Source: Sutcliffiella horikoshii (GTDB taxonomy: Bacteria; Bacillota; Bacilli; Bacillales; Bacillaceae_I). Taken from it: 64,000 nt of DNA. The notes beneath the pieces were generated by a model. It did no database searches and was not told where the DNA came from. It saw nothing but the letters and a program-made list of their open reading frames with translations. Below are positions 1-64,000 of this stretch, piece by piece. Where the stretch lies: contig KV440964.1 of assembly GCA_001636495.1 (NCBI GenBank), positions 1,442,666-1,506,665 on the forward strand, read 5' to 3'. The position numbers and the translations under genes are program-made. Each line of letters opens with the position of its first letter. Within the stretch, counting starts at the first letter, position 1.

Positions 1-1137
1 AGTTTTTTATCGGGGGGCATTGATTCCACCATTATTACTACTCTGGCGAAGGAGTTTCATCCTGATATCCACACGTTCTCAGTCGGTTTTGAAATAGAAG
101 GATATAGTGAAATGGATGTGGCTTCACAGACAGCAGAGGCACTGGGGGTCAAAAACATCCAATATACTATCACAGCGGAGGAATTCAGGAGGGAACTGCC
201 CAAGATAATTTGGCACCTGGATGAAATGGTGGCAGATCCCGCGGCGGTTCCACTCTACTTTCTTGCTCGTGAAGCAAGGAAACATGTAAAAGTGGCTTTG
301 TCAGGGGAGGGGGCGGATGAGCTATTTGGAGGCTACAATATTTACCGGGAACCCCATTCCTTGCAAGTGTTCTCCTATCTTCCACCTATCGTAAAAAAAT
401 GTTTGCGATACTTGGCAAAGGAAATGCCGGATGGGATGAAAGGGAAGAGCTTTATCTTAAGGGGCTGCTCGGATTTGTCAGAACGCTTTATCGGAAATGC
501 GCATATCTTTTCTCAAGAAGAAAAGCCATTTTTATGGAAGGCATTTAAGGAGGATAACTCGGTTCATGCCATCACAGGTGAGATGTATAAACTGGCCCAA
601 AACTATGAGGATGTCACCAAGATGCAATACATCGACGTGATGACTTGGCTTAGAGGGGACATTCTTGTAAAGGCGGACCGGATGTCGATGGCCCACTCCT
701 TGGAGGTAAGGGTCCCGTTCTTGGATAAGAATGTCTTCGAAATCGCCTCATCCTTAACGGTTCCGAACAAAATCAATAGACACACGACCAAGTTTTTATT
801 AAGAGAAGCATTCAGGGATCAGGTTCCGGCACATGTGGTTGATAGGAAGAAGCTAGGATTTCCTGTTCCTTTAAGGGTCTGGTTGAAGGATGAACTGTAC
901 GAGTGGTCGGTAACGGTATTGGAGAATAGTGAAGCGGCAGGTCAGTGGTTCCATATGGCCTATGTAAGAAGATTGCTAGAAGACCACCGGAATGGAAAAC
1001 GGGACAATAGCCGCAAGCTTTGGACCATTCTGGTGTTCTTGGTTTGGCATGATGTGTATGAGGAAAAAAGGAAGAGCTTTGATAGAAAGAGACAGCTACA
1101 GGATTTTATTTCAGGAGAATCAGAAAAGGAGGCGTGA
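1..1137 (+). CDS. asnB: Asparagine synthetase (glutamine-hydrolysing), C-terminal part
   Basis: Partial gene that enters the window already in frame. Only the C-terminal synthetase domain (about 378 residues) is visible. It begins inside the ATP pyrophosphatase loop SGGIDS (bases 10-27), which binds ATP to adenylate aspartate. Further on are the conserved SGEGADELFGGY stretch and the KADRMSMAHSLEVRVPFLD block typical of AsnB enzymes. The N-terminal glutaminase domain lies upstream of the window. The reaction is Asp + Gln + ATP to Asn + Glu in the cytoplasm. In B. subtilis asnB lies near ytoA-ytpAB, matching what follows here. It ends at a TGA in the loop of a terminator hairpin shared with the convergent glycosyltransferase gene. 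AsnO-type paralogues are the main alternative for the symbol; the family call is secure. Confidence 0.93.
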   Translation, partial: SFLSGGIDSTIITTLAKEFHPDIHTFSVGFEIEGYSEMDVASQTAEALGVKNIQYTITAEEFRRELPKIIWHLDEMVADPAAVPLYFLAREARKHVKVALSGEGADELFGGYNIYREPHSLQVFSYLPPIVKKCLRYLAKEMPDGMKGKSFILRGCSDLSERFIGNAHIFSQEEKPFLWKAFKEDNSVHAITGEMYKLAQNYEDVTKMQYIDVMTWLRGDILVKADRMSMAHSLEVRVPFLDKNVFEIASSLTVPNKINRHTTKFLLREAFRDQVPAHVVDRKKLGFPVPLRVWLKDELYEWSVTVLENSEAAGQWFHMAYVRRLLEDHRNGKRDNSRKLWTILVFLVWHDVYEEKRKSFDRKRQLQDFISGESEKEA

Positions 1138-1149
1138 TTGCCTCCTTTT
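1124..1149. terminator. Bidirectional intrinsic terminator over the asnB stop
   Basis: Perfect 10-bp stem (AAAAGGAGGC at 1124-1133, GCCTCCTTTT at 1140-1149) with a 6-nt loop that contains the TGA stop codon of asnB. The A-rich left flank and T-rich right flank make it usable from both strands. It therefore also suits the convergent gene that ends at 1158. Confidence 0.8.
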
Positions 1150-1157
1150 CCTAGTAC

Positions 1158-2303
1158 CTAGGCAAGCTCTTGTAGTGTTTTTGGTGCTAATGCGCTCTCG
1201 TAGTCATTCAAAAGTTTACCGAAAATCGCATCCCAGGATTGTTCAAGGGCATATTGGCGTCCGGCGAAGCTCATCTGTTCCCGCTTTTCTTCATCCATCA
1301 GAAGGCTGGTGACCGCGGCAGCAAATGACGCTGCATCATTTGGGCTGCACAGATGGCCTGTCAGCCCTTGCTTTATGATGGTCTTCACCCCGCCAGCATT
1401 TGCTCCGACGACAGGAGTTCCTGAGGCCAATGATTCCAACACCACATTCCCGAAAGTCTCCGTTGCGGAAGGAAAGACGAACAAATCGGATCCGGCATAC
1501 ACCTCCGCAAGGCTCTGTCCGGATTGAAAGCCGGCAAAGGTCATATTTGCAGGGGCTTTTTTGTGCAATTCCTGCTTCAAAGGACCGTCGCCTACTAGTA
1601 GCCAGTGCACATCATCACGGATCGATGCTGGCAGAGAGGCTTGGATTTCAGGAAGAAGTGCTACATCCTTTTCGGGGGCAAGCCTTCCAACATAGGAGAG
1701 GACAAATTTCTCTTTTATATTATATTTGTTTTTCAGTTGTTTTGAGTATGAGGCAGCAGGATGAAATACGGAACAATCCACCCCTCTTGCCCAGATGGAT
1801 GTATTGGTGAACCCATGTTTCTTAAGATGATTTTGCGTATCGGTAGATGGAACAAAAATTTTCCGCAACGGGCGATGAAACCAGCGCATATAGCTCCAGA
1901 GCACTTTTGTGAGAAATTGAAGGTCGTAGTATTCGAGGTATTTGTCAAAGTCGGTATGGTAGGAACCTACTACTGGAATGTCGAGTTTTTTTGCATAGTG
2001 AAGTCCGCACAGGCCGATATTAAAGGGAGTTGCAACATGAATAAGATCTGGCTTGAATTTTTGAAGCTCTGCCTTTACCGAGAGCATATTCGGCAGGGCA
2101 AGCCGGCATTCTGGATACAAGAAAAACGGCAGACTGGCAAAACGGTGCACTTGGCTTGTGAACAGGTCCTTGCTTGTACTTTCCGGTGCAAATACCCGAT
2201 ACTCCATTCCTTTACTGTCCAAATAGTTGGTGAAACGCTTCAAGGTTTTAGCAACACCGTTGACATCTGGAGCAAACGTGTCTGTAAAGATGGCAATTTT
2301 CAT
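1158..2303 (-). CDS. GT4-family glycosyltransferase
   Basis: 381-residue retaining glycosyltransferase with two Rossmann (GT-B) domains. The N-terminus has the acceptor-side motif FTDTFAPDVNGVAKTL. The C-terminal half has VGRLAPEKDV, LLVGDGP and the E-x7-E element in SATETFGNVVLESLASGTP that binds the sugar nucleotide. It resembles bacterial family-4 mannosyl/glucosyl transferases that act on lipids; donor and acceptor cannot be read from sequence. The start at 2303 is chosen because AAGGAGG sits just upstream; a longer reading frame (to 2339) would overlap the upstream gene. It follows a PAP2 phosphatase by 16 bp on the same strand, so the two probably form an operon in envelope lipid or polyprenol metabolism. 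Confidence 0.85.
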   Translation of the reverse strand: MKIAIFTDTFAPDVNGVAKTLKRFTNYLDSKGMEYRVFAPESTSKDLFTSQVHRFASLPFFLYPECRLALPNMLSVKAELQKFKPDLIHVATPFNIGLCGLHYAKKLDIPVVGSYHTDFDKYLEYYDLQFLTKVLWSYMRWFHRPLRKIFVPSTDTQNHLKKHGFTNTSIWARGVDCSVFHPAASYSKQLKNKYNIKEKFVLSYVGRLAPEKDVALLPEIQASLPASIRDDVHWLLVGDGPLKQELHKKAPANMTFAGFQSGQSLAEVYAGSDLFVFPSATETFGNVVLESLASGTPVVGANAGGVKTIIKQGLTGHLCSPNDAASFAAAVTSLLMDEEKREQMSFAGRQYALEQSWDAIFGKLLNDYESALAPKTLQELA

Positions 2304-2319
2304 AGGAAACCTCCTTATA

Positions 2320-2862
2320 TTAAGAAAATAACGGAACAACCATCATGTATGACAGTATACCTGTACTGGTGCCGAGCACCATTCCGACTGCAACATCGGA
2401 AGGATAATGGAGCCCAAGGTAGATTCTTGACACCCCTACGGAAAGCGCCACAGGAATCAAAACAAATGCAAGAGGTGGCATGTAGAGAATAAATGGAATG
2501 GTGCTAGAGAAGACAGCAGTGGTATGGCCGGATGGGAAGGAATGATCCTTTAACGGATTGGTGGCCACTTTAATAGCTTCAAGTGCAAGATATGGGCGGC
2601 GTCTCGGATATAGTTTTTTGGCGATGGCCACTGGGATATGGCTGAGTGCCAAGGAAAGCCCGGCTGCCATGGCTGTATATTTAAGTGAATGATTGCTGAA
2701 TATGATTAGAAGCAGTAGGGAGCATATGGTGAAAGTGGCCCCACCAACATGTGTGAAGTTGCGAAAAAAGAAGTTTACATACTTTCTGTCAAAATGACGA
2801 TTCACACTGCGAAACAGATTACATTCGAATTCGTAGAAATTAGAGAGTAATTTGACCATCAT
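2320..2862 (-). CDS. PAP2-family membrane phosphatase
   Basis: 180-residue membrane protein with the three signatures of the PAP2/acid phosphatase superfamily: KLYPRRRPY (K-x6-RP type) near residue 88, PSGHTT near 112, and SRIYLGLHYPSDV near 145 with the catalytic His and Asp. Several hydrophobic segments surround them, placing the active site at the outer membrane face. Likely substrates are undecaprenyl pyrophosphate (BacA/UppP-like recycling), phosphatidylglycerophosphate or phosphatidic acid. The start has AAAGGAG eight to eleven bases upstream; two consecutive ATGs (2862 and 2859) are both possible. Pairing with the downstream glycosyltransferase suggests a lipid-linked substrate; this is inference. 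Confidence 0.87.
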   Translation of the reverse strand: MMVKLLSNFYEFECNLFRSVNRHFDRKYVNFFFRNFTHVGGATFTICSLLLLIIFSNHSLKYTAMAAGLSLALSHIPVAIAKKLYPRRRPYLALEAIKVATNPLKDHSFPSGHTTAVFSSTIPFILYMPPLAFVLIPVALSVGVSRIYLGLHYPSDVAVGMVLGTSTGILSYMMVVPLFS

Positions 2863-2995
2863 CTAGACTCCTTTTCAACATGACTTTAATCTACTTCCTA
2901 TTTTAGATGGAAAATATTTAGGAAGTTATAAGCCTATGTAAAGAAAAGGTTAGAATTGCTGGAGGAAAATTAACAGAAACTTAAGAATAAAAAAT

Positions 2996-3022
2996 ACACC
3001 ACCCGTTGAGTTTGGGTGGTGT
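2996..3022 (-). terminator. Candidate terminator, minus strand
   Basis: 9-bp perfect stem (ACACCACCC at 2996-3004, GGGTGGTGT at 3014-3022). Read on the minus strand it is followed by a T-rich run (complement of 2985-2995). It would end transcripts from ytoA after they pass through the palindromic repeat at 3049-3171. Confidence 0.55.
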
Positions 3023-3048
3023 GTGGGGTTACTTATGTTGCATTGACT

Positions 3049-3171
3049 GTTGATCTCTGTTCCAGGCGCTTCGCTTTCCAGTGGGCGGTCCGTGAGCCTC
3101 CTCACTTCGTTGCGGGGTCTCACCTGTCCCTTCCTCCCACGGGAGTCTTCGCGCCTTCCACTACGATCAAC
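3049..3171. repeat. Dispersed palindromic intergenic repeat, copy 1
   Basis: 123-bp element with imperfect terminal inverted repeats (GTTGATC..CCAGGCGC at the left; GCGCCTTCC..GATCAAC at the right). The GC-rich interior contains GTGAGCCTCCTCAC and TGCGGGGTCTCACCTG. A second, diverged copy lies at 60348-60473 with the same block order. It has no coding capacity and no recognisable transposase. It behaves like a miniature (MITE/REP-like) element or a structured intergenic RNA element. The rest of the 2863-3202 gap holds only the adjacent terminator and AT-rich sequence. Confidence 0.8.
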
Positions 3172-3202
3172 TAGGTTATTCCTTTATCATATTTTTTAAC
3201 TA

Positions 3203-3721
3203 TCACGTCTGGACAGATTTGTAGAATTGGCCTTTTTCTACGTATTCTCTTCGGATTCGTGCCATGTCGAGTTTATCTTCTTCTGTCAGTTCGCGAATGA
3301 CTTTTGTAGGTCGTCCGAATGCAAGCGTGTTTGGGGGAATTCGTTTGCCGGGTGGAACTAGGCTGCCGGCACCGATAAAGGAACCCTCTCCGATTTCAGC
3401 TCCGTCGAGAATGATGGAGCCCATGCCAATTAAGGCGTTTTTCCGAACAAATGCGCTATGTAGTGTACATTGATGCCCAACTGTGACATCATCTTCTATT
3501 ATCAATGGTTTGTTGGGACTCTGATGAAGAAGGGATTGATCCTGGATGTTCACCCTGTCACCGATGATGGTCGGGGCTACATCGCCACGAATGACTGTAT
3601 GGAACCAGATGCTGCTTTCTTTTCCGATGGTCACATCACCTGTGATAACCGAAAAGTCTGCCAGATAGGCGCTTTCATCAACCTGTGGGTTTTTATCAAG
3701 ATATGGGTATATTTTATACAT
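3203..3721 (-). CDS. ytoA: Gamma-carbonic-anhydrase-like hexapeptide protein
   Basis: 172-residue left-handed beta-helix protein built of hexapeptide repeats ([LIV]-G-x4), e.g. VITGDVTIGKESSIW, PTIIGDRVNIQDQ, LIIEDDVTVGHQCTLH, ALIGMGSIILDGAEIGEGSFIGAGSLV. His residues in HQSPNKP and VGHQCTLH match the zinc ligands of gamma-class carbonic anhydrases and PaaY/CaiE-like relatives. Length agrees with B. subtilis YtoA. The family forms trimers in the cytoplasm; real substrate is usually unknown. It is divergent from ytpA, as in B. subtilis. AGGAACTT-type RBS is just upstream of the ATG at 3721. Confidence 0.9.
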   Translation of the reverse strand: MYKIYPYLDKNPQVDESAYLADFSVITGDVTIGKESSIWFHTVIRGDVAPTIIGDRVNIQDQSLLHQSPNKPLIIEDDVTVGHQCTLHSAFVRKNALIGMGSIILDGAEIGEGSFIGAGSLVPPGKRIPPNTLAFGRPTKVIRELTEEDKLDMARIRREYVEKGQFYKSVQT

Positions 3722-3801
3722 AAGTTCCTCCAGCTTGTAAGAAATGGTTGTTTTATTTTATTATATCAGAAAGAATTTCATTTTTGAGGGAGTGTTTTGA
3801 G

Positions 3802-4593
3802 ATGTGGAAATGGGAGGCGGAAGATCCGAAAGGCACTATCGTAATTGTCCATGGCGCACAGGAACATCACGGGAGATATACATGGTTGATGGACCAGTGG
3901 AAGTCAAACGGATTTAATGTCATTATGGGAGATTTGCCTGGGCAAGGACTTTCCACACGAAGAAGAGGACATATCGATAATTTCGATGAATATATAGAAG
4001 AAGTAGAAAAATGGATCAAAGAGGCATACTTATTGAAGCCACCTGTTTTTGTCATCGGTCATAGTATGGGGGGCTTGGCGGTTATCCGTACGCTTCAGGA
4101 GAAGAAACCGTTGATGGTGGATGGAGTTATTTTGTCGTCTCCGTGTTTGAAGCTTATGCACCACCCGACAAAAGGGTTGGATGTGTTGTCCAAGGGGCTG
4201 AATTTTATTTTGCCAAAAACGAAATTCAAAACAGGGCTTACCATCGATAAAGCGACGAGAAATGAAGAAATTCGAAGAACCGCTGCAGGAGATGAGTTAT
4301 ATATCACGAAAGTATCTGTTAGATGGTATCGTGAACTTGTGCAATCCATGAATCAAGCATTTACGGGGATCGAGAAGTTTCCAGATGTCCCGGTATTGCT
4401 TTTGCAAGCTGGCGACGATTTGATTGTGGATAAGTATGCATCAGAGACCTGGTTCAATTCCCTATCAGCAAAAGAAAAAAGCTATAAGGAATGGGAAGGG
4501 CTTTATCATGAAATTTTCAATGAACCGGAGCGGGATCGCGTATTCCGTTATGCCAAGGCTTTTGTGGACTTACAAATAGAAGGAAGTGACTGA
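3802..4593 (+). CDS. ytpA: Alpha/beta hydrolase, lysophospholipase-like YtpA
   Basis: 263-residue serine hydrolase. HGAQEHHGRY (residues 17-26) is the oxyanion-hole region, GHSMGG (86-91) holds nucleophile Ser88, and the downstream Asp in LQAGDDLIVD and His in LYHEIFNE complete the triad. B. subtilis YtpA is a phospholipase/lysophospholipase linked to the lysophospholipid antibiotic bacilysocin, and is paired with ytpB as here. The start at 3802 is preferred to in-frame codons further up because GAGGGAG precedes it by about nine bases and the protein then begins just before the first beta strand. ytpB follows after 2 bp, so the two are co-transcribed. Confidence 0.9.
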   Translation: MWKWEAEDPKGTIVIVHGAQEHHGRYTWLMDQWKSNGFNVIMGDLPGQGLSTRRRGHIDNFDEYIEEVEKWIKEAYLLKPPVFVIGHSMGGLAVIRTLQEKKPLMVDGVILSSPCLKLMHHPTKGLDVLSKGLNFILPKTKFKTGLTIDKATRNEEIRRTAAGDELYITKVSVRWYRELVQSMNQAFTGIEKFPDVPVLLLQAGDDLIVDKYASETWFNSLSAKEKSYKEWEGLYHEIFNEPERDRVFRYAKAFVDLQIEGSD

Positions 4594-4595
4594 AT

Positions 4596-5666
4596 TTGAA
4601 GGTACCCACCCATCCTTTTTCCTTGATGAAAAGGGTGTATCGAGATGTGTTTCCTGTTGTGTATGAGGAGTTGGAGCATTGGAAGAAGAGAGCGTCCGAC
4701 ATTCCGGATGAGGAGCTTCGCAAACAAGCGTTGGCTAGTATAGAGACGAAGGCCTTCCATTGTGAAGGTGGAGGTATATTGTCGTTGCTTGCTGGTGCCG
4801 ATTTTCGTGAGGCGGTCAAGTTTATTGTTGCTTATCAGACCATCAGTGATTATTTGGATAATCTATGCGATAGGAGTACGTCAATGGATCCTGAGGATTT
4901 CGCAGCACTTCATGAATCCATGCCAGATGCATTGACAGTGGGAGCCCCTTTGAAAAATTATTATCGATTTAGGGAAGAGCAGGAAGATGGGGAATATCTT
5001 GCGAGTTTGGTGGCAACCTGTCAAAGTGTGCTAAGTTCGCTAGGGAATTATGAGCTGGTAGCTCCGCACTTGGTGAAGCTTGCCGGGTTTTATTGCGATT
5101 TGCAGGTACATAAGCATGTAGTGGTGGAAGAGAGGGTGCCGAGGCTCGAGGAGTGGTTCTCCCTTTATAAAGAGGAGCTGCCCCCGATGGAGTGGTATGA
5201 GTTTTCCGCTTGTTCTGGATCCACTTTAGGGATATTCTGCTTGGTTTCGCAGGCTTATCGTGAATCCTTTACTGCAGAACATGCCGAAAAAATTGTGGGC
5301 GGATATTTTCCTTATATCCAAGGACTGCATATATTATTGGATTATTTTATTGATCAGGAAGAAGATCTGGAAGGTGGAGATCTCAACTTCTGCACGTATT
5401 ATGAGAATGAGTCTGTATTCATGGACAGATTACGGCATTTTATGGAGAGGGCAGACGTCTATACTTCCGGCTTGCCTTTCGAAAAATTCCATCGTCTGAT
5501 CAACCGAGGCTTGCTCGGGGTCTATCTTTCGGATCGCAAAGTTCACGACTGCAAAGACATCTCCTCCATGGCCAAAAGCATCATCAAAGCAAGCGGCGGT
5601 ACCGCCTACTTCTTCTACATGAACGGAAGAGCGTATCGACGATTTCAAAGCTGGCGAGGGGCTTGA
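4596..5666 (+). CDS. ytpB: Tetraprenyl-beta-curcumene synthase (DUF2600)
   Basis: 356-residue all-helical protein of the YtpB family, the large-terpene synthases that cyclise heptaprenyl diphosphate to tetraprenyl-beta-curcumene, the first step of sesquarterpene synthesis in Bacillus. Acidic segments able to bind the Mg-diphosphate are visible: YQTISDYLDNLCDR near residues 78-91 and LLDYFIDQEEDLEGGD near 246-261. It starts with TTG at 4596, two bases after the ytpA stop, with AGAAGGAAG inside the end of ytpA as RBS. No squalene/sesquarterpene cyclase partner lies in the window. A strong terminator follows. Confidence 0.9.
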   Translation: MKVPTHPFSLMKRVYRDVFPVVYEELEHWKKRASDIPDEELRKQALASIETKAFHCEGGGILSLLAGADFREAVKFIVAYQTISDYLDNLCDRSTSMDPEDFAALHESMPDALTVGAPLKNYYRFREEQEDGEYLASLVATCQSVLSSLGNYELVAPHLVKLAGFYCDLQVHKHVVVEERVPRLEEWFSLYKEELPPMEWYEFSACSGSTLGIFCLVSQAYRESFTAEHAEKIVGGYFPYIQGLHILLDYFIDQEEDLEGGDLNFCTYYENESVFMDRLRHFMERADVYTSGLPFEKFHRLINRGLLGVYLSDRKVHDCKDISSMAKSIIKASGGTAYFFYMNGRAYRRFQSWRGA

Positions 5667-5741
5667 GGTTTGTGTGTTGTTGCGGTAAAGAGGTAAAGAG
5701 ATGAAGAGGGGTCTGACCCTCACCACGTTAAAGCAACAAAG

Positions 5742-5776
5742 GGGGCCGGCATTTCCTGCCGGCCCCTTTTGTTATT
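5742..5776. terminator. Strong bidirectional terminator after ytpB
   Basis: Perfect 9-bp GC-rich stem (GGGGCCGGC at 5742-5750, GCCGGCCCC at 5758-5766), A-rich on the left and TTTTGTTATTTTTT on the right. It serves ytpB and the convergent ytqB. Confidence 0.9.
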
Positions 5777-6344
5777 TTTTTTCGATGGCGATGATGAATG
5801 GTGGGTTGTTTACTTGGTTCATGAAGCGGTATTGTAGGACATGTGCTTTTTTTTGGTCCAGGTTGGTGACGTAGTCGAGAAGGGCATCCCGTTCGACCTG
5901 GCCTTCCGGGTGTCCGTGATAGACGACAATAACGATGACTCCTTCTTTTTTCATGACCGAAAGAAGATTGTCCACAGCTTTAATAGTGCTATCCGGGACC
6001 GTCACAATTTCTTTGTCTCCTCCTGGAAGGTAGCCGAGATTAAAGATCGCTCCTCTGATCTGACTATGTTGTTCTTGCGAGATCCTCTCGAGCACCTCGG
6101 CATGACTTGCTTCAAACAAAGTGACACGGGAATTGGCCCCATGTTCCTCTAATAAAGCTCTCGTGTTCTTCAAAGCTTCCTTTTGAATATCAAAGCCATA
6201 CACATGACCCGACTCTCCTACAAGCTCTGTGAGAAAGAGCGTATCATACCCGTTTCCAACCGTACAATCCACTGCGATATCGCCTTCTGCGACAGCCAGT
6301 TTCAAGATTTTTTTACTATATGGTAAGACTCGCTCCAATTTCAT
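5772..6344 (-). CDS. ytqB: SAM-dependent methyltransferase YtqB (putative rRNA methylase)
   Basis: 190-residue class I methyltransferase. Motif I is DCTVGNGYDTLFL (residues 26-38), the acidic end of strand beta-2 is FDIQ, and motif IV-like NLGYLPGGDKEIVT follows near residue 102. This NLGYLPGGD signature defines the YtqB group, annotated as rRNA methylases; small-molecule acceptors have also been considered for this family. It overlaps ytqA by 4 bp (ATGA), so translation is probably coupled. B. subtilis has the same ytqA-ytqB pair. Confidence 0.88.
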   Translation of the reverse strand: MKLERVLPYSKKILKLAVAEGDIAVDCTVGNGYDTLFLTELVGESGHVYGFDIQKEALKNTRALLEEHGANSRVTLFEASHAEVLERISQEQHSQIRGAIFNLGYLPGGDKEIVTVPDSTIKAVDNLLSVMKKEGVIVIVVYHGHPEGQVERDALLDYVTNLDQKKAHVLQYRFMNQVNNPPFIIAIEKK

Positions 6345-7318
6345 CGTGCATCCTCAGCGCCTTTCCCAACATAATACTTCCCTTGCCAGCTGTCTCGTCT
6401 TTTCAGTTCGGCATCAATGGCATTCAGCACCGACCACTTATCCACACTCCACATCGGCCCGATCATGATATCAATGGGGCCGTCCCCTGTAATACGGTGG
6501 ACGATCATCTCAGGTGGCAATATCTCCAACTGATCACAAACGAGCTGGATATAATCCTCAAAGGAAAGAAACTCCAGCATCCCTTTTTCATATTGCTTTA
6601 CCATTGGAGTACCCTTCAGCAGATGCAACAAGTGGATTTTGATTCCCTGCACATCAAGCTTTGCAACAGCTTCAGCCGTTTCCATCATCATTTTATTATC
6701 TTCGAGCGGCAAACCGTCAATGATGTGGGAACACACTCGGATTCCATGCTTACGTAACTTATTGACACCTTCTACATACATCTCAAAGTCATGGGCACGG
6801 TTGATCAGCAAGGCTGTACGTTCATGAACGGTCTGCAGGCCAAGTTCGACCCATAGATAGGTGCGTTCATTCAGTTCTGCCAAATATTCCACTACATCAT
6901 CTGGCAGACAATCAGGCCGAGTACCAATTGATAGGCCAACCACACCGTCCTGCTTGAGCACTTTTTCATATTTCTCTCTGAGCTCCTCTACTGGTGCATG
7001 TGTATTGGTGAAGGCCTGGAAATAGGCCATGTATTTGCCGTCTTTCCATTTGTGGTGCATTTTTTCTTTTATTTCATTGAATTGGGTAATCAAATCGTCT
7101 GCCCGATTGCCGGCAAAGTCACCGGACCCTGCTGCACTGCAGAACGTACAGCCGCCATGTGCGACTGTGCCATCACGGTTAGGACAGTCAAACCCGCCAT
7201 CTAAAGCCACTTTGAATACTTTATGTCCAAAATGATTACGTAAATGATAATTCCACGTGTGATATCGTTTATCTTCAACGGAATATGGAAACGGATTTTG
7301 CCTTGTTGTTTTGTTCAT
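6341..7318 (-). CDS. ytqA: Radical SAM protein, TIGR01212 family (YtqA)
   Basis: 325-residue radical SAM enzyme of the Elp3/MiaA-like YtqA family. The [4Fe-4S] binding cysteines lie in CPNRDGTVAHGGCTFC (residues 46-61), in the spaced C-x10-C-x2-C pattern of this family instead of the usual Cx3Cx2C. YFQAFTNTHAP, IGTRPDCLPDDVVEYL, ELGLQTVHERT and HIIDGLPLE are the typical SAM-barrel segments. The biochemical reaction is not established. The start ATG at 7318 has a strong GAGGAGG RBS. ytqB follows in the same transcript. Confidence 0.9.
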   Translation of the reverse strand: MNKTTRQNPFPYSVEDKRYHTWNYHLRNHFGHKVFKVALDGGFDCPNRDGTVAHGGCTFCSAAGSGDFAGNRADDLITQFNEIKEKMHHKWKDGKYMAYFQAFTNTHAPVEELREKYEKVLKQDGVVGLSIGTRPDCLPDDVVEYLAELNERTYLWVELGLQTVHERTALLINRAHDFEMYVEGVNKLRKHGIRVCSHIIDGLPLEDNKMMMETAEAVAKLDVQGIKIHLLHLLKGTPMVKQYEKGMLEFLSFEDYIQLVCDQLEILPPEMIVHRITGDGPIDIMIGPMWSVDKWSVLNAIDAELKRRDSWQGKYYVGKGAEDAR

Positions 7319-7474
7319 CCGTACTCCTCCTCTTTTTGTCCAACTAATGCTAACAAACTATTTTAGCATGTAATCACAACCACCTTCAATGCCGTTCAAT
7401 TTTTTAGCATGGACTTGAAAAAAATGCGCAAAATAAAGCCGAGTACACAGAAAAATTGTGGGGTGAATAGAACC

Positions 7475-7738
7475 ATGGCAACGAGAGAATCTGTTGAACA
7501 GTTTATTCAACAATGTGAAGATGCACTACGCAATGCACATGCACAATATAGTGAAGCGAAGCAACTAGAGCACTATAACGATACTGAATTTACAAGTGCC
7601 CAGGAACAAATTGAGGCGACGTACAATGACCTCATGCATCTTTCCCAGAGCTGTAATGCTCAACAACGGGAGCAATTAAATCGCATGCGCCTGCAGCTGC
7701 AAAATCTTCAAAATGAAATGACATTATTGAGACATTAA
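7475..7738 (+). CDS. ytzC: DUF2524 small protein YtzC
   Basis: 87-residue helical protein (MATRESVEQFIQQC start) with charged, Gln-rich, coiled-coil-like sequence; no membrane segment. It matches the YtzC/DUF2524 family of Bacillus in length and in its position divergent from ytqA. The start at 7475 is preferred over an in-frame upstream codon at 7409 because GTGGGGTG precedes it and because family members begin MATRxxV. Function unknown. Confidence 0.8.
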   Translation: MATRESVEQFIQQCEDALRNAHAQYSEAKQLEHYNDTEFTSAQEQIEATYNDLMHLSQSCNAQQREQLNRMRLQLQNLQNEMTLLRH

Positions 7739-7764
7739 ACGTTTGTGGAAGGGAGAATTCCAAT

Positions 7765-7929
7765 ATGAAGAAACGTTCCAAGCAAAATAACCCGGAGCAA
7801 AAAACGAGAAACGCAGAAAACACGGCCGTTGAAATGGGAGCAGAATATAATCCGGTGAGGGAAGTTAAGCAGAAGAACTTGAAAAAAGCTCAACCGGTGA
7901 GATCGAAAAACCATAGCGAGAATGAGTAA
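7765..7929 (+). CDS. 54-residue Lys/Asn/Gln-rich small protein
   Basis: Short reading frame with a good RBS (GGAAGGGAGA, nine bases ahead) 26 bp after ytzC and just before a terminator. The translated product starts MKKRSKQNNPEQKT, continues TAVEMGAEYNPVREV and ends KNHSENE. It is very hydrophilic and without Cys or Trp. The composition is reminiscent of small spore-associated or other disordered Bacillus peptides, but no family is recognised. The terminator placed 4 bp after its stop supports it being the last gene of the ytzC transcript. Confidence 0.6.
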   Translation: MKKRSKQNNPEQKTRNAENTAVEMGAEYNPVREVKQKNLKKAQPVRSKNHSENE

Positions 7930-7932
7930 TAG

Positions 7933-7955
7933 AGCAGCCTTGTTGCTGCTTTTTT
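7933..7955 (+). terminator. Intrinsic terminator after ytzC and the 54-aa gene
   Basis: Stem AGCAGC (7933-7938) / GCTGCT (7945-7950) followed by five to six T. Confidence 0.8.
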
Positions 7956-7975
7956 ATATTTGAAAAATTATATGG

Positions 7976-8091
7976 AAAAGTCACAATACCCTGGGGAAAA
8001 GTCACAATAGCACTCGAAAAAGTTACAATCACACCTCCAAAAGTTACAATCACCATGAGAAGCTCTCATAAATCCATGAAAAACTTACAAT
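7976..8091. repeat. Array of 12-bp cores at 21-bp period, array A
   Basis: The core AAAAGTYACAAT occurs at 7976, 7997, 8018 and 8039, each exactly 21 bp from the last, with unrelated 9-bp spacers. A degenerate unit falls at about 8060, and a further variant (AAAACTTACAAT) lies at 8080. The same core at the same period forms array B at 31188-31283. It is too short-period and short-repeat for CRISPR. It sits in the 7930-8305 gap between a terminator and the promoter of the MFS gene. Twenty-one bp is two DNA helical turns, which would place all cores on one DNA face. Confidence 0.85.
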
Positions 8092-8231
8092 TCCCCCCTC
8101 CTACTAGCCACAAAAATCGACCACTACTGAAGATACGCACCATAATACCGATATGAATACGAAAAAACAAGCTCTCCAACTCTGTCCCAAATGTCAGAAT
8201 AAATACATTTTCGCATTTCTAGTTTTTTATA

Positions 8232-8260
8232 TTGAAACTCCTACCAAAACGGATTACAAT
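8232..8260 (+). promoter_or_regulatory. Sigma-A type promoter for the MFS gene
   Basis: TTGAAA (8232-8237), 17-bp spacer, TACAAT (8255-8260). It lies inside the longer reading frame that would start at 8153, which argues for the shorter protein starting at 8306. Confidence 0.6.
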
Positions 8261-8305
8261 TATTTTGGATTTCGAAATAATTTGGTTGAAGGAGGGCATA
8301 AAGAA

Positions 8306-9514
8306 ATGTTGAAAATGCCCAGAGCCCTTTGGTTATTAGTTATTGGAATGGCAATAAACGTAACAGGGGCTTCTTTTTTATGGCCGTTAAATACAATATA
8401 CATTCATGACATACTTGGAAAGTCTCTTTCTGTAGCGGGACTTGTTCTGATGGTCAATGCTGGGGCAAGCGTCATTGGCAACCTGATTGGCGGGGTCCTT
8501 TTTGATAAAATCGGTGGCTACCGGTCCATTCTTTTGGGAATATCCATCACCATCACAGCACTCATTGGAATGACCATCAATCACACCTGGAATTTCTATG
8601 TGGTGTACCTGACCATCATCGGGTTCGGATCGGGAATTGTGTTTCCATCCATGTACGCGATGGCAGGTTCCGTCTGGAAGGAAGGTGGGCGAAAATCGTT
8701 CAATGCGATGTATGTCTCTCAGAATCTAGGCGTGGCGATTGGAGCGGCACTTGGAGGTCTTGTGGCAGATATCCGATTTGACTACATATTCCTTGCGAAT
8801 ACGGTCACCTACGCTGTATTTTTCACAATAGCACTATTCGGGTATCGGAAAATACAGGCTAATCCGACGAGCCAGACCTCCATTCTTGATCAGAGTAAGA
8901 GGATAAAAGATCATACTAAGCTTTATGCTCTGTTAACGGTATGTATTGGCTATCTCCTTTGCTGGATGGGCTATGTGCAATGGCAGACGACCATCGCGAC
9001 GCATACCCAATCTGTTGGGATATCACTTAAGCAATACAGTATTTTATGGACAATTAACGGTGCGATGATTGTATTGGCACAGCCGATTATCTCATGGATT
9101 GTTAAAAAGTACACGAAAACATTGAAGGCGCAGATTATAGTCGGCCTCGTTATTTTCATCATATCCTTTGCAGTGGTTGGAGTGGCAGAGCAATACACGG
9201 CGTTCGTTATAGCCATGATCATCATAACAATAGGGGAAATGTTCGTCTGGCCGGCTGTTCCGACTGTTGCGAACCAGCTTGCACCGAAAGGACGGGAAGG
9301 CTTTTATCAAGGAATCGTCAACTCGACAGCAACAGGTGGGCGGATGCTAGGTCCTTTTATGGGAGGTGTTTTGGTGGATTTATCAGGTATGGGAATGTTG
9401 TTTGGGGTATTGATGGGCTTCATGCTGATTGCCATTTTCACTACTTCCATTTATGACCGGAAATTAAAAGTAGCTGCAACTAATGTACCTGACCTTTCTA
9501 AAAATGCATCTTAA
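8306..9514 (+). CDS. MFS transporter, 12 TM, efflux type
   Basis: 402-residue major facilitator protein with about 12 hydrophobic helices. The loop 2-3 motif A is GGVLFDKIGGYRSILLG, a DHA1-family signature of proton-driven drug efflux pumps, and the second-half equivalent (GGVLVDLSG) is near the C-terminus. It resembles B. subtilis YttB-like multidrug efflux proteins; substrate unknown. The start is ATG 8306, with GGAGGG eight bases upstream; a longer frame from 8153 would add a 51-residue hydrophilic leader not typical of the family and would contain the promoter. Monocistronic: own promoter and terminator. Confidence 0.85.
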   Translation: MLKMPRALWLLVIGMAINVTGASFLWPLNTIYIHDILGKSLSVAGLVLMVNAGASVIGNLIGGVLFDKIGGYRSILLGISITITALIGMTINHTWNFYVVYLTIIGFGSGIVFPSMYAMAGSVWKEGGRKSFNAMYVSQNLGVAIGAALGGLVADIRFDYIFLANTVTYAVFFTIALFGYRKIQANPTSQTSILDQSKRIKDHTKLYALLTVCIGYLLCWMGYVQWQTTIATHTQSVGISLKQYSILWTINGAMIVLAQPIISWIVKKYTKTLKAQIIVGLVIFIISFAVVGVAEQYTAFVIAMIIITIGEMFVWPAVPTVANQLAPKGREGFYQGIVNSTATGGRMLGPFMGGVLVDLSGMGMLFGVLMGFMLIAIFTTSIYDRKLKVAATNVPDLSKNAS

Positions 9515-9525
9515 ATCCGCATTCT

Positions 9526-9563
9526 AAACGGTGTGATTCCTTAAAAGAATCGCACCGTTTTTT
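9526..9563 (+). terminator. Intrinsic terminator after the MFS gene
   Basis: 14-bp stem (AAACGGTGTGATTC at 9526-9539 / GAATCGCACCGTTT at 9547-9560, one G-U pair) followed by T residues. Confidence 0.9.
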
Positions 9564-9575
9564 CATGATTTTCTA

Positions 9576-9603
9576 TTGACATAAAATATCCAAATATGAT
9601 AAT
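9576..9603 (+). promoter_or_regulatory. Sigma-A promoter of htpG
   Basis: Consensus -35 TTGACA at 9576-9581, 16-bp spacer, -10 GATAAT at 9598-9603. The predicted start of transcription falls a few bases before the CIRCE operator. Confidence 0.75.
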
Positions 9604-9617
9604 TATTTTATAGAGCG

Positions 9618-9644
9618 TTAGCACTCTTTACCTGAGAGTGCTAA
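9618..9644. promoter_or_regulatory. CIRCE element (HrcA operator)
   Basis: Perfect match to the CIRCE consensus TTAGCACTC-N9-GAGTGCTAA: left arm 9618-9626, nine-base spacer 9627-9635, right arm 9636-9644. It lies between the htpG promoter and its RBS, where HrcA represses groESL and hrcA-dnaK operons in Bacillus. Confidence 0.95.
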
Positions 9645-9683
9645 AATAAACCATGATACATAACCGGAAGGAGAAATCAGAAC

Positions 9684-11564
9684 ATGACAAAAAAAGAATT
9701 CCAAGCTGAATCGAAACGACTGCTGGAAATGATGATCAACTCCATCTACTCCCAGCGTGAAGTGTTTCTTCGTGAACTAATTTCCAATGCAAGTGACGCG
9801 ATGGATAAAATCTATTATCGCGCATTGACGGATGATTCCCTTACATTTGATAAGGACAACTACTTCGTGAAAGTAATCCCAAATAAAGCCGAAAGAACGT
9901 TAACCCTCATTGATACCGGTATCGGGATGACGAAGGAGGAACTAGAATCAAACCTTGGTGTTATCGCGAAGAGTGGTTCGTTGGCATTTAAAAAAGAAAA
10001 CGAAGTCAAAGATGGACATGACATCATCGGTCAGTTCGGTGTCGGCTTCTATGCTGCCTTCATGGTTGCGGACGTTGTGACAGTGACAAGTAAGGCACTA
10101 GGAAGCGATGAGGCATACAGATGGCAATCAGAAGGGGCGGACGGTTACACAATCGAGTCTGCCGAAAAAGACTCTGTTGGTACAGAAATCGTCCTGAAGA
10201 TAAAAGAAAACACAGAAGACGAAAGCTATGATGAGTACTTAGACGAGTATCGACTAAAGTCTATCATCAAAAAGTATTCCGACTTCATTCGCTACCCAAT
10301 CAAGATGGATGTAACGACCTCCAAACCGAAAGCGGATAACGAAGAGGAATTTGAAGAAGTGACAGAAGAGCAGACCATCAACAGCATGGTGCCGATCTGG
10401 CGCAAAAACAAATCCGAACTAACAGATGAAGATTATGAGAAATTTTATAATGAAAAACATTACGGATTCGACAAGCCGTTGAAGCATCTTCATATCAGCG
10501 TGGATGGGACGATTCGCTACAACTCGATCCTGTACATTCCGGAAAGCATTCCTTTCGACTACTATTCAAAGGAATTTGAAAAAGGCTTGGAGTTGTATTC
10601 AAGCGGCGTATTAATCATGAACAAGTGTGCAGACCTGCTGCCTGATCATTTCAGCTTTGTGAAAGGGTTGGTGGATTCCGAGGACCTTTCTCTGAACATC
10701 TCCCGTGAAATGTTGCAGCAGGATCGTCAGTTAAAATTCATCGCGAAGAACCTTGCGAAGAAAATTAAGAGTGCCTTGCTAGGCATGCTCAAGGACGAGC
10801 GCGAGAACTACGTGAAGTTCTTCGAGGCATTCGGACGTCAGCTGAAGTATGGTGTTTATGCAGAATACGGTGCGAACAAAGAGCAGCTGCAAGACCTGTT
10901 GATGTTCTATTCTTCCACAGAGAAGAAGCTTGTGACATTGGATGAGTACATCTCCCGTATGAAAGAAAATCAAAAGTATATCTACTATGCAACTGGTGAG
11001 TCGAAGGAAAGAATCGAAAAGCTTCCGCAAACAGAGCTTGTGTCGGACAAAGGTTACGAGATTCTGTACTTCACTGAGGATATTGATGAATTCGCCATCA
11101 AGATGCTGATGAACTACAAGGAGAAAGAGTTCAAAAACGTCTCAAGCGGAGACCTAGGCATTGATTCCGAAGAAGAAGACAAACAGACCGAATCGGAACA
11201 GGAAGCCAATAAGGATCTCTTTGAAGCGATGAAGGAGGTCCTTGCTGATAAGGTATCGGCAGTAAAGGTATCCAAGAGATTGAAAACTCATCCTGTTTGC
11301 CTATCGACGGAAGGAGAAGTAACCATCGAGATGGAGAAAATCCTGAGTGCGATGCCGGATAACCAAAACATCAAGGCAAACAAGGTGCTCGAAATCAACA
11401 CGAACCATGATGTGTTTGCGTCGTTAAAGAGTGCGCATGAAGGCGACCGTGAGAAGCTGGCGTTGTACACGAACCTCTTGTACAGCCAAGCGCTGTTGAT
11501 TGAAGGATTGCCGTTGGAGGATCCTGTTGAGTTTACGAATGATATTTGTAAAGTGATGGTTTGA
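9684..11564 (+). CDS. htpG: Molecular chaperone HtpG (Hsp90)
   Basis: 626-residue bacterial Hsp90. The N-terminal GHKL ATPase domain has the conserved segments [14 protein letters not shown] (residues 29-42, Mg-binding Asn), [11 protein letters not shown] (77-87) and [15 protein letters not shown] (112-126). The middle domain includes the LYIPE..P region and [11 protein letters not shown] with the gamma-phosphate-contacting Arg. The C-terminal dimerisation domain is complete. It assists folding of client proteins in the cytoplasm. The RBS is GAAGGAGAAATC. Its control looks HrcA-dependent because a perfect CIRCE sits in the leader, unlike B. subtilis htpG, which is not HrcA-controlled. A terminator follows. 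Confidence 0.97.
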
Positions 11565-11582
11565 AATAGTTAATATAGGTTG

Positions 11583-11620
11583 AAGCCAATCCCTCGTTGA
11601 CGAGTGGGGTTGGCTTTTTT
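11583..11620 (+). terminator. Intrinsic terminator after htpG
   Basis: AAGCCAATCCC (11583-11593) pairs with GGGGTTGGCTT (11606-11616); an inner CTCG-TTGA-CGAG hairpin extends it; T6 follows. Confidence 0.88.
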
Positions 11621-11795
11621 GTTGTTCAAAACTTCTTTTTATGAAATGTATTGTTATTGTAATATAACTTCAAATATTTCCCTTTATCTTCAAGAAATAT
11701 GGATACCTATCACTTTCTGATATTACATAAGTCTTTAGTTGGGACATAAATAATGAATATCTTGGAATTTTTATAGACATCACAACTTAAGGCCT

Positions 11796-11820
11796 GTTTT
11801 AGACACACGTTAATGGGTTA
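11796..11820 (+). promoter_or_regulatory. Candidate sigma-B-like promoter of the gvp operon
   Basis: GTTTTA (11796-11801), 13-bp spacer, GGGTTA (11815-11820) approximates the Bacillus general-stress consensus GTTTAA-N13-15-GGGTAT. It would give a leader of about 75 nt before gvpA. The rest of the 11621-11898 gap is AT-rich and offers no clearly better sigma-A promoter to my eye. This is a pattern match only. Confidence 0.4.
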
Positions 11821-11898
11821 TATACCTACTAAGCTAATAAATAAGAAAATAGTTGATCATATGACTACATTTAAAAAGTAGAGAGGAGCAATACGTAA

Positions 11899-12153
11899 AT
11901 GAGTGTTCAAAAAAGTACGGACAGTTCCAGTCTTGCAGAAGTTATTGATCGGATTCTTGATAAAGGAATCGTTATTGACGCATTTGTAAGAGTTTCATTG
12001 GTAGGAATTGAAATCCTTACAGTAGAAGCACGAGTGGTTATTGCAAGTGTGGATACATGGTTACGATACGCAGAAGCGGTTGGCCTTTTACGCGATGAGG
12101 TTCAGGAAGAAGGTCTTGCCAATAGAAATCAGGAGGGTCAGTTTAGTTTCTGA
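11899..12153 (+). CDS. gvpA: Gas vesicle major structural protein GvpA
   Basis: 84-residue shell protein. The conserved GvpA core runs from [20 protein letters not shown] (residues 9-28), two beta strands with the hydrophobic face lining the gas space, to [19 protein letters not shown]. It polymerises into the ribbed wall of the gas vesicle. The C-terminal tail ([14 protein letters not shown]) is short. RBS GAGAGGAG precedes. It is first in a 15-gene operon and differs from GvpB at only two positions in the first 67 residues (Leu34/Val, Asp67/Gly). Confidence 0.97.
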
Positions 12154-12199
12154 CCATTAACATGAATAAGCACACACAGAAGGGATGAGGTTGGTTTAC

Positions 12200-12634
12200 A
12201 TGGCAGTTAAAGAGAAGAACGAGCAGCAAGAAGAGAAGAATGATAATGGAAATTACTCCATTAACCTAGCAATCATTGGAGGAGTGGTCGGTGCAGGCAT
12301 CGGCTTACTATCCAGTCCTGGAACAAGTAAAAAGATTTATAGAAACATCAGCGAATCAGAAGTGGTGAAGGTTGCCGGCAATCAATTGAGAAGGTCAGCC
12401 CAAGAGATGTTGGCTGCCCAGGCGCAAAACGGGATCAAACAGCTGGCTTCAGGCTATATGGGTAAAAATGTTATAAGCCTATTGAATCCAACAAAAAGTA
12501 GCGAGAAGAAGGATGCTAAAGACAGCGATTCATCTTCAGATATGGAAGAAATGAAGGAAGAAAATAAAAATATTAACAATCGACTCGATAAGATTGAAAG
12601 CATGCTTAGTGAATTAGTGGATTCAAAGAAATAG
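12200..12634 (+). CDS. gvpP: Gas vesicle protein GvpP (YtxH-like)
   Basis: 144-residue protein with a Gly-rich hydrophobic stretch IIGGVVGAGIGLLSSPGT (residues 25-42) of the kind found in YtxH-like general-stress proteins. An amphipathic middle follows, then a charged C-terminus with coiled-coil segment MEEMKEENKNINNRLDKIES (115-134). The start at 12200 (MAVKEK) is favoured since GAGG lies about nine bases ahead; an alternative ATG at 12185 would overlap the RBS. Position 2 in the operon as in P. megaterium. It is an accessory rather than structural gas vesicle protein; exact role not established. Its coiled-coil matches those of GvpT, GvpU1 and GvpJ. Confidence 0.85.
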   Translation: MAVKEKNEQQEEKNDNGNYSINLAIIGGVVGAGIGLLSSPGTSKKIYRNISESEVVKVAGNQLRRSAQEMLAAQAQNGIKQLASGYMGKNVISLLNPTKSSEKKDAKDSDSSSDMEEMKEENKNINNRLDKIESMLSELVDSKK

Positions 12635-12671
12635 CTAGACCTCTTTTGATGAATCCAAAGGTGGTAATTGG

Positions 12672-13121
12672 ATGGGCAAAGAGATTAAAAAGACATTAGG
12701 CAAGGCGGCAAAAAAGGTAGTTGAACACACTCCGGAGCCGATTAAAGGGGAAATCAAAGATAAGGTCAAGGAAAAAGCGAAAGAAAAATTTGTGGACAGT
12801 GTCCAAGATAAAGCGGAGGAAGCAACGGAAAACCTCCAGGAGACAACAGAAGAGAATGCAGAGAAATTTCATGATAAAGCAGAAGAAGGTAAAGAAAAGG
12901 CACAGGATGCTTTACTTTCTGTCCGTGACAAGATAGGCAAAGTTGTCGAAGCGGGAGAGGACTTCCAAGAAAAGATGTCCTCGACAAATGATGATGACGA
13001 TGACCGCAAAATCAAAGGTGTGAAGAGCATCAAGAGCTATACGGATGTGAAAGGTGCCAACAATATTAAAAGCTCAACAAAAATAAAATCTTCAAATGAC
13101 ATTAAGACAATGGGATCTTGA
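12672..13121 (+). CDS. gvpQ: Gas vesicle protein GvpQ (LEA-like, highly charged)
   Basis: 149-residue hydrophilic protein, rich in Lys and Glu, with 11-residue-like amphipathic periodicity (KDKVKEKAKEKF, QDKAEEATENLQ, HDKAEEGKEKAQ) similar to LEA proteins and apolipoprotein-like helices. A run DDDDDR (about residues 112-117) separates it from a basic tail of short [IV]K-containing repeats (IKGVKSIKSY, IKSSTKIKSSNDIKT). GvpQ is the third gene in the P. megaterium order. The protein is probably natively disordered or surface-helical; function is unknown. RBS AAAGGTGG. Confidence 0.82.
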   Translation: MGKEIKKTLGKAAKKVVEHTPEPIKGEIKDKVKEKAKEKFVDSVQDKAEEATENLQETTEENAEKFHDKAEEGKEKAQDALLSVRDKIGKVVEAGEDFQEKMSSTNDDDDDRKIKGVKSIKSYTDVKGANNIKSSTKIKSSNDIKTMGS

Positions 13122-13147
13122 TGACTGAATGAAAGGAGAAATGATGT

Positions 13148-13408
13148 ATGTCCGTTCAAAAAAGTACAGATAGTTCAAGTTTAGCAGAGGTCATTGACCG
13201 CATTTTGGACAAAGGAATTGTTATTGATGCCTTTGTACGTGTTTCAGTAGTAGGAATTGAAATTTTAACGGTTGAGGCAAGAGTCGTAATTGCAAGTGTT
13301 GATACATGGTTACGATACGCGGAGGCGGTTGGATTACTTCGTGATGGAGTAGAAGAAAACGGGCTCCCTGAACAGCAAAACGAACGCAGCCCGCGCTTTA
13401 GTATTTAG
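13148..13408 (+). CDS. gvpB: Gas vesicle structural protein GvpB (second GvpA)
   Basis: 86-residue GvpA paralogue. Residues 1-66 are identical to GvpA except Leu34 to Val; the tails differ ([15 protein letters not shown]). The DNA differs at many third codon positions, so the identity is held by selection on the protein and not by a recent copy. RBS AAAGGAGAAATG. It lies after gvpQ, and a stable hairpin follows directly. In P. megaterium GvpB is likewise the second shell protein. Confidence 0.96.
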
Positions 13409-13418
13409 ATATTAGAAT

Positions 13419-13455
13419 GGGAAGCAACCAAGTGGATTTTCACTTGGTCCTTCCC
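13419..13455 (+). other. Hairpin between gvpB and gvpR
   Basis: GGGAAG (13419-13424) + ACCAAGTG (13427-13434), loop GATTTT, CACTTGGT (13441-13448) + CTTCCC (13450-13455). The following sequence TTCTATTTATG is only mildly T-rich. It therefore fits a partial terminator or mRNA 3'-end stabiliser separating gvpA-P-Q-B from the assembly genes, not a full stop. Confidence 0.7.
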
Positions 13456-13478
13456 TTCTATTTATGCAGGAGGTCCAT

Positions 13479-13745
13479 ATGGAAATCAAAAAGATTATGG
13501 GGAATGTCGCCGATTTCTTCAATGAATTTGTCGCACCCCTTCATAAAATCACCTCAGTTGAAGAAAGTGACAACGAGGGATGGAAACTGACAGTAGAAGT
13601 AATTGAAGAAAAGGAATATATGAAAAAGTATGCAAAAGATGAAATGTTAGGTATATATGACGTCCATCTTAATAAAGACAAAGAAGTCACTTCTTATAAA
13701 AGGCGTGATATCAGGTATAGAAGTTCCATTAAACATGAGGGATAG
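13479..13745 (+). CDS. gvpR: Gas vesicle protein GvpR (GvpO family)
   Basis: 88-residue protein with the GvpO fold signature: helix then WKLTVEVIEEKEYMKKYAKDEMLGIYDVHLNKDKEVTSYKRRDIRYR, where a Glu-rich strand leads to a Y-x-V and YxRxxRY ending. The start at 13479 follows a strong AGGAGG at 13468-13473; an upstream ATG at 13464 overlaps that RBS. GvpO/GvpR proteins are required or accessory for vesicle formation in archaea and Bacillus. First gene after the gvpB hairpin. Confidence 0.85.
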   Translation: MEIKKIMGNVADFFNEFVAPLHKITSVEESDNEGWKLTVEVIEEKEYMKKYAKDEMLGIYDVHLNKDKEVTSYKRRDIRYRSSIKHEG

Positions 13746-13770
13746 CAAGTGGTGAGTAGGAGGGAATGGA

Positions 13771-14685
13771 GTGACGGTTTTAAAAGAAAAAATAAAGAAA
13801 GATTCAAGGGCATTAATCCAAGATTCTGAGACGAAGGATTTACTTTCTCGCTCACTGCAGTATTTAAAGGCCGGATATCCAATTCATTTTACTGGCCCTT
13901 CTGGTGCAGGTAAAACTTCCATGGCACTCGCTCTTGCAAAAAAGAGGAAAAAGCCTGTTATGCTCATACACGGAAATCATGAGTTGAACAATAAGGATCT
14001 AATAGGTGACTTTACAGGGTATACAAGTAAAAAAGTGGTAGATAACTATATCCGTTCCGTCTATAAGAAAGATGAAAGTATAACAGAAACTTGGAGGGAC
14101 GGTCGTTTGTTGGAAGCTGTGAAAAACGGCTACACGCTAGTGTACGATGAGTTTACCAGGTCTCAACCAACGACAAATAATATCTTCCTATCCATATTGG
14201 AGGAAGGTGTTCTTCCGTTGTATGGATCAAAGCTGACAGAACCCTTTGTACCGGTTCATCCGGATTTTGCCGTAATCTTTACAAGCAACCCTGATGAATA
14301 TGCAGGTGTTTTTCATACACAGGATGCCCTGCTGGACCGATTGATTACCATCCATGTTGATTATAAAGAGGTGGATAGGGAAGCAAAGATCGTTTCACAG
14401 AAAGTCGACATCAAAGAGGAAAAAGCAAAAGCCATCACGGCCCTAGTTGCAGACCTCCGTAAAGCGTGTAAAAAGAACGGTCCCAGTTTACGTGCTTCCC
14501 TGATGATTGCCAAATTGGCATCAGAGGGAGATATTCCAATAGATGGGGATAACGAAGACTTCAAGCGACTTTGCAAGGATATACTCGGACATCAATTAAG
14601 TAGATGTTTGGATAGCGAACAGCCGCTGAAAGAAGCAGAAAAATTGATTTTAAAGGCCTGTGAAAATATGAAGGTCATTGAGTAA
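13771..14685 (+). CDS. gvpN: Gas vesicle AAA+ ATPase GvpN
   Basis: 304-residue MoxR-type AAA+ ATPase. Walker A is GPSGAGKTS (residues 42-50), Walker B is TLVYDEF (122-128) and the sensor-1 region is VIFTSNPDEYAG; LLDRLITIHVDY follows with the arginine-finger zone. GvpN is thought to drive vesicle enlargement from bicones to cylinders. The start is GTG at 13771 with AGGAGGG upstream; the ATG five bases earlier is out of frame. gvpF begins 16 bp downstream. Confidence 0.95.
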   Translation: MTVLKEKIKKDSRALIQDSETKDLLSRSLQYLKAGYPIHFTGPSGAGKTSMALALAKKRKKPVMLIHGNHELNNKDLIGDFTGYTSKKVVDNYIRSVYKKDESITETWRDGRLLEAVKNGYTLVYDEFTRSQPTTNNIFLSILEEGVLPLYGSKLTEPFVPVHPDFAVIFTSNPDEYAGVFHTQDALLDRLITIHVDYKEVDREAKIVSQKVDIKEEKAKAITALVADLRKACKKNGPSLRASLMIAKLASEGDIPIDGDNEDFKRLCKDILGHQLSRCLDSEQPLKEAEKLILKACENMKVIE

Positions 14686-14701
14686 TAAAGGAGAGTCTAA
14701 T

Positions 14702-15466
14702 ATGAGCCAAGAGAAAATGGGTATATATATCATCTGTGGAATCCAGACAGATGCAGAAGAGGAATTTGGTCACATCGAATTGGAAGGGGAAAGAAGAGAA
14801 CTCTTCACGATTTCGTATAAAGACTCTGCCATGGTAGCTGCAGAAGTGCCAATGAAAATCTACCATCCAAATAAAGAAAACCTGATGATGCATCAGCAAG
14901 CGATTTCCCTTGTAATGAAGCAAAATGATACCGTCATTCCTGTAAGCTTCGGTAATGTTTTTCATTCAAGAGAAGATGTAGCCGTCCTGCTTGAAAACTT
15001 ATATCCTCAATTCGAAAAACTTTTCCCAGCTATCAAAGGAAAAATCGAATTGGGATTAAAAGTAATAGGGAAAAAGGAATGGTTAGAAGAATTGGCTAAC
15101 GGGAATGAAAAAATGGGGAAAATGGCGGAGACGGTCCGAGGTAAATCGGAAGCAGCCAGCTACTATGAGCGAATTAAATTAGGGGAGGCAGCTCAAAAGC
15201 TTTTCCAATCCCTACAAGAAGAGATGCAAGCAGAAATCTTCCAACCATTGAAGGATACAGCAGAAGCATCTAAAGTGAATGACCCTATTGGAGAGAAGAT
15301 GTTGTTAAATGCCTCCTTTCTAATTGATAGGGATAAAGAAGAAGAGTTTGATCAAAAAGTGAATGAAGCTCACGATAAATGGAAGGATAAGGTCGATTTC
15401 AATTACAGTGGTCCATGGCCGGCCTACAACTTTGTCAATATCAGATTAACAGTTGAGGATGCTTAA
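14702..15466 (+). CDS. gvpF: Gas vesicle protein GvpF (GvpL/F family)
   Basis: 254-residue GvpL/F family protein. It shows the IYIICGIQ start, the 'vPvsFGNvF' strand (TVIPVSFGNVF) and the C-terminal SGPWPAYNFVNI signature of the family. GvpF binds GvpA at the gas-facing side and is considered a nucleation or chaperone factor. ATG 14702 is chosen on the AAAGGAGAG RBS; an upstream TTG (14678) lies inside gvpN. Its stop abuts the gvpG start with no gap. Confidence 0.93.
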   Translation: MSQEKMGIYIICGIQTDAEEEFGHIELEGERRELFTISYKDSAMVAAEVPMKIYHPNKENLMMHQQAISLVMKQNDTVIPVSFGNVFHSREDVAVLLENLYPQFEKLFPAIKGKIELGLKVIGKKEWLEELANGNEKMGKMAETVRGKSEAASYYERIKLGEAAQKLFQSLQEEMQAEIFQPLKDTAEASKVNDPIGEKMLLNASFLIDRDKEEEFDQKVNEAHDKWKDKVDFNYSGPWPAYNFVNIRLTVEDA

Positions 15467-15721
15467 ATGCTCCATAAAATTGTAGCTGCACCTATCAATC
15501 TTGTCATTAAAATCGGCGAGAAAGTGAAAGAGGAAGCGGACAAAGAACTATATGACCTTCCAACCATTCAAAAAAAGCTCATTCAATTGCAGATGATGTA
15601 TGAACTTGGTGAAATTCCGGATGAAGCATACAAAGAGAAGGAAGCCGAACTGTTGCACCGTTACGAAGTAGCCAAGAATTTGGAAATGGAACAATGGGAG
15701 CATTTGACCAAAAAGAAGTGA
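15467..15721 (+). CDS. gvpG: Gas vesicle protein GvpG
   Basis: 84-residue helical protein typical of GvpG: amphipathic N-terminus (HKIVAAPINLVIKIGEKV) then a long charged helix with LPTIQKKLIQLQMMYELGEIPDEAYKEKEAELL, the 'ELGEIxxEeyeexE' pattern shared by GvpG proteins. It starts at the base right after the gvpF stop codon, with GAGGA in the end of gvpF, so translation is coupled. It is part of the G-F-L assembly complex. Confidence 0.93.
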   Translation: MLHKIVAAPINLVIKIGEKVKEEADKELYDLPTIQKKLIQLQMMYELGEIPDEAYKEKEAELLHRYEVAKNLEMEQWEHLTKKK

Positions 15722-15731
15722 GGGTTAGAGT

Positions 15732-16538
15732 ATGGGGGAATTAATTTATTTATATGGGCTAGTCCCATCTAATGAATCAGCAAGCCTGCCGGTTCCGTCC
15801 ATGAAAGGGTTCGATGGAAAAGGTGATATATTCACTATATCAATAGGGGAAATAACCGCTATTGTAAGTACACTTGATCCACAAGAGTATTCAGAGGAAA
15901 TCATCAAAGAAAAGATTAATAGTGATATGGAATGGTTGCAGGAAAAAGCATTTCATCATCATGAAACAGTAATGGCACTATCGAAATTATATACGGTAAT
16001 ACCTTTAAAGTTCTGTACGTTGTATAAAAATGAAGATAGTTTAGTAGCTATTGTTCAGCAAAACCAGGTCAAGATGACAGAAACCTTTGCGCTATTAGAA
16101 GGCAATGAGGAATGGAATCTTAAAATATATTGCAATGATGAATTATTAAAGAAACAAGTAAGCCAGAGCAATCCTGCGATAGAAGAGCGAAGAGAAGAAA
16201 TCAGCCAATTATCCAAAGGAAAACAATTCTTTGAAAAGAAGAAATTAGATAAATTGATTGATGAAGAAGTGGAAAATGAAAAAGATCGTATCAGTGAAAA
16301 AATTCATACACATCTCCAAGAATTTGTTCTGCAAGGTAATGTAAAAAGGAATTGGAGCAAAGATGTGACAGGTAGAAAAGAAAACATGACCTGGAACAGT
16401 GTCTATCTGATCTCTTCCTCAAAAGTGGAACAGTTTTTAGAAGAAATCCAGCAGTTTGAAAAGAAAATGGGGGAGATGGGTTGGCAGTTTGAACCAACTG
16501 GACCATGGCCTGCCTATCACTTCTCAAGCTTTTCATGA
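15732..16538 (+). CDS. gvpL: Gas vesicle protein GvpL (GvpL/F family)
   Basis: 268-residue second member of the GvpL/F family: LIYLYGLVPSN start, VIPLKFCTLYKNE in the place of GvpF's FGNVF strand, a Lys/Glu-rich helical insert in the middle, and the same GPWPAYHFSSF ending. It is thought to act as the hub of the assembly complex. It starts 10 bp after gvpG with AGTGAGGG as RBS. Confidence 0.93.
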   Translation: MGELIYLYGLVPSNESASLPVPSMKGFDGKGDIFTISIGEITAIVSTLDPQEYSEEIIKEKINSDMEWLQEKAFHHHETVMALSKLYTVIPLKFCTLYKNEDSLVAIVQQNQVKMTETFALLEGNEEWNLKIYCNDELLKKQVSQSNPAIEERREEISQLSKGKQFFEKKKLDKLIDEEVENEKDRISEKIHTHLQEFVLQGNVKRNWSKDVTGRKENMTWNSVYLISSSKVEQFLEEIQQFEKKMGEMGWQFEPTGPWPAYHFSSFS

Positions 16539-16554
16539 GTGAGGATGACTATAT

Positions 16555-16830
16555 ATGTCCCATAGAGATTCAATAGAAAACAAGGATATAGCATTAATAG
16601 ATATTTTGGACGTCATACTTGATAAAGGTGTGGCAATAAAAGCGGATCTGGTCATTTCCATTGCGGGAGTTGATCTTGTGTACTTAGATCTCCGTGTCCT
16701 GATCGCATCTGTAGAATCCCTTGTCCAGGCACAGCAGGGAAATGGCAAGACGGTATCTTCCGTAGAATTTGATAATCAAAGGGAGGGGTTAATACATGCA
16801 ACCGGCCAACCCGACAAGTGGACGAATTAA
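16555..16830 (+). CDS. gvpS: Gas vesicle protein GvpS (GvpA/J family)
   Basis: 91-residue minor GvpA-like protein: IALIDILDVILDKGVAIKADLVISIAGVDLVYLDLRVLIASVESL is the shared GvpA/J/M/S core, but the C-terminus is distinct. It probably caps or nucleates the shell at low copy. Its 3' end overlaps the start of gvpK by 35 bp in a different frame. Confidence 0.9.
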   Translation: MSHRDSIENKDIALIDILDVILDKGVAIKADLVISIAGVDLVYLDLRVLIASVESLVQAQQGNGKTVSSVEFDNQREGLIHATGQPDKWTN

Positions 16831-17080
16831 TTTAGATCCTGATAAAGCGGAACACGGCTTGGCACAGCTTGTCCTAACAGTGGTGGAACTCTTAAGACAA
16901 ATCGTGGAACGTCATGCCATGCGCCGCGTCGAAGGCGGAACGCTGACCGATGAGCAGATTGAGGATCTGGGCGAAGCTTTAATGAACTTGGAAGAAAAGA
17001 TGGAAGAACTAAAAGAAATATTCGGCCTTGATGCAGAGGACTTGAATCTGGACCTAGGACCTTTAGGAAGCTTACTTTAA
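16796..17080 (+). CDS. gvpK: Gas vesicle protein GvpK
   Basis: 94-residue GvpK: RINLDPDKAEHGLAQLVLTVVELLRQIVERHAMRRVEGGTL followed by LTDEQIEDLGEALMNLEEKMEEL, the family's almost invariant sequence, ending in a D/L-rich tail (DLNLDLGPLGSLL). The RBS AAAGGGAGGGG lies inside gvpS, which it overlaps by 35 bp, implying translational coupling. Confidence 0.95.
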   Translation: MQPANPTSGRINLDPDKAEHGLAQLVLTVVELLRQIVERHAMRRVEGGTLTDEQIEDLGEALMNLEEKMEELKEIFGLDAEDLNLDLGPLGSLL

Positions 17081-17135
17081 TTCATTATTTTTAGGAAGCT
17101 TGCCTTCATTCAATACCCTAAGGAGGGTTCATATA

Positions 17136-17468
17136 ATGGCAGTTCAAACGACTGGACAATCAAGTACGATAGTGGATGTGCTTGAGAAAATATTAGACAA
17201 AGGTGTCGTAATCGCTGGTGACATCACAGTAGGTATCGCAGATGTGGAGCTGTTGACCATCAAGATACGCCTCATTGTCGCTTCTGTAGATAAAGCGAAA
17301 GAGATTGGCATGGATTGGTGGGAGACGGATCCTTACCTAAGCTCTAAAGCGGTTGATAACAACACCAAAGCATTGGAAGAGGAAAATAAAATGTTACAGG
17401 AGAGACTTGAATCTCTCGAAAGAAAACTAGATTCAAACCGATTAAATTCAACGGAATTCAACTACTAA
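17136..17468 (+). CDS. gvpJ: Gas vesicle protein GvpJ (GvpA/J family)
   Basis: 110-residue GvpJ. The GvpA-like core (VDVLEKILDKGVVIAGDITVGIADVELLTIKIRLIVASVDKA, residues 13-55) is followed by WWETDPYLSS and a coiled-coil tail NNTKALEEENKMLQERLESL (75-94). The start ATG 17136 follows AAGGAGG. A minor shell or nucleation component. The C-terminal helix resembles the coiled coil in GvpP, GvpT and GvpU1. Confidence 0.93.
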   Translation: MAVQTTGQSSTIVDVLEKILDKGVVIAGDITVGIADVELLTIKIRLIVASVDKAKEIGMDWWETDPYLSSKAVDNNTKALEEENKMLQERLESLERKLDSNRLNSTEFNY

Positions 17469-17483
17469 TAGGAGGTTTTTAAC

Positions 17484-18239
17484 ATGGCAGAAAACAAAGC
17501 AAACACTACAGAAAATCAAACAGAGGAACAAAATACGAATAAGGAAGAAACTTCATTTGCAGGTCCAATTACTCGTTCCATTGCAGGAGGAATCATCGGG
17601 GCAACAGTCGGCTATTTAGCTACTCCGGAGAACGGGAAAAAGCTAATGGATAGCATCGATACAGAGGCTCTTAAAACAAAGGGTTCCAGTTTTGGAGAAA
17701 CAGCGAAGGAAAAATCCAAGAAAGCTTTTGAATCTATTAAAAGCTCAACAAAAGGTCTATTTAATAAAGAAAATGAGGAAACAAGTGAAGAAGAGTCTGA
17801 AAATGAAGATTCCAATGAAGATGTTTCAAATGAAAAAGAAGTTGCTGCAACAAAAGAATCAACAAAAGATTCCACAAATGAAGATTACGAATCCCTGAAG
17901 GAAGAAAACAAAAACCTTACCGACCGATTAGGGAAATTGGAAGAAATGCTGACAAAACTAACGGATGAGAAAGAAACAGACAATAGCTCCGAAGAAGACA
18001 GCGAAGACGAAACTGAGGACGATAGTGAAGAGGAAACAGAAGTAGACAGCGAAGAGGAAACAGAGGACGAAGACGAAGATGATTCGGAAGATGATAGTAA
18101 CGAAGATGATAAGGAAAAGAAAAGTAAACCGAAAAAGAAGCGTTCTACAGCTAAAAAATCTTCTAAATCTTCTCAAAAGAAAAAAGATGAAGAAAACAAT
18201 GAAACCACTCTATCAAGTGATGACGATACTTCATCTTAA
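17484..18239 (+). CDS. gvpT: Gas vesicle protein GvpT (YtxH-like, long disordered tail)
   Basis: 251-residue protein in modules. N-terminal hydrophilic (1-26), Gly-rich hydrophobic YtxH-like segment SIAGGIIGATVGYLATPENG (32-51), linker, then coiled coil YESLKEENKNLTDRLGKLEE (135-154). After that come a 45-residue D/E/S stretch (about 165-209), a Lys/Ser stretch (210-234) and a short acidic end. The acidic stretch itself has DSEEETE-type repeats. It shares its layout with GvpP (shorter) and its tail with GvpU1. Role not established; the tail is predicted disordered and polyampholytic. RBS AGGAGG. Confidence 0.87.
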   Translation: MAENKANTTENQTEEQNTNKEETSFAGPITRSIAGGIIGATVGYLATPENGKKLMDSIDTEALKTKGSSFGETAKEKSKKAFESIKSSTKGLFNKENEETSEEESENEDSNEDVSNEKEVAATKESTKDSTNEDYESLKEENKNLTDRLGKLEEMLTKLTDEKETDNSSEEDSEDETEDDSEEETEVDSEEETEDEDEDDSEDDSNEDDKEKKSKPKKKRSTAKKSSKSSQKKKDEENNETTLSSDDDTSS

Positions 18240-18260
18240 TCAATGAAGGGAGCTTTTAAC

Positions 18261-18959
18261 ATGACTAATGAGCATGCGGCAGGGAAAGACAACATTCTTG
18301 CTTTCCTTGTCCAAGCAACGAATAAACATAATCTGTCTATCGATATCACATTAAATGTAAATGGTGCCATTGTCACAGGGACTATTGTTTCAGCTAAGGA
18401 ATATTTCGTTAGCTTGAGCGAGTCATTTGAGGATGGTAGCGAGGTTGCTCAACAGCTTAGTGAAAAGTTCGCACAAGCAGGAGAAGCAATCGATTCAGGG
18501 GATGGTGGTGAAGCAAGCTTTATTCATCTTAAAGATGCAAAAGTATTTTGTGGAAGCAGTAAACCAACCCCATCCAAGGGAGAAGCCCTTTGGAGAGGGC
18601 CGCTAAGTGATATTAATGGCTTTTATTTAGATAATATCCCTGATAGCGCAGAAGAGGATGCAGAATCGGACAATGGCGACTATCAATCATTGAAAGAGAA
18701 GAACAGCAAACTGACAGACCGGATCGGAAAACTGGAAGAGATGATAACTAAACTTAGCCCTGATAAAGAAGAAGAGGATAAGGCCGAAGAGTCTGAAGAT
18801 GAACCGGAATCTGCAGAAAAACAAGATTCTGAAGAAGATACTTCTAAGGATGATAAAGAAAAAGAAGACAATGAGAAAAAGCGTTCAGGCACTAAATCTA
18901 GTTCTACCAAAGCAAAAAAGAAATCATCATCATCTAAAAAGACAGCCAAAGCTGAATAA
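18261..18959 (+). CDS. gvpU: Gas vesicle protein GvpU, copy 1, with GvpT-like tail
   Basis: 232 residues. Residues 1-130 are a GvpU domain (DITLNVNGAIVTGTIVSAKEYF; ASFIHLKDAKVFCG; KPTPSKGEALWRGPL). Residues 141-166 are a coiled coil (YQSLKEKNSKLTDRIGKLEE and following), 169-205 acidic, and 206-230 Lys/Ser rich. The last three modules have the same order as GvpT's C-terminus and are absent from copy 2. P. megaterium GvpU has been reported to cluster vesicles by phase separation; an added disordered tail would be expected to change that. The start at 18261 follows AAGGGAG; an ATG at 18243 overlaps the RBS. Confidence 0.9.
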   Translation: MTNEHAAGKDNILAFLVQATNKHNLSIDITLNVNGAIVTGTIVSAKEYFVSLSESFEDGSEVAQQLSEKFAQAGEAIDSGDGGEASFIHLKDAKVFCGSSKPTPSKGEALWRGPLSDINGFYLDNIPDSAEEDAESDNGDYQSLKEKNSKLTDRIGKLEEMITKLSPDKEEEDKAEESEDEPESAEKQDSEEDTSKDDKEKEDNEKKRSGTKSSSTKAKKKSSSSKKTAKAE

Positions 18960-19020
18960 AGCAAGACAGGGAGCAGAAATGGTCTGACTTTCTTTTCAAC
19001 TTAAGAAAGGGGAAGTGTGA

Positions 19021-19416
19021 ATGAATAGTGAGCTTAGTGCCAAAAAGGACAGTATTTTAGAGTTCTTTGTGCAAGCTGCCAATCGGCATGGCTTTTCATT
19101 AGATATCACCTTGAACGTTAACGGTGCTGTTATATCTGGTACTCTAATTTCGGCAAAGGATTACTTTGAAACGATGAGTGAAACCTTTGAAGATGGGAAT
19201 GAAATAGCACAAAAAATCAGTGATCAACTTGCAACTGCAGGGGAAAGCGTTGATTCTAGTCAAGGTGCAGAAGCGAATTTCATCCATCTAAAAAACACGA
19301 AGGTTTATTGTGGTGACAGTAAACCCACTCCTTCAGAAGGAAAGATTCTCTGGAGAGGGAACTTAAATGAAGTTGACGGTTTTTTCTTAGGAAGGATATC
19401 AGATAGTGGATCTTAA
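19021..19416 (+). CDS. gvpU: Gas vesicle protein GvpU, copy 2
   Basis: 131-residue GvpU of conventional length: ILEFFVQAANRHGFSLDITL, NGAVISGTLISAKDYFETMS, ANFIHLKNTKVYCGDSKPTP and LWRGNLNEVDGFFLGRI. By eye it is roughly 60% identical to the GvpU domain of copy 1 and ends right after that domain. RBS GAAAGGGGAA. It is last in the gvp operon, 15 bp before a strong terminator. Confidence 0.92.
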   Translation: MNSELSAKKDSILEFFVQAANRHGFSLDITLNVNGAVISGTLISAKDYFETMSETFEDGNEIAQKISDQLATAGESVDSSQGAEANFIHLKNTKVYCGDSKPTPSEGKILWRGNLNEVDGFFLGRISDSGS

Positions 19417-19430
19417 ACTATATAGGTCAG

Positions 19431-19471
19431 AAAAAGCAGCTGTCAGAAATGCATTCCGACAGCTGCTTTTT
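19431..19471. terminator. Terminator of the gvp operon (and of ggt)
   Basis: Perfect 14-bp stem AAAAAGCAGCTGTC (19431-19444) / GACAGCTGCTTTTT (19458-19471). It works in both directions for gvpU and convergent ggt. Confidence 0.93.
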
Positions 19472-19478
19472 AGTTTGT

Positions 19479-21242
19479 TCAATTTCTTTTTCCGGGACGG
19501 GTATAACCTATCGAAGCTCCGTCACGCCTAGCATCAGCAACCCCAACATACTCTCCATTTTCGTAATCTATTAATATACTTTGCACATTTCCAATCAGTT
19601 CTGAACTTGCGGGGAAACGGTGTCCCATGGAATTGAGTTCAGAAATCACTTCATCAGATATTCCCTCTTCGTAACGATAGCTATTGATGGCATTTGTATA
19701 AATACGAGGTTCGGCAATCGCTTCTTCGAGCCCCATTTCATAGTCCATGACATTCAGCACCACTTGAAGTACGGAAGTAATGATGGTCGGTCCGCCAGGT
19801 GACCCGACACTCATAATAGGTTTGCCATCTTCAAAAACAATGGTAGGGGTCATAGAACTAAGCGGTCGTTTATTAGGTTGGACTTCATTCGCTCCACCTG
19901 GTCTTGCATCAAAATCGGTTAATTCATTATTAAGCATCAGACCGTAGCCAGGTACCATGATCCCGGAGCCGAATACTTGTTCAATGGTCGTGGTATAGGA
20001 AACGAGATTTCCCCATCTGTCAGCGACTGTAAAGTGTGTGGTTTCTCCGATATCTTTCTCATCGTTCTGTTCTACTACACTATAATTAGGGTCAACATTT
20101 TCGTAGCGCCATGGATTCCCAGGCTGTGGATTGGTGTTCACCGAATTGATATCAATTAGAGCGCTGCGCTCTGCGATGTAATCTGGATGAAGCAGGCCTG
20201 TCATCGGAACCTCCACGAATTCTGGATCTCCTGCATATGCCGCGCGATCTGCATACGATAGATGCATGGCTTCAGCAAGCAAGTGATACACTTCTTTTGA
20301 TCTACGGTCATACTGGTTGATATCAAAGCTATCTAATGTTTTTAACATTTGTAGCAAGAACAATCCTCCGGAGCTTGGAGGTGGCATGCTTGCAATGTCA
20401 TAGCCCTTATATTCTCCCCATACCGGTTCGTCCTCTGTGACTCCATAATTTTGTAGGTCTTCAATCGTCATGCTGCCTCCAAAATCCTGGACGGTCGCAG
20501 CAAGGGCTTCCCCAATCTCTCCATCATAAAAAACATCTGAACCATGGGATCTAATAAGTTTAAACGTTTTCGCAAGATCCCTCTGGATCAGCCAGTCTCC
20601 CTCCTGAATTGGTTCACCGTCAGGAAGAAACACTTCCTTTGCAGCAGTTCCTGCCAATTTTTCCTTATTGTTTTCAACTTGTAATGCGAGCTGTCTATCT
20701 ACAGAAAATCCATTTTGGGCAAGTTGAAATGCCGGTGTGATCAATTGTTGGAAAGGTCTCGTTCCCCATTTCTCATGTGCTGCTTCCAGTCCCTTCAATG
20801 TTCCTGGCACTCCAACAGAGTTGCCATGCCTCACACGTTCTTGAAAGGGAATGATGCTTCCATCAGGATTCAAGAACATATCAGGTGTCGCTCCGGCTGG
20901 AGCACGTTCCCGACTATTTACAATTGTCGTTTCATCCGCTTCTGCATCATAGACCATCATAAATCCGCCGCCGCCGATTCCTGACATCATTGGCTCCACA
21001 ACGTTTAAGGCAAATTGGACAGCAATGGCAACATCCATCGCATTTCCGCCTTTCCTTAAAATATCCGCCCCGATTTCAGATGCAAGTGGATGGGATGTAG
21101 AAACCATGCCATCTTTGCCAACTGCCACTTCATTACTGCCTCCAACCGGTTTTTGAGCATGTCCGAAATTTGGGACAAGTGCAACCAACAGGACTAATGA
21201 TAGAATAATGGAACATAGAGATTTTACGCTTCTTTTCTTCAT
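19479..21242 (-). CDS. ggt: Gamma-glutamyltransferase (secreted)
   Basis: 587-residue Ntn-hydrolase. An N-terminal signal peptide (KKRS start, hydrophobic SIILSLVLLVALVP, cleavage around GHAQ) sends it outside. The proenzyme self-cleaves before Thr401 in DIGETTHFTV, giving large and small subunits. NSRERAPAGATPDMF holds the substrate-binding Arg, and SVGSPGGPTIITSVLQ is the small-subunit Gly-rich loop. It breaks down glutathione and poly-gamma-glutamate or transfers gamma-glutamyl groups. Length matches B. subtilis Ggt. The RBS GAGGTGG precedes. Monocistronic. Confidence 0.96.
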   Translation of the reverse strand: MKKRSVKSLCSIILSLVLLVALVPNFGHAQKPVGGSNEVAVGKDGMVSTSHPLASEIGADILRKGGNAMDVAIAVQFALNVVEPMMSGIGGGGFMMVYDAEADETTIVNSRERAPAGATPDMFLNPDGSIIPFQERVRHGNSVGVPGTLKGLEAAHEKWGTRPFQQLITPAFQLAQNGFSVDRQLALQVENNKEKLAGTAAKEVFLPDGEPIQEGDWLIQRDLAKTFKLIRSHGSDVFYDGEIGEALAATVQDFGGSMTIEDLQNYGVTEDEPVWGEYKGYDIASMPPPSSGGLFLLQMLKTLDSFDINQYDRRSKEVYHLLAEAMHLSYADRAAYAGDPEFVEVPMTGLLHPDYIAERSALIDINSVNTNPQPGNPWRYENVDPNYSVVEQNDEKDIGETTHFTVADRWGNLVSYTTTIEQVFGSGIMVPGYGLMLNNELTDFDARPGGANEVQPNKRPLSSMTPTIVFEDGKPIMSVGSPGGPTIITSVLQVVLNVMDYEMGLEEAIAEPRIYTNAINSYRYEEGISDEVISELNSMGHRFPASSELIGNVQSILIDYENGEYVGVADARRDGASIGYTRPGKRN

Positions 21243-21452
21243 TTTCCCACCTCGACTCCTTTTTTAATGTATACCTATAACAAGGGTAAAGTTTAAGGAA
21301 GAGGATGGTCAACTTAATGGGTTGAAAATTCAGAAAAATAAGCAAAGTTGACTATATGTTATTACATTTGTACTAACTGATATTGAGAGAAAAAACATTT
21401 TTATCCATCTTTGTTATCAGGACATATGAAGGAAGACAGAAGCTGTATAGAA

Positions 21453-21481
21453 AAAAGGAGACCGGTAAACGATCTCCTTTT
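21453..21481 (-). terminator. Terminator of the DHOD-like fusion gene
   Basis: AAAAGGAGA (21453-21461) pairs with TCTCCTTTT (21473-21481); on the minus strand a T-run follows the stem. Confidence 0.75.
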
Positions 21482-21496
21482 CTTAAATATCTTACT

Positions 21497-23263
21497 TTAC
21501 TTGTTTTTATGAAGAAAGCGATAGGACAAAAATAATCCGGTGACATATAGACCTAGAGCAAAATAGGCCGGAAGCAAATGAATGAACGTGGTATACCCAA
21601 TCGCAAAGTGAATGTATATGCCGGCAATAAAGGCAGGTAGTCCTCCAATCAAGAAAGTCCACCAGATCCACCGATTCCCTTGCTGATATCCCCATAGAGC
21701 CATGGTCAATACGAGAAGTCCGACACTTAAAAGGGCGCTCCCGAAGCCAGCTCGATCATGGGCAAGAACGGGTATCAGGTTTTGATTGAAGCGTTCTAGC
21801 ATTTCTGGTGGCATACAAATATATTGAATATCTGTTTCCACAAATACAGAAGATATCCCAATACCAGATATAATTACGCCTCCCATTACAAAGGAAAACC
21901 CTAATAGAACAAATGCCAGTTGTCCAACGATGCCCACTTTCCAACTCTTGTCATTAAGCCTATTAGGAGAAGAGGGTGTACCGGATATTCGTCTTGTCTT
22001 CCTATAACCGTGAAGGTAAAAAGGCAATAGGATTAACCAAAATAATAGATGCAACCAGTCAAAATAACCGTAACCAATAAACGCAAAGATGCCGAGAAAA
22101 CCGACTATGGCGGCGATATCAATGGCCTGCTTCGCCCATTTCAACCCGTTCCTGACACCATGTCTTGCGAGTTGCATATACACAATTCCACCGGAAATCA
22201 TCGTACCTGCAAGGGTCATACGGTCATGGGCCATAAAGAGCATAATCCGTTCATTGAACATCCAGATTTCTTCTTTTTTCATTCCTAAAAAGTGTTCATC
22301 ATATGGAAGAATGATAGAAGTGATACTGAAAAGAAGAGCTAATACCCCTCCAAGAAAAATGAACAAACCGAAAAGCCAATAGGAGAACCAGCCTTGCTGC
22401 GGTGGAGGGGAAATCTCCTTTTTATCTAAAAATGCTTCCTTGATCCTCTTGGTCAGTCCCGGTCCGGTGAAGACATAGCCCTCTTCTACCATCAACAAGT
22501 CTGCCCCGACTTCTGCTAGCTCCAGAGCTTGCGCCGGTTCCTCTATCCCTCCTGAGCTGATGATGGTTTTCTTCACTCCATAAGCTCTCATTAACTGGAT
22601 ATCCTTTTTAAGCTTCTCAAACCCACCTGATCCTTCCACAACAAGTCCTGAGAAAGGAGATAATTGTGATAGAGGTAGACTTTTTACATTTTCGATGGAT
22701 AAAAGGACTGGTTTAGTGGTAAATCCTGAGTCTATGACATCGGGTGTTTCCACGATGAAACCTGCGGCAAGGTGCTCCAATCCTTTGGCCATCCGTTCCA
22801 GCTCCTCCTGACTGCCATGAAGTCGAACAAAAATTGGCAGTTTAGATGGAACCTGCTTTAGTTTTTCAAAGGTTGCTTGGAAGCCTATCGACTTTTTGGG
22901 AAAGTGGATGATCTGTGTGTCCTTTTCCACTACTGGTGCTTCCCCGTTTCCAGTCGGCTCCCACGTCACTGGCCCAATTTCCAAAAAACCAAATCCAAGG
23001 TTGGAAAATGCCCTTGTACCACTGAGGTTGGGGTCTATTTTTCCAGATAATCCGACAGGGTTCTGGAAGCTTATATTCATATGCTTGTTTTCTAAAAGAG
23101 GGGAACTTTCCTCTCTGCCAAGAAAATTGATAATGTGCCCGCCCAGACCAAATGGGAGGGAGGCAATCACATTCATCCCACGGTGAATGAATTCCCTTGA
23201 CCAAACTGGGGGTAGTTTTGATAGTACAGGTTTAAATATTCCATGATAGGACCAATCTGGCAT
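21497..23263 (-). CDS. DHOD-like barrel fused to a polytopic membrane domain
   Basis: 588 residues. Residues 1-285 resemble class 2 dihydroorotate dehydrogenase: FQNPVGLSGKIDPN (67-79) and GFGFLEIGPVTWEPTGN (90-106) match the NPxGLAAGFDK and GFGFxExGTVTPxPQxGN blocks. IISSGGIEEPAQALELAEVGADLLMVEEGYVFTGPGL (234-270) matches the FMN-phosphate region. The catalytic NxSSPNT block is missing (FIVETPD at 169-175), and the Lys of GFDK is displaced. From residue 293 to the end there are about eight hydrophobic helices. It probably binds FMN or is a structural relic rather than making orotate; no pyr genes adjoin. Function unknown. Confidence 0.75.
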   Translation of the reverse strand: MPDWSYHGIFKPVLSKLPPVWSREFIHRGMNVIASLPFGLGGHIINFLGREESSPLLENKHMNISFQNPVGLSGKIDPNLSGTRAFSNLGFGFLEIGPVTWEPTGNGEAPVVEKDTQIIHFPKKSIGFQATFEKLKQVPSKLPIFVRLHGSQEELERMAKGLEHLAAGFIVETPDVIDSGFTTKPVLLSIENVKSLPLSQLSPFSGLVVEGSGGFEKLKKDIQLMRAYGVKKTIISSGGIEEPAQALELAEVGADLLMVEEGYVFTGPGLTKRIKEAFLDKKEISPPPQQGWFSYWLFGLFIFLGGVLALLFSITSIILPYDEHFLGMKKEEIWMFNERIMLFMAHDRMTLAGTMISGGIVYMQLARHGVRNGLKWAKQAIDIAAIVGFLGIFAFIGYGYFDWLHLLFWLILLPFYLHGYRKTRRISGTPSSPNRLNDKSWKVGIVGQLAFVLLGFSFVMGGVIISGIGISSVFVETDIQYICMPPEMLERFNQNLIPVLAHDRAGFGSALLSVGLLVLTMALWGYQQGNRWIWWTFLIGGLPAFIAGIYIHFAIGYTTFIHLLPAYFALGLYVTGLFLSYRFLHKNK

Positions 23264-23396
23264 GTTTCATTCCTCACGATCAATAAGTAGTTACTTCCAT
23301 TCTACCAAACTTGTAATATATGTTATGGTGTAATCGCTCTCATTATCGTCAGATTTTTGTGATATATTTAGTTCAGACATGCAGGAGGGGTAAACG

Positions 23397-24767
23397 ATGG
23401 GAGTAAAAGATAGCTTGCTTACAGATGAAATGATGGACACGATCATTGCCAATGCGTTTGAATGGATAGTGGTGGTCAATCATGAGGGCAATATCATTTA
23501 TATGAATGATAGTTATTGTGATTTTATAGGTGTGGATAATAAAGAGGTCATCGGCAAGCATGTGACGGAAGTAATAGAAAATACACGAATGCATGAAGTA
23601 GTAAAGACTGGTAAGGAAGAGCTGGCGGATCTTCAATTTATTAAAGGGAATTACATGATAGCCAACCGTGTGCCCATTTTCAATAAGAACAAGGAAGTGC
23701 TCGGAGCATATGGAACGGTCATCTTCCGGGATACAAGCGAATGGGACAAGATGAACAGCCACGTCAAAAGTATGCTTGGCCGGATACGGAACTATCTTCA
23801 GGAGTATGAGCAGCAGACTGGTGTGAAGTACACACTCGAGGATATTATCGGAAACTCCAAGCTTATCAGATTATTAAAAGATAAGGTGAAACAGATCGCT
23901 GCAAGCGATGTTTCCATTCTGATTAGGGGCGAGAGTGGAACAGGGAAGGAATTGTTTGCTCACAGCATCCATCAATTAAGCAACCGAAGTCAGATGCCTT
24001 TTATCAAATTGAATTGTGCGGCTATACCCGAACACCTCCTCGAGTCCGAATTGTTCGGTTATGAAGAAGGGGCATTTACTGGCGCTAAAAAAGGCGGAAA
24101 AAAGGGGAAATTCCTTCTAGCAGACGGCGGCACGCTTTTCCTTGATGAGATCGGAGACATGTCCCTACCCATGCAGATCAAACTATTGAGGGCATTGCAA
24201 GAAGGGGAAGTGGAACCGGTTGGTGCGATAAAGCCGGTACAGGTGAACGTTCGTGTCATTGCGGCGACCAACCGTCCATTGGAAAAGATGATGGAGGAGA
24301 AGCGATTCCGGGAAGACCTTTATTACAGGGTTCATGTCATCCCGTTTCATATCCCGTCCTTAAGAGAACGAACAGAGGATATTCCACAGCTTGTGGAGCA
24401 TTTCATCCAGAAGATATGTAAGCGGACCGGCAGGAGGGTTACGTCGGTCGCGGAGGATGCTTTGGTGGCATTGTCCCGATATCGGTGGCCGGGAAATATC
24501 CGGGAGCTGGAAAATGTCATCCAGGCAGCTGTTCACTTATCGACAGGCGAAAAGCTTACATTAGAGGCACTTCCAGATTACCTGACAGATTCATTCTCCA
24601 TCCCGATTGGATCCAAGCCATTAAAAGAAACATTGGAGGATGCTGAAAAGCAGGCCATCATTCAGACTTTGGAAAAATATCAAAATGATAAACTAGTGGC
24701 CGCTAAACAACTCGGCATCAGTAAATCAAGTCTCTATGAAAAGTTGAAGAAATACTCCATTCAATGA
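23397..24767 (+). CDS. Sigma-54-dependent activator, PAS-AAA+-Fis
   Basis: 456-residue enhancer-binding protein. A PAS sensor domain (about residues 15-115; VVVNHEGNIIYMNDSYCDFIG) is followed by AAA+ with Walker A GESGTGKE (178-185), the sigma-54 contact loop GAFTGA (225-230) and Walker B GGTLFLDE (244-251). The C-terminal Fis-type HTH is KQLGISKSSLYEKLKKY. The GAFTGA motif is intact, so it should open sigma-54 promoters. RBS GGAGGGG. It lies just upstream of a -24/-12 promoter and the permease/SDR pair, which it most likely activates through three adjacent palindromic sites. The ligand sensed by PAS is unknown. Confidence 0.93.
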   Translation: MGVKDSLLTDEMMDTIIANAFEWIVVVNHEGNIIYMNDSYCDFIGVDNKEVIGKHVTEVIENTRMHEVVKTGKEELADLQFIKGNYMIANRVPIFNKNKEVLGAYGTVIFRDTSEWDKMNSHVKSMLGRIRNYLQEYEQQTGVKYTLEDIIGNSKLIRLLKDKVKQIAASDVSILIRGESGTGKELFAHSIHQLSNRSQMPFIKLNCAAIPEHLLESELFGYEEGAFTGAKKGGKKGKFLLADGGTLFLDEIGDMSLPMQIKLLRALQEGEVEPVGAIKPVQVNVRVIAATNRPLEKMMEEKRFREDLYYRVHVIPFHIPSLRERTEDIPQLVEHFIQKICKRTGRRVTSVAEDALVALSRYRWPGNIRELENVIQAAVHLSTGEKLTLEALPDYLTDSFSIPIGSKPLKETLEDAEKQAIIQTLEKYQNDKLVAAKQLGISKSSLYEKLKKYSIQ

Positions 24768-24783
24768 ATATTTGTATAGTCAG

Positions 24784-24824
24784 GATTCCAGAAAGTCGGA
24801 AAGTGTTCCGGATTTCTGGAATCC
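24784..24824. terminator. Hairpin after the activator gene (terminator-like)
   Basis: GATTCCAGAAA-type 11-12-bp arms (from 24784 and ending 24824) flank an inner GGAA..TTCC pairing, and TTTATTTTG follows. It can end the activator transcript. The same bases form two of the three candidate activator sites, so the hairpin may have a double use. Confidence 0.55.
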
Positions 24825-24868
24825 TTTATTTTGTATGAGTCTGTCTTCTTTTGTCCAGAAATCCGGAA
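24786..24868. promoter_or_regulatory. Three candidate activator (UAS) sites
   Basis: Three 16-bp sites: TTCCAGAAAGTCGGAA at 24786-24801; TTCCGGATTTCTGGAA at 24806-24821 (the same site inverted); GTCCAGAAATCCGGAA at 24853-24868. All fit the imperfect palindrome TTCCNGANNTCNGGAA. Centres are 20 and 47 bp apart, and the nearest ends 42 bp before the -24 element. This is the expected place for a sigma-54 enhancer. Confidence 0.7.
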
Positions 24869-24910
24869 AAACTTTTTGTTCAAAATATTGAAACAATTAA
24901 CTTTACAAGT

Positions 24911-24926
24911 TGGCACGCTTCTTGCA
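24911..24926 (+). promoter_or_regulatory. Sigma-54 (-24/-12) promoter
   Basis: TGGCACG-N4-TTGCA at 24911-24926 matches the sigma-54 consensus exactly, with GG and GC 12 bp apart start to start. It lies about 85 bp before the GntP permease start. Confidence 0.92.
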
Positions 24927-25011
24927 ATGATAAGTTCGGAAGACAAAAATTAAGACGGTATTTGCTTACATATATATGTAAGCGTTTACCGTAATCGAGG
25001 GGGAAAGACAG

Positions 25012-26334
25012 ATGTGGAGCATGATTGGCCTTATCGGTGGTTTGGCATTATTGATTTTTTTAACGATGAGAGGCATGAACCTTCTTGTAGTAGGTCCACT
25101 GTCGGCACTATTTGTAGCACTTCTAAGTGGAATGCCATTATTTCCACAACTTGTGGCTGAGGGAGAAGTCAACTTTGTCAGTAGTTATATGGGCGGTTTC
25201 TCGTCCTTTGTAACATCCTGGTACCTGATGTTCTTGCTTGGTGCCATTTTTGGAAAGGTGATGGAGGATAGCGGAGCGGCGGATTCTGTATCCAAGCTGG
25301 TTGTTGATAAGCTTGGTATGCGTTTTGCGGTTCTGGCAATAGTTGCAGCGTGTGCGATTTTAACATACGGCGGAGTAAGCTTATTCGTTGTTGCATTCTC
25401 GGTCTATCCAATGGCAATCAGCTTGTTCAAGCAGGCAAACCTGCCGCGTCGATTCATTCCGGCAGCACTTGCGTTTGGTTCCGTAACTTTTACAATGACT
25501 TCAGCAGGATCACCGGAAATCCAGAACTGGATTCCAATCGAGTATTTAGGCACAAGCCCATATGCGGGTTGGGAAGTAAGTGCACTAGTTGCAGTGTTCA
25601 TGATGATTTTCGGTTATTGGTGGTTGAAACGTATGATTTCCAAAGCAGTTGGGCGTGGTGAGACGTTTGTCTCTAGAGATAGCGACCCTACTATAGACGG
25701 AGAAAGACCACTTCCTAATCCGTTCTTAAGTTTTATCCCGTTAGCAGTAGTATTAATTATCTCATTCATTTTCCATGATGATTTAAAACAATCAGCATTA
25801 ATCATTGCATTACTTGGTGGTATCATCACCACTTACATTCTTGGCAGAAAATACTTCAAAAATTTCTGGAATGCCATCTCCGAAGGGACGATGGGTGCTT
25901 TGATTGCCATTGGTAACACGGCGGCAGTTGTCGGATTCGGTGGAGTTGCCAAGGCGGTTCCGGCTTTTGGAACGGTCGTTGAAGCAATGACTAATATCCC
26001 GGGCAGCCCGCTTATCGGTGCGGCAATCGCTGTCAGCGTCATCGCAGGTATGACGGGATCCGCTTCTGGTGGCCAGGTAATTGCCCTGCCGTTGATTGCC
26101 CCTCATTATATTGATATGGGAGTCAATCCAGAGGCACTTCACCGAACCGTTGCCATTTCATCTGGTGCACTCGACTCCTTGCCACATAACGGTTATGTGG
26201 TAACGACTGTCCGTGCAATCTGTGGAGAGACACATCAGGCGGCATATGGTCCAGTTGCAGCAGTGACGGTCATCGTTCCGTTAATCGGATTGGCATTGGC
26301 TATCGCGTTGTTCTCTATGGGTCTAGGAATCTAA
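25012..26334 (+). CDS. GntP-family permease
   Basis: 440-residue membrane protein with about 12 hydrophobic helices in the GntP (gluconate/H+ symporter) family. GAIFGKVMEDSGAADSVSKLVVDKLG and LTYGGVSLFVVAFSVYP are typical, as are the pseudo-repeat segment SAGSPEIQNWIPI and the C-terminal GMTGSASGGQVIALPLI. It is closest in layout to B. subtilis YxjC, which travels with a 3-hydroxybutyrate dehydrogenase and CoA transferase genes. Probable substrate is a short hydroxy or keto acid; not proven. RBS GAGGGGGAAAG. It is under the sigma-54 promoter and is followed 27 bp later by the SDR. Confidence 0.88.
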   Translation: MWSMIGLIGGLALLIFLTMRGMNLLVVGPLSALFVALLSGMPLFPQLVAEGEVNFVSSYMGGFSSFVTSWYLMFLLGAIFGKVMEDSGAADSVSKLVVDKLGMRFAVLAIVAACAILTYGGVSLFVVAFSVYPMAISLFKQANLPRRFIPAALAFGSVTFTMTSAGSPEIQNWIPIEYLGTSPYAGWEVSALVAVFMMIFGYWWLKRMISKAVGRGETFVSRDSDPTIDGERPLPNPFLSFIPLAVVLIISFIFHDDLKQSALIIALLGGIITTYILGRKYFKNFWNAISEGTMGALIAIGNTAAVVGFGGVAKAVPAFGTVVEAMTNIPGSPLIGAAIAVSVIAGMTGSASGGQVIALPLIAPHYIDMGVNPEALHRTVAISSGALDSLPHNGYVVTTVRAICGETHQAAYGPVAAVTVIVPLIGLALAIALFSMGLGI

Positions 26335-26361
26335 TAACGGTTGAGAAGGGAGATTGGAGCA

Positions 26362-27138
26362 TTGGTTAAAGATAAAGTTGTTCTCATCACGGGAGCAGCC
26401 CAAGGAATAGGGTACGAAATAGGAAAACAGTTTGCCGAAGCGGGAGCCAAGGTTGTACTGACAGATCTGAATGAAGAGAATGTTGTAGAGGCGGGAGAAG
26501 GTTTGAACCGCCTCGGGTTGACGGCACGAGGTTTACGTTGTGATGTTACCTCGGAAGAAGAGTTGAAATTCGTGATCGATGCAACGGTCGCTGAGTTCGG
26601 TCGGCTAGACGTACTGATCAACAATGCAGGACTGCAATATGTATCCATGTTGGAGGACTTTCCGACTGAAAAGTTCGAGCTGCTTACTCGCGTGATGCTT
26701 GTTGCTCCTTTTGTCGCGACAAAGCATGCCTTTCCAGTGATGAAAGCTCAAGGATTTGGACGAATTTTAAATATGGCCTCCATTAACGGCTTGGTCGGTT
26801 TTGCCGGGAAAGCTGCCTACAATAGTGCCAAGCATGGAGTCATTGGGTTGACGAAGGTTTCGGCTCTGGAAGGAGCAACGAACGGGATTACCGTAAATGC
26901 GATTTGTCCGGGGTATGTGGATACGCCTCTCGTTCGTAATCAGCTGAAGGATTTGGCGGAAACGAGAAATGTTGCATTGGAGAAGGTGTTAGAAGAGGTC
27001 ATCTATCCACTGGTTCCACAGCGCAGACTGTTAGAAGTAAAGGAAATCGCTGATTACGCGATGTTCTTAAGCAGTGATGCGGCTGGTGGAGTTACAGGCC
27101 AGGCAGTGGTTATTGATGGTGGTTATACGGTGCAATGA
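26362..27138 (+). CDS. SDR, 3-hydroxybutyrate dehydrogenase-like
   Basis: 258-residue short-chain dehydrogenase. NAD-binding TGAAQGIG is at residues 10-17, NNAG follows in mid-sequence, Ser in NMASING and the catalytic Tyr/Lys in YNSAKHG. It has the CPGYVDTPLVRNQ motif and ends GQAVVIDGGYTVQ as D-beta-hydroxybutyrate dehydrogenases do. Reaction: 3-hydroxybutyrate + NAD to acetoacetate + NADH. The start is TTG at 26362 with AAGGGAG ten bases ahead, giving the family's MVKDKVVLITG start; the frame continues to a TTG at 26341. No acetoacetyl-CoA transferase (ScoAB) follows, unlike B. subtilis yxjC-F. Confidence 0.87.
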   Translation: MVKDKVVLITGAAQGIGYEIGKQFAEAGAKVVLTDLNEENVVEAGEGLNRLGLTARGLRCDVTSEEELKFVIDATVAEFGRLDVLINNAGLQYVSMLEDFPTEKFELLTRVMLVAPFVATKHAFPVMKAQGFGRILNMASINGLVGFAGKAAYNSAKHGVIGLTKVSALEGATNGITVNAICPGYVDTPLVRNQLKDLAETRNVALEKVLEEVIYPLVPQRRLLEVKEIADYAMFLSSDAAGGVTGQAVVIDGGYTVQ

Positions 27139-27153
27139 TGTTTTGATATTAGG

Positions 27154-27202
27154 AAGTCTCAGGGTACCACTCTCTTTAAGGCAGAGTGGACCTGGGACTT
27201 TT
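27154..27202 (+). terminator. Terminator of the GntP-SDR operon
   Basis: Long imperfect hairpin: AAGTCTCAGG..ACCACTCT (from 27154) pairs with AGAGTGG..CCTGGGACTT (to 27200), followed by TT and an AT-rich stretch. Confidence 0.75.
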
Positions 27203-27233
27203 AAACTCTAATAAAATAAATGTCGAAAATTAA

Positions 27234-27313
27234 ATCAAATATTTTTGATTTAATTAGTTGCATATTTTTTCCTCTGAACATATACTGAAAGTAATTAATC
27301 AATAAAATTTGAT
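27234..27313. promoter_or_regulatory. Promoter flanked by two identical-type palindromic operators
   Basis: A sigma-A promoter TTGCAT (27258-27263), N17, TATACT (27281-27286) is bracketed by two palindromes of form ATCAA-N6-TTGAT at 27234-27249 and 27298-27313. A third copy lies at 27541-27556 before the next gene. The design (short AT-rich palindromes over the promoter) resembles operators of ArsR/SmtB-type metal-responsive repressors; the regulator itself is not in the window. Confidence 0.7.
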
Positions 27314-27334
27314 TTATAAAAGGGAGGGGAAAAC

Positions 27335-27526
27335 ATGAACACACATCCTTATACACTATCAAAATTGAACGAACAAAGATTAGAGAGCTTACAGCATGAC
27401 AGCCGCTTGGCGATATCTTCAAAAGGGAGAAGAGAAAACTTCATCAGCAAACTGCAAAACCTATATGGCCAAGTAATCAAACAAAACCAGAATCAACAAC
27501 AAGATCCATGCTGTGCACAAAACTAG
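27335..27526 (+). CDS. 63-residue protein with C-terminal Cys-Cys
   Basis: Small hydrophilic protein (MNTHPYTLSKLNEQRLESL start) predicted helical, ending QQQDPCCAQN with a vicinal Cys pair. RBS GGGAGGGG eight bases ahead and a good promoter with operator-like palindromes upstream support it as a real gene. No family recognised. The second small gene downstream also carries Cys-Cys pairs, suggesting a shared metal, metalloid or redox theme. Confidence 0.65.
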   Translation: MNTHPYTLSKLNEQRLESLQHDSRLAISSKGRRENFISKLQNLYGQVIKQNQNQQQDPCCAQN

Positions 27527-27540
27527 TTTTTGGAATTTTA

Positions 27541-27556
27541 ATCAAAAAATATTGAT
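27541..27556. promoter_or_regulatory. Third ATCAA-N6-TTGAT palindrome
   Basis: ATCAAAAAATATTGAT, the same 16-bp palindrome type as at 27234 and 27298, 24 bp before the ATG of the 47-residue Cys-rich protein. Confidence 0.65.
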
Positions 27557-27579
27557 TTAATGTTAAAGGAGGAAAAGTC

Positions 27580-27723
27580 ATGTTCTCATTTTTAAAGAAG
27601 AAAGAAGCCAACTGTTGTGGTTTGGAAATTATCGAAGTGAAAGAGGGCCAGACATGTTGTGAAGAAGCTGAAACAGAGGATTGCTGCAATGAAAGCCAGA
27701 ACGAAAAGGAAACTTGCTGCTAA
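27580..27723 (+). CDS. 47-residue Cys-Cys-rich mini-protein
   Basis: Tiny acidic protein: MFSFLKKKEANCCGLEIIEV, then a segment with TCC, DCC and a terminal TCC. Four vicinal Cys pairs are spread over 47 residues, a pattern expected for thiol coordination of As(III), Cd, Zn or Cu(I). The RBS AAAGGAGG is excellent and a palindromic operator-like site precedes. It is similar in kind to short CC-tail peptides seen near arsenic or metal resistance genes; no ars gene is in the window. Function inferred only. Confidence 0.68.
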   Translation: MFSFLKKKEANCCGLEIIEVKEGQTCCEEAETEDCCNESQNEKETCC

Positions 27724-27778
27724 AGTGCCATTGAATACTTTTCCTGAAAACGTTCATAATGAATAGTGAAAATACCCC

Positions 27779-27807
27779 TTGCAGTTTTCCAGTAAATTCA
27801 TTACAAT
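27779..27807 (+). promoter_or_regulatory. Promoter of the leuS T-box transcript
   Basis: TTGCAG (27779-27784), N17, TACAAT (27802-27807). Transcription would start about 25 bp before the T-box stem I. Confidence 0.65.
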
Positions 27808-27831
27808 ACAAACTAACAACTAAAACTTATA

Positions 27832-28086
27832 CGTTGAAAAGGATCAGTAGTGGACGAAACGAGCATAGAGAGTTGACGGGTGGTGGAAGTCAACAAACGA
27901 TCGGACATGAACTCGCCTTGGAGTAGCAAGTGTGAACCCTTCATTTTGAAGGCAGTAATATTTCGCCGTATCATCCGCGTTAAGGATTCGAGTGATTGTC
28001 ATGGTCAGACGTGACAATAATCTGGGTGGTACCGCGGTAGGTTATGTATATTCAAACCTCTCGTCCCTTTATTGGGATGAGGGGTT
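27832..28086 (+). promoter_or_regulatory. T-box riboswitch, leucine specific
   Basis: Complete T-box leader. The T-box sequence GGGTGGTACCGCGG is at 28024-28037. Stem I carries a Leu specifier CTC at 27912-27914 in GAACTCGCC, with AGTAGCAAG near it. The terminator stem is AACCTCTCGTCCC (28055-28067) / GGGATGAGGGGTT (28074-28086). Uncharged tRNA-Leu would stabilise the antiterminator and permit leuS expression. It accounts for most of the 27724-28122 gap. Confidence 0.93.
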
Positions 28087-28122
28087 ATTTGTATTTATTT
28101 GAGTTAACAGGAGGAAAAGAAG

Positions 28123-30540
28123 ATGTCATTTCAACACCAGTCCATTGAACAAAAATGGCAAAAGTATTGGGAAGAAAACAAAACATTTAAAACGCATGAA
28201 GAAAAAGGGAAAGAAAAGTTCTATGCATTAGATATGTTCCCTTACCCGTCCGGAGCAGGCCTTCACGTAGGTCACCCGGAAGGTTACACAGCAACAGATA
28301 TCCTTTCCCGCATGAAGCGTATGCAAGGACAAAACGTCCTTCATCCAATGGGGTGGGATGCATTCGGTCTACCTGCAGAGCAATATGCTTTGGACACAGG
28401 AAACGACCCAGCGGAATTCACGGAGCAAAACATCAACACATTCCGCAGACAAATCAAGTCCCTAGGTTTCTCTTATGACTGGGATCGCGAAGTAAACACA
28501 ACAGATCCTGAGTACTATAAATGGACACAATGGATTTTCTTGAAGCTTTACGAAAAAGGCTTGGCATATGTAGATGAAGTGCCTGTAAACTGGTGCCCTG
28601 CACTTGGTACGGTATTAGCAAACGAAGAAGTAATCGACGGGAAATCCGAGCGTGGCGGACACCCGGTGGAACGCCGCCCAATGCGTCAATGGATCCTTAG
28701 AATCACAGAATACGCAGACCGTCTTCTTGAGGATTTAAATGACCTTGATTGGCCTGAAAGCTTAAAAGATATGCAGCGTAACTGGATCGGCCGTTCTGAA
28801 GGTGCGAATGTACACTTCACCATTGATGGAACGAGTGAGAACTTCACCGTTTTCACCACTCGTCCGGATACACTTTTCGGTGCGACTTATGCGGTATTAG
28901 CTCCTGAGCATCCATTAGTGAAAAAAATTACAACCGATAATCAACGTGAGGCAGTAGAAGCATATATCACAAAAGTTCAAAGCAAAAGCGACTTGGAACG
29001 TACGGAGCTTTCCAAAGAAAAGTCAGGCGAATTCACTGGTGCATTCGCAGTAAACCCAGCAAACGGCGAGAAATTGCCAATCTGGATTGCCGACTACGTG
29101 TTGATGAGCTACGGTACTGGTGCCATCATGGCAGTACCTGCGCATGACGAGCGCGATTGGGAATTCGCAACGAAATTCGAGCTTCCGATTGTAGAAGTAG
29201 TGGCAGGTGGCGATGTTTCCAAAGAGGCTTACACTGGTGACGGTGAGCACGTTAACTCCGATTTCTTGAACGGTCTTGGAAAAGAAGAAGCAATCTCCAA
29301 CATGATTGAATGGTTAGCTGCCAATGAAAAAGGCGAAAAGAAAATATCCTACCGCCTTCGCGACTGGTTGTTCAGCCGTCAGCGCTACTGGGGCGAGCCG
29401 ATTCCAATCATACATTGGGAAGATGGCACAACCACAGCGGTTCCGGAAGATCAGCTTCCACTCGTACTACCAAAAACAACGGAAATCCGTCCATCCGGTA
29501 CAGGTGAATCCCCGCTTGCTGCCATTGAGGACTGGGTAAATGTCGTAGATCCTGAGACAGGCAAAAAAGGCCGACGTGAAACAAACACGATGCCGCAATG
29601 GGGTGGAAGCTGCTGGTACTACTTGCGCTACATCGACCCGAAAAACAGCGAACAGCTTGCAGACCCTGAAAAACTAAAAGAATGGTTGCCGGTTGACATC
29701 TACATCGGAGGAGCAGAGCATGCCGTACTTCACTTGCTATACGCTCGCTTCTGGCACAAATTCTTGTACGATATCGGTGTGGTTCCAACAAAAGAGCCAT
29801 TCCAAAAGCTTTTCAACCAAGGAATGATCCTTGGCGAAAATAACGAAAAAATGAGTAAATCCAAAGGGAATGTCGTAAACCCAGATCACATCGTGGAATC
29901 TCACGGTGCCGACACCCTTCGTCTTTATGAAATGTTCATGGGTCCACTTGAAGCGTCCATCGCCTGGTCCACAAACGGACTTGACGGATCCCGCCGCTTC
30001 CTTGACCGCGTTTGGAGATTGTTTGTAGAAGAAAACGGCAAGTTAAGCTCCAAAATTGCAGAAGTGACAGAAGAGGATACACTTGAGAAAACGTACCACG
30101 CTACTGTGAAAAAAGTAACGGAAGACTACGAGGGCTTACGCTTCAACACAGCGATTTCTCAAATGATGGTATTCATCAATGAAGCTTACAAAGCGGACAC
30201 CATTGCGAAAGATTATGTAGAAGGTTTCGTAAAAATGCTTTCTCCGATCTGCCCTCATATCGCTGAGGAACTTTGGGAGAAACTAGGCAACGAAGGAACC
30301 ATCACATACGCTGCGTGGCCAACATTCGATGAATCCAAACTTGTAGAAGATGAAGTCGAAATCGTTGTCCAAGTGAACGGTAAACTAAAAGCGAAACTTT
30401 ATGTTCCATCCGACGCTACACGCGAAAAAATGGAAGAGATCGCCCTTGCTGATGACGCTGTGAAAGAAAGCATCGAAGGCAAGACAGTACGCAAAGTCAT
30501 CGCTGTTCCAGGGAAACTTGTGAACATCGTCGCGAACTAA
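28123..30540 (+). CDS. leuS: Leucyl-tRNA synthetase
   Basis: 805-residue class I synthetase. The HIGH motif is HVGH (residues 48-51), the KMSKS motif is KMSKS (576-580), and the CP1 editing domain contains the [11 protein letters not shown] threonine-rich region and the PAHDERD segment. The C-terminal domain ends [17 protein letters not shown]. It charges tRNA-Leu in the cytoplasm. Length matches Bacillus LeuS. RBS AGGAGGAAAAG. Controlled by the upstream T-box; a strong terminator follows. Confidence 0.98.
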
Positions 30541-30555
30541 TCAATTTGTGTAAAG

Positions 30556-30600
30556 AAACAAGGCTGCCATCGTCCGAATTGGCAGTCTTGTTTTCTTTTT
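30556..30600 (+). terminator. Intrinsic terminator after leuS
   Basis: AAACAAGGCTGCCA (30556-30569) pairs with TGGCAGTCTTGTTT (30580-30593, one G-U), then TCTTTTT. Confidence 0.9.
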
Positions 30601-30652
30601 GTTAAAATAGAGGTAATTAGCTTTACACTACATAGAATCGAGGTTTTCACAC

Positions 30653-30958
30653 ATGTCAGAGATCCAAACAATTACGACTGATGAGTTAAAAAAGAAGCTA
30701 GACGCTGGCGAAGAACTATACCTAGTCGACGTACGCGAAGACGAAGAAACCGAGATGGGCAAAATCAAACAAGCAGCACACATCCGCATGGGTGATGTCC
30801 CAGAAAACCTAGACAAACTCGACAAAGACAAAGAATACATCATTATCTGCCGCTCCGGACGCCGCAGCGAAAATGTCTGCCACTACCTACAAGACCAAGG
30901 CTACAAAGTCCGCAACATGGAAGGCGGCATGCTAGAGTGGGAAGGCGAAACGGAATAA
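30653..30958 (+). CDS. ytwF: Rhodanese-like protein YtwF
   Basis: 101-residue single rhodanese domain: LYLVDVREDEETEMGKIKQA, then the active-site loop CRSGRRS with catalytic Cys in ICRSGRRSENV and the closing LQDQGYKVRNMEGGMLEW. It is a possible sulfur-carrier or persulfide-handling protein. It is next to leuS as ytwF is in B. subtilis. Function of this stand-alone class is not settled. Confidence 0.88.
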   Translation: MSEIQTITTDELKKKLDAGEELYLVDVREDEETEMGKIKQAAHIRMGDVPENLDKLDKDKEYIIICRSGRRSENVCHYLQDQGYKVRNMEGGMLEWEGETE

Positions 30959-30969
30959 TTTGATTTAGA

Positions 30970-31015
30970 CCACTGACCAGTGGGCGAGGAATAGGCCGCT
31001 GGTTGGTGGTTTTTT
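30970..31015 (+). terminator. Terminator after ytwF
   Basis: CCACTGACCAG (30970-30980) pairs with CTGGTTGGTGG (30999-31009, two G-U pairs) and six T follow. Confidence 0.75.
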
Positions 31016-31027
31016 GATTTGGGGATT

Positions 31028-31158
31028 GGTTTTACTAAAAGTAGGTAACTTGGGGTAGAGGTTTGGATTTTGAGGTTTTTCTGAAAATAGGTAGCTGTAG
31101 TTAAGGTTTGGATTTTTGGTTTTACTAAAAGTAGGTAATTGGGGGTTAGAAGTGGGGA
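31028..31158. repeat. Three imperfect ~45-bp tandem repeats
   Basis: Units begin with GGTTTTACTAAAAGTAGGTAA (first 20 nt) or close variants at 31028, 31074 and 31118 (46, 44 and about 41 bp). GGTTTGGATTTT ends the first two. Units 1 and 3 are closer to each other than to unit 2. They are G/T-rich on the plus strand and have no RBS-preceded reading frame. They lie in the 30959-31408 gap, next to repeat array B. Confidence 0.75.
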
Positions 31159-31187
31159 ACTGAAAGAACTTTTCATTCCGGAATCCG

Positions 31188-31283
31188 AAATATCACAATA
31201 GCTGTTGAAAAAGTTACAATGGATAACAAAAAAGTCACAATCAACTCCAAAAAAGTTACAATAGCGCTCAGAAAAGTTACAAT
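31188..31283. repeat. Array of 12-bp cores at 21-bp period, array B
   Basis: Cores (AAATATCACAAT, AAAAGTTACAAT, AAAAGTCACAAT, then AAAAGTTACAAT twice) start at 31188, 31209, 31230, 31251 and 31272, exactly 21 bp apart, with unrelated 9-bp spacers. Same core and period as array A at 7976-8091, 23 kb away. It ends 125 bp before the NERD gene. Confidence 0.87.
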
Positions 31284-31408
31284 CATAGCAGAAGTGAAAT
31301 TCATCCTGATTTGTTCAGCAATTTCACCGAAATTTATTCCGTTGAAAAAGAAGGAATTTTGTAGAATGATGTCAAATAGTAATTACATACCAAAGTAGAG
31401 GTGATCTT

Positions 31409-32398
31409 TTGATAAAAAAACAACGAACAATCCCCTTAAGAGTTCATATTTTAAGAGCAATGAAGAGAAGGGTACGACCAAATCACGAAAAGTATGAAGA
31501 TTTATTAATGGAACTAGGTATAAAGGAAGCCGGTATTTATGGCGAACAGGCACTTGACTATTATCTTAAACTTCTTCCAGAAACAGACACCACACATTTT
31601 ATCTTCCATGATTTAAGGCTTCCATATAGAGATACTCACTTCCAAATTGATACTCTAATTATATTCTCCAATTTTTGTTTACTTCTCGAGGTGAAATATG
31701 TACGTGGAACCATATACTTTGATCCGAAAAACAATCAACTCATACAAGAAGTGGAGGATAAACCACTTAAAGCTTTACAGGATCCCATACTTCAAGTTAG
31801 CAACCAGTGTTACAAACTGACTTCTTGGTTGAAACATAAAAATCTACCTATTGTACCCTGCGAAAAATTGGTTGTGTTAACAAATCCAAAAGTAATAGTA
31901 AAAGTCCTCTCTTCCCCAAGTATTGTAGAAAAGCATGTAATTAAAAGTCCTGCTCTTTCAGAGAAAGTAATTCCACTCCATAAAAAAAATCCAACCCAAT
32001 TCTTTGACAAGAAAACTCTCAATAGAATTTGTAGGTTATTAATTAAAGATCATACTCCACTAAGAAGCTCACCTATTGAACAGTACAAAGTCATAACGTC
32101 AGACATACTTACCGGAGTGCTTTGTCCAAACTGCCCTCATCATGTAGTGATGAAGAGAATTCATGGAAAATGGAGATGTCCCAATTGTTTATTGCTTTCA
32201 CATGATGCCCATATTGAAGCTTTGAGAGATTATGCTTTATTAATCAGTTCTGAAATTACTATGGAGGAATTAAGAAGATTTCTACGTATAGACAACAACT
32301 ATATCATTAGAAGACTCTTAAAGAATATGAAAATAACAGGTACAGGCAACACCAAATCCCGCACCTACAACCTCACCCCACTCCTTACAAAAACTTGA
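31409..32398 (+). CDS. NERD-domain protein with C-terminal zinc ribbon
   Basis: 329 residues. The nuclease-related domain (NERD) is at about 42-165: GEQALDYYL, HDLRLPYRDTHFQIDTLII and LLLEVKYVRG give the PD-(D/E)xK-like Asp81, Glu94 and Lys96, so a nuclease fold with key residues intact. Near residue 235-260 two CPNC pairs (VLCPNCPHH, WRCPNCLLL) form a zinc ribbon, and the last 50 residues look like a winged helix. The start is TTG at 31409 with AGAGGTGATC. Bacillus genomes often carry such NERD proteins; role unknown. Neighbouring repeats and AT-rich composition suggest an accessory spot. Confidence 0.82.
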   Translation: MIKKQRTIPLRVHILRAMKRRVRPNHEKYEDLLMELGIKEAGIYGEQALDYYLKLLPETDTTHFIFHDLRLPYRDTHFQIDTLIIFSNFCLLLEVKYVRGTIYFDPKNNQLIQEVEDKPLKALQDPILQVSNQCYKLTSWLKHKNLPIVPCEKLVVLTNPKVIVKVLSSPSIVEKHVIKSPALSEKVIPLHKKNPTQFFDKKTLNRICRLLIKDHTPLRSSPIEQYKVITSDILTGVLCPNCPHHVVMKRIHGKWRCPNCLLLSHDAHIEALRDYALLISSEITMEELRRFLRIDNNYIIRRLLKNMKITGTGNTKSRTYNLTPLLTKT

Positions 32399-32467
32399 AA
32401 CCATAACCAAACTCATACGTATTATCTTTATACACTCCGCGCAGCCAGAAAGGAGCCGATATCAACT

Positions 32468-33106
32468 ATGGACTACATCGACCAAAACATATTTCCGCTT
32501 TTTCTTCTATTCCTTGGCGTAATGCTTATTGTGGAAGCAATTACAAATTTTCAACAAAAAGGAGTTTCAACCGTTTCCACCGGTAATAGGTTCCAAGGAA
32601 TACTATTAACGGGCTTTTTTACGCTTGGCCTAATATGGTACACGACTTCTAATAAGAACTTGGACATGAACTCGCTTTATCTTACGCTCGGCCCCTTATT
32701 AATTCCTTTAGTTATGATGCTTATGCAAAGAAAAAAAGACGAGATACATATAAAGAAATATGTACCGCAAAATGTGATGGATGTTTTAGAAAGAAACCTG
32801 AACGACAAAAGATATTCTTATAAAAAAGATGTCATTGCAAATGAGGATTATATCAGTAGCAATTATATCACGATGTATTATTTCGATGATCCTTATCAAA
32901 CCATCAAAATAAAGTGGAAGGATCTTGAAACAAGTGGCTTAGAGGTGGAGTTCCAAAATTTTGGCGATAAGGATTTCATTAAGGAAGTGGTGGGGGACCT
33001 TCGTGAGGAAAGACCGCCTATTTCATTCTTTAAATTCAACAAAATTTCACTGATTGTTGCAGTAATTGCCATCTACATAGGAAGCATGCAATTGCTTGGG
33101 TTTTAA
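32468..33106 (+). CDS. Hypothetical membrane protein, four TM
   Basis: 212 residues. Three hydrophobic helices lie in the first half (about 8-28, 44-60 and 70-88), then a soluble alpha/beta stretch rich in Tyr and Asp (residues 100-190), and a final TM helix (SLIVAVIAIYIGSMQLLGF). RBS GAAAGGAG. No family recognised. It lies 69 bp after the NERD gene and could be co-transcribed. A weak hairpin (33110-33144) follows. Confidence 0.65.
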   Translation: MDYIDQNIFPLFLLFLGVMLIVEAITNFQQKGVSTVSTGNRFQGILLTGFFTLGLIWYTTSNKNLDMNSLYLTLGPLLIPLVMMLMQRKKDEIHIKKYVPQNVMDVLERNLNDKRYSYKKDVIANEDYISSNYITMYYFDDPYQTIKIKWKDLETSGLEVEFQNFGDKDFIKEVVGDLREERPPISFFKFNKISLIVAVIAIYIGSMQLLGF

Positions 33107-33324
33107 AAAAAGGAGGAGCTACGCACATAAGCGAAGCTCCTTCTATATTTGTGTAAAACCTTATATTCTTAGACTTATGTAAATCTTCAAAAAAAAATTC
33201 CTCGCTTTGGATATCTGACCCCAAAACTTCTTTTTTTACATCTTCTTAAAATTGTTAAAAATATGTAAAACTCGGCTTATTCAAAACCCGCACCACGTTA
33301 AGGGATAATCAAAAAAAGTTAAGA

Positions 33325-33379
33325 TTTCTAGTCTGATATTACTAGAAAACTTTTACAATTATATACCATTTATTATCAT
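33325..33379 (+). promoter_or_regulatory. Inverted repeat and promoter of the ugp operon
   Basis: TTTCTAGT (33325-33332) and ACTAGAAA (33341-33348) form an 8-bp inverted repeat with an 8-bp gap, just upstream of TTTACA (33352-33357), N16, TATCAT (33374-33379). It is a plausible operator plus sigma-A promoter. The rest of the 33107-33442 gap has a weak terminator-like hairpin, AT-rich sequence and TGTTAA-N5-TGTAAA (33253-33269), loosely like a reversed Pho box. Confidence 0.45.
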
Positions 33380-33442
33380 TTGTTTAATATTAGCATGCTA
33401 CTATTTCCTTGTTGCTAAAGTAGCTTTGAGGAGGGGGATAGG

Positions 33443-34573
33443 ATGAAAACTATTCGTGTTAGTGAATTAAATAAATCGTATGATCTTGAGAAAAGTGTTG
33501 TCACAGATGTGAACTTTCAAATAAACGAAGGCGAATTTTTCGTGCTTGTGGGTCCCTCTGGTTGTGGGAAAAGTACGATTTTGCGTATGATTGCAGGTTT
33601 GGAAACTATCAGCGGTGGTGATTTGTTCATTGGAGATAAAAGAGCCAATAAGCTTACACCAAGCGAGCGAGATCTCTCCATGGTCTTTCAGAATTATGCT
33701 TTATACCCCCATCTTACTGTAAAAGAGAATATTACTTTTGGACTGCATGTGAAGAAAATTACCAAAAAAGAGCGTGAAGTTCGCTGTAACGAGGCTGCTG
33801 AAATGCTCCAGTTAACAGATTATTTACATAGAAAACCTCGAGAATTATCTGGTGGACAACGGCAAAGGGTAGCATTAGCGAGGGCAATTGTAAGCAGGTC
33901 CCCTATTTGTCTGATGGATGAGCCGTTATCTAACCTGGATGCAAAATTAAGGACGCATATGCGTTCAGAAATTAAACGTATTCAGCGGAGACTTGGAATC
34001 ACGATGGTTTATGTGACGCATGACCAGACTGAAGCGATGACGATGGGCGACCGGATCATGGTGTTAAAAGACGGAGAGGTTCAGCAGATAGGAACTCCAC
34101 TGCAAGTATATAACAGACCAAAAAACACCTTTGTGGCAACGTTTATCGGAAATCCGCCAATGAATATGCAAGAAGCATCTTACCAAAAGGCCTCTAAAGA
34201 GATACATATTAACGGGATAAAGCCGTATAAACTAAAATGTTTCGAGGAAATTATACCAGAGAACATGATAATCGGAGTCAGACCAGAATCTATTAAACTT
34301 GCAGACGAACGGACACCTTATGAGCAGTGCTTTCTAGTAGAAGTGTTGAATGTTGAGATATTAGGGAACGATACATTGATTTCCGTTCAAATTGGGGACA
34401 AAGAGTGGTTTGTTCGCCTGAATGGGCAATGGTATATCTCAATTGGCGATAAAATACCAATTACTTTTAATTATGAAAATGTTGCTGTGTTTGATAAAAC
34501 TTCTGGTGATTTGTTGAAAGCACCGCTTGCCAAGGAACGGTTTTCTTTACAGAAGGAGGCTGTGACATTGTGA
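33443..34573 (+). CDS. ugpC: ABC transporter ATP-binding protein (UgpC type)
   Basis: 376-residue ATPase of the UgpC/MsmX/MalK class. Walker A is GPSGCGKST (37-45), the Q-loop lies in VFQNYALYPHLTV, signature LSGGQRQR, and Walker B precedes DEPLSNLDAKLR. The C-terminal regulatory OB-like domain is present (GVRPESIKL). It powers the importer made by the next three genes. RBS GAGGAGGGG; its TGA overlaps the GTG start of ugpA. Confidence 0.92.
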   Translation: MKTIRVSELNKSYDLEKSVVTDVNFQINEGEFFVLVGPSGCGKSTILRMIAGLETISGGDLFIGDKRANKLTPSERDLSMVFQNYALYPHLTVKENITFGLHVKKITKKEREVRCNEAAEMLQLTDYLHRKPRELSGGQRQRVALARAIVSRSPICLMDEPLSNLDAKLRTHMRSEIKRIQRRLGITMVYVTHDQTEAMTMGDRIMVLKDGEVQQIGTPLQVYNRPKNTFVATFIGNPPMNMQEASYQKASKEIHINGIKPYKLKCFEEIIPENMIIGVRPESIKLADERTPYEQCFLVEVLNVEILGNDTLISVQIGDKEWFVRLNGQWYISIGDKIPITFNYENVAVFDKTSGDLLKAPLAKERFSLQKEAVTL

Positions 34574-35514
34574 GTGAGATAGTCCGACAAGTTGAGCGAA
34601 ATCCTTTCGAGTATGAGACAGAGCCGACTCCGACTATTTGGCATCGGTCGAAAAACCTAAGGACAGCTATGTTATTTTTGCTTCCCTCTATTTTGCTGTT
34701 GTCTGTTTTTGTTTTCTATCCGATGATAAAAACCTTTTATTTGAGTATGTATTTAACGGACCAACAGGGAAGACCGGCAATATTTGTAGGCATAGAAAAT
34801 TTCACCTATATTTTGCAGTCTGAAAGTTTTCAAAAGAGCATGAAGGCAACGTTACTCTTTGTGCTTTATACGGTTCCCACAGGTGTGGTGCTGGCACTGT
34901 TTCTTGCCGTATTAGCTAATGAAAAATTAAGGGGAATCGGCTTTTTCCGAATGATCTTTTCTTCCACAATGGGTATGAGTGTTGCGGCATCATCTGTTAT
35001 CTGGTTGTTTCTTTTTCATCCGAGTATCGGATTTTTAAATCGTGTATTAACAACTATTGGATTAAATGAAATTCAGTGGTTGCTTGATCCAAATTGGGCA
35101 TTGATTTCAATCAGCATCACTACGGTCTGGATGAACACCGGGTTCTGTTTTCTAATTCTACTAGGAGGTCTGCAAAACATAGATCCTTATCTATATGAAA
35201 GTGCAAAGATTGATGGTGCGGGTTTTTGGTATCAACTTAGAAGAATTACAATACCGATGCTCTCACCTACCTTGTTTTTTATCATTACGATATCCCTGAT
35301 CAATGCTTTTCAGACATTTGGGCAAGTGGATATCCTCACCCGTGGAGGGCCATCGGAATCTACTAATGTTATTGTTTATTCGATTTACCGAGAGGCATTT
35401 GTAAATTACCAGTTCGGAACGGCTAGTGCTCAAGCAGTGCTCCTGTTTGCCTGCATCCTCGTAGTGACGATTCTCCAGTTCAAACTTGGTGAAAAGAAGG
35501 TGCATTACCAGTGA
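34570..35514 (+). CDS. ugpA: ABC sugar-type permease UgpA
   Basis: 314-residue inner-membrane permease with six or more TM helices and the EAA loop (ESAKIDGAGFWYQLRRITIPMLSP) that contacts the ATPase. LPSILLLSVFVFYPMIKTFYLS is the typical first TM of CUT1 permeases. The start is GTG 34570, overlapping the ugpC stop by 4 bp, with AAGGAGG in ugpC. Ugp assignment comes from the operon's binding protein. Confidence 0.9.
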   Translation: MSEIVRQVERNPFEYETEPTPTIWHRSKNLRTAMLFLLPSILLLSVFVFYPMIKTFYLSMYLTDQQGRPAIFVGIENFTYILQSESFQKSMKATLLFVLYTVPTGVVLALFLAVLANEKLRGIGFFRMIFSSTMGMSVAASSVIWLFLFHPSIGFLNRVLTTIGLNEIQWLLDPNWALISISITTVWMNTGFCFLILLGGLQNIDPYLYESAKIDGAGFWYQLRRITIPMLSPTLFFIITISLINAFQTFGQVDILTRGGPSESTNVIVYSIYREAFVNYQFGTASAQAVLLFACILVVTILQFKLGEKKVHYQ

Positions 35515-36323
35515 AGTGGACAAGTAAACTATGGTTCTACTTTTTTTTGATTATTAGTGCATCCATCCTATTTTTTCCAGTGATCTACGCGGCCATGATC
35601 AGCTTTATGGATGGGCGAGAGGTGTTAAGAGGTCAGTTGTTTCCCGCTTCTTTTACTTGGGACAACTATGTGACAGCTTTTCAGAAGGTACCGCTTTTGC
35701 ATTATTTGTGGAATAGTTTCCTCGTTTCTTTTGTGGTGATGATCGGCCAGTTATTAGTTTGCAGTTTAGCGGCATTTGCATTTGTGTTTATTCCGTTTAA
35801 AGGTAGGAACGTATTGTTCTTTTTATACCTCTCCACGATGATGATTCCTTGGGAGGCAACTATGATTCCTAACTTCCTGACTGTACAACGGTTTGGATGG
35901 ACAAATAGTTATGCCGGTTTGACGGTGCCTTTTTTCGCACTGGCATTTGGGACATTTTTGTTAAGGCAGCATTTTAAAACAATACCTCATGAGTTATATG
36001 AAGCTTCACAAATTGCAGGAATAAGTAAGTTTGAATTTTTCCTGAAAGTGGTGCTGCCTGTATCTAAAACGAGTCTTATTACGCTAGGGGCCTATGGATT
36101 TCTGACGACTTGGAATATGTATTTATGGCCGTTGCTTGTGACCACCAACGATAGTGTCCGTACGGTCCAAATTGGAATCAAGCAGCTGCAGACACAAGAA
36201 ATTTCTACTGAATGGGGGGTGGTGATGGCCGGAGTCATAACAATTATTTTACCTGCTTTACTGTTGTTATTTTTAGGACAAAAACAATTGCAAAAAGGAT
36301 TAACGCAAGGAGCTATAAAATAA
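35511..36323 (+). CDS. ugpE: ABC sugar-type permease UgpE
   Basis: 270-residue second permease, six TM helices, EAA loop EASQIAGISKFEFFLKVVLPVSK. The start is GTG 35511 overlapping ugpA by 4 bp. It forms the heterodimeric channel with UgpA. Confidence 0.9.
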   Translation: MKWTSKLWFYFFLIISASILFFPVIYAAMISFMDGREVLRGQLFPASFTWDNYVTAFQKVPLLHYLWNSFLVSFVVMIGQLLVCSLAAFAFVFIPFKGRNVLFFLYLSTMMIPWEATMIPNFLTVQRFGWTNSYAGLTVPFFALAFGTFLLRQHFKTIPHELYEASQIAGISKFEFFLKVVLPVSKTSLITLGAYGFLTTWNMYLWPLLVTTNDSVRTVQIGIKQLQTQEISTEWGVVMAGVITIILPALLLLFLGQKQLQKGLTQGAIK

Positions 36324-36341
36324 TCTCTGGGAGGAATTAAG

Positions 36342-37706
36342 ATGAAAAAGTTTCAACCTATGTTTCTTTTTATGCTTTCGATTATTGTTTTGTTAAGTGC
36401 TTGTTCCACTAATACCAACACACCTGAAAATAATGAAAATTCAGCAGAAGCGAGTGAAGGTGTCAATGAAGAAAATGGCGAACCTGTCGAAATTGAATTC
36501 TGGCATGCAATGGGTGGAAATCTAGGAGAAGCGATTGACGCAGTGGCAGAGGAGTTTAATAATTCTCAGGAGAAATACGTCGTAAAACCTGAGTTCCAAG
36601 GTTCCTACGAGGAGTCTTTAACCAAATTTCGTTCTGTTGGAGGTTCTTCTGATGCGCCTGCTATTATTCAAACGTTCGAAGTCGGAACAAAGTTTATGAT
36701 TGACAGCGGTCTAATTGAACCAGTGCATACGTTCATTGAAAAAGATGGCTACGATATGTCCATGTTAGAAAAAAACATATTAAATTATTACACGTATGAA
36801 GGCAAACAATATTCCATGCCGTTCAATTCCTCTACACCTGTCTTGATCTACAACAAAGACGCTTTTGAAGAAGCAGGATTAGATCCTGAAAATGCACCGC
36901 GTACATATAGTGAAGTAAAAGAAGCTGCTAGCAAATTGAAAACTGCAGACCGTGCTGGATTCTCCATGCTAACATATGGCTGGTTCTTTGAGGAGTTATT
37001 GGCAACCCAGGGCGGAAAATATGTGAACAATGATAACGGGCGTTCAGACTTGGCCACAGAAGCTGCGTTTAATGGAGAAGAAGGACTTAAAGTGTTTGAA
37101 TGGTTGAATGAAATGAATCAAGGAGGTACTTTCGGTAACTTTGGTACTGTTTGGGATGACATCAGGGCTGCATTTCAATCTGAAAAAGTAGCCATGTATA
37201 TGGACTCTTCCGCCGGTGTAAAAGGGATAATCGATAATGCGGATTTTGAGGTTGGCGTTGCGTTTATTCCACATCCAGATGGGGTTGACCCTAATGGTGT
37301 TATTATTGGCGGTGCTTCACTGTGGATGTCAAAAGGCATCACAGAAGAAGAACAGGAAGGAGCTTGGGAGTTTATGAAGTTTGTGAACAGTCCTGAAGTA
37401 CAAGCAAAATGGCATGTGGAAACTGGCTACTTTGCCATTCATCCTGATGCATATGAACAGGATATCGTTAAAAAACAGTGGAAAGAGTACCCACAATTAA
37501 AGGTAACAGTCGATCAGCTTCAATCCACAAAAGCTAACGAGGCAACGCAAGGGGCGTTAATGTCTGTATTCCCCGAATCACGACAACACATCGTTAACGC
37601 ACTGGAAAAACTATACCAAGGAAGTGACCCACAAGAAGTACTAGATGAAGCAGCAACACTCACAAACCGCGCTATCGAAGTCGCAAACAAAACACAAGGA
37701 AACTAA
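36342..37706 (+). CDS. ugpB: Glycerol-3-phosphate-binding lipoprotein UgpB
   Basis: 454-residue solute-binding lipoprotein. The signal ends in lipobox LLSAC with Cys21, followed by an Asn/Glu-rich linker. EIEFWHAMGGNLGEAIDAVAEEFN, FNSSTPVLIYNKDAFEEAGLDPE and IIGGASLWMSKG closely follow E. coli UgpB, which binds glycerol-3-phosphate and glycerophosphodiesters. It lies on the outer membrane face, tethered by lipid. RBS GGGAGGAA. Last gene of the operon; a perfect terminator follows. Confidence 0.93.
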   Translation: MKKFQPMFLFMLSIIVLLSACSTNTNTPENNENSAEASEGVNEENGEPVEIEFWHAMGGNLGEAIDAVAEEFNNSQEKYVVKPEFQGSYEESLTKFRSVGGSSDAPAIIQTFEVGTKFMIDSGLIEPVHTFIEKDGYDMSMLEKNILNYYTYEGKQYSMPFNSSTPVLIYNKDAFEEAGLDPENAPRTYSEVKEAASKLKTADRAGFSMLTYGWFFEELLATQGGKYVNNDNGRSDLATEAAFNGEEGLKVFEWLNEMNQGGTFGNFGTVWDDIRAAFQSEKVAMYMDSSAGVKGIIDNADFEVGVAFIPHPDGVDPNGVIIGGASLWMSKGITEEEQEGAWEFMKFVNSPEVQAKWHVETGYFAIHPDAYEQDIVKKQWKEYPQLKVTVDQLQSTKANEATQGALMSVFPESRQHIVNALEKLYQGSDPQEVLDEAATLTNRAIEVANKTQGN

Positions 37707-37744
37707 AAAAACTTGTAACCTATTAATATTCTATAAAATATTCT

Positions 37745-37782
37745 AAAACCCTTTGGGGGTCTGACCCCCAAAGGGTTTTTTT
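37745..37782. terminator. Terminator of the ugp operon
   Basis: Perfect 16-bp stem AAAACCCTTTGGGGGT (37745-37760) / ACCCCCAAAGGGTTTT (37764-37779) with a 3-nt loop, then T residues. Confidence 0.95.
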
Positions 37783-37880
37783 TCTCCATTTCCCCCAATC
37801 CAAGTATAAAACCCGAACTTTCCACCTATAAATAGTAATAGAATACAAGTTCTATTATCCAAGCAAGGAGGGTGTCCGGG

Positions 37881-38060
37881 TTGGTGCAGATTAGGGTGTT
37901 TGATGAGGAGCATGAGCGGGACCTTGAGGATGCGGTAAATACTTTTCTTAAAGGATTATCAGACAGGGATGTAATCGACATTAAGTATCAAGTCGGGTGT
38001 ATCACCGACGAAGAAGAACAGATCTATTGCTTTTCTGCAATGGTAATATTTAGAACCTGA
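37881..38060 (+). CDS. cse60: Sporulation protein Cse60-like
   Basis: 59 residues: VQIRVFDEEHERDLEDAVNTFL, DIKYQVGCITDEEEQIYCFSAMVIF. This matches the small Cse60 family (a sigma-E-controlled sporulation protein in B. subtilis) in length and in the FDEEHExDLE and IYCFSAM signatures. The start is TTG at 37881 with AAGGAGG about ten bases ahead; a GTG at 37872 overlaps the RBS. No clear sigma-E promoter was identified by eye. Confidence 0.72.
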   Translation: MVQIRVFDEEHERDLEDAVNTFLKGLSDRDVIDIKYQVGCITDEEEQIYCFSAMVIFRT

Positions 38061-38096
38061 AAACTTCCTGTAAAGATGTTTATCAGGTTCTTTTTT
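38052..38096 (+). terminator. Terminator after cse60
   Basis: AGAACCTGA (38052-38060) pairs with TCAGGTTCT (38083-38091), then six T. The left arm includes the cse60 stop codon. Confidence 0.8.
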
Positions 38097-38210
38097 GTGG
38101 GTATAGATAATTATCTGAAACAAATCATAAATAATCGAAACATTTTCGTAACACTACTCGTCTAATTTAGTAACAGATTATAAAACAAAAACAGAAAGGA
38201 TGTATTCACT

Positions 38211-38333
38211 ATGAACCACCACACACAAAACGAGGTACTACAAGAAGAAAATAAATCATTTATCAATGAGTTTGGCATGTATGGAGTAGGACTAGCTTTT
38301 GTAATGTCTTTCGTACTAATTGTAACTACGTAG
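38211..38333 (+). CDS. 40-residue single-TM small protein
   Basis: [20 protein letters not shown], then a hydrophobic C-terminal helix [15 protein letters not shown] ending TT. RBS GAAAGGATG seven to ten bases ahead. It would be a tail-anchored or single-span peptide. Its last 18 bp overlap the end of the convergent ytfP gene. No family recognised; small single-span peptides are common in Bacillus. Moderate support from RBS and a clean hydrophobic helix. Confidence 0.5.
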
Positions 38334-39596
38334 GCTTGCCGCCTTCTTTCCGGCGTTCAGGCCTGCCAGTCTTCCTGTCACCAAGGCCGAGGTGATATTA
38401 TAACCACCAGTATATCCATGGATATCAAGAACTTCTCCACAAAAATATAATCCGTCTTTCATTTTGGAAGCCATCTCTTTCGGATGAACTTCCTTCACTG
38501 AAACTCCGCCACCGGTCACAAATGCCTTTTCGATGGAAAGTGTGCCGGATACTTCGAATCGGAATTGTTTGCACATTTTCGCAAGCTCCCTTATTTTCTC
38601 ATGGGCTAATGTCGCACCAATTTCCTGCTCGTCAATCTTGCAAACTTCCAACAAAAACAGTAAATATCGTTCAGGTACAAGCCCTTTAAGGACATTCTTG
38701 ATGGCTTTTTTTGGTTCGTCCTTTAATGCCTTTTGAAGCTGTTGGAAAACCTGTTCCTCATTTAATGAAGGCATTAAATCTAAATTCATCGTCACTTTAT
38801 CCACATTGAATTTCTTCATCGTTTTCACCACGTACTGGCTGCATCGCAATACAGCAGGTCCGGACACGCCAAAATGGGTGAAAATCATGTCCATTTGATG
38901 TGTTTTCACCACTTTTCCTTTAGGGTTTAAAACGCTCAAAGCAACATCACGCAAGGACAACCCTTGCAATCTTTTCTCACGGATAAATTTTTCTTGTGAA
39001 TTCAACGGAACCTCTGTTGGGAATAAATCCGTAATGGTATGCCCAGCTTTCCGTGCCCAAGGGTATCCATCACCAGTGGAGCCGGTATGTGGTACCGATT
39101 TTCCACCAACAGCTATGACAACACACGTACATTCCAAAAACTCGCCTGTTTTCAACAATACACCACGTGTACGATTCTCCTCGTATTCCACCGTTTCCAC
39201 AGAAGTATTGGTCCGCATCTCCACGCGCAAATCTTTCATCCTATTCAATAACGCGTCCACCACACTCTGCGCTTTATCGGACACAGGGAACATTCGGCCG
39301 TGATCTTCTTCCTTCAACTGAATTCCAAGCTTTTCAAAAAACTTGATGATATCCTCGTTATTAAATTCGGAGAATGCGCTATATAGGAAACGCCCATTAC
39401 CAGGGATATGTTTAATGATTTCGTCCACAGGTAAACGGTTTGTCACATTACAGCGTCCGCCACCTGAAATGGCAAGCTTCCTCCCAAGTTTATTTCCTTT
39501 ATCTATCAATAATACTTTTGCTTTTTGTTCCGCTGCGGCGATGGAGGCCATAAGACCTGATGGACCGCCACCTATGATAATCACATCATATTTCAT
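38316..39596 (-). CDS. ytfP: Flavoprotein of the HI0933/YtfP family
   Basis: 426-residue NAD(P)/FAD oxidoreductase-like protein. FAD-binding GGGPSG is in the N-terminal [15 protein letters not shown], followed by [20 protein letters not shown] (family signature), the central all-beta insert and the C-terminal [19 protein letters not shown]. Length and motifs match B. subtilis YtfP. The start at 39596 is the first Met before the Rossmann strand; a TTG at 39611 is possible. Substrate unknown. Confidence 0.9.
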
Positions 39597-39723
39597 TTTT
39601 TCACCAACCAATTAATTTTTGCTTACATGTTGCCTATTATACCCTCTATTCTCTTGTTGGACAAAAAGAGCAACATTCCGTATGATTTCTAGTAGGTTAC
39701 AAATGAAAGAAAAGGGGTATCAA

Positions 39724-40104
39724 ATGACGTACTCACCGAACATTTCAGAAGCACATATTCCATACGACGGAGGCTGGACGGCGGAGAATGGGACCCCGAT
39801 CCTGTTGCTTTCCGTCCCGACAATTCCTATAGAAATGACCACCAATATACATAAATATTCTTATACGTGGCTCTATGAAAAGGAAATGGATGCGTATGTT
39901 CTTTGCCTGCTTTTAAATAATCAAGAAGAATTCGGGCTGATTTTCAGTCAAAAAGAAGCGGGCCAGCTCCTTCTCGATTCAGACGCCTACGAGGAATTTA
40001 CGCTTGTCATCACAAAAGAGCAGCTTGACCATCTGACGGATGACACACTACATCTATCTTTTCCAAAAATTTCATTAACTAGAAGTCTGCAAGCAGGCTG
40101 GTAA
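39724..40104 (+). CDS. Hypothetical protein, 126 aa
   Basis: Soluble protein beginning MTYSPNISEAHIPYDGGW; beta-rich segments (TPILLLSVPTIPIEM, YVLCLLLNNQEEFGLIF) alternate with acidic helices. The start at 39724 follows AAAAGGGG by about seven bases; longer frames add a Cys-rich leader with no RBS. No family recognised. It lies between ytfP and ytgP. Confidence 0.65.
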   Translation: MTYSPNISEAHIPYDGGWTAENGTPILLLSVPTIPIEMTTNIHKYSYTWLYEKEMDAYVLCLLLNNQEEFGLIFSQKEAGQLLLDSDAYEEFTLVITKEQLDHLTDDTLHLSFPKISLTRSLQAGW

Positions 40105-40180
40105 TTTAGTTCGCCATCAACGATAAGTATGGTAAAATACAAAGGTTAGACAAAAAGTAACAATAGTAGGTAGGGATTTT

Positions 40181-41800
40181 ATGTCAACATCCAATATATT
40201 AAGAGGTACCTTGATCTTGACAGTCGGAACGATGCTGTCGCGGATTTTAGGTCTAGTTTATATTTTCCCGTTTCATGCCATGGTTGGTAATGATGCAGGA
40301 GATCTTTATTCATATGCATATGTTTTATACTCTGTTTTTCTAAGTGCGGCTACCCTCGGTGTTCCTTTGGCAGTCTCCAAATTTGTCGCAAAATACAATG
40401 CGCTTGGCGAATATAGTGTAGGTAGAAAATTATTTCGTTCTGGAATCTTTGTAATGAGTGTGTCCGGTATTGTCTCATTTTTAGCATTATTTATTCTGGC
40501 TCCATATCTTTCACCAATAGTAATGGGTGGAGAAGAGGGGATGTACTCATTTGAAGATGTCACCTATGTGGTCCGAATGGTAAGTGTAGCTTTACTGCTC
40601 GTCCCAATCATGAGCTTAATACGCGGTTTTTTCCAAGGGTATGAATCCATGGGACCAACTGCTATTTCTCAGGTGGTGGAGCAGCTTGTCAGAATCATAT
40701 TTCTTTTGGGAAGTCTGTATGTAATTCTCAATGTATTAGAGGGGGATATGACAGTTGCCATCGGATTTGCCACGTTTGCCGCGTTTATCGGAGCAATTGG
40801 CGGACTTGCCATTTTAGTATGGTATTGGTTTAAAAGGAAAAAACATCTGGATACATTCCTTGAAAAAGATCCCGACACCGTAGAAATCTCTTATAAAAGC
40901 ATGTACAAAGAATTGGTATCATACGCCATGCCATTCGTGTTTGTCGGCTTGGCAATGCCATTATACCAGTTGATCGATACACTATCCTTCAACAGGGCGA
41001 TGGTGATGGCAGGGTACGCTATAGATGATGCCAGGATAGCTTTTGGTATCATAAACAATTATGGCCAAAAACTAATTATGATTCCAATAACGTTGGCGAC
41101 AGCTTTTGCACTGAGCCTGCTGCCTGCTATAACAAAGTCCTTTATCAATGGCCAACATCATAGCTTGCAAAAACAACTTAGTGTAACATTGCAGATCTTG
41201 CTTTTCTTGACTGTCCCGGCGTGTATAGGATTATCACTTCTTGGAGGCCCGGCGTATGCAGCTTTCTTCTCTTATGATCCATTAGGCGGGCAGTTATTGA
41301 CTTGGTATGCGCCGACCGCGATTCCACTGGCGATATTTACCGTTACTGCCTCCGTATTGCAAGGAATCAACAGGCAGAAATATACGGTAGTGGGACTTGC
41401 AATCGGATTGTTATTGAAACTTGTCCTGAATTACCCATTCATTCTTCTAATGGGTGCGGAAGGATCCATCGTGGCTACGGCAGTCGGCTATACAGCTAGT
41501 GTTGCAGTAAATCTATGGGCTATCAAGAAATTTACAGACTTTGATTATTCCATGGTTCTCAGACGCGGCCTTCTCATGACGATCTTCAACATCATCATGA
41601 TTGGAGCGGTCCTGGTTGCCCTCTATTTCTTGGCAGGCTTCGTCCCTTATAGTGAAGGACGTCTGCAGGCAATCATTGTAGTCGGAGTAAGCGCAATTGT
41701 AGGAGCAGGCATCTACTTCTTCCTCAGCTACAGAAGTAACCTGTTAATGTATCTGTTCGGTAATCGTTTTTCATTTTTAAATAGAAAAGAAAGAGGATAG
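40181..41800 (+). CDS. ytgP: Lipid II flippase MurJ-like (YtgP)
   Basis: 539-residue MOP-superfamily (MVF) membrane protein with about 14 TM helices: NILRGTLILTVGTMLSRILGLVY start, TLGVPLAVSKFVAKYNALGE and VPIMSLIRGFFQGYESMGPTAISQVVEQLVRI are hallmark segments of YtgP/MurJ. It flips lipid-linked peptidoglycan precursors across the membrane. RBS GGTAGGGA. Downstream rsuA is 51 bp away on the same strand. Confidence 0.92.
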   Translation: MSTSNILRGTLILTVGTMLSRILGLVYIFPFHAMVGNDAGDLYSYAYVLYSVFLSAATLGVPLAVSKFVAKYNALGEYSVGRKLFRSGIFVMSVSGIVSFLALFILAPYLSPIVMGGEEGMYSFEDVTYVVRMVSVALLLVPIMSLIRGFFQGYESMGPTAISQVVEQLVRIIFLLGSLYVILNVLEGDMTVAIGFATFAAFIGAIGGLAILVWYWFKRKKHLDTFLEKDPDTVEISYKSMYKELVSYAMPFVFVGLAMPLYQLIDTLSFNRAMVMAGYAIDDARIAFGIINNYGQKLIMIPITLATAFALSLLPAITKSFINGQHHSLQKQLSVTLQILLFLTVPACIGLSLLGGPAYAAFFSYDPLGGQLLTWYAPTAIPLAIFTVTASVLQGINRQKYTVVGLAIGLLLKLVLNYPFILLMGAEGSIVATAVGYTASVAVNLWAIKKFTDFDYSMVLRRGLLMTIFNIIMIGAVLVALYFLAGFVPYSEGRLQAIIVVGVSAIVGAGIYFFLSYRSNLLMYLFGNRFSFLNRKERG

Positions 41801-41851
41801 AGGTCTCGTATCGAAAGGGGGCCTCTTTCCCTATGAAAGGAGCGGCAAATA

Positions 41852-42562
41852 ATGAGATTAGATAAAATGCTTGCTAACAGCGGCTTTGGTACTCGAAAAG
41901 AAGTGAAAAAGCTGCTTAAAACGGGTGTGGTAAAAGTGGATGGTAATGTGGTGAAGGATGCTAAGGTGCATGTGGATCCAGACGAGCAGGAGGTAACAGT
42001 ACATGAAGATATCGTGGAATACCGTGAGTTCATCTACCTTATGATGCATAAGCCACCTGGACTGCTATCTGCCACAGAAGACCATCGCCAGGAAACCGTG
42101 GTGGACATCTTGCAGGAAGAGGACAAAATCTTTGAACCATTCCCGGTGGGGCGACTTGATAAAGATACAGAGGGCCTGCTTATTTTGACAAACGATGGGC
42201 AGCTTGCGCACCAGTTGCTATCACCGAAAAAGCATGTGCCAAAAACCTATTATGCGAAAATTGATGGAGAGGTTACTGTGGAGGATATCGAAGCGTTCAA
42301 ACAAGGTGTCACGCTTGATGATGGCTACGAAACCCTACCAGCAGAGCTCAACATCCTTGAAACTGGTCCAGAATCTGAAATTGAGATTACCATTGTAGAA
42401 GGGAAGTTCCATCAAGTGAAGCGGATGTTCCAGGCGGTTGGAAAGACTGTCACCTACCTGAAGCGTTTGAGTATGGGGGAACTGAAGCTCGATGAGGATT
42501 TGGAGCTTGGTGAATATCGTGAATTGACCGATGAAGAGCTTGAACTATTGCAGAGAAGATAA
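41852..42562 (+). CDS. rsuA: 16S rRNA pseudouridine synthase (RsuA family)
   Basis: 236 residues. The N-terminal S4 RNA-binding domain (1-48, MRLDKMLANSGFGTRKEVKKL) is followed by the catalytic domain with GRLDKDTEGLLILTNDG, Asp103 being the nucleophile, and KTYYAKI and EGKFHQVKRM further on. It isomerises a uridine in 16S rRNA, U516 in E. coli. B. subtilis YtzG is the counterpart. RBS AAAGGAGCGG. Confidence 0.93.
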   Translation: MRLDKMLANSGFGTRKEVKKLLKTGVVKVDGNVVKDAKVHVDPDEQEVTVHEDIVEYREFIYLMMHKPPGLLSATEDHRQETVVDILQEEDKIFEPFPVGRLDKDTEGLLILTNDGQLAHQLLSPKKHVPKTYYAKIDGEVTVEDIEAFKQGVTLDDGYETLPAELNILETGPESEIEITIVEGKFHQVKRMFQAVGKTVTYLKRLSMGELKLDEDLELGEYRELTDEELELLQRR

Positions 42563-42571
42563 ATAATGAAG

Positions 42572-42604
42572 AGCCCCACTCCTTAACAAAAGGAATGGGG
42601 CTTT
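42572..42604. terminator. Terminator after rsuA
   Basis: AGCCCCACTCCTT (42572-42584) / AAGGAATGGGGCT (42590-42602) with one mismatch and a 5-nt loop, TT after it. Shared with convergent ytzE. Confidence 0.85.
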
Positions 42605-42631
42605 ATTGTGCAATTTTTTGTATATGTAGTC

Positions 42632-42853
42632 CTATGAAGTCAACCTAACTTTTTTCTGCGTAGTAGTCCACTTACCTTTCGTTGGACTTTGAACCAGCTC
42701 ATTAAATGCCAGCACATTTAAATCACGCTGGACGGTTCGGGGTGTAATCCCAAATTCATCGACCAACTGTTGTGTAGAGACAGTTCCCTTTTCATGAATA
42801 AACATGTAGACGGCTTTAATACGGGTTAGCATACGGTTAGTTGAAGGCTTCAA
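42632..42853 (-). CDS. ytzE: DeoR-type winged-helix protein YtzE
   Basis: 73-residue stand-alone DeoR N-terminal HTH: IKAVYMFIHEKGTVSTQQLVDEFGITPRTVQRDLNVL with recognition helix TPRTVQRDL. The effector domain of full DeoR proteins is absent, as in B. subtilis YtzE. The start is TTG at 42853 with AAGGAG ten bases ahead; first internal Met is residue 8. Confidence 0.85.
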   Translation of the reverse strand: MKPSTNRMLTRIKAVYMFIHEKGTVSTQQLVDEFGITPRTVQRDLNVLAFNELVQSPTKGKWTTTQKKVRLTS

Positions 42854-43147
42854 AAAACCACTCCTTATCCGGTATTTAACATGGTACTACTCGCTAAATT
42901 CTTGATGGTAGGTGTTAGGTATTTAGTTAGTTTATATTGTACACGATTATGTGGAAAAAATTCTAGAATAATGATGCAATTTACACAATATTAACATTTA
43001 GTCTTTATTGTGTTAAGAGAAAATTTAAAATACATGAGTCTATATACATTATTTTACACTACTCGACAACTTTCTGCTAGTAATTATTAGAAAAATGTGA
43101 AACTTTCGACCTAATCCATCGTATGAATACTCTAGAGGAGGGATCAG

Positions 43148-43864
43148 ATGATGGAACTATTAACTTTAACATTACGAAAAGCAGGATATGATGAAGACAT
43201 GTCGATAGTCCAGGATATTAATTTTACTGTTTCTAAAGGAGAAATGGTTGGACTGATTGGTCCGAACGGAGCAGGTAAAAGTACGACCATCAAGACGCTC
43301 CTTGGATTGAATCCATTTTATGAAGGGGACATATCACTTCCTTCCGATAAATCGTATGCCTACATCCCGGAAAAACCGGTATTTTATTATGATATGACTT
43401 TATGGGAACATATTGATTTGATGGCATCTTTACTAAAGATAGAAGAAAAGGTTTGGAGGGAGCGAGTGGAGGAGCTGTTAAAGTTATTTGATTTGGAAAA
43501 AGTCATCCATGAATCTCCGGCCACCTTTTCTAAAGGGATGCAGCAAAAAGCCATGTTGATTTTTGCCATAATGTCCAGACCTTCTTTGTATATTGTGGAT
43601 GAGCCTTTTATAGGCCTTGATCCGATTGCAACGAAGAAACTTCTCCATCTTTTTGCACAGGAACAAGCAAGAGGTGTCGGCATATTGTTGTGTACGCATG
43701 TGCTGGACACTGCAGAAAAAATTTGTGACAGGTTTATTCTTTTGGCTGAAGGGCGCAAGAAAGCGGAAGGGACGTTAATGGATATTCAGACAGATTGCCA
43801 TCTTCCAGGCGCTTCGTTGCTCGATTGTTTTTATACCCTATCTTCCAGGGAGCAAGAGGGATGA
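43148..43864 (+). CDS. ythP: ABC transporter ATP-binding protein YthP (EcsA-like)
   Basis: 238-residue ATPase: Walker A GPNGAGKST near residue 37-45, signature TFSKGMQQKAM, Walker B YIVDEPFIGLDP. It is the partner of the EcsB-like membrane protein that overlaps it by 4 bp (ATGA). RBS GAGGAGGG; two adjacent ATGs (43148 and 43151) are possible. Substrate or process unknown; EcsAB in B. subtilis affects secretion and proteolysis. Confidence 0.9.
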   Translation: MMELLTLTLRKAGYDEDMSIVQDINFTVSKGEMVGLIGPNGAGKSTTIKTLLGLNPFYEGDISLPSDKSYAYIPEKPVFYYDMTLWEHIDLMASLLKIEEKVWRERVEELLKLFDLEKVIHESPATFSKGMQQKAMLIFAIMSRPSLYIVDEPFIGLDPIATKKLLHLFAQEQARGVGILLCTHVLDTAEKICDRFILLAEGRKKAEGTLMDIQTDCHLPGASLLDCFYTLSSREQEG

Positions 43865-44997
43865 CGGCATTTCAAATATACAGGGAGCGCCTCAAACAAG
43901 AGCGAAAATATCAATGGAAGAACACGAAAGCCGTTGTTGATTGGACGATTCTAGTCTATATTGTCCTTACATTAGTATTCGTTGCTGCCATGGTTTATGA
44001 TATGTTTCCGAGTTTTATCGCCTTGCTTCAGGAATTGCCATACGGTCTGACCCTATTTGTCATCTACTATCTCGCATGGACAGGGACTATCCGAGTACTC
44101 TATCACCAAGCGGATTCCTATTTTTTTGTTCACCGAAAAGACTTGTTAAATGGATTGAAAAAATATGGCGTGTTATCTGGTGCTATTATTAATATGATGA
44201 AGGCGGCGTTGTTAGCCAGCATTTCCTACCTCCTTATGGAGGCGGTTAGCCCTTCCATGCTACCGCTTGGTGAATGGCTTCTATTTTATTCCGTTCTGTT
44301 CTTATTCATCACCATTCTTGGGAAAGTCATAGACTTGTACTGGTCTGGTTGGAAGGGGAAAGGAATCCATTTTCTATTATTCCTATTCATTGGGGCTTTG
44401 GCCTATCTTACAATGGATAGAGGTATCTTGTTGATAGCGATTGCTATTCTTGTGCCGGGGACTGTTCTAATGCATGTAATCTACCTGCGGACGGAAAGTT
44501 TCTTGGTGGATATGGCCCATAATGAAAAAATTCGTCAAAAATATGTCGGCATGATTTTTTATGCATCCGAATATGTCCATGTACCACGTGCTTCAGAGAG
44601 AACAAAACCTTTATTTTTTAGGGACTCAAAAAGGATTCTTGAGGATAGGAGACCACACAGCGCCCTGACTGAATTGTTCTTTAAATATTTGTTGCGAAAT
44701 TCCCGCCATATTTTCTCTTACCTGCAAATAATCGGAATCACCATTGCTGTCATGGGGTATCTCCCGTTGTGGATGACATTCGGCTTGTTTATGGCGTTTT
44801 TCTTTTTTCTGAAAGAATGGTTAAATATAGTATATGATGAATTGGTGGGCCATCCCTTTTTAAACATGCACAAAGGAAAGAAGCTAGTTCAAGAGCAATA
44901 TCAAGACCTTGTAACAAGATGGCTGTACTATCCTGCTGTCGGGTTGGTTGGATTTGTGCTCATCATGAATACGCTTTTTCATTTTCTAATGAGGTGA
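43861..44997 (+). CDS. ythQ: ABC transporter permease YthQ (EcsB-like)
   Basis: 378-residue membrane protein of the EcsB family, with about eight or more hydrophobic helices and the start MTAFQIYRERLKQERKYQWKNTKAVVDW. ATG 43861 overlaps the ythP stop. The frame continues upstream but inside ythP. It forms the exporter with YthP. Confidence 0.9.
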   Translation: MTAFQIYRERLKQERKYQWKNTKAVVDWTILVYIVLTLVFVAAMVYDMFPSFIALLQELPYGLTLFVIYYLAWTGTIRVLYHQADSYFFVHRKDLLNGLKKYGVLSGAIINMMKAALLASISYLLMEAVSPSMLPLGEWLLFYSVLFLFITILGKVIDLYWSGWKGKGIHFLLFLFIGALAYLTMDRGILLIAIAILVPGTVLMHVIYLRTESFLVDMAHNEKIRQKYVGMIFYASEYVHVPRASERTKPLFFRDSKRILEDRRPHSALTELFFKYLLRNSRHIFSYLQIIGITIAVMGYLPLWMTFGLFMAFFFFLKEWLNIVYDELVGHPFLNMHKGKKLVQEQYQDLVTRWLYYPAVGLVGFVLIMNTLFHFLMR

Positions 44998-45001
44998 TAA
45001 G

Positions 45002-46417
45002 ATGACGAAAATTAATTGGCTAGAAGAAGTGGAAAAAAGAAAAGAATCACTAATAAAAGATACACAGGAATTCTTACAGATCAATAGTGTCTTGAATGAA
45101 GAGGAAGCAAGCTCTGAGGCTCCTTTTGGAAAAGGAATAGAAGAGGCGCTTCAATATTTATTACATAAAGGGGAAGCGGACGGTTTCCTTACGAAAAATG
45201 TCGACCATTATGCAGGGCATATTGAACATGGCCAAGGAGAAGAACTGCTGGGTATCCTGTGTCATGTTGATGTAGTGCCAGAGGGGGATGGCTGGACAGA
45301 TGAACCGTTCAGCGCCACCATCCGTGACGGGAAAATCTTCGCACGGGGAGCGATGGATGATAAAGGACCGACCATGGCGGCTTATTATGCACTGAAAATA
45401 GTTAAAGAGCTAGACCTACCTCTGTCTAAACGTGTGCGTATCATTATCGGGACAGACGAGGAAAGCAGCTGGCAGTGCGTAGATCATTATTTTAAAAACG
45501 AAGAAATGCCGACGATGGGGTTTGCACCTGATGCGGACTTCCCGATCATCTATGCGGAAAAGGGATTAGGGGATATCGAGCTCCGGTTAAATTTTAAAGG
45601 GGAGACGGCATCTGCAAAGAGCACTTTATTAACGTTTGATTCTGGTCGCCGATTGAACATGGTGCCGGATCATGCAAAAGCATCACTTGAAGTGACAGAA
45701 GAAATGGACGCAATCACTCACGCTTTTAATGATTATATTTCTGAAAAAGGAATCGAGGGTGGATATACGAAGGAAGGAAATGCCTTGTTCCTTAATATCA
45801 AAGGTGTTTCAGCCCACGCAATGGAACCGGATAATGGAACAAATGCAGGTTACCACTTGGCGACCTTCCTTCATTCTGTAGGATTGGATGAAAGAGGTGC
45901 ATCGTATGTTGGTTTTATCAGTGAAAAGCTTGCATTTGATTCCCGTGGGAAGAAGCTTAACATCCATTTCCATGATGAGATTACCGACGATTTAACCATT
46001 AATACAGGTCTTTTCCGTTTTGACCGTGAAACCTCTGTCGGCACTTTAGGTGTAAACATTCGTTTTCCGGTAACTTGTGATACAAAGGAATCAGAAGCGC
46101 AGATGCGTAAAGAAGCAGAGGCACATGGCTTTGAAGTGTACAAATTCAATGTTGCTCCTGCCCACCATGTACCGCAGGATCACGAACTTATTCAGACGTT
46201 GCAAAAGGTATATGAAGAGCAAACTGGTGAGAAAGCGGAGTTATTGTCCATCGGTGGCGGAACCTATGCGAGGTCGCTGGAAGCAGGGGTCGCTTTTGGT
46301 CCGCTTTTCCCTGGCAGGGAGGACGTAGCCCATCAAAAAGATGAGCACATATATATTGAGGATCTCATCAAGGCGACTGCCATCTATGCCCAAGCCATCT
46401 ATGAATTAGCGAAATAA
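45002..46417 (+). CDS. ytjP: M20 dipeptidase, PepV-like (YtjP)
   Basis: 471-residue metallopeptidase. GILCHVDVVPEGDGW carries the first metal His/Asp, ARGAMDDKGPTMAAYYALK the bridging Asp, TDEESSWQCVDHYF the catalytic Glu pair, and PDADFPIIYAEKG a further ligand region. The insert typical of PepV is present. It cleaves dipeptides in the cytoplasm. RBS GAGGTGATAAG. It follows ythQ by 4 bp, so the three genes form one operon. Confidence 0.93.
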   Translation: MTKINWLEEVEKRKESLIKDTQEFLQINSVLNEEEASSEAPFGKGIEEALQYLLHKGEADGFLTKNVDHYAGHIEHGQGEELLGILCHVDVVPEGDGWTDEPFSATIRDGKIFARGAMDDKGPTMAAYYALKIVKELDLPLSKRVRIIIGTDEESSWQCVDHYFKNEEMPTMGFAPDADFPIIYAEKGLGDIELRLNFKGETASAKSTLLTFDSGRRLNMVPDHAKASLEVTEEMDAITHAFNDYISEKGIEGGYTKEGNALFLNIKGVSAHAMEPDNGTNAGYHLATFLHSVGLDERGASYVGFISEKLAFDSRGKKLNIHFHDEITDDLTINTGLFRFDRETSVGTLGVNIRFPVTCDTKESEAQMRKEAEAHGFEVYKFNVAPAHHVPQDHELIQTLQKVYEEQTGEKAELLSIGGGTYARSLEAGVAFGPLFPGREDVAHQKDEHIYIEDLIKATAIYAQAIYELAK

Positions 46418-46451
46418 CATATTTATCCCAAATATAATTGTGGTAGAATGG

Positions 46452-46489
46452 AAAGGTTACTTCCCTTAAGGGGCGGTAACCTTTTACTT
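46452..46489 (+). terminator. Terminator after ytjP
   Basis: AAAGGTTAC (46452-46460) / GTAACCTTT (46476-46484), an inner CCCTTAAGGG palindrome, then TACTTTTT. Confidence 0.75.
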
Positions 46490-46525
46490 TTTCCTTTAAC
46501 TGACGAGAAGAAAGAAGGATATATC

Positions 46526-47704
46526 ATGAGCACTGCCTATATGAAAGACAAAACAACTCGCTATTTTTACAGTTTTTACTTTTTAACATTTTTCAGCTTC
46601 GGGGCTCTATTTCCGTTGCTGACCGTATATTTGAAAGAAGATGTGGGATTGAGCGGATCACAAATCGGGATGATTATGTCGATAAGTCCGGTTGTGATGA
46701 TATTCGTTCAGCCTTTGTGGGGAGTCTTTAGCGACTATACTCAAAGACCAAAACAAATTCTCATCTGGACACTGTTTCTTACAGCGGTAACAGGGGTTGC
46801 CTTTTCATTTATGGAGAGCTACGGTGCACTTCTTGCCGTTGCGTTTCTGTTGGCTGTTACGCAAAGTGCCCTTGTGCCCATTTCAGACAGCATTACCCTT
46901 AATTATGTTCAGAGGACAAAAGGTAATTACGGTTCCATCAGGTTATGGGGAGCTATTGGTTTTGCAGTGGCCGTCCTGGTTGCAGGGTGGCTTTCTGATT
47001 ACTTTTCCTTAAAAGTGATTTTCTTTACTTTTGCAATAGCTTTATTGCTAGGCACGGTGGTATCGAGCTTTCTACCAAAAGAAAGTCAAACGATTAGTTT
47101 GAATGTTCGTGATGGCATCGGAACGCTCATGAAATTGCCTAAATTTGTGATGTTCCTTGTGACGACTTTTCTTATATTCGGTCCTGTATTCGCCAATAAT
47201 TTTTACTTTGGCTTGTTCATTACGGATATCGGTGGCACCGTTACGGGAGTCGGAATTGCTTTCTTGCTCGCTGCCGGTAGTGAGGCGCCATTTATGAGGG
47301 TGGCAGGCAAGTGGATCGCCCGATTTGGACTTCATGCAATCATGATCAGTGCAGCGTCGATTGCGATGGTACGCTGGGTGCTTTATTTCTTTGAACCGCC
47401 GCTTTATGTGGTGTATGCGACTACGATTGCCCAAGGTTTCTCTGTGGGACTTTTCATTCCGGCAGCGCTACAGTTTGTGCGGGATATTGCCCCATCCTCT
47501 GCTCGTGCTACAGCGGTTTCTCTTTACACTGCAGTAGGTAATGGGCTTGGCAGTTGGTTCTGTACGTTTTTTGGCGGCTTTATTGCAGAGTATTATTCCG
47601 TTGCGCATGTTTATTTGTTCTTCGGCCTATTAACAATGTGCGGATTAGTCTTCATCATGATGATCAACCAAGCCGATAAAAAAGCACTCGCCAAAGCCTC
47701 ATAA
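46526..47704 (+). CDS. MFS transporter (nucleoside/sugar-like, MFS_1-like)
   Basis: 392-residue protein of about 12 TM helices of the LacY/NupG-like branch: FYFLTFFSFGALFPLLTVYLKEDVGLSGSQIG, WGVFSDYTQRPK (motif A variant) and YGSIRLWGAIGFAVAVLVAGWLSDY are typical. The start at 46526 follows AGAAGGAT; an upstream frame (46448) passes through the ytjP terminator. Substrate unknown. Confidence 0.82.
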   Translation: MSTAYMKDKTTRYFYSFYFLTFFSFGALFPLLTVYLKEDVGLSGSQIGMIMSISPVVMIFVQPLWGVFSDYTQRPKQILIWTLFLTAVTGVAFSFMESYGALLAVAFLLAVTQSALVPISDSITLNYVQRTKGNYGSIRLWGAIGFAVAVLVAGWLSDYFSLKVIFFTFAIALLLGTVVSSFLPKESQTISLNVRDGIGTLMKLPKFVMFLVTTFLIFGPVFANNFYFGLFITDIGGTVTGVGIAFLLAAGSEAPFMRVAGKWIARFGLHAIMISAASIAMVRWVLYFFEPPLYVVYATTIAQGFSVGLFIPAALQFVRDIAPSSARATAVSLYTAVGNGLGSWFCTFFGGFIAEYYSVAHVYLFFGLLTMCGLVFIMMINQADKKALAKAS

Positions 47705-47752
47705 CTTTTTAAGAATGAGTGCCTGCAGCGAAAAGGAACGGTTAAAATAAAC

Positions 47753-47785
47753 AAAGACCCTTAGCTCATGCAGCCAAGGGTCTTT
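47753..47785. terminator. Bidirectional terminator between MFS gene and cysteine synthase
   Basis: AAAGACCCTT..GCT (47753-47766) / AGC..AAGGGTCTTT (47772-47785) with a 5-nt loop. Confidence 0.88.
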
Positions 47786-47788
47786 CCT

Positions 47789-48727
47789 TTATTCATTCTC
47801 AAAATCAAACAGGTCAGTAGACAAATATCTCTCCCCCGTATCGCATGCGATACACACCACTACATCATCAGGAGTCAAACGTTTAGCCACTTCAATGGCA
47901 GAAAAACACGCAGCACCTGAAGAAGGACCAACCAAAATACCTTCATGACGAGCAAGCTTACGAGTGATATCATATGCATCCTCATCTTTAATCTTGAAAA
48001 TCTCATCATAAACTTCCTGGTTCAAGATGTCCGGGATAAATCCAGGACTTGTTCCGACAAGTTTGTGCTTTCCAGGTTTTCCTCCAGATAATACAGGTGA
48101 TCCAGCGGGTTCCACCACGTGTACGGTCAGCCCTTCATAATGCTTCTTCAACTCTTCGCCTGTTCCAGTGATGGTTCCGCCAGTGCCGGCAGTTGCCACA
48201 AACGCAGTCAACGGCTTACCGATCTGCTCCATTCCATCAATGATTTCCAATGCGGTGGATTTGCGGTGTGCATCGGAATTGGCATGGTTTTCGAACTGCA
48301 TCGGCATGAAACTGTTCGGAATTTCCTTTACCAGCTCCTGCGCTTTTTTGATAGCACCTGGCATTTTTTCATCCCCTGGAGTCAATACTACCTCTGCACC
48401 ATATGCTTTTAATAGATTGACGCGCTCCTTGGACATGGTATCGGGCATGATAAGTATTGCTTTATATCCCCTTGCAGCGGCATTCATCGCAAGGCCGATA
48501 CCCGTGTTGCCACTTGTGGGCTCAATGATGGTTGCGCCAGGCTTGATAAAGCCATCTTTTTCAGCTTGTATGATCATATTAAAAGCGGCTCTATCCTTTA
48601 CGCTTCCGCTCGGATTTTGAAATTCCAATTTCAAGTACACCGTTGCAGCGCCTTCTGGGACGATGCGGTTCAATTTAACCAAAGGAGTATCTCCTATTAA
48701 ATCAGCCATATTGGTAACAACCTTCAC
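47789..48727 (-). CDS. ytkP: Cysteine synthase (O-acetylserine sulfhydrylase), YtkP-like
   Basis: 312-residue PLP enzyme. PLP Lys44 lies in NPSGSVKDRAAFNMI, phosphate-binding TSGNTG is near residue 69, and GTGGTITGTGEELK and PSSGAA are present. Reaction: O-acetylserine + sulfide to cysteine. B. subtilis YtkP is the positional counterpart. The start is GTG at 48727 with AAAGG upstream. No CymR- or S-box-like leader was recognised. Confidence 0.88.
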   Translation of the reverse strand: MKVVTNMADLIGDTPLVKLNRIVPEGAATVYLKLEFQNPSGSVKDRAAFNMIIQAEKDGFIKPGATIIEPTSGNTGIGLAMNAAARGYKAILIMPDTMSKERVNLLKAYGAEVVLTPGDEKMPGAIKKAQELVKEIPNSFMPMQFENHANSDAHRKSTALEIIDGMEQIGKPLTAFVATAGTGGTITGTGEELKKHYEGLTVHVVEPAGSPVLSGGKPGKHKLVGTSPGFIPDILNQEVYDEIFKIKDEDAYDITRKLARHEGILVGPSSGAACFSAIEVAKRLTPDDVVVCIACDTGERYLSTDLFDFENE

Positions 48728-48900
48728 AACTACACAACCTTTCTTTCACATGCATCTAATAATTCGTATTGTAACATAAAATAGAAAAACGGACTAAACG
48801 GATGAATTATTGGGGTATTAACTAACCATATGGTCTATTTGATGCTAAGATACTATTCAAGGTGTTGTAATTTATCTGCTAAAATAAGAAAGGTGAGACA

Positions 48901-49452
48901 ATGACAACCCAAACCCATTATTTTATAGCGGTTCCTCTTCCACAGGAGTTAAAGGAAGAGTTACATGTATATATGAAAGATTTGAAAGACAAGTATCCAT
49001 TCAGCAGGTGGGTACATCCTGATGATTTGCATCTGACGCTCGCCTTCCTTGGGAATATGGATGCTGCCCAAAAGGAAAAGCTTATTTCGTTGATGTTAGA
49101 TACTGCATCGCATCATCATCCTTTTTCACTCACCTTAAGTGAGTTGGGAACGTTCGGAAATCCCCAGTCACCCAGAATATTTTGGCTTGGGATAGAAAAA
49201 TCTCCTTTTTTGAACTCCCTACGTAAAGATGTTTATGCTGCGTGTGGACAGGTAGGGTTCCAGCTTGATTCCCGGCCGTTCCATCCACATATCACGCTGG
49301 CAAGGAAGTGGAAGGGACCAGGATCCATAAACCAGGACACCCTTTATAGCGAAAAGAAAGGGTCTTTTGAAGTACATGAAATCATTCTTTACGAGACACA
49401 TCTCAACAGATTGCCGAAGTACGAAGAAAAGGAAATTTTTCCATTAGTATAG
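48901..49452 (+). CDS. thpR: RNA 2',3'-cyclic phosphodiesterase (2H family)
   Basis: 183-residue 2H phosphoesterase with the two HxTx motifs: HLTLAFLG near residue 43 and HITLARK near residue 127. B. subtilis YtlP is the counterpart. It opens 2',3'-cyclic phosphates on RNA; historically called 2'-5' RNA ligase. RBS AAAGGTGAG. Confidence 0.92.
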   Translation: MTTQTHYFIAVPLPQELKEELHVYMKDLKDKYPFSRWVHPDDLHLTLAFLGNMDAAQKEKLISLMLDTASHHHPFSLTLSELGTFGNPQSPRIFWLGIEKSPFLNSLRKDVYAACGQVGFQLDSRPFHPHITLARKWKGPGSINQDTLYSEKKGSFEVHEIILYETHLNRLPKYEEKEIFPLV

Positions 49453-49467
49453 GAGTAGATTTAGAGA

Positions 49468-49860
49468 ATGAGGGGAATGAAACTAGTAGTTCAGATAGGT
49501 ATTCTGTATATTTTTTATCGGGTAGGGGCTTATATTCAGGACGTTTTCTCCATTCCGGTACCTGGAAGTATTATTGGCATGTTGCTATTGCTGCTGTTCC
49601 TTATGACAGGTTTCCTAAAGGACAAATACCTTCAGGATGGAGCGTATGTATTGCTTCTATACCTGCCCTTGTTTTTCGTGCCAGCTACAGTCGGGGTCAT
49701 GAATCATTTTGGATTTTTATCGAGCATGGATGGCCTTATCATGCTGTTTGCGCTTTTAGTAGGAACGATATTAGTACTTCTTAGTTCCGGGTTGGTGGCT
49801 CAAAAAACGGCAGAAGCTGTCGATAATAATACAAAGGCTACAAGGAGAGACAGGATATGA
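49468..49860 (+). CDS. CidA/LrgA-family holin-like protein
   Basis: 130 residues, four TM helices, with the family signature IPVPGSIIGMLLLLLFL and LLLYLPLFFVPATVGVM. It forms a pair with the LrgB-like gene that overlaps it by 4 bp. Such pairs modulate autolysis or act as pyruvate/overflow-metabolite transporters. The start may be 49468 or 49477. Confidence 0.88.
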   Translation: MRGMKLVVQIGILYIFYRVGAYIQDVFSIPVPGSIIGMLLLLLFLMTGFLKDKYLQDGAYVLLLYLPLFFVPATVGVMNHFGFLSSMDGLIMLFALLVGTILVLLSSGLVAQKTAEAVDNNTKATRRDRI

Positions 49861-50543
49861 GTAATTGGAGCGGCATTCTGTTCATTCTGATTACCATTGT
49901 TATTTTCGTTGGGATGAGGAGTCTATATAATCGTGTGCGCAACCCGATTTTCAATCCGGTGGCCACTACCACTCTAGTACTCATCATCGGATTGATGGTT
50001 TCAGATATAAGCTATGATACGTATATGTTAGGTGGCTGGTGGATACAAGAATTGCTAGGTCCGGCTGTTGTTGCCTTGGCCTACCCACTATATCATCAGC
50101 GGAAGAAAATATTCCGTTATCGTTTTCCTTTATTTGCAGGCTTACTTTCAGGGGTTTTTATGGGGATCATTTCAGGTATGCTGTATGTGAAAGTGGCAGC
50201 TCTCAGTCCGGTTTATTCCGCCACCTTTTTGCCGAAGTCTGTTACTTCACCGATTGCGATGGATATTGCAGCCATTACAGGTGGAATTCCAAGCCTGGCG
50301 GCTGCATTGGTCATATTGAGCGGGATCATTGGGGCAATTGTTGGCCCTGTGTTGATGAAGCACCTAGGAATATCGCATTATCTTGGTATCGGGGTTGCAC
50401 TGGGTTGTGCCGCCCACGGGATTGGTACTGCCAAGGCAATGGAATTTGGAGAGGAAGAAGCCGCATTCAGTTCCATTGGTATGACGCTTTCCGCACTGCT
50501 GTATGCTTTAGTGTTGCCCATCAGCATACAATATTTTCTATAG
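49857..50543 (+). CDS. CidB/LrgB-family membrane protein
   Basis: 228 residues, about seven TM helices. LLGPAVVALAYPLYHQR, LPKSVTSPIAMDIAAITGGIPSL and GIGTAKAMEFGEEEAAFSSIGM are hallmark motifs. ATG overlaps the lrgA-like stop, RBS AGGAGAGACAGG. Works with the preceding protein. Confidence 0.93.
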   Translation: MSNWSGILFILITIVIFVGMRSLYNRVRNPIFNPVATTTLVLIIGLMVSDISYDTYMLGGWWIQELLGPAVVALAYPLYHQRKKIFRYRFPLFAGLLSGVFMGIISGMLYVKVAALSPVYSATFLPKSVTSPIAMDIAAITGGIPSLAAALVILSGIIGAIVGPVLMKHLGISHYLGIGVALGCAAHGIGTAKAMEFGEEEAAFSSIGMTLSALLYALVLPISIQYFL

Positions 50544-50559
50544 AAAAGAGTGACCGTCT

Positions 50560-51513
50560 GTGGCGCAGTTAATTAAATTACAAGATTATATTACACGTTA
50601 TGAATTAGATATATATCGCTACCCTAACCAGTATATCCGACTGAAAAAGCAGCAATGGAAGACTTTCGAAGCAATGGTCAGAAATCCTTTAGATCCTACT
50701 CTCCCAACGAGGGAACCTGAGAAGGAAATTCAGGCAACTAAAGAAGGTAGCGAAAGCAGGCTTTCCACCCTGATCAAGTCGTTCAAAAAGAAGGAAGCAG
50801 ATAATGAAGAGTTATATGTCGGGAAGGTAAGTCCACTTGCTGCAGAAATGGATGAGGAATGGGAGCTTCCAGCTGTCAGTGTCCATAAAACACCTGAAGA
50901 AAGGAAACAGCAGTTTCTTGATTCCATTCTCCCCCTCCAGTTAAAGTGGGCGAGTTCGACCATCAGGGAAATGTCGTATCTTCAAAAGAATTATAAGCGG
51001 GAAACTCTATTAAAATACTTCCTGCAACGCTTCCCTGACACATTTTTTGTCATGTACAAGCCGATATTCCTCGTTAAGCAGGCTCCCGTAGAGCTTGAAA
51101 TCATACTCATCACCCCTAATGAAATTTTCACCATTCATTATATGGATGAACAGGAGGAGAGTGTGGTTTTGGGGAATAATGACCGCTTCTGGTCCATCCG
51201 GGAAAAAGAAAACGAGAGAAAAATTGTGAATCCCACCATCAGTTTGAATAGGATGGCGTCCATCATCAAGAACATCCTTCCACAATACGAAGTAAGCCTG
51301 CCTGTAACAAAACTTTTGCTGCACCCAAAAGGGTACATCGACATTTCCGATGGACCTACCGATATCCATATAATCGATAAACGTACATATGAAACATGGT
51401 TTGAGAAAATGAGGGCAAACAGACTTCCACTAAAACACAGTCAGCTGAAAGCAGCTGGGGCATTGCTGTCACATTGTGAATCGACTTATATAGACCGACC
51501 GGAATGGCAATAA
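50560..51513 (+). CDS. ytlQ: YtlQ-like protein of unknown function
   Basis: 317-residue soluble protein, hydrophilic N-terminal half (KQQWKTFEAMVRNP; TLIKSFKKKEADNEELY), then mixed alpha/beta segments (LLKYFLQRFPDTFFVMYKPIFLVKQAPVELEIILITP; YEVSLPVTKLLLHPKGYIDI). EIILITPNEIFTIHYMD faintly resembles the core of NERD/PD-(D/E)xK proteins but lacks an E-x-K, so no nuclease call is made. The start is GTG 50560. Named from position between thpR and amyX as in B. subtilis. Confidence 0.6.
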   Translation: MAQLIKLQDYITRYELDIYRYPNQYIRLKKQQWKTFEAMVRNPLDPTLPTREPEKEIQATKEGSESRLSTLIKSFKKKEADNEELYVGKVSPLAAEMDEEWELPAVSVHKTPEERKQQFLDSILPLQLKWASSTIREMSYLQKNYKRETLLKYFLQRFPDTFFVMYKPIFLVKQAPVELEIILITPNEIFTIHYMDEQEESVVLGNNDRFWSIREKENERKIVNPTISLNRMASIIKNILPQYEVSLPVTKLLLHPKGYIDISDGPTDIHIIDKRTYETWFEKMRANRLPLKHSQLKAAGALLSHCESTYIDRPEWQ

Positions 51514-51632
51514 TGGAAAAGCAATAATGAAAGATTGGAAGAATATCTGTCAAGCGTGGGCTTGTTATGGAATAAGATATAAAATGGTCATGGTTGCATC
51601 GGAGCCTACTTTTTAGATAGGGAGGGAAACGC

Positions 51633-53783
51633 ATGATTTTCATCAAGAGAGAATTTGAAGCCTACTTAGATGAAATGGACAAAATAACCATCCTCTTACC
51701 AATGGGAAGTTATCATGGAGATTCAGCAACCTTTACCCTCCTTTTTGAAGAAACCACTTATCACTTAGAAATTGTGGATAAAAAAACGTTACCCAATATG
51801 GTCAAATATATCTGTAAAGCCGAAACCACCATCAGCATTGGATCTAAGTATATGGTGGCAGATGCACACGGAAGAAAAACAGATCTCCAGATAGGTGCAG
51901 TGATTCGTACGGAGGCGTTTGATGAGGCCTTCTTCTACGATAAAAATGACCTCGGTGCCATCTATCAAAAAGGGGAAACGTCCTTCACGCTTTGGGCACC
52001 GACTGCTTCTGCTGTGAAAATAAAGCTGAAAGCGCCTAAAAGCAAAGAGGATATCCATTATAGCCTGATCCGTGAAGAGAAAGGGATCTGGCGAATCACA
52101 GTGCAGGGCGATCTCGAGGGCTTTCTTTATACGTATCTTGTCTGTGTAAACCTTGTTTGGAGAGAAGCGGTCGATCCCTATGCGATTGCCTCCAGCATGA
52201 ATAGTGAAGAGGCAGTCATTATCGATCGAGAACGGATGAATATCCCGAAAGTTCCACTGCCTCCTTTTATGGAAGCAACAGATGCCATCATCTACGAGTT
52301 GCATATACGTGACTTTTCCTCGCACCCTAAGAGCGGCTTGATTCAAAAAGGGAAGTATGCAGCTTTTTCGGAGGAACCAGAACCAAGTCCTGAAGCGGGT
52401 GAAACTGGACTATCCTATATAGAAAAGCTAGGCGTCACCCATGTTGAGCTATTACCCTTCAATGATTATGGAGGGGTGGATGAGGCGGACCCGGATAAAG
52501 CATATAACTGGGGATATAATCCGCTCCTGTTTAATGTACCGGAAGGAAGCTATGCCCTTGATGCAAGCGACCCTTACTCGAGGATAGTGGAGCTTAAAGA
52601 AATGATTAACACACTACACAGAAAAGATTTGAGAGTAATCATGGATGTCGTGTATAACCATGTATATATACGGGAGGATTCCTCGTTTGAAAAAATAGTC
52701 CCTGGCTATTATTTCCGTCATGATGAACATGGTATGCCTTCAAATGGGACCGGGGTAGGAAATGACATTGCCTCTGAGAGGAAAATGGTTCGTAAATTTA
52801 TCATTGATTCCATCAAATTTTGGCTAGAAGAATATGATGTAGACGGATTCCGGTTCGACCTGATGGGGATATTGGATGTTCAGTCAATGAAAGCTGTCAA
52901 GGAAGCGGTAAACATTATAAAGCCTGGTGCCATCCTCCTTGGAGAGGGTTGGGAACTGAACACACCTCTGGCCGCGGATCGTAAGGCGATGATCATGAAT
53001 GCCAAAAAGATGCCCGAAATAGCGTTCTTCAATGATATGGTCAGGGATTCGGTCAAGGGAAGCACCTTTAACATGTTTGACCGCGGTTTTGCACTTGGAA
53101 ATACCCATAAAACTCATTTATTGAAACAGTCCCTGTCAGGAAGTGTCCAGACAGAACCGAATACGAAAGGGTTGTTCCTGGAGCCGACCCAGTCTATCAA
53201 CTATATTGAATCCCACGATAATCATACGATGTGGGATAAAATATCGGTCTGCAACAGTCATGAAGATGAAGAAACAAGAATGAAACGTCACCGCCTAGCC
53301 ACCTCTGTCATTCTATTGGCGCAAGGTATTCCATTCATCCATGCAGGTCAGGAGTTCTTCCGGACAAAGGGCGGCGAAGAGAACAGTTATAAATCTCCAG
53401 ACAGTGTGAACCACCTGGACTGGCAAAGGAAACAGCAACATTTGGAGAATGTGGACTATTTGAGAGGGCTTATCAGACTCAGGAAGTCGCATAAAGCGTT
53501 TCGTCTTTCCACAACCTCACAAATCCAGCAGCACGTAAGGTTTCCGGTAGAAAAGGGGCACCTGCTCATGTACCACCTTAGTGAAGTAAATACGTACGGG
53601 AAATGGAACCATTTGCTTGTTATTTTCCATAATGGGCTTCTTACCGAAACACTTGCCTTGCCGCTACACGGTGAGTGGGAGGTTCTGGTAGATGAGAATG
53701 TTGCAAGTGATTGCCCAATCCGGAAAGTACAGGGGGAAATACAGGTGGCACCTATCAGTATGGTTGTACTCGCTCAATATTAA
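51633..53783 (+). CDS. amyX: Type I pullulanase
   Basis: 716-residue GH13 debranching enzyme. The N-terminal all-beta region and CBM48-like domain (residues ~115-200, LGAIYQKGETSFTLWAPTAS) precede the catalytic barrel. YNWGYNPLLFNVPEGSYA is the type I pullulanase signature. DVVYNHVY, DGFRFDLMG (nucleophile Asp409), GEGWEL (acid Glu438) and ESHDNHTMWDK are the four GH13 regions. It hydrolyses alpha-1,6 bonds in pullulan and branched glucan; no signal peptide, so intracellular. RBS GGGAGGGAAAC. Confidence 0.96.
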   Translation: MIFIKREFEAYLDEMDKITILLPMGSYHGDSATFTLLFEETTYHLEIVDKKTLPNMVKYICKAETTISIGSKYMVADAHGRKTDLQIGAVIRTEAFDEAFFYDKNDLGAIYQKGETSFTLWAPTASAVKIKLKAPKSKEDIHYSLIREEKGIWRITVQGDLEGFLYTYLVCVNLVWREAVDPYAIASSMNSEEAVIIDRERMNIPKVPLPPFMEATDAIIYELHIRDFSSHPKSGLIQKGKYAAFSEEPEPSPEAGETGLSYIEKLGVTHVELLPFNDYGGVDEADPDKAYNWGYNPLLFNVPEGSYALDASDPYSRIVELKEMINTLHRKDLRVIMDVVYNHVYIREDSSFEKIVPGYYFRHDEHGMPSNGTGVGNDIASERKMVRKFIIDSIKFWLEEYDVDGFRFDLMGILDVQSMKAVKEAVNIIKPGAILLGEGWELNTPLAADRKAMIMNAKKMPEIAFFNDMVRDSVKGSTFNMFDRGFALGNTHKTHLLKQSLSGSVQTEPNTKGLFLEPTQSINYIESHDNHTMWDKISVCNSHEDEETRMKRHRLATSVILLAQGIPFIHAGQEFFRTKGGEENSYKSPDSVNHLDWQRKQQHLENVDYLRGLIRLRKSHKAFRLSTTSQIQQHVRFPVEKGHLLMYHLSEVNTYGKWNHLLVIFHNGLLTETLALPLHGEWEVLVDENVASDCPIRKVQGEIQVAPISMVVLAQY

Positions 53784-53836
53784 TTGTTACACAAGGGCTT
53801 GATTTAATCGGAAAATAACGATAAAATTTAAAAGAT

Positions 53837-53870
53837 AGCTATTGTGAAATTGTTCAATAGCTGTTTTTTT
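53837..53870 (+). terminator. Terminator after amyX
   Basis: AGCTATTG (53837-53844) / CAATAGCT (53855-53862), then G and seven T. Confidence 0.88.
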
Positions 53871-53945
53871 GCTTAAAAGACTTTAATGTGAATGAAATTT
53901 CTTATGTAGCGCTTGCGCTTTTCTAATATTTGATAATGAAAAGTT

Positions 53946-54749
53946 GTGTTGAAATTGAAGGTGAAATGGTTGGAACATTTATTAGGTGATGAGTGGAAAA
54001 TCAGTCCCGCTGGTGGTTTGACGGGAGATGCATACTTTGCTCAAAATGAGGGCAAAAAGCTCTTCTTAAAAAGAAATTCATCGCCATTTCTGGCAGTTCT
54101 TTCAGCAGAGGGCATAGTACCAAAGCTGGTCTGGACAAAACGCCTGGAAAATGGGGATGTAATCACTGCACAGCACTGGATAAGTGCAAGAGAACTGAAG
54201 CCGAATGACATGAATATGGAAACTGTGGCTCAGCTTTTACACAAAATCCACCACTCAAAAGAGTTGCTCGATATGCTTACCAGGCTAGGAAAAGAGCCTG
54301 TAGAGCCTTCGACAATTCTGGAGGATATCAAAAATGGAATGGCTTTTGAACTCTTATCTTTGGATGTGATCCAAAAATCACTGGATTTTCTTACGAAGGA
54401 AATCCCAAACGTCCAATATAAAGATAAGGTAGTCTGTCATTGTGATTTGAACCATAACAATTGGTTGCTTTCAGATAATCAGGAGTTATTTTTAATTGAC
54501 TGGGACGGGGCTGTTATTGCAGATCCGGCGATTGATTTATGCATGTTATTATACTGGTATATTCCCGAGCAAGAATGGGCCGAATGGCTTTCGACTTATG
54601 GAATTCCATTGACAGATGATCTGCGCCATCGTATGCATTGGTACGTGATAGCACAGACGATTCTATCCGTGCAATGGTATCACCATAAAGATATTGAAAA
54701 AGAAAAGCAAAACTGGCTGAACTATTTGGAGAGACTTTTACCGGTCTAA
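53946..54749 (+). CDS. ytmP: APH/choline-kinase-fold phosphotransferase YtmP
   Basis: 267-residue protein kinase-like fold. The N-lobe has KLFLKRNSSPFLAVLSAEGIVP and the catalytic loop is VCHCDLNHNNWLL (HxDxxxxN) followed by LIDWDGAVIADPAIDL (the DFG-like IDWD). Small-molecule kinase such as aminoglycoside or choline/thiamine type; substrate unknown. The initiation codon is uncertain (GTG 53946 or a nearby GTG/TTG); RBS is weak. It abuts convergent ytzH with no gap; an 18-bp palindrome (54754-54771) inside ytzH may end both transcripts. Confidence 0.85.
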   Translation: MLKLKVKWLEHLLGDEWKISPAGGLTGDAYFAQNEGKKLFLKRNSSPFLAVLSAEGIVPKLVWTKRLENGDVITAQHWISARELKPNDMNMETVAQLLHKIHHSKELLDMLTRLGKEPVEPSTILEDIKNGMAFELLSLDVIQKSLDFLTKEIPNVQYKDKVVCHCDLNHNNWLLSDNQELFLIDWDGAVIADPAIDLCMLLYWYIPEQEWAEWLSTYGIPLTDDLRHRMHWYVIAQTILSVQWYHHKDIEKEKQNWLNYLERLLPV

Positions 54750-55028
54750 CTATGAGTATTGGTCAATACTCTCAATCCAGCCACTGAATTTTGATTGATG
54801 AAGTTGATTGTGGTCATGGTCATTACCAGAACTGATGCCAGCCTGGCTATAGGAATAGATATCCTGTAGGATACTTTTCACATTCTGATCGATTTCATTA
54901 TTGACCATTAGCGATTTGATAACGCGTTCCAGTTGCTCATATTCAGCGACAGAACCGCAACAATCAATTTGATGATCCGCCAAAATATCCTTTAAAAGAT
55001 GTATTTGATCATGATAATTTAACGGCAT
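54750..55028 (-). CDS. ytzH: YtzH-like small protein
   Basis: 92 residues, helical and hydrophilic: MPLNYHDQIHLLKDILADHQ, CCGSVAEYEQLERVIKSL, and ISSGNDHDHNQLHQ. It matches YtzH-family length and location. RBS AAAGGAG. Function unknown; CC and His-rich stretch could bind a metal, which is speculation. Confidence 0.82.
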   Translation of the reverse strand: MPLNYHDQIHLLKDILADHQIDCCGSVAEYEQLERVIKSLMVNNEIDQNVKSILQDIYSYSQAGISSGNDHDHNQLHQSKFSGWIESIDQYS

Positions 55029-55175
55029 TTTTCAGCACTCCTTTATATAATATATGTACTAGCCTTTGTTTATTTATCATTCTTATACACGACAAAAGAA
55101 TCGGTCCATCGAGATCGGTTTTTTTCTGTGATAGAGGTAATAACTACTATTAGAACAACGAGGTGACCTTACGAC

Positions 55176-55817
55176 ATGAGATTCAGAAACAAACCATGGG
55201 CAACAGAGTTTATTGCGGAAAATGCGTATTACTGCATTCCGGACCCTGAGAACCAAAAAGGAAAATGGAATGAAATATTTGGAAATAATAATCCGATTCA
55301 TATCGAAGTGGGAACAGGAAAAGGGACGTTTGTAACGGAGATGGCAAAAGTGAATCCATCTATTAATTATATTGGAATAGAGCTTTTCGAAAGCGTGATT
55401 GTAAAGGCATTGGAAAAGGCGGTTGCAGCGGATATACCGAATGTAAAGCTTTTGAACGTGAATGCCCAAAAGTTAGCCGACTATTTTGATGCAGGGGAAG
55501 TGGACAGGGTTTATTTGAATTTCTCTGATCCATGGCCGAAAAACCGCCATGAAAAAAGAAGGCTTACGTACAAGGCATTCCTTGACCTTTACAAGGAAGT
55601 ATTGGTCCCACAAGGGGAAATTCACTTTAAGACAGATAACCGCGGGTTGTTTGAATACAGTTTAATGAGTTTTTCCGAGTATGGACTTCTATTGAAATAT
55701 GTCAGCTTAGACCTTCACAACAGTGACTTTGAAGGGAATATCATGACGGAGTATGAAGAGAAGTTTTCAAGTAAAGGCTTCCCTATTTATCGCAGTGAAG
55801 TGAAATATCCAGAATAG
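55176..55817 (+). CDS. trmB: tRNA (guanine-N7-)-methyltransferase TrmB
   Basis: 213 residues. SAM-binding [17 protein letters not shown], then [26 protein letters not shown] (the TrmB signature with DPWPK) and [14 protein letters not shown]. It makes m7G46 in tRNA. Corresponds to B. subtilis YtmQ. RBS GAGGTGACC; start MRFRNKPWA is family-typical. Confidence 0.96.
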
Positions 55818-55823
55818 TAGTAG

Positions 55824-55853
55824 GCGCCCTTTCTTAAGAGAGGGCGCTTTTTT
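55824..55853 (+). terminator. Terminator after trmB
   Basis: GCGCCCT (55824-55830) / AGGGCGC (55841-55847), with extra CT/AG inner pairs and six T. Confidence 0.9.
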
Positions 55854-55989
55854 AGCTTTCCACTGCAACCAAGATCATCCCGTTTACCATATTAGGACGA
55901 CCTCCATGAAGCTCGCGCGAGAAAAGTGGTCTTCTTTTTGATACAATAAGGACATACATACAAAATGAACAAAGAGGGAGATGGTAGAA

Positions 55990-56838
55990 ATGGAAACGCT
56001 AACATTGGGTGATTGGAAACTGACCTGGCTAAACGGTGGGGTGACCCATCTTGACGGCGGGGCAATGTTCGGGGTGGTTCCAAAGGCATTATGGTCAAGA
56101 AAGTATCCTGTAAACGACAGCAACCAGATTGAGCTGCGGACAGACCCAATCCTTATTCAAACAGGGGAACGTAATATCCTTATTGAAACTGGGCTCGGAA
56201 AAGGTAAGCTTTCCGATAAGCAAAAGCGTAATTTTGGAGCGACAGAGGAATCTTCAGTAGGAGAAGATCTGCAAAAACTGGGCTTAACAACTATGGACAT
56301 TGACACCATCATTATGACACATCTTCATTTCGACCATGTATGCGGGCTGACATCTTGGGATACCAAACAGGAGAAATATGTATCAGTATTTCCCAACGCC
56401 ACGATTCATGTTTCAGAAGTGGAGTGGAATGAAATGAGAAATCCCAATATCCGCTCTAGAAATACGTATTGGGAAATGAACTGGCAAGGTATAGAGGAAC
56501 AAGTAAAGACTTTCACTGAAGAAACAACCATTATTGAAGGGATAAGAATGATACATACAGGTGGACATAGTGAGGGACATTCTATTGTAGAGTTGACTCA
56601 AGGGGAGGACACCATTATTCATATGGCAGACCTCATGCCTACACACGCCCATTCTCCATCGCTTTGGGTACTTGCGTATGATGATTATCCAATGACATCG
56701 ATTCAGGCAAAGGAAAAGTGGATCAAAGAGGGATTGGAGCGCAATGCGTGGTTCTCTTTCTATCATGACGCATTATACCGTGCAGTTAAATGGAATGAAC
56801 GCTTTGAAATACAAGAAAAAGTGGAACGTGTAAGATAG
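55990..56838 (+). CDS. ytnP: Metallo-beta-lactamase-fold lactonase YtnP
   Basis: 282-residue dinuclear zinc hydrolase. HLHFDHVCG is the HxHxDH motif; [10 protein letters not shown]-like [24 protein letters not shown] and a C-terminal YHDALY supply the remaining ligands. B. subtilis YtnP degrades lactone signals and has been called a quorum-quenching lactonase. The start at 55990 has GAGGGAG nine bases ahead; ATG 55981 touches the RBS. Confidence 0.88.
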
Positions 56839-56847
56839 AATGAGAAA

Positions 56848-56876
56848 GGCCTGGCAGAGAATATTGCTGCCAGGCC
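56848..56876. terminator. Bidirectional terminator ytnP / ytzB
   Basis: Perfect stem GGCCTGGCAG (56848-56857) / CTGCCAGGCC (56867-56876), GCATTTTT after it. Confidence 0.88.
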
Positions 56877-56882
56877 GCATTT

Positions 56883-57194
56883 TTACTTTAATTGATTAAC
56901 ATCCAGAATGACTCCTGTATCTTTATCGACGACAAATTCATATTGCTCTAACACATTATCTATTCTTCTGGAAATTCCGCCTCTGTAGATGGAGTAGGAT
57001 AAATCATTCCGGATTATCGTTTCGGGGACCATCTGTATCCAAGAACCATCAACAGGACCGCGTTTTTTAAATGCTTCTTTTGCTAACTTTAATGCTTTTT
57101 CAGGTTTAATGGATTGCTGCTTTGATGCTTCCGTGAAGAAATATGCGGCGGCTGCACCAATTCCTGCTCCGATCAGTAGTACCTTCCATTTCAT
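56883..57194 (-). CDS. ytzB: Small exported PepSY-like protein (YtzB-like)
   Basis: 103 residues. A hydrophobic N-terminal helix (VLLIGAGIGAAAAYFF) acts as a signal anchor; the rest resembles a PepSY-like module, with KALKLAKEAFKKRGPVDGSW and ending FVVDKDTGVILDVNQL, the PepSY-type 'vDxxTGxil'. Position and length fit B. subtilis YtzB. Function unknown. Confidence 0.72.
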   Translation of the reverse strand: MKWKVLLIGAGIGAAAAYFFTEASKQQSIKPEKALKLAKEAFKKRGPVDGSWIQMVPETIIRNDLSYSIYRGGISRRIDNVLEQYEFVVDKDTGVILDVNQLK

Positions 57195-57437
57195 ATTGTA
57201 TCATCCTTTCATTCATCATTCCTCTACCATAAGAAAGCCTTTACAAAAGTGAAAAGTTGTTCTGTTGAATATTTACACCTATCTTACTAATAGTATAACT
57301 TGTAAAACAAATAAATGTCATGCTAAAGCTGGAAACAAGAGAGAAAGTTCGATACAATATAGTTAAAATATTTCGATAATCTAACGAAGTATATGCATAT
57401 CTACATACATAGAAGCTTGAAAAAGGAGATGACTTTC

Positions 57438-58508
57438 TTGAATCAGGAAACATTAACATTATTCAAAACGTTAACGGAGCTGCAAGGGGCGCCGGGATTT
57501 GAACATGACGTTCGCCGTTTCATGCGCAGTGAATTGGAAAAATACTCGGACGTAGTGGTACAAGATCGCCTTGGCGGGATTTTTGGTGTGAAAAGAGGAG
57601 ATGAAACTGGTCCTACAGTTATGGTAGCTGGCCATATGGACGAAGTAGGTTTCATGGTAACTTCCATCACGGAAAACGGGATGATCAGATTCCAGACACT
57701 CGGTGGTTGGTGGAGCCAGGTCTTACTTGCTCAACGTGTGCAAGTAATGACTGACAATGGACCGGTAATCGGTGTAATTGGATCTATTCCCCCCCACCTT
57801 TTAGATGAAGCGAAACGTGCAAAGCCAATGGATATTAAGAACATGTTAATTGATATCGGTGCAGACAATAAAGAGGATGCATTGAAAATCGGAATCAAGC
57901 CTGGTCAGCAGATTGTGCCGATCTGCCCATTCACACCTATGGCGAATGAGAAGAAAATCATGGCAAAAGCGTGGGATAACCGTTATGGTTGCGGACTTGC
58001 CGTGGAGTTGCTGAAGGACCTAAAAGGGGAGACACTACCAAACATTCTCTACTCTGGAGCTACTGTACAAGAAGAAGTAGGTTTGCGTGGAGCCCAAACT
58101 GCGGCAAATATGATCAAGCCAGATATTTTCTTTGCCCTTGATGCTTCTCCTGCCAATGATATGACAGGGGACAAGAAAGAATTCGGTCATCTTGGTAAAG
58201 GTGCGCTATTGCGTATTTACGACCGTTCCATGGTTACACACACCGGTATGAGGGATTTTGTATTGGATACAGCTGAATCCAACAGCATTCCATACCAATA
58301 TTTCATTTCCCAAGGTGGAACAGATGCAGGGCGTGTTCATACATCAAATGAAGGTGTACCTTCTGCTGTGGTTGGAATCTGTTCCCGTTATATTCATACA
58401 CATGCCTCCATTGTTCATGTGGATGACTATGCGGCAGCAAGGGAACTTATCGTGAAACTTGTCAAATCAACAGATCAATCAACGGTCGATTCTATTCGGA
58501 GCCGTTGA
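57438..58508 (+). CDS. ytoP: M42-family aminopeptidase YtoP
   Basis: 356-residue metallo-aminopeptidase of the glutamyl-aminopeptidase/FrvX family. GHMDEVGFM (His-x-Asp), [26 protein letters not shown] and a late His in IHTHASIVH provide two metals and catalytic residues. The start TTG 57438 has AAAGGAG nine bases ahead; longer frames touch the RBS. Confidence 0.93.
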
Positions 58509-58542
58509 TAGAAAATAGTAAAAAAGAATGAAATGAATAAGT

Positions 58543-58577
58543 GGGGAAGCGGTGGGGTTACCTCATCGCTTTCTTTT
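58543..58577 (+). terminator. Terminator after ytoP
   Basis: GAAGCGGTGGGG-type arm pairs with CCTCATCGCTTTC (G-U pairs), loop TTA, then TTTTT; it ends just before the RBS of the next gene. Confidence 0.7.
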
Positions 58578-58598
58578 TATTGGAAGGGGGAGATTTAG

Positions 58599-59138
58599 GT
58601 GAAAGTAATAGTCGGATCAAGAAACCCTGCAAAATATATGGGAGTGCAACAGGCATTGTTTGATTTGGAATTGGTGGATTGTGACACGATGGCTATGGAT
58701 GTGGACTCTGGTGTACGTAATCAGCCTCTGTCGGATCAGGAGACTGTCGACGGTGCATTGCAACGAGCAAGGCAAGCAATAGCTGAAAATGCGGATGCGG
58801 AGTTTGCTATTGGGCTCGAAGGAGGAGTGGTTTTGGACTCTACGCCATCGTCTCCTGTTATGGTATGTAACTGGGGAGCGCTTGTAGCGAAAGATGGACA
58901 GGAATATATCGCTGGGGGTGCACGGATCCCCCTTCCGGATTCATTTAAAGAAGAATTCCTGGCTGGAAGAGAGCTTGGAGATCTAATGGATGAATATTGC
59001 AAGCGGAAGGATATCAGAAAACATGAAGGAGCTGTCGGGATATTTACCGAGGGGGCTGTTACAAGGCTGGAAATGTTTGAACATGTAAGTCGATTGCTGG
59101 TCGGACAATGGAAATACAATAGAAAGAAGCAGGCTTAG
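58599..59138 (+). CDS. Inosine/xanthosine triphosphatase, DUF84 (YjjX-like)
   Basis: 179-residue protein: VIVGSRNPAKYMGVQQAL (P-loop-like start), VDSGVRNQPLSDQETVDGALQRARQA, FAIGLEGGV and ITEG-like VGIFTEGAVTRLEMFEH, all family signatures. It cleans non-canonical purine nucleotides from the pool. The start is GTG 58599 with GGAAGGGGGAGA. Its stop codon lies in the loop of a terminator hairpin shared with ytoQ. Confidence 0.88.
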   Translation: MKVIVGSRNPAKYMGVQQALFDLELVDCDTMAMDVDSGVRNQPLSDQETVDGALQRARQAIAENADAEFAIGLEGGVVLDSTPSSPVMVCNWGALVAKDGQEYIAGGARIPLPDSFKEEFLAGRELGDLMDEYCKRKDIRKHEGAVGIFTEGAVTRLEMFEHVSRLLVGQWKYNRKKQA

Positions 59139-59151
59139 CGGCCTGCTTCTT
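59124..59151. terminator. Terminator hairpin over two overlapping stop regions
   Basis: Perfect stem AAGAAGCAGGC (59124-59134) / GCCTGCTTCTT (59141-59151), 6-nt loop TTAGCG. The two convergent genes overlap by 4 bp at 59135-59138, and both stop codons fall in the loop. Confidence 0.9.
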
Positions 59152-59590
59152 GTTCGAGCACATAAGTAAGTACTTTTAATGCTTGGTTCACCGTCTCCAC
59201 CGTTACATTTGCTTTATTGGATAACTCTTTTAAAGGATGGTGAAGGTTTTCAGGACGAATCAGGATAAGTGGTTTTTGTAGGCTGATGGCAGCACTTGCA
59301 TCCATCGCTGTGTTCCATTGCTTATACTTTTCGCCAAACAGGGCAATGACAACATCTGACTTTTTCATCAGTAGCTGTGTGCGCAGGTTGTTGATCTGGG
59401 AAGCGGCCTCGTCTTTTGCGATGGAATTTGCTTGAGCCCCCAACACCAATTCCCCTATGTTATCCGAGCGCTCATGATCTGTCATTGGTCCGACAAACTC
59501 CAAGGGAAGGTCTAACGCTTTTGCTTTGTCTTTCAATTCTTCTCTCCAGTCGGTGTGGATCTCTCCGGCAAGGTAAACAGTAAATTTCAT
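59135..59590 (-). CDS. ytoQ: YtoQ-family protein
   Basis: 151 residues: FTVYLAGEIHTDWREELKDKA start and VVIALFGEKYKQWNTAMDASAAISL. A Rossmann-like nucleoside-hydrolase/transferase-like fold suggests binding of a nucleotide, but activity is unknown. RBS GGAGGGATTGTC. Its N-terminus resembles nucleoside 2-deoxyribosyltransferases. Confidence 0.85.
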   Translation of the reverse strand: MKFTVYLAGEIHTDWREELKDKAKALDLPLEFVGPMTDHERSDNIGELVLGAQANSIAKDEAASQINNLRTQLLMKKSDVVIALFGEKYKQWNTAMDASAAISLQKPLILIRPENLHHPLKELSNKANVTVETVNQALKVLTYVLEQEAGR

Positions 59591-59679
59591 GACAATCCCT
59601 CCAAATAGTACCTCTTGTTATTTATCTATTAACTAGTCTATCATAAAAAAGGGAATTAAGTGATAATTCCAACTTATCC

Positions 59680-59709
59680 TTGTCACGGGGAAAGAAATAT
59701 AGGTATGAT
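59680..59709 (+). promoter_or_regulatory. Promoter of the lipoprotein gene
   Basis: TTGTCA (59680-59685), N18, TATGAT (59704-59709), about 50 bp before the start. Confidence 0.45.
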
Positions 59710-59758
59710 AGAATGAGTGTGAAATTTATAGTCTTTTAGTACTAAAGGAGTGAAAATA

Positions 59759-60277
59759 TTGTATTTCGGAAGAGCCATCATTTCTATTTTATTTTTATCA
59801 TTATTTGTTTTAGCAGGATGCTCCATCTCTATTGAAGATGCCACACAGAAATCCATTGATGCTTTTGAGCAAACGTTCACGGGCGAAGAAATGGAAGCAA
59901 CAGAGGAGACAGAGGCCTTTCATTATCATCTTCCTTCTCAATTCGCAGTTGACACAGAAACGGAAAACAACATAGTCCTTACACATAAAGAGCAAACCTA
60001 TCTATTATTTGTGAATCCATTTGAACCAAAGGATTCCGAAGTGTTATATGATTCTACCAAGATGAACTACGATAAATTGGAACTTGATCATACTGTCACA
60101 GAAGACGGTCGTTTAGGTTATATGCTTATTTCTCCTGTTGAAGGGGGAGAGGAAGAGTTTTATGAGGTGACTGTAGGGGTTGGTGGAGTGAAGATGACCA
60201 CTGTGACGGATACCAAAAATATGGAGAGCAGCACGAAAAGTATGATGGAGGTTGTTTCCTCGGTTAAAATTAAATAA
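59759..60277 (+). CDS. Putative lipoprotein
   Basis: 172 residues. The signal peptide ends in lipobox LAGC (Cys21). The mature part has a Glu/Thr-rich linker and a beta-rich domain (YLLFVNPFEPKDS, GRLGYMLISPVEGGEEEFYEVTVGVGGVKMTTVTD). The start is TTG 59759, eight bases after AAAGGAG; a GTG at 59750 overlaps the RBS. No family recognised; the domain is reminiscent of YqhG/YpmB-like spore or cell-surface lipoproteins only in size. Confidence 0.75.
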   Translation: MYFGRAIISILFLSLFVLAGCSISIEDATQKSIDAFEQTFTGEEMEATEETEAFHYHLPSQFAVDTETENNIVLTHKEQTYLLFVNPFEPKDSEVLYDSTKMNYDKLELDHTVTEDGRLGYMLISPVEGGEEEFYEVTVGVGGVKMTTVTDTKNMESSTKSMMEVVSSVKIK

Positions 60278-60347
60278 GTATGGTAGGAAGAGTATGATAG
60301 GGAGCAAGTGCCTGTTGTATTCTTTTTTTGTTGTGACTGGATAACTT

Positions 60348-60473
60348 CTGTAGATTTCCGTTCCAGGTGTTCGCTTTCCGCGGGGCGATGCTTGAGCCTC
60401 CTCACAACGCTTGCGGGTCTCAACCTACCACTACCTCCCGCCGGAGTCTCGCACCTTGCACTCCAATCTACAG
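60348..60473. repeat. Dispersed palindromic intergenic repeat, copy 2
   Basis: 126-bp element homologous to 3049-3171. Terminal inverted repeats CTGTAGATT..CCAGGTG and CACCTTG..AATCTACAG differ from copy 1 but stay complementary within the copy. Interior blocks (TTCGCTTTCCGCGGGGCGAT; GAGCCTCCTCACAACGCTTG; CGGGTCTCAACCT) match copy 1 in order. Confidence 0.82.
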
Positions 60474-60494
60474 GTAGATCTCTTTCAATAAGAA

Positions 60495-60533
60495 AAACCA
60501 GGTTGTCCTGGGGTTTCGTGGACAACCTGGTTT
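60495..60533 (-). terminator. Terminator of the chemoreceptor gene
   Basis: Perfect 14-bp stem AAACCAGGTTGTCC (60495-60508) / GGACAACCTGGTTT (60520-60533); T-run on the minus strand. Confidence 0.9.
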
Positions 60534-60540
60534 GGGTTGA

Positions 60541-62688
60541 TTAGTGTTTATTTTCTTGTTCTGTGGAAGATGCAGCTTCTTCCATGCCTGCTGCAGCTTC
60601 TTTGTGAGCCCATCTTGCTTCGGATTCTTCGTCGTCAGGAGTCAGTTCCTGATCGGTGAAATCCCTGATCTCGTCTGACTCGAAAGTAAGATCATCTGCT
60701 TGTACGAATTCCTCTTCCACAATGAACTGACTTACTTCCTCTTGGAGTTCAGTGGCGATATCAGACAGGGAGATTGCTGCTTCATTCACCTGTTCGATGG
60801 CGACAATCTGATGCTCACTCGAAGCGCTGACCTGTTCAGAGGTTGCAGCAGCTGCTTCGGAAATATAGTGGACTTCCGACAGCTTTTCTTCAAGCTGCTT
60901 ATTGGATTGAGTGACCTGTACAATCGCATGCTGAACGTCATCAACCTTATGATTAATTTCCAGTACATTCCCTGCAATCTTTTCAAAGGATATTTTCGTC
61001 TGGTCGACAGAATGCTGTTGCAAATCTCTGTATTCGTTGAACTGTAGAGCGTCATTGGACAGTTTGCTCATTTGACTGCCCATGTCCTTCACGAGTTTTT
61101 TGATGGATAGTGCTTCATGCTTGGAACGTTCAGCGAGTTTGCGTACCTCTTGGGCAACAACAGCAAATCCTCTTCCAGCTTCACCTGCCCGGGCGGATTC
61201 AATAGCAGCATTCAATGCCAACAGGTCGGTGTTTTCTGCAATTTCTTGTATGGTAGCAACGATGGAATGTATCTGTTGTGACTGTTTCGTTGCCTGCTGC
61301 ACTCGTTCAGTCAAATGGTTGGCAAGCTCTAGGAACTGCTCGGAGGATTGGTGCAGGTCCTTGACAACCGTCAATCCATCCTGACCAACCAGTCTTGCAT
61401 GATCTGCCTTTGATTTAATTTCTGTGCTTAAATGGTTAGCCTGTTCGACAGCCGCTTTTACCCGCTTCAAGATGTCTGTACTTTCATCTAGATGCAATGC
61501 CTGTTCGCTAGAGCCAATGGCTACTTGTTTAATCGCCTCGTTAACCTCTGTTGACTGTGCGGTCGTTTCTTCAGAAATCGCTGCCAAGTTTTGAGAGGAG
61601 GACTGCAGCTTGTCAGTAGCCTCCATGACTTTTAACAAGGAAACCTGTACTTTTTCTGCCATGGCATTAAATGTTACGGCAAGGTCCGCCATTTCATCCT
61701 TTGTTGTAATCGGAACCCTGTAAGCAAAATTCCCTTCTCCAATTTTGGATGCTCCATCCTTTAAAGAACGGATGGAAGAGGCAATCTTGCGGTTCAGGAA
61801 ATAGCCTGTTGTGCTCAAAAATACTAATAACAACACACTAATAATCAAGGTAAGTAACATAATAGTTTGAAGCTTGACGTTTGATTCCTCTTGAAGCTGT
61901 GATTGCAGATCGGAAACCGCAGCCTCTACTTCGTTTACACTTGCCTCCACTTCGTCACTAATTGTTTCAAAGTTCCTTACAAAGCTGTAGGAAGCATTGT
62001 AATTATTGAATAAATCCGTCATTGCTTGAACGTATGGATTATAAAGCTCCAGGAGCCCATTTTTCTGGGAATCTGGAAGATCGGTTTCTGCCAATTGAAC
62101 TTTGAAAGTTTCGGAACTTTTCATGAAATCCCGGTATCTGGCTTCCTGTTTGGTAGCAAGATATTGTTGCTCATAGAGTCTCAGGTTCATCAATGTGGTA
62201 TTCAGTTCCTCGCGATTCGCTCCTCTTACATTGATCACAAGGTTTCTGACCGCACCGTTCATTTCTCCTTGAAGGCCGGTGAACTCGGAAAAACCTATTT
62301 CCTTATACAACTCTTCAAGTGGAATAAATTCATTCATATAGTTGGATGCTGCTGTTTCTATTTGAGAAAAACGGCTTGCAATTTCTTCATACTCAGCGAA
62401 CTGCTTTTGCATATCAGCTGACTCTTTTTGAATGTTCTCAAGGTTTGCCTTTATGATAGTAGACGTTTCATCACTCGGAATTCGTAAAAATTCTTGTTCA
62501 TTTTTACGAGTGTCAGAGAAAGCGAATTTTATTTCTTTACTCCCGTTTACTGCTTCAAATAAAGCGGCTTCTTGCTCTTTTGCAGTGGATTGCGTAAAGT
62601 AGAAAAAGAAATTGAATAATAAAACAATGATGAGTCCTGTAATGGCTGCCAATAAAATAAATCTTACTCTACCTCTTATTGTTTTCAT
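60541..62688 (-). CDS. Methyl-accepting chemotaxis protein with acidic C-terminal tail
   Basis: 715-residue chemoreceptor. TM1 is at residues 9-31 ([22 protein letters not shown]), then a ~240-residue helical extracytoplasmic sensor, TM2 near 276-300, HAMP ([25 protein letters not shown]) and the MA signalling domain with hairpin tip [21 protein letters not shown]. After the MA domain comes an unusual ~60-residue acidic tail ([34 protein letters not shown]). A sigma-D-like promoter precedes it, consistent with motility-linked expression. The ligand is unknown. Confidence 0.92.
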
Positions 62689-62740
62689 GTTACCCCCCTA
62701 AAACATAAAATACTATTAAAGCTAAAATATCTACTAGTAT

Positions 62741-62767
62741 ATATCGGCAGTTATTCGTTATTATTAA
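62741..62767 (-). promoter_or_regulatory. Sigma-D-like promoter of the chemoreceptor
   Basis: On the minus strand GCCGATAT (complement of 62741-62748) is an exact sigma-D -10 element; 15 bp before it is TTAA (62764-62767), a weak version of the TAAA -35. Distance to the start codon is about 50 bp. Confidence 0.65.
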
Positions 62768-62796
62768 TGTAAATCAGACAGGAAATATAAATAGGA

Positions 62797-63822
62797 ATGA
62801 GTGAGGGTATGAAAGCTTTTCTACATAAAAAGGGCGTAACGCTTTCGCCGAGGGTGTACTTGATTGACGGTTTGAGCTATATGGCTCTTGGTCTATTCTC
62901 TTCCTTGATCATCGGATTGATTATTAAAACAGTCGGGGATCAGCTGGGATGGACTTTCTTTACAGATATGGGTGTATTGGCAATGGGGTTGATGGGCCCA
63001 GCGATAGGTGCAGCGGTAGCATATGGTCTGAAGGCTCCACCATTGGTTCTATTTGCAACCGTCATAGCCGGGGCGGCCGGAGCACAGTTAGGGGGACCTG
63101 CAGGAAGCTTTGTTGCAGCGTTACTTGCAACGGAAGTGGGGAAGCTGGTTTCAAAAGAAACAAAAGTAGATATTCTTGTTACTCCTTTTGTGACCATTCT
63201 AATAGGGTTTCTTGTTGCAACATTTATAGGGCCACCAATCAATGCAGGAATGAACTCATTAGGCTCCCTGATCATGTGGGCTACCGATCAACAGCCAATT
63301 GTGATGGGAATGCTGGTTGCGGTGTTGATGGGCTGGGCACTGACAGCACCGATATCCAGTGCCGCAATTGCGATGATGCTGGGATTGGAAGGGATTGCTG
63401 CGGGGGCTGCCACAATCGGCTGTGCAGCCCAGATGGTAGGATTTGCAGTGAGCAGCTACCGGGAAAATAAAATGTCTGGGTTATTGGCTTTGGGTATAGG
63501 AACTTCCATGCTCCAAGTGCCCAATGTTATCAAAAATCCGATGATCATCATACCGCCAACGGTTGCTGGAGTCATATTTGCTCCTTTGGGAACAACGATT
63601 TTTCAAATGACAAATGTGAAAGAAGGGGCCGGGATGGGTACGAGCGGGTTAGTGGGTCAGATTATGACGTTTGCAGCAATGGGCTTTTCTGTATCTGTTT
63701 TATTAAAAGTCTTGTTGCTTCACATTGTTGGCCCGGCTGTGGTAAGTTTAGCAATATCAGAATGGATGAGAAAGAAAGCCTTCATTAAAGAAGGAGATAT
63801 GAAAATCAATATTGGAGGGTAA
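62797..63822 (+). CDS. PTS EIIC-type membrane protein (EIIC_2 family)
   Basis: 341-residue very hydrophobic protein, about nine TM helices: LIDGLSYMALGLFSSLIIGLIIKTVGDQLGW, GGPAGSFVAALLATEVGKLV, FIGPPINAGMNSLGSLIMWATDQQP and GLEGIAAGAATIGCAAQMVGFAVSSY. This is the stand-alone PTS_EIIC_2 family without EIIA/B partners; its transport role is unproven. The start may be 62797 or 62809 (GAGGG just before the latter). ytpP begins 2 bp after its stop. Confidence 0.83.
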   Translation: MSEGMKAFLHKKGVTLSPRVYLIDGLSYMALGLFSSLIIGLIIKTVGDQLGWTFFTDMGVLAMGLMGPAIGAAVAYGLKAPPLVLFATVIAGAAGAQLGGPAGSFVAALLATEVGKLVSKETKVDILVTPFVTILIGFLVATFIGPPINAGMNSLGSLIMWATDQQPIVMGMLVAVLMGWALTAPISSAAIAMMLGLEGIAAGAATIGCAAQMVGFAVSSYRENKMSGLLALGIGTSMLQVPNVIKNPMIIIPPTVAGVIFAPLGTTIFQMTNVKEGAGMGTSGLVGQIMTFAAMGFSVSVLLKVLLLHIVGPAVVSLAISEWMRKKAFIKEGDMKINIGG

Positions 63823-63824
63823 AA

Positions 63825-64000
63825 ATGATGGAAAAACTACAATCCTTGGAGCAATTCAACCAATTGAAAAAAGAAACGAATGTTGTATTCATGTTTTCAG
63901 CGGACTGGTGTCCAGACTGCCGTGTCATCGAGCCGGTATTGCCTGAGATAATGGAAAAGTTTAATGAGTATACGTTTATTTACGTGGACAGAGACGAGTT
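63825..64000 (+). CDS. ytpP: Thioredoxin-like protein YtpP (5' part)
   Basis: Begins ATGATG at 63825 with GGAGGG in the end of the preceding gene; 58 codons are visible before the window ends. EKLQSLEQFNQLKKETNVVF, FSADWCPDCR (thioredoxin-fold active site CPDC), then VLPEIMEKFNEYTFIYVDRDE. Similar to YtpP of B. subtilis. Truncated by the window edge. Confidence 0.88.
   Translation, partial: MMEKLQSLEQFNQLKKETNVVFMFSADWCPDCRVIEPVLPEIMEKFNEYTFIYVDRDE

What the first reader, a model, noticed from the sequence alone, without database searches (positions are those of the whole stretch)
18261..19416. GvpU duplicated; copy 1 carries a GvpT-type disordered tail
Directly seen: two adjacent GvpU domains. 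Copy 1 continues after its domain into coiled coil, acidic and Lys/Ser modules in the same order as the end of GvpT immediately upstream. The coiled-coil cores read SLKEENKNLTDRLGKLEEM in GvpT and SLKEKNSKLTDRIGKLEEM in GvpU1. Known: P. megaterium GvpU is reported to control vesicle clustering through phase transition. Inference: a tandem GvpU duplication followed by capture of the GvpT tail created a two-component system, one GvpU with a polyampholyte sticker and one without, that could tune vesicle clustering.
Basis: partly seen in the sequence, partly recalled or inferred. Interest (0 to 1): 0.75.

Follow-up and report, generated by a model that had tools for sequence, protein, structure and literature searches.

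The report
Tailed and untailed GvpU gene pair
A bacterium that makes gas-filled flotation vesicles carries two copies of a vesicle-organising protein, and the first copy has gained a zipper-like tail resembling that of its neighbour GvpT, which may link the two proteins.

Summary
In a Sutcliffiella gas-vesicle operon, gvpT is followed by two GvpU genes. Copy 1 (18261-18959) has a 104-residue tail: a 25-residue coil, an acidic stretch and a Lys/Ser end. Copy 2 (19021-19416) has none. In this genome the tail matches only GvpT (57%, E 5e-10). Tailed GvpU is rare: 10 of 86 loci compared, in each directly after GvpT and followed by a short GvpU; the other 76 end within 12 residues of the domain.

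Corrections: (1) The best-conserved part is a short zipper (NxxhxxRhxxhE), also found in GvpP (55 of 65 loci), GvpJ (81 of 82) and GvpT (65 of 78). The acidic part is variable. (2) The tail lacks GvpT's conserved C-terminal tip. (3) GvpT capture is supported for Sutcliffiella; the Alkalihalophilus coil is no closer to its own GvpT than shuffles. One origin or two is unresolved.

Best reading: copy 1 is an adaptor joining the GvpU domain to zipper-bearing accessory proteins, GvpT first; copy 2 keeps the bare domain. The anatomy is shown; the function is inferred, and one paper could not confirm GvpU-driven clustering. Side lead: the predicted GvpU domain resembles Sm/LSm proteins.

The parts
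12542..12616 (+). zipper coil at the C-terminus of GvpP (MEEMKEENKNINNRLDKIESMLSEL)
17136..17468 (+). gvpJ (likely start at 17136; the longest ORF begins at 17100); zipper coil at 17364-17438
17484..18239 (+). gvpT, 251 aa, NF041669 152 bits
17886..17960 (+). zipper coil of GvpT (YESLKEENKNLTDRLGKLEEMLTKL), inside an AF2 helix (residues 128-166) with block pLDDT 86-95 over residues 131-160, the best-ordered part of an otherwise poor GvpT model (mean 55.9)
18204..18236 (+). conserved C-terminal tip of GvpT (TTLSSDDDTSS), absent from the copy-1 tail
18261..18959 (+). gvpU1, tailed copy, 232 aa (longest ORF begins at 18243; likely start 18261 behind AAGGGAG)
18282..18647 (+). GvpU domain of copy 1
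18681..18755 (+). zipper coil of copy 1 (YQSLKEKNSKLTDRIGKLEEMITKL); coincides with the AF2 helix at residues 141-165
18756..18875 (+). acidic, variable-length segment of copy 1, low-confidence (probably disordered) in AF2
18876..18956 (+). Lys/Ser-rich end of copy 1
19021..19416 (+). gvpU2, untailed copy, 131 aa
19431..19471 (+). hairpin followed by a T-run after gvpU2 (-23.5 kcal/mol, z -4.2), probable operon terminator
   Evidence: the consensus scan reported none (its loop limit is 8 bases)

Best explanation
gvpU1 is a true GvpU paralogue whose domain has been joined to a GvpT-type C-terminal half: a zipper-like helix, a probably disordered acidic spacer and a Lys/Ser end. Most likely it works as an adaptor. 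Its domain does whatever GvpU does at the vesicle surface (reported elsewhere: action through the GvpA C-terminus, and clustering). Its zipper pairs with itself or with the same zipper on GvpT, and possibly on GvpP and GvpJ, so that GvpU and GvpT act as one connected network. gvpU2 supplies the same domain without the link, so the U1:U2 ratio would set how strongly the two are coupled. Shown: both genes, full-length domains, tail likeness to GvpT beyond composition, shared zipper signature, tail rarity, co-occurrence. Inferred: zipper pairing, adaptor role, effect of the ratio.
For: The copy-1 tail matches only GvpT in its genome. Its coil is closest to the GvpT of its own genus: mean 17.3 of 25 identical, against 10.2 for GvpT outside Sutcliffiella, the Alkalihalophilus group and L121. 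NxxhxxRhxxhE: GvpT 65 of 78 loci, GvpP 55 of 65, GvpJ 81 of 82, Sutcliffiella U1 6 of 6, last-copy GvpU tails 0 of 86, unassigned frames of 80+ aa 4 of 2856. Read as heptads the U1 and GvpT coils have Leu at every d, an Asn at one a, and an Arg and Glu placed for a g-e' pair. AF2 puts a helix exactly on the U1 coil (block pLDDT 76-91) and a longer one over the GvpT coil (86-95), with low confidence after both. Among six genomes the U1 coil (89%) is as conserved as its domain (84%), the acidic part is not (65%). Identical T and U1 residues share a codon in only 6 of 19 cases in the window (5 to 11 of 16 to 19 over the six), so protein-level selection rather than recent copying keeps them alike. 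Published P. megaterium work reports a GvpT dimer, GvpT-G-J and GvpU-L-J contacts, and GvpU/GvpT-mediated clustering (PMC11445434, passages; PMC10903477, section 8).
Against: No interaction was tested. A GvpU-GvpJ contact is reported for P. megaterium; no single-copy GvpU here has a zipper (0 of 86 last-copy tails), so such contact need not use one. T and U1 zippers do not co-vary across species: L100 GvpT has N where U1 keeps T, and L100 and L117 U1 have A where GvpT keeps G. The coil carries the R-h-x-x-h-E motif linked to trimers as well as an Asn that favours dimers (recalled), so the oligomer is unclear. The Alkalihalophilus-group U1 coil lacks the Asn at that position (0 of 4) and is no closer to its GvpT than shuffles (L102 163 of 500, L125 268 of 500 as high), so the supposed partner is not general. 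PMC11223475 could not confirm a GvpU effect on clustering.
Confidence: 0.45

Rival explanations
1. Polyampholyte sticker: the acidic and Lys/Ser blocks drive condensation by charge attraction and the coil only adds valence.
For: Acidic block 44-61% Asp/Glu and 11-12 Lys/Arg in the last 30 residues in all 10 tailed copies, including the Alkalihalophilus-group ones whose coil differs. In L102 and L125 the acidic plus Lys/Ser part, not the coil, is what exceeds shuffles against GvpT (4 and 6 of 500 as high).
Against: Net charge of the tail is negative in all 10 (-8 to -38); the acidic block is the least conserved part in Sutcliffiella.
Confidence: 0.25
2. Division of an old role: most single GvpU end in a short basic tip; after duplication copy 1 kept and enlarged it and copy 2 lost it, so that copy 2 is a tip-less version.
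For: Lys/Arg after the domain in 61 of 76 single GvpU, 10 of 10 U1, 0 of 10 U2.
Against: Only two lineages, so it may be coincidence; the function of the tip is unknown. It is compatible with the adaptor reading.
Confidence: 0.2
3. Near-neutral dosage duplication with a dispensable tail.
For: GvpT and GvpU are dispensable for vesicle formation from the P. megaterium cluster in E. coli (PMC11223475); disordered tails vary freely.
Against: Coil and Lys/Ser end are conserved across six Sutcliffiella genomes, and the tail is an open frame in all 10 loci.
Confidence: 0.1
4. Two independent origins: GvpU was duplicated and the copy next to gvpT was tailed once in Sutcliffiella (from GvpT) and once in the Alkalihalophilus group (from another source). 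This concerns history, not function, and can be true together with any of the others.
For: Sutcliffiella groups with the single-GvpU locus L121 on the operon tree (SH-aLRT 98, 96); U1 coils differ, and only the Sutcliffiella one is specifically like GvpT.
Against: The first 45 tail residues of window U1 and L102 U1 are more alike than shuffles (6 of 1000 as high; whole tails 20 of 500). The GvpU-domain tree joins all ten U2 copies (87/92). Holding all U1 together costs 0.04 log units and all U2 nothing, whereas lineage-wise duplication costs 10.2 and 4.5 (not rejected, p-AU 0.17 and 0.39). On the operon tree, holding Sutcliffiella, L121 and the Alkalihalophilus group together gave a tree 9.0 log units better than the free search had found, and the tailed operons without L121 are not rejected as a clade (p-AU 0.53).
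Confidence: 0.35

Closest known systems
GvpU (NCBIfam NF041667) as in P. megaterium and other Bacillaceae
   Same: Domain, operon position after gvpT, invariant residues
   Different: One copy with at most 12 residues after the domain in 76 of 76 single-copy loci here; here two copies, the first with a 104-residue tail
GvpT/GvpP (NCBIfam NF041669)
   Same: Zipper coil; with GvpT also an acidic stretch and a Lys/Ser stretch
   Different: U1 lacks the YtxH-like N-terminal half and the conserved C-terminal tip; 31 bits against a cut-off of 80
Tailed GvpU of Alkalihalophilus pseudofirmus OF4 and A. marmarensis (L102, L103) and of two unnamed relatives (L124, L125)
   Same: GvpT, tailed GvpU, short GvpU in that order; acidic and Lys/Ser tail
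   Different: Coil lacks the Asn and the first heptad and is no closer to the local GvpT than shuffles (tested on L102 and L125)

Membership tests
GvpU (NF041667) | Profile score over the curated cut-off of 70 bits, full length | tested here: met
   U1 155 bits, U2 184.9 bits, profile 1-117 in both
GvpU (NF041667) | Lies in a gas-vesicle operon | tested here: met
   gvpA, P, Q, B, R, N, F, G, L, S, K, J, T directly upstream. P, Q and T over the NCBIfam cut-off; A, B, S and J over the GvpA-type Pfam cut-off; the remaining names by position in the published order
GvpU (NF041667) | Phase transition and vesicle clustering | not testable with these tools
   Reported for P. megaterium (as cited in PMC11445434); not confirmed in PMC11223475
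GvpT (NF041669) | Profile score over the cut-off of 80 bits | tested here: not met
   U1 31.1 bits; shares the coil and tail, is not a GvpT
GvpT (NF041669) | Conserved C-terminal tip (DDT type in 62 of 78 loci, TYL type in 15 of 78) | tested here: not met
   0 of 10 tailed GvpU
Sm/LSm-like proteins | Fold: helix plus five-stranded small barrel | tested here: inconclusive
   49 of the 50 listed PDB matches (of 378 at E up to 10) come from Sm/LSm or spliceosome entries, best E 7e-3, none under 0.001
Sm/LSm-like proteins | Sequence profile match | tested here: not met
   No LSM among the 25 of 40 Pfam families shown for 56 GvpU; no Sm chain among 15 PDB sequences, where the best was a ferritin at 0.008; the LSM model at E up to 10 does not pick any of the three GvpU-type genes of this genome

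The most novel reading that the evidence does not exclude
GvpU is an Sm-like domain that assembles into rings, and in Sutcliffiella tailed and untailed subunits co-assemble, so that the U1:U2 ratio sets how many zippers each ring shows to GvpT, GvpP and GvpJ: a shared zipper code that wires the vesicle accessory proteins together.
Probability: 0.12. Interest if true: 0.7.

Novelty: new variant of a known kind. Interest (0 to 1): 0.42.

Why it matters
How vesicles are gathered in Bacillota cells is open and the role of GvpU is disputed. A natural pair, the same domain with and without a GvpT-type tail in one operon, is a ready-made experiment for asking whether GvpU and GvpT work together. The zipper shared by GvpP, GvpJ, GvpT and GvpU1 offers a testable physical basis for reported contacts such as GvpT-GvpJ.

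Tried and rejected
Long GvpU frames outside the two lineages: G036 (165), G224 (206), G326 (211) and G199 (214) proved to be N-terminal overhang of the reading frame, not tails; G060 (196) is the GvpU-like gene outside gas-vesicle operons, also with N-terminal overhang and no tail. Recent gene conversion between gvpT and gvpU1: not supported, since codons are scrambled. GvpT as the tail source in both lineages: not shown; the L102 and L125 coil parts are at shuffle level against their GvpT. Against other neighbours the result is mixed: L102 exceeds shuffles against its GvpJ (0 of 500) but not its GvpP (92 of 500), L125 against its GvpP (0 of 500) but not its GvpJ (263 of 500). The whole L102 and L125 tails do exceed shuffles against GvpT (1 of 500 each), through the acidic and Lys/Ser part. 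Single against double origin: left open; no AU test rejected either. A promoter between gvpS and the terminator: 5 consensus sites on both strands against 5.6 expected, taken as none. Sm membership by sequence: no support. Viral fold library: one match under 0.001, unnamed, not used. Papers: GvpU with 'tandem duplication' none; GvpU with 'Sm-like' none; GvpJ with 'coiled-coil' gave three haloarchaeal papers, seen as a listing only; GvpT/GvpP with zipper terms, listing only. All in the open-licence library only.

Rows dropped: of 102 loci (window, L055-L155), 12 were second copies of named loci, L132 is a fragment, L114 has a split GvpU, and L070 and L154 had no GvpQ hit, leaving 86. Some of the 86 are near-identical relatives, so they are not 86 independent cases. 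Trees used 98, 81, 85 and 48 rows; the rows left out are named in the scripts, mostly long branches and near-copies.

Full report
Setting. The window lies in a Sutcliffiella genome (nearest named loci S. horikoshii, 92% and 83% identical in GvpU2). Gas-vesicle genes run from 11899 to 19416 in the order A, P, Q, B, R, N, F, G, L, S, K, J, T, U1, U2. P, Q, T, U1 and U2 have NCBIfam hits over the cut-off, and J weaker ones to GvpJ and GvpA models. Four GvpA-type matches lie in the genome, all in this operon: A, B, S and J. The other names follow the P. megaterium order APQBRNFGLSKJTU given in PMC11223475. A hairpin with a T-run closes the operon at 19431-19471.

The observation. U1 and U2 are both full-length GvpU (155 and 184.9 bits against a cut-off of 70), 58% identical. 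U1 continues for 104 residues after the domain, including a 25-residue coil, 40 acidic residues and a 27-residue Lys/Ser end. The tail matches GvpT (44% over 98 residues, E 3e-11) and, in the whole genome at E up to 10, nothing else besides itself.

How general. I compared 86 loci left after removing second copies and incomplete ones from 102. Ten have a tailed GvpU: six Sutcliffiella, which are all the genomes with a gas-vesicle GvpU among 16 of the genus, and four from another family, including Alkalihalophilus pseudofirmus OF4 and A. marmarensis. In 10 of 10 the tailed copy follows gvpT directly and a short copy follows it. The other 76 loci have one GvpU with at most 12 residues after the domain. 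Wider samples (397 genomes of the order; 398 of the class; 16 of the family of G203) gave no further tailed case, judged by open-frame length; the five other frames of more than 160 residues were N-terminal overhang.

What the tail is. Its best-conserved core is a zipper that is not peculiar to GvpT. The pattern NxxhxxRhxxhE occurs in GvpT of 65 of 78 loci, GvpP of 55 of 65, GvpJ of 81 of 82 and Sutcliffiella U1 of 6 of 6. It occurs in 0 of 86 last-copy GvpU tails, 0 of 4 Alkalihalophilus-group U1 tails (which do have RhxxhE, 4 of 4) and 4 of 2856 unassigned frames. Read as heptads, the T and U1 coils have Leu at d, an Asn at one a position, and an Arg and Glu placed for a g-e' contact. R-h-x-x-h-E is a motif linked to trimers (PMC6173795, passages); a buried Asn at a favours parallel dimers (recalled). 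AlphaFold2 puts a helix exactly on the coil in U1 (residues 141-165, block pLDDT 76-91) and a longer one over it in GvpT (128-166, blocks 86-95), with low-confidence chain after it. The GvpT model as a whole is poor (mean pLDDT 55.9, pTM 0.19).

Where it came from. The Sutcliffiella U1 coil is closest to the GvpT of its own genus (17.3 of 25 identical on average), then to that of L121, a single-GvpU locus of the same family (15.8), then the Alkalihalophilus group (14.3), then other GvpT (10.2); GvpP (8.6-11.5) and GvpJ of the two groups (7.2-7.7) are further. Only 6 of 19 shared residues use the same codon in the window, so the likeness is old and kept at the protein level. In L102 and L125 the first 45 tail residues score no better against the local GvpT than shuffles (163 and 268 of 500 as high), although the whole tails do (1 of 500 each), through the acidic and Lys/Ser part (4 and 6 of 500). 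The first 45 residues of window and L102 U1 are more alike than shuffles (6 of 1000), which leaves a common source possible. The GvpU-domain tree joins all ten U2 (87/92) but not the U1. AU tests reject neither one nor two duplications. The operon tree places Sutcliffiella with L121 (98, 96), but a tree with the Alkalihalophilus group added to these scored 9.0 log units better than the free search's tree, so one origin with loss in L121 is not excluded.

What is constrained. Among six Sutcliffiella, mean identity is 84% for the U1 domain, 89% for its coil, 65% for the acidic part and 84% for the Lys/Ser end; U2 is 88%. GvpT's own conserved tip is absent from all ten tailed GvpU. Most single GvpU keep a short basic end (61 of 76 with Lys or Arg), U2 does not (0 of 10).

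Function. [quoted passage not shown] PMC10903477 (section 8) says that a study implicates both in aggregating vesicles through the GvpA C-terminus. [quoted passage not shown] The primary paper on GvpU phase transition (10.1038/s41564-024-01648-3) was not held, so I saw only citations of it. On this basis the adaptor reading is the best supported, at about 0.45. Every functional step is inference.

Side lead. The modelled U1 domain (helix, two strands, two helices, three strands) matches Sm/LSm or spliceosome entries in 49 of the 50 listed PDB hits, best E 7e-3 and none under 0.001. These entries are highly redundant, so the count overstates the evidence. All 56 GvpU examined have Gxx[LIVMASY]xG[TS] and WRG, which recall the two Sm motifs (recalled). 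Sequence profiles give no support. This is a lead, not a membership.

Noticed in passing
G000:C1:75477-75848 (L028:1468-1887): A GvpU-like protein outside any gas-vesicle operon, beside a LysE-like and an MFS-like transporter frame (names by eye). Similar genes (about 70-79 bits) are the only GvpU match in six Sutcliffiella genomes (G006, G008, G011, G012, G014, G015), so the domain is wider than gas vesicles.
   Followed up: partly
window 12542-12616, 17364-17438, 17886-17960: GvpP, GvpJ and GvpT share one zipper signature across Bacillaceae and relatives.
   Followed up: partly
window 18282-18647: The predicted GvpU domain resembles Sm/LSm proteins by fold, without sequence-profile support.
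   Followed up: partly
window 18204-18236: GvpT ends in a conserved tip with DDT in 62 of 78 loci; 15 of 78 have a TYL-type tip. Function unknown.
   Followed up: no
L071, L087, L088, L093, L104: Two or three GvpT-type genes in a row, some up to 803 residues long.
   Followed up: no
   Followed up: no
L114: GvpU of Gracilibacillus massiliensis is split over two frames; mutation or sequencing error not decided.
   Followed up: no
L154 (G348): A divergent GvpU (109 bits) between two GvpA-type genes at a second locus of a genome that also has a gvpQ-to-gvpU cluster.
   Followed up: no
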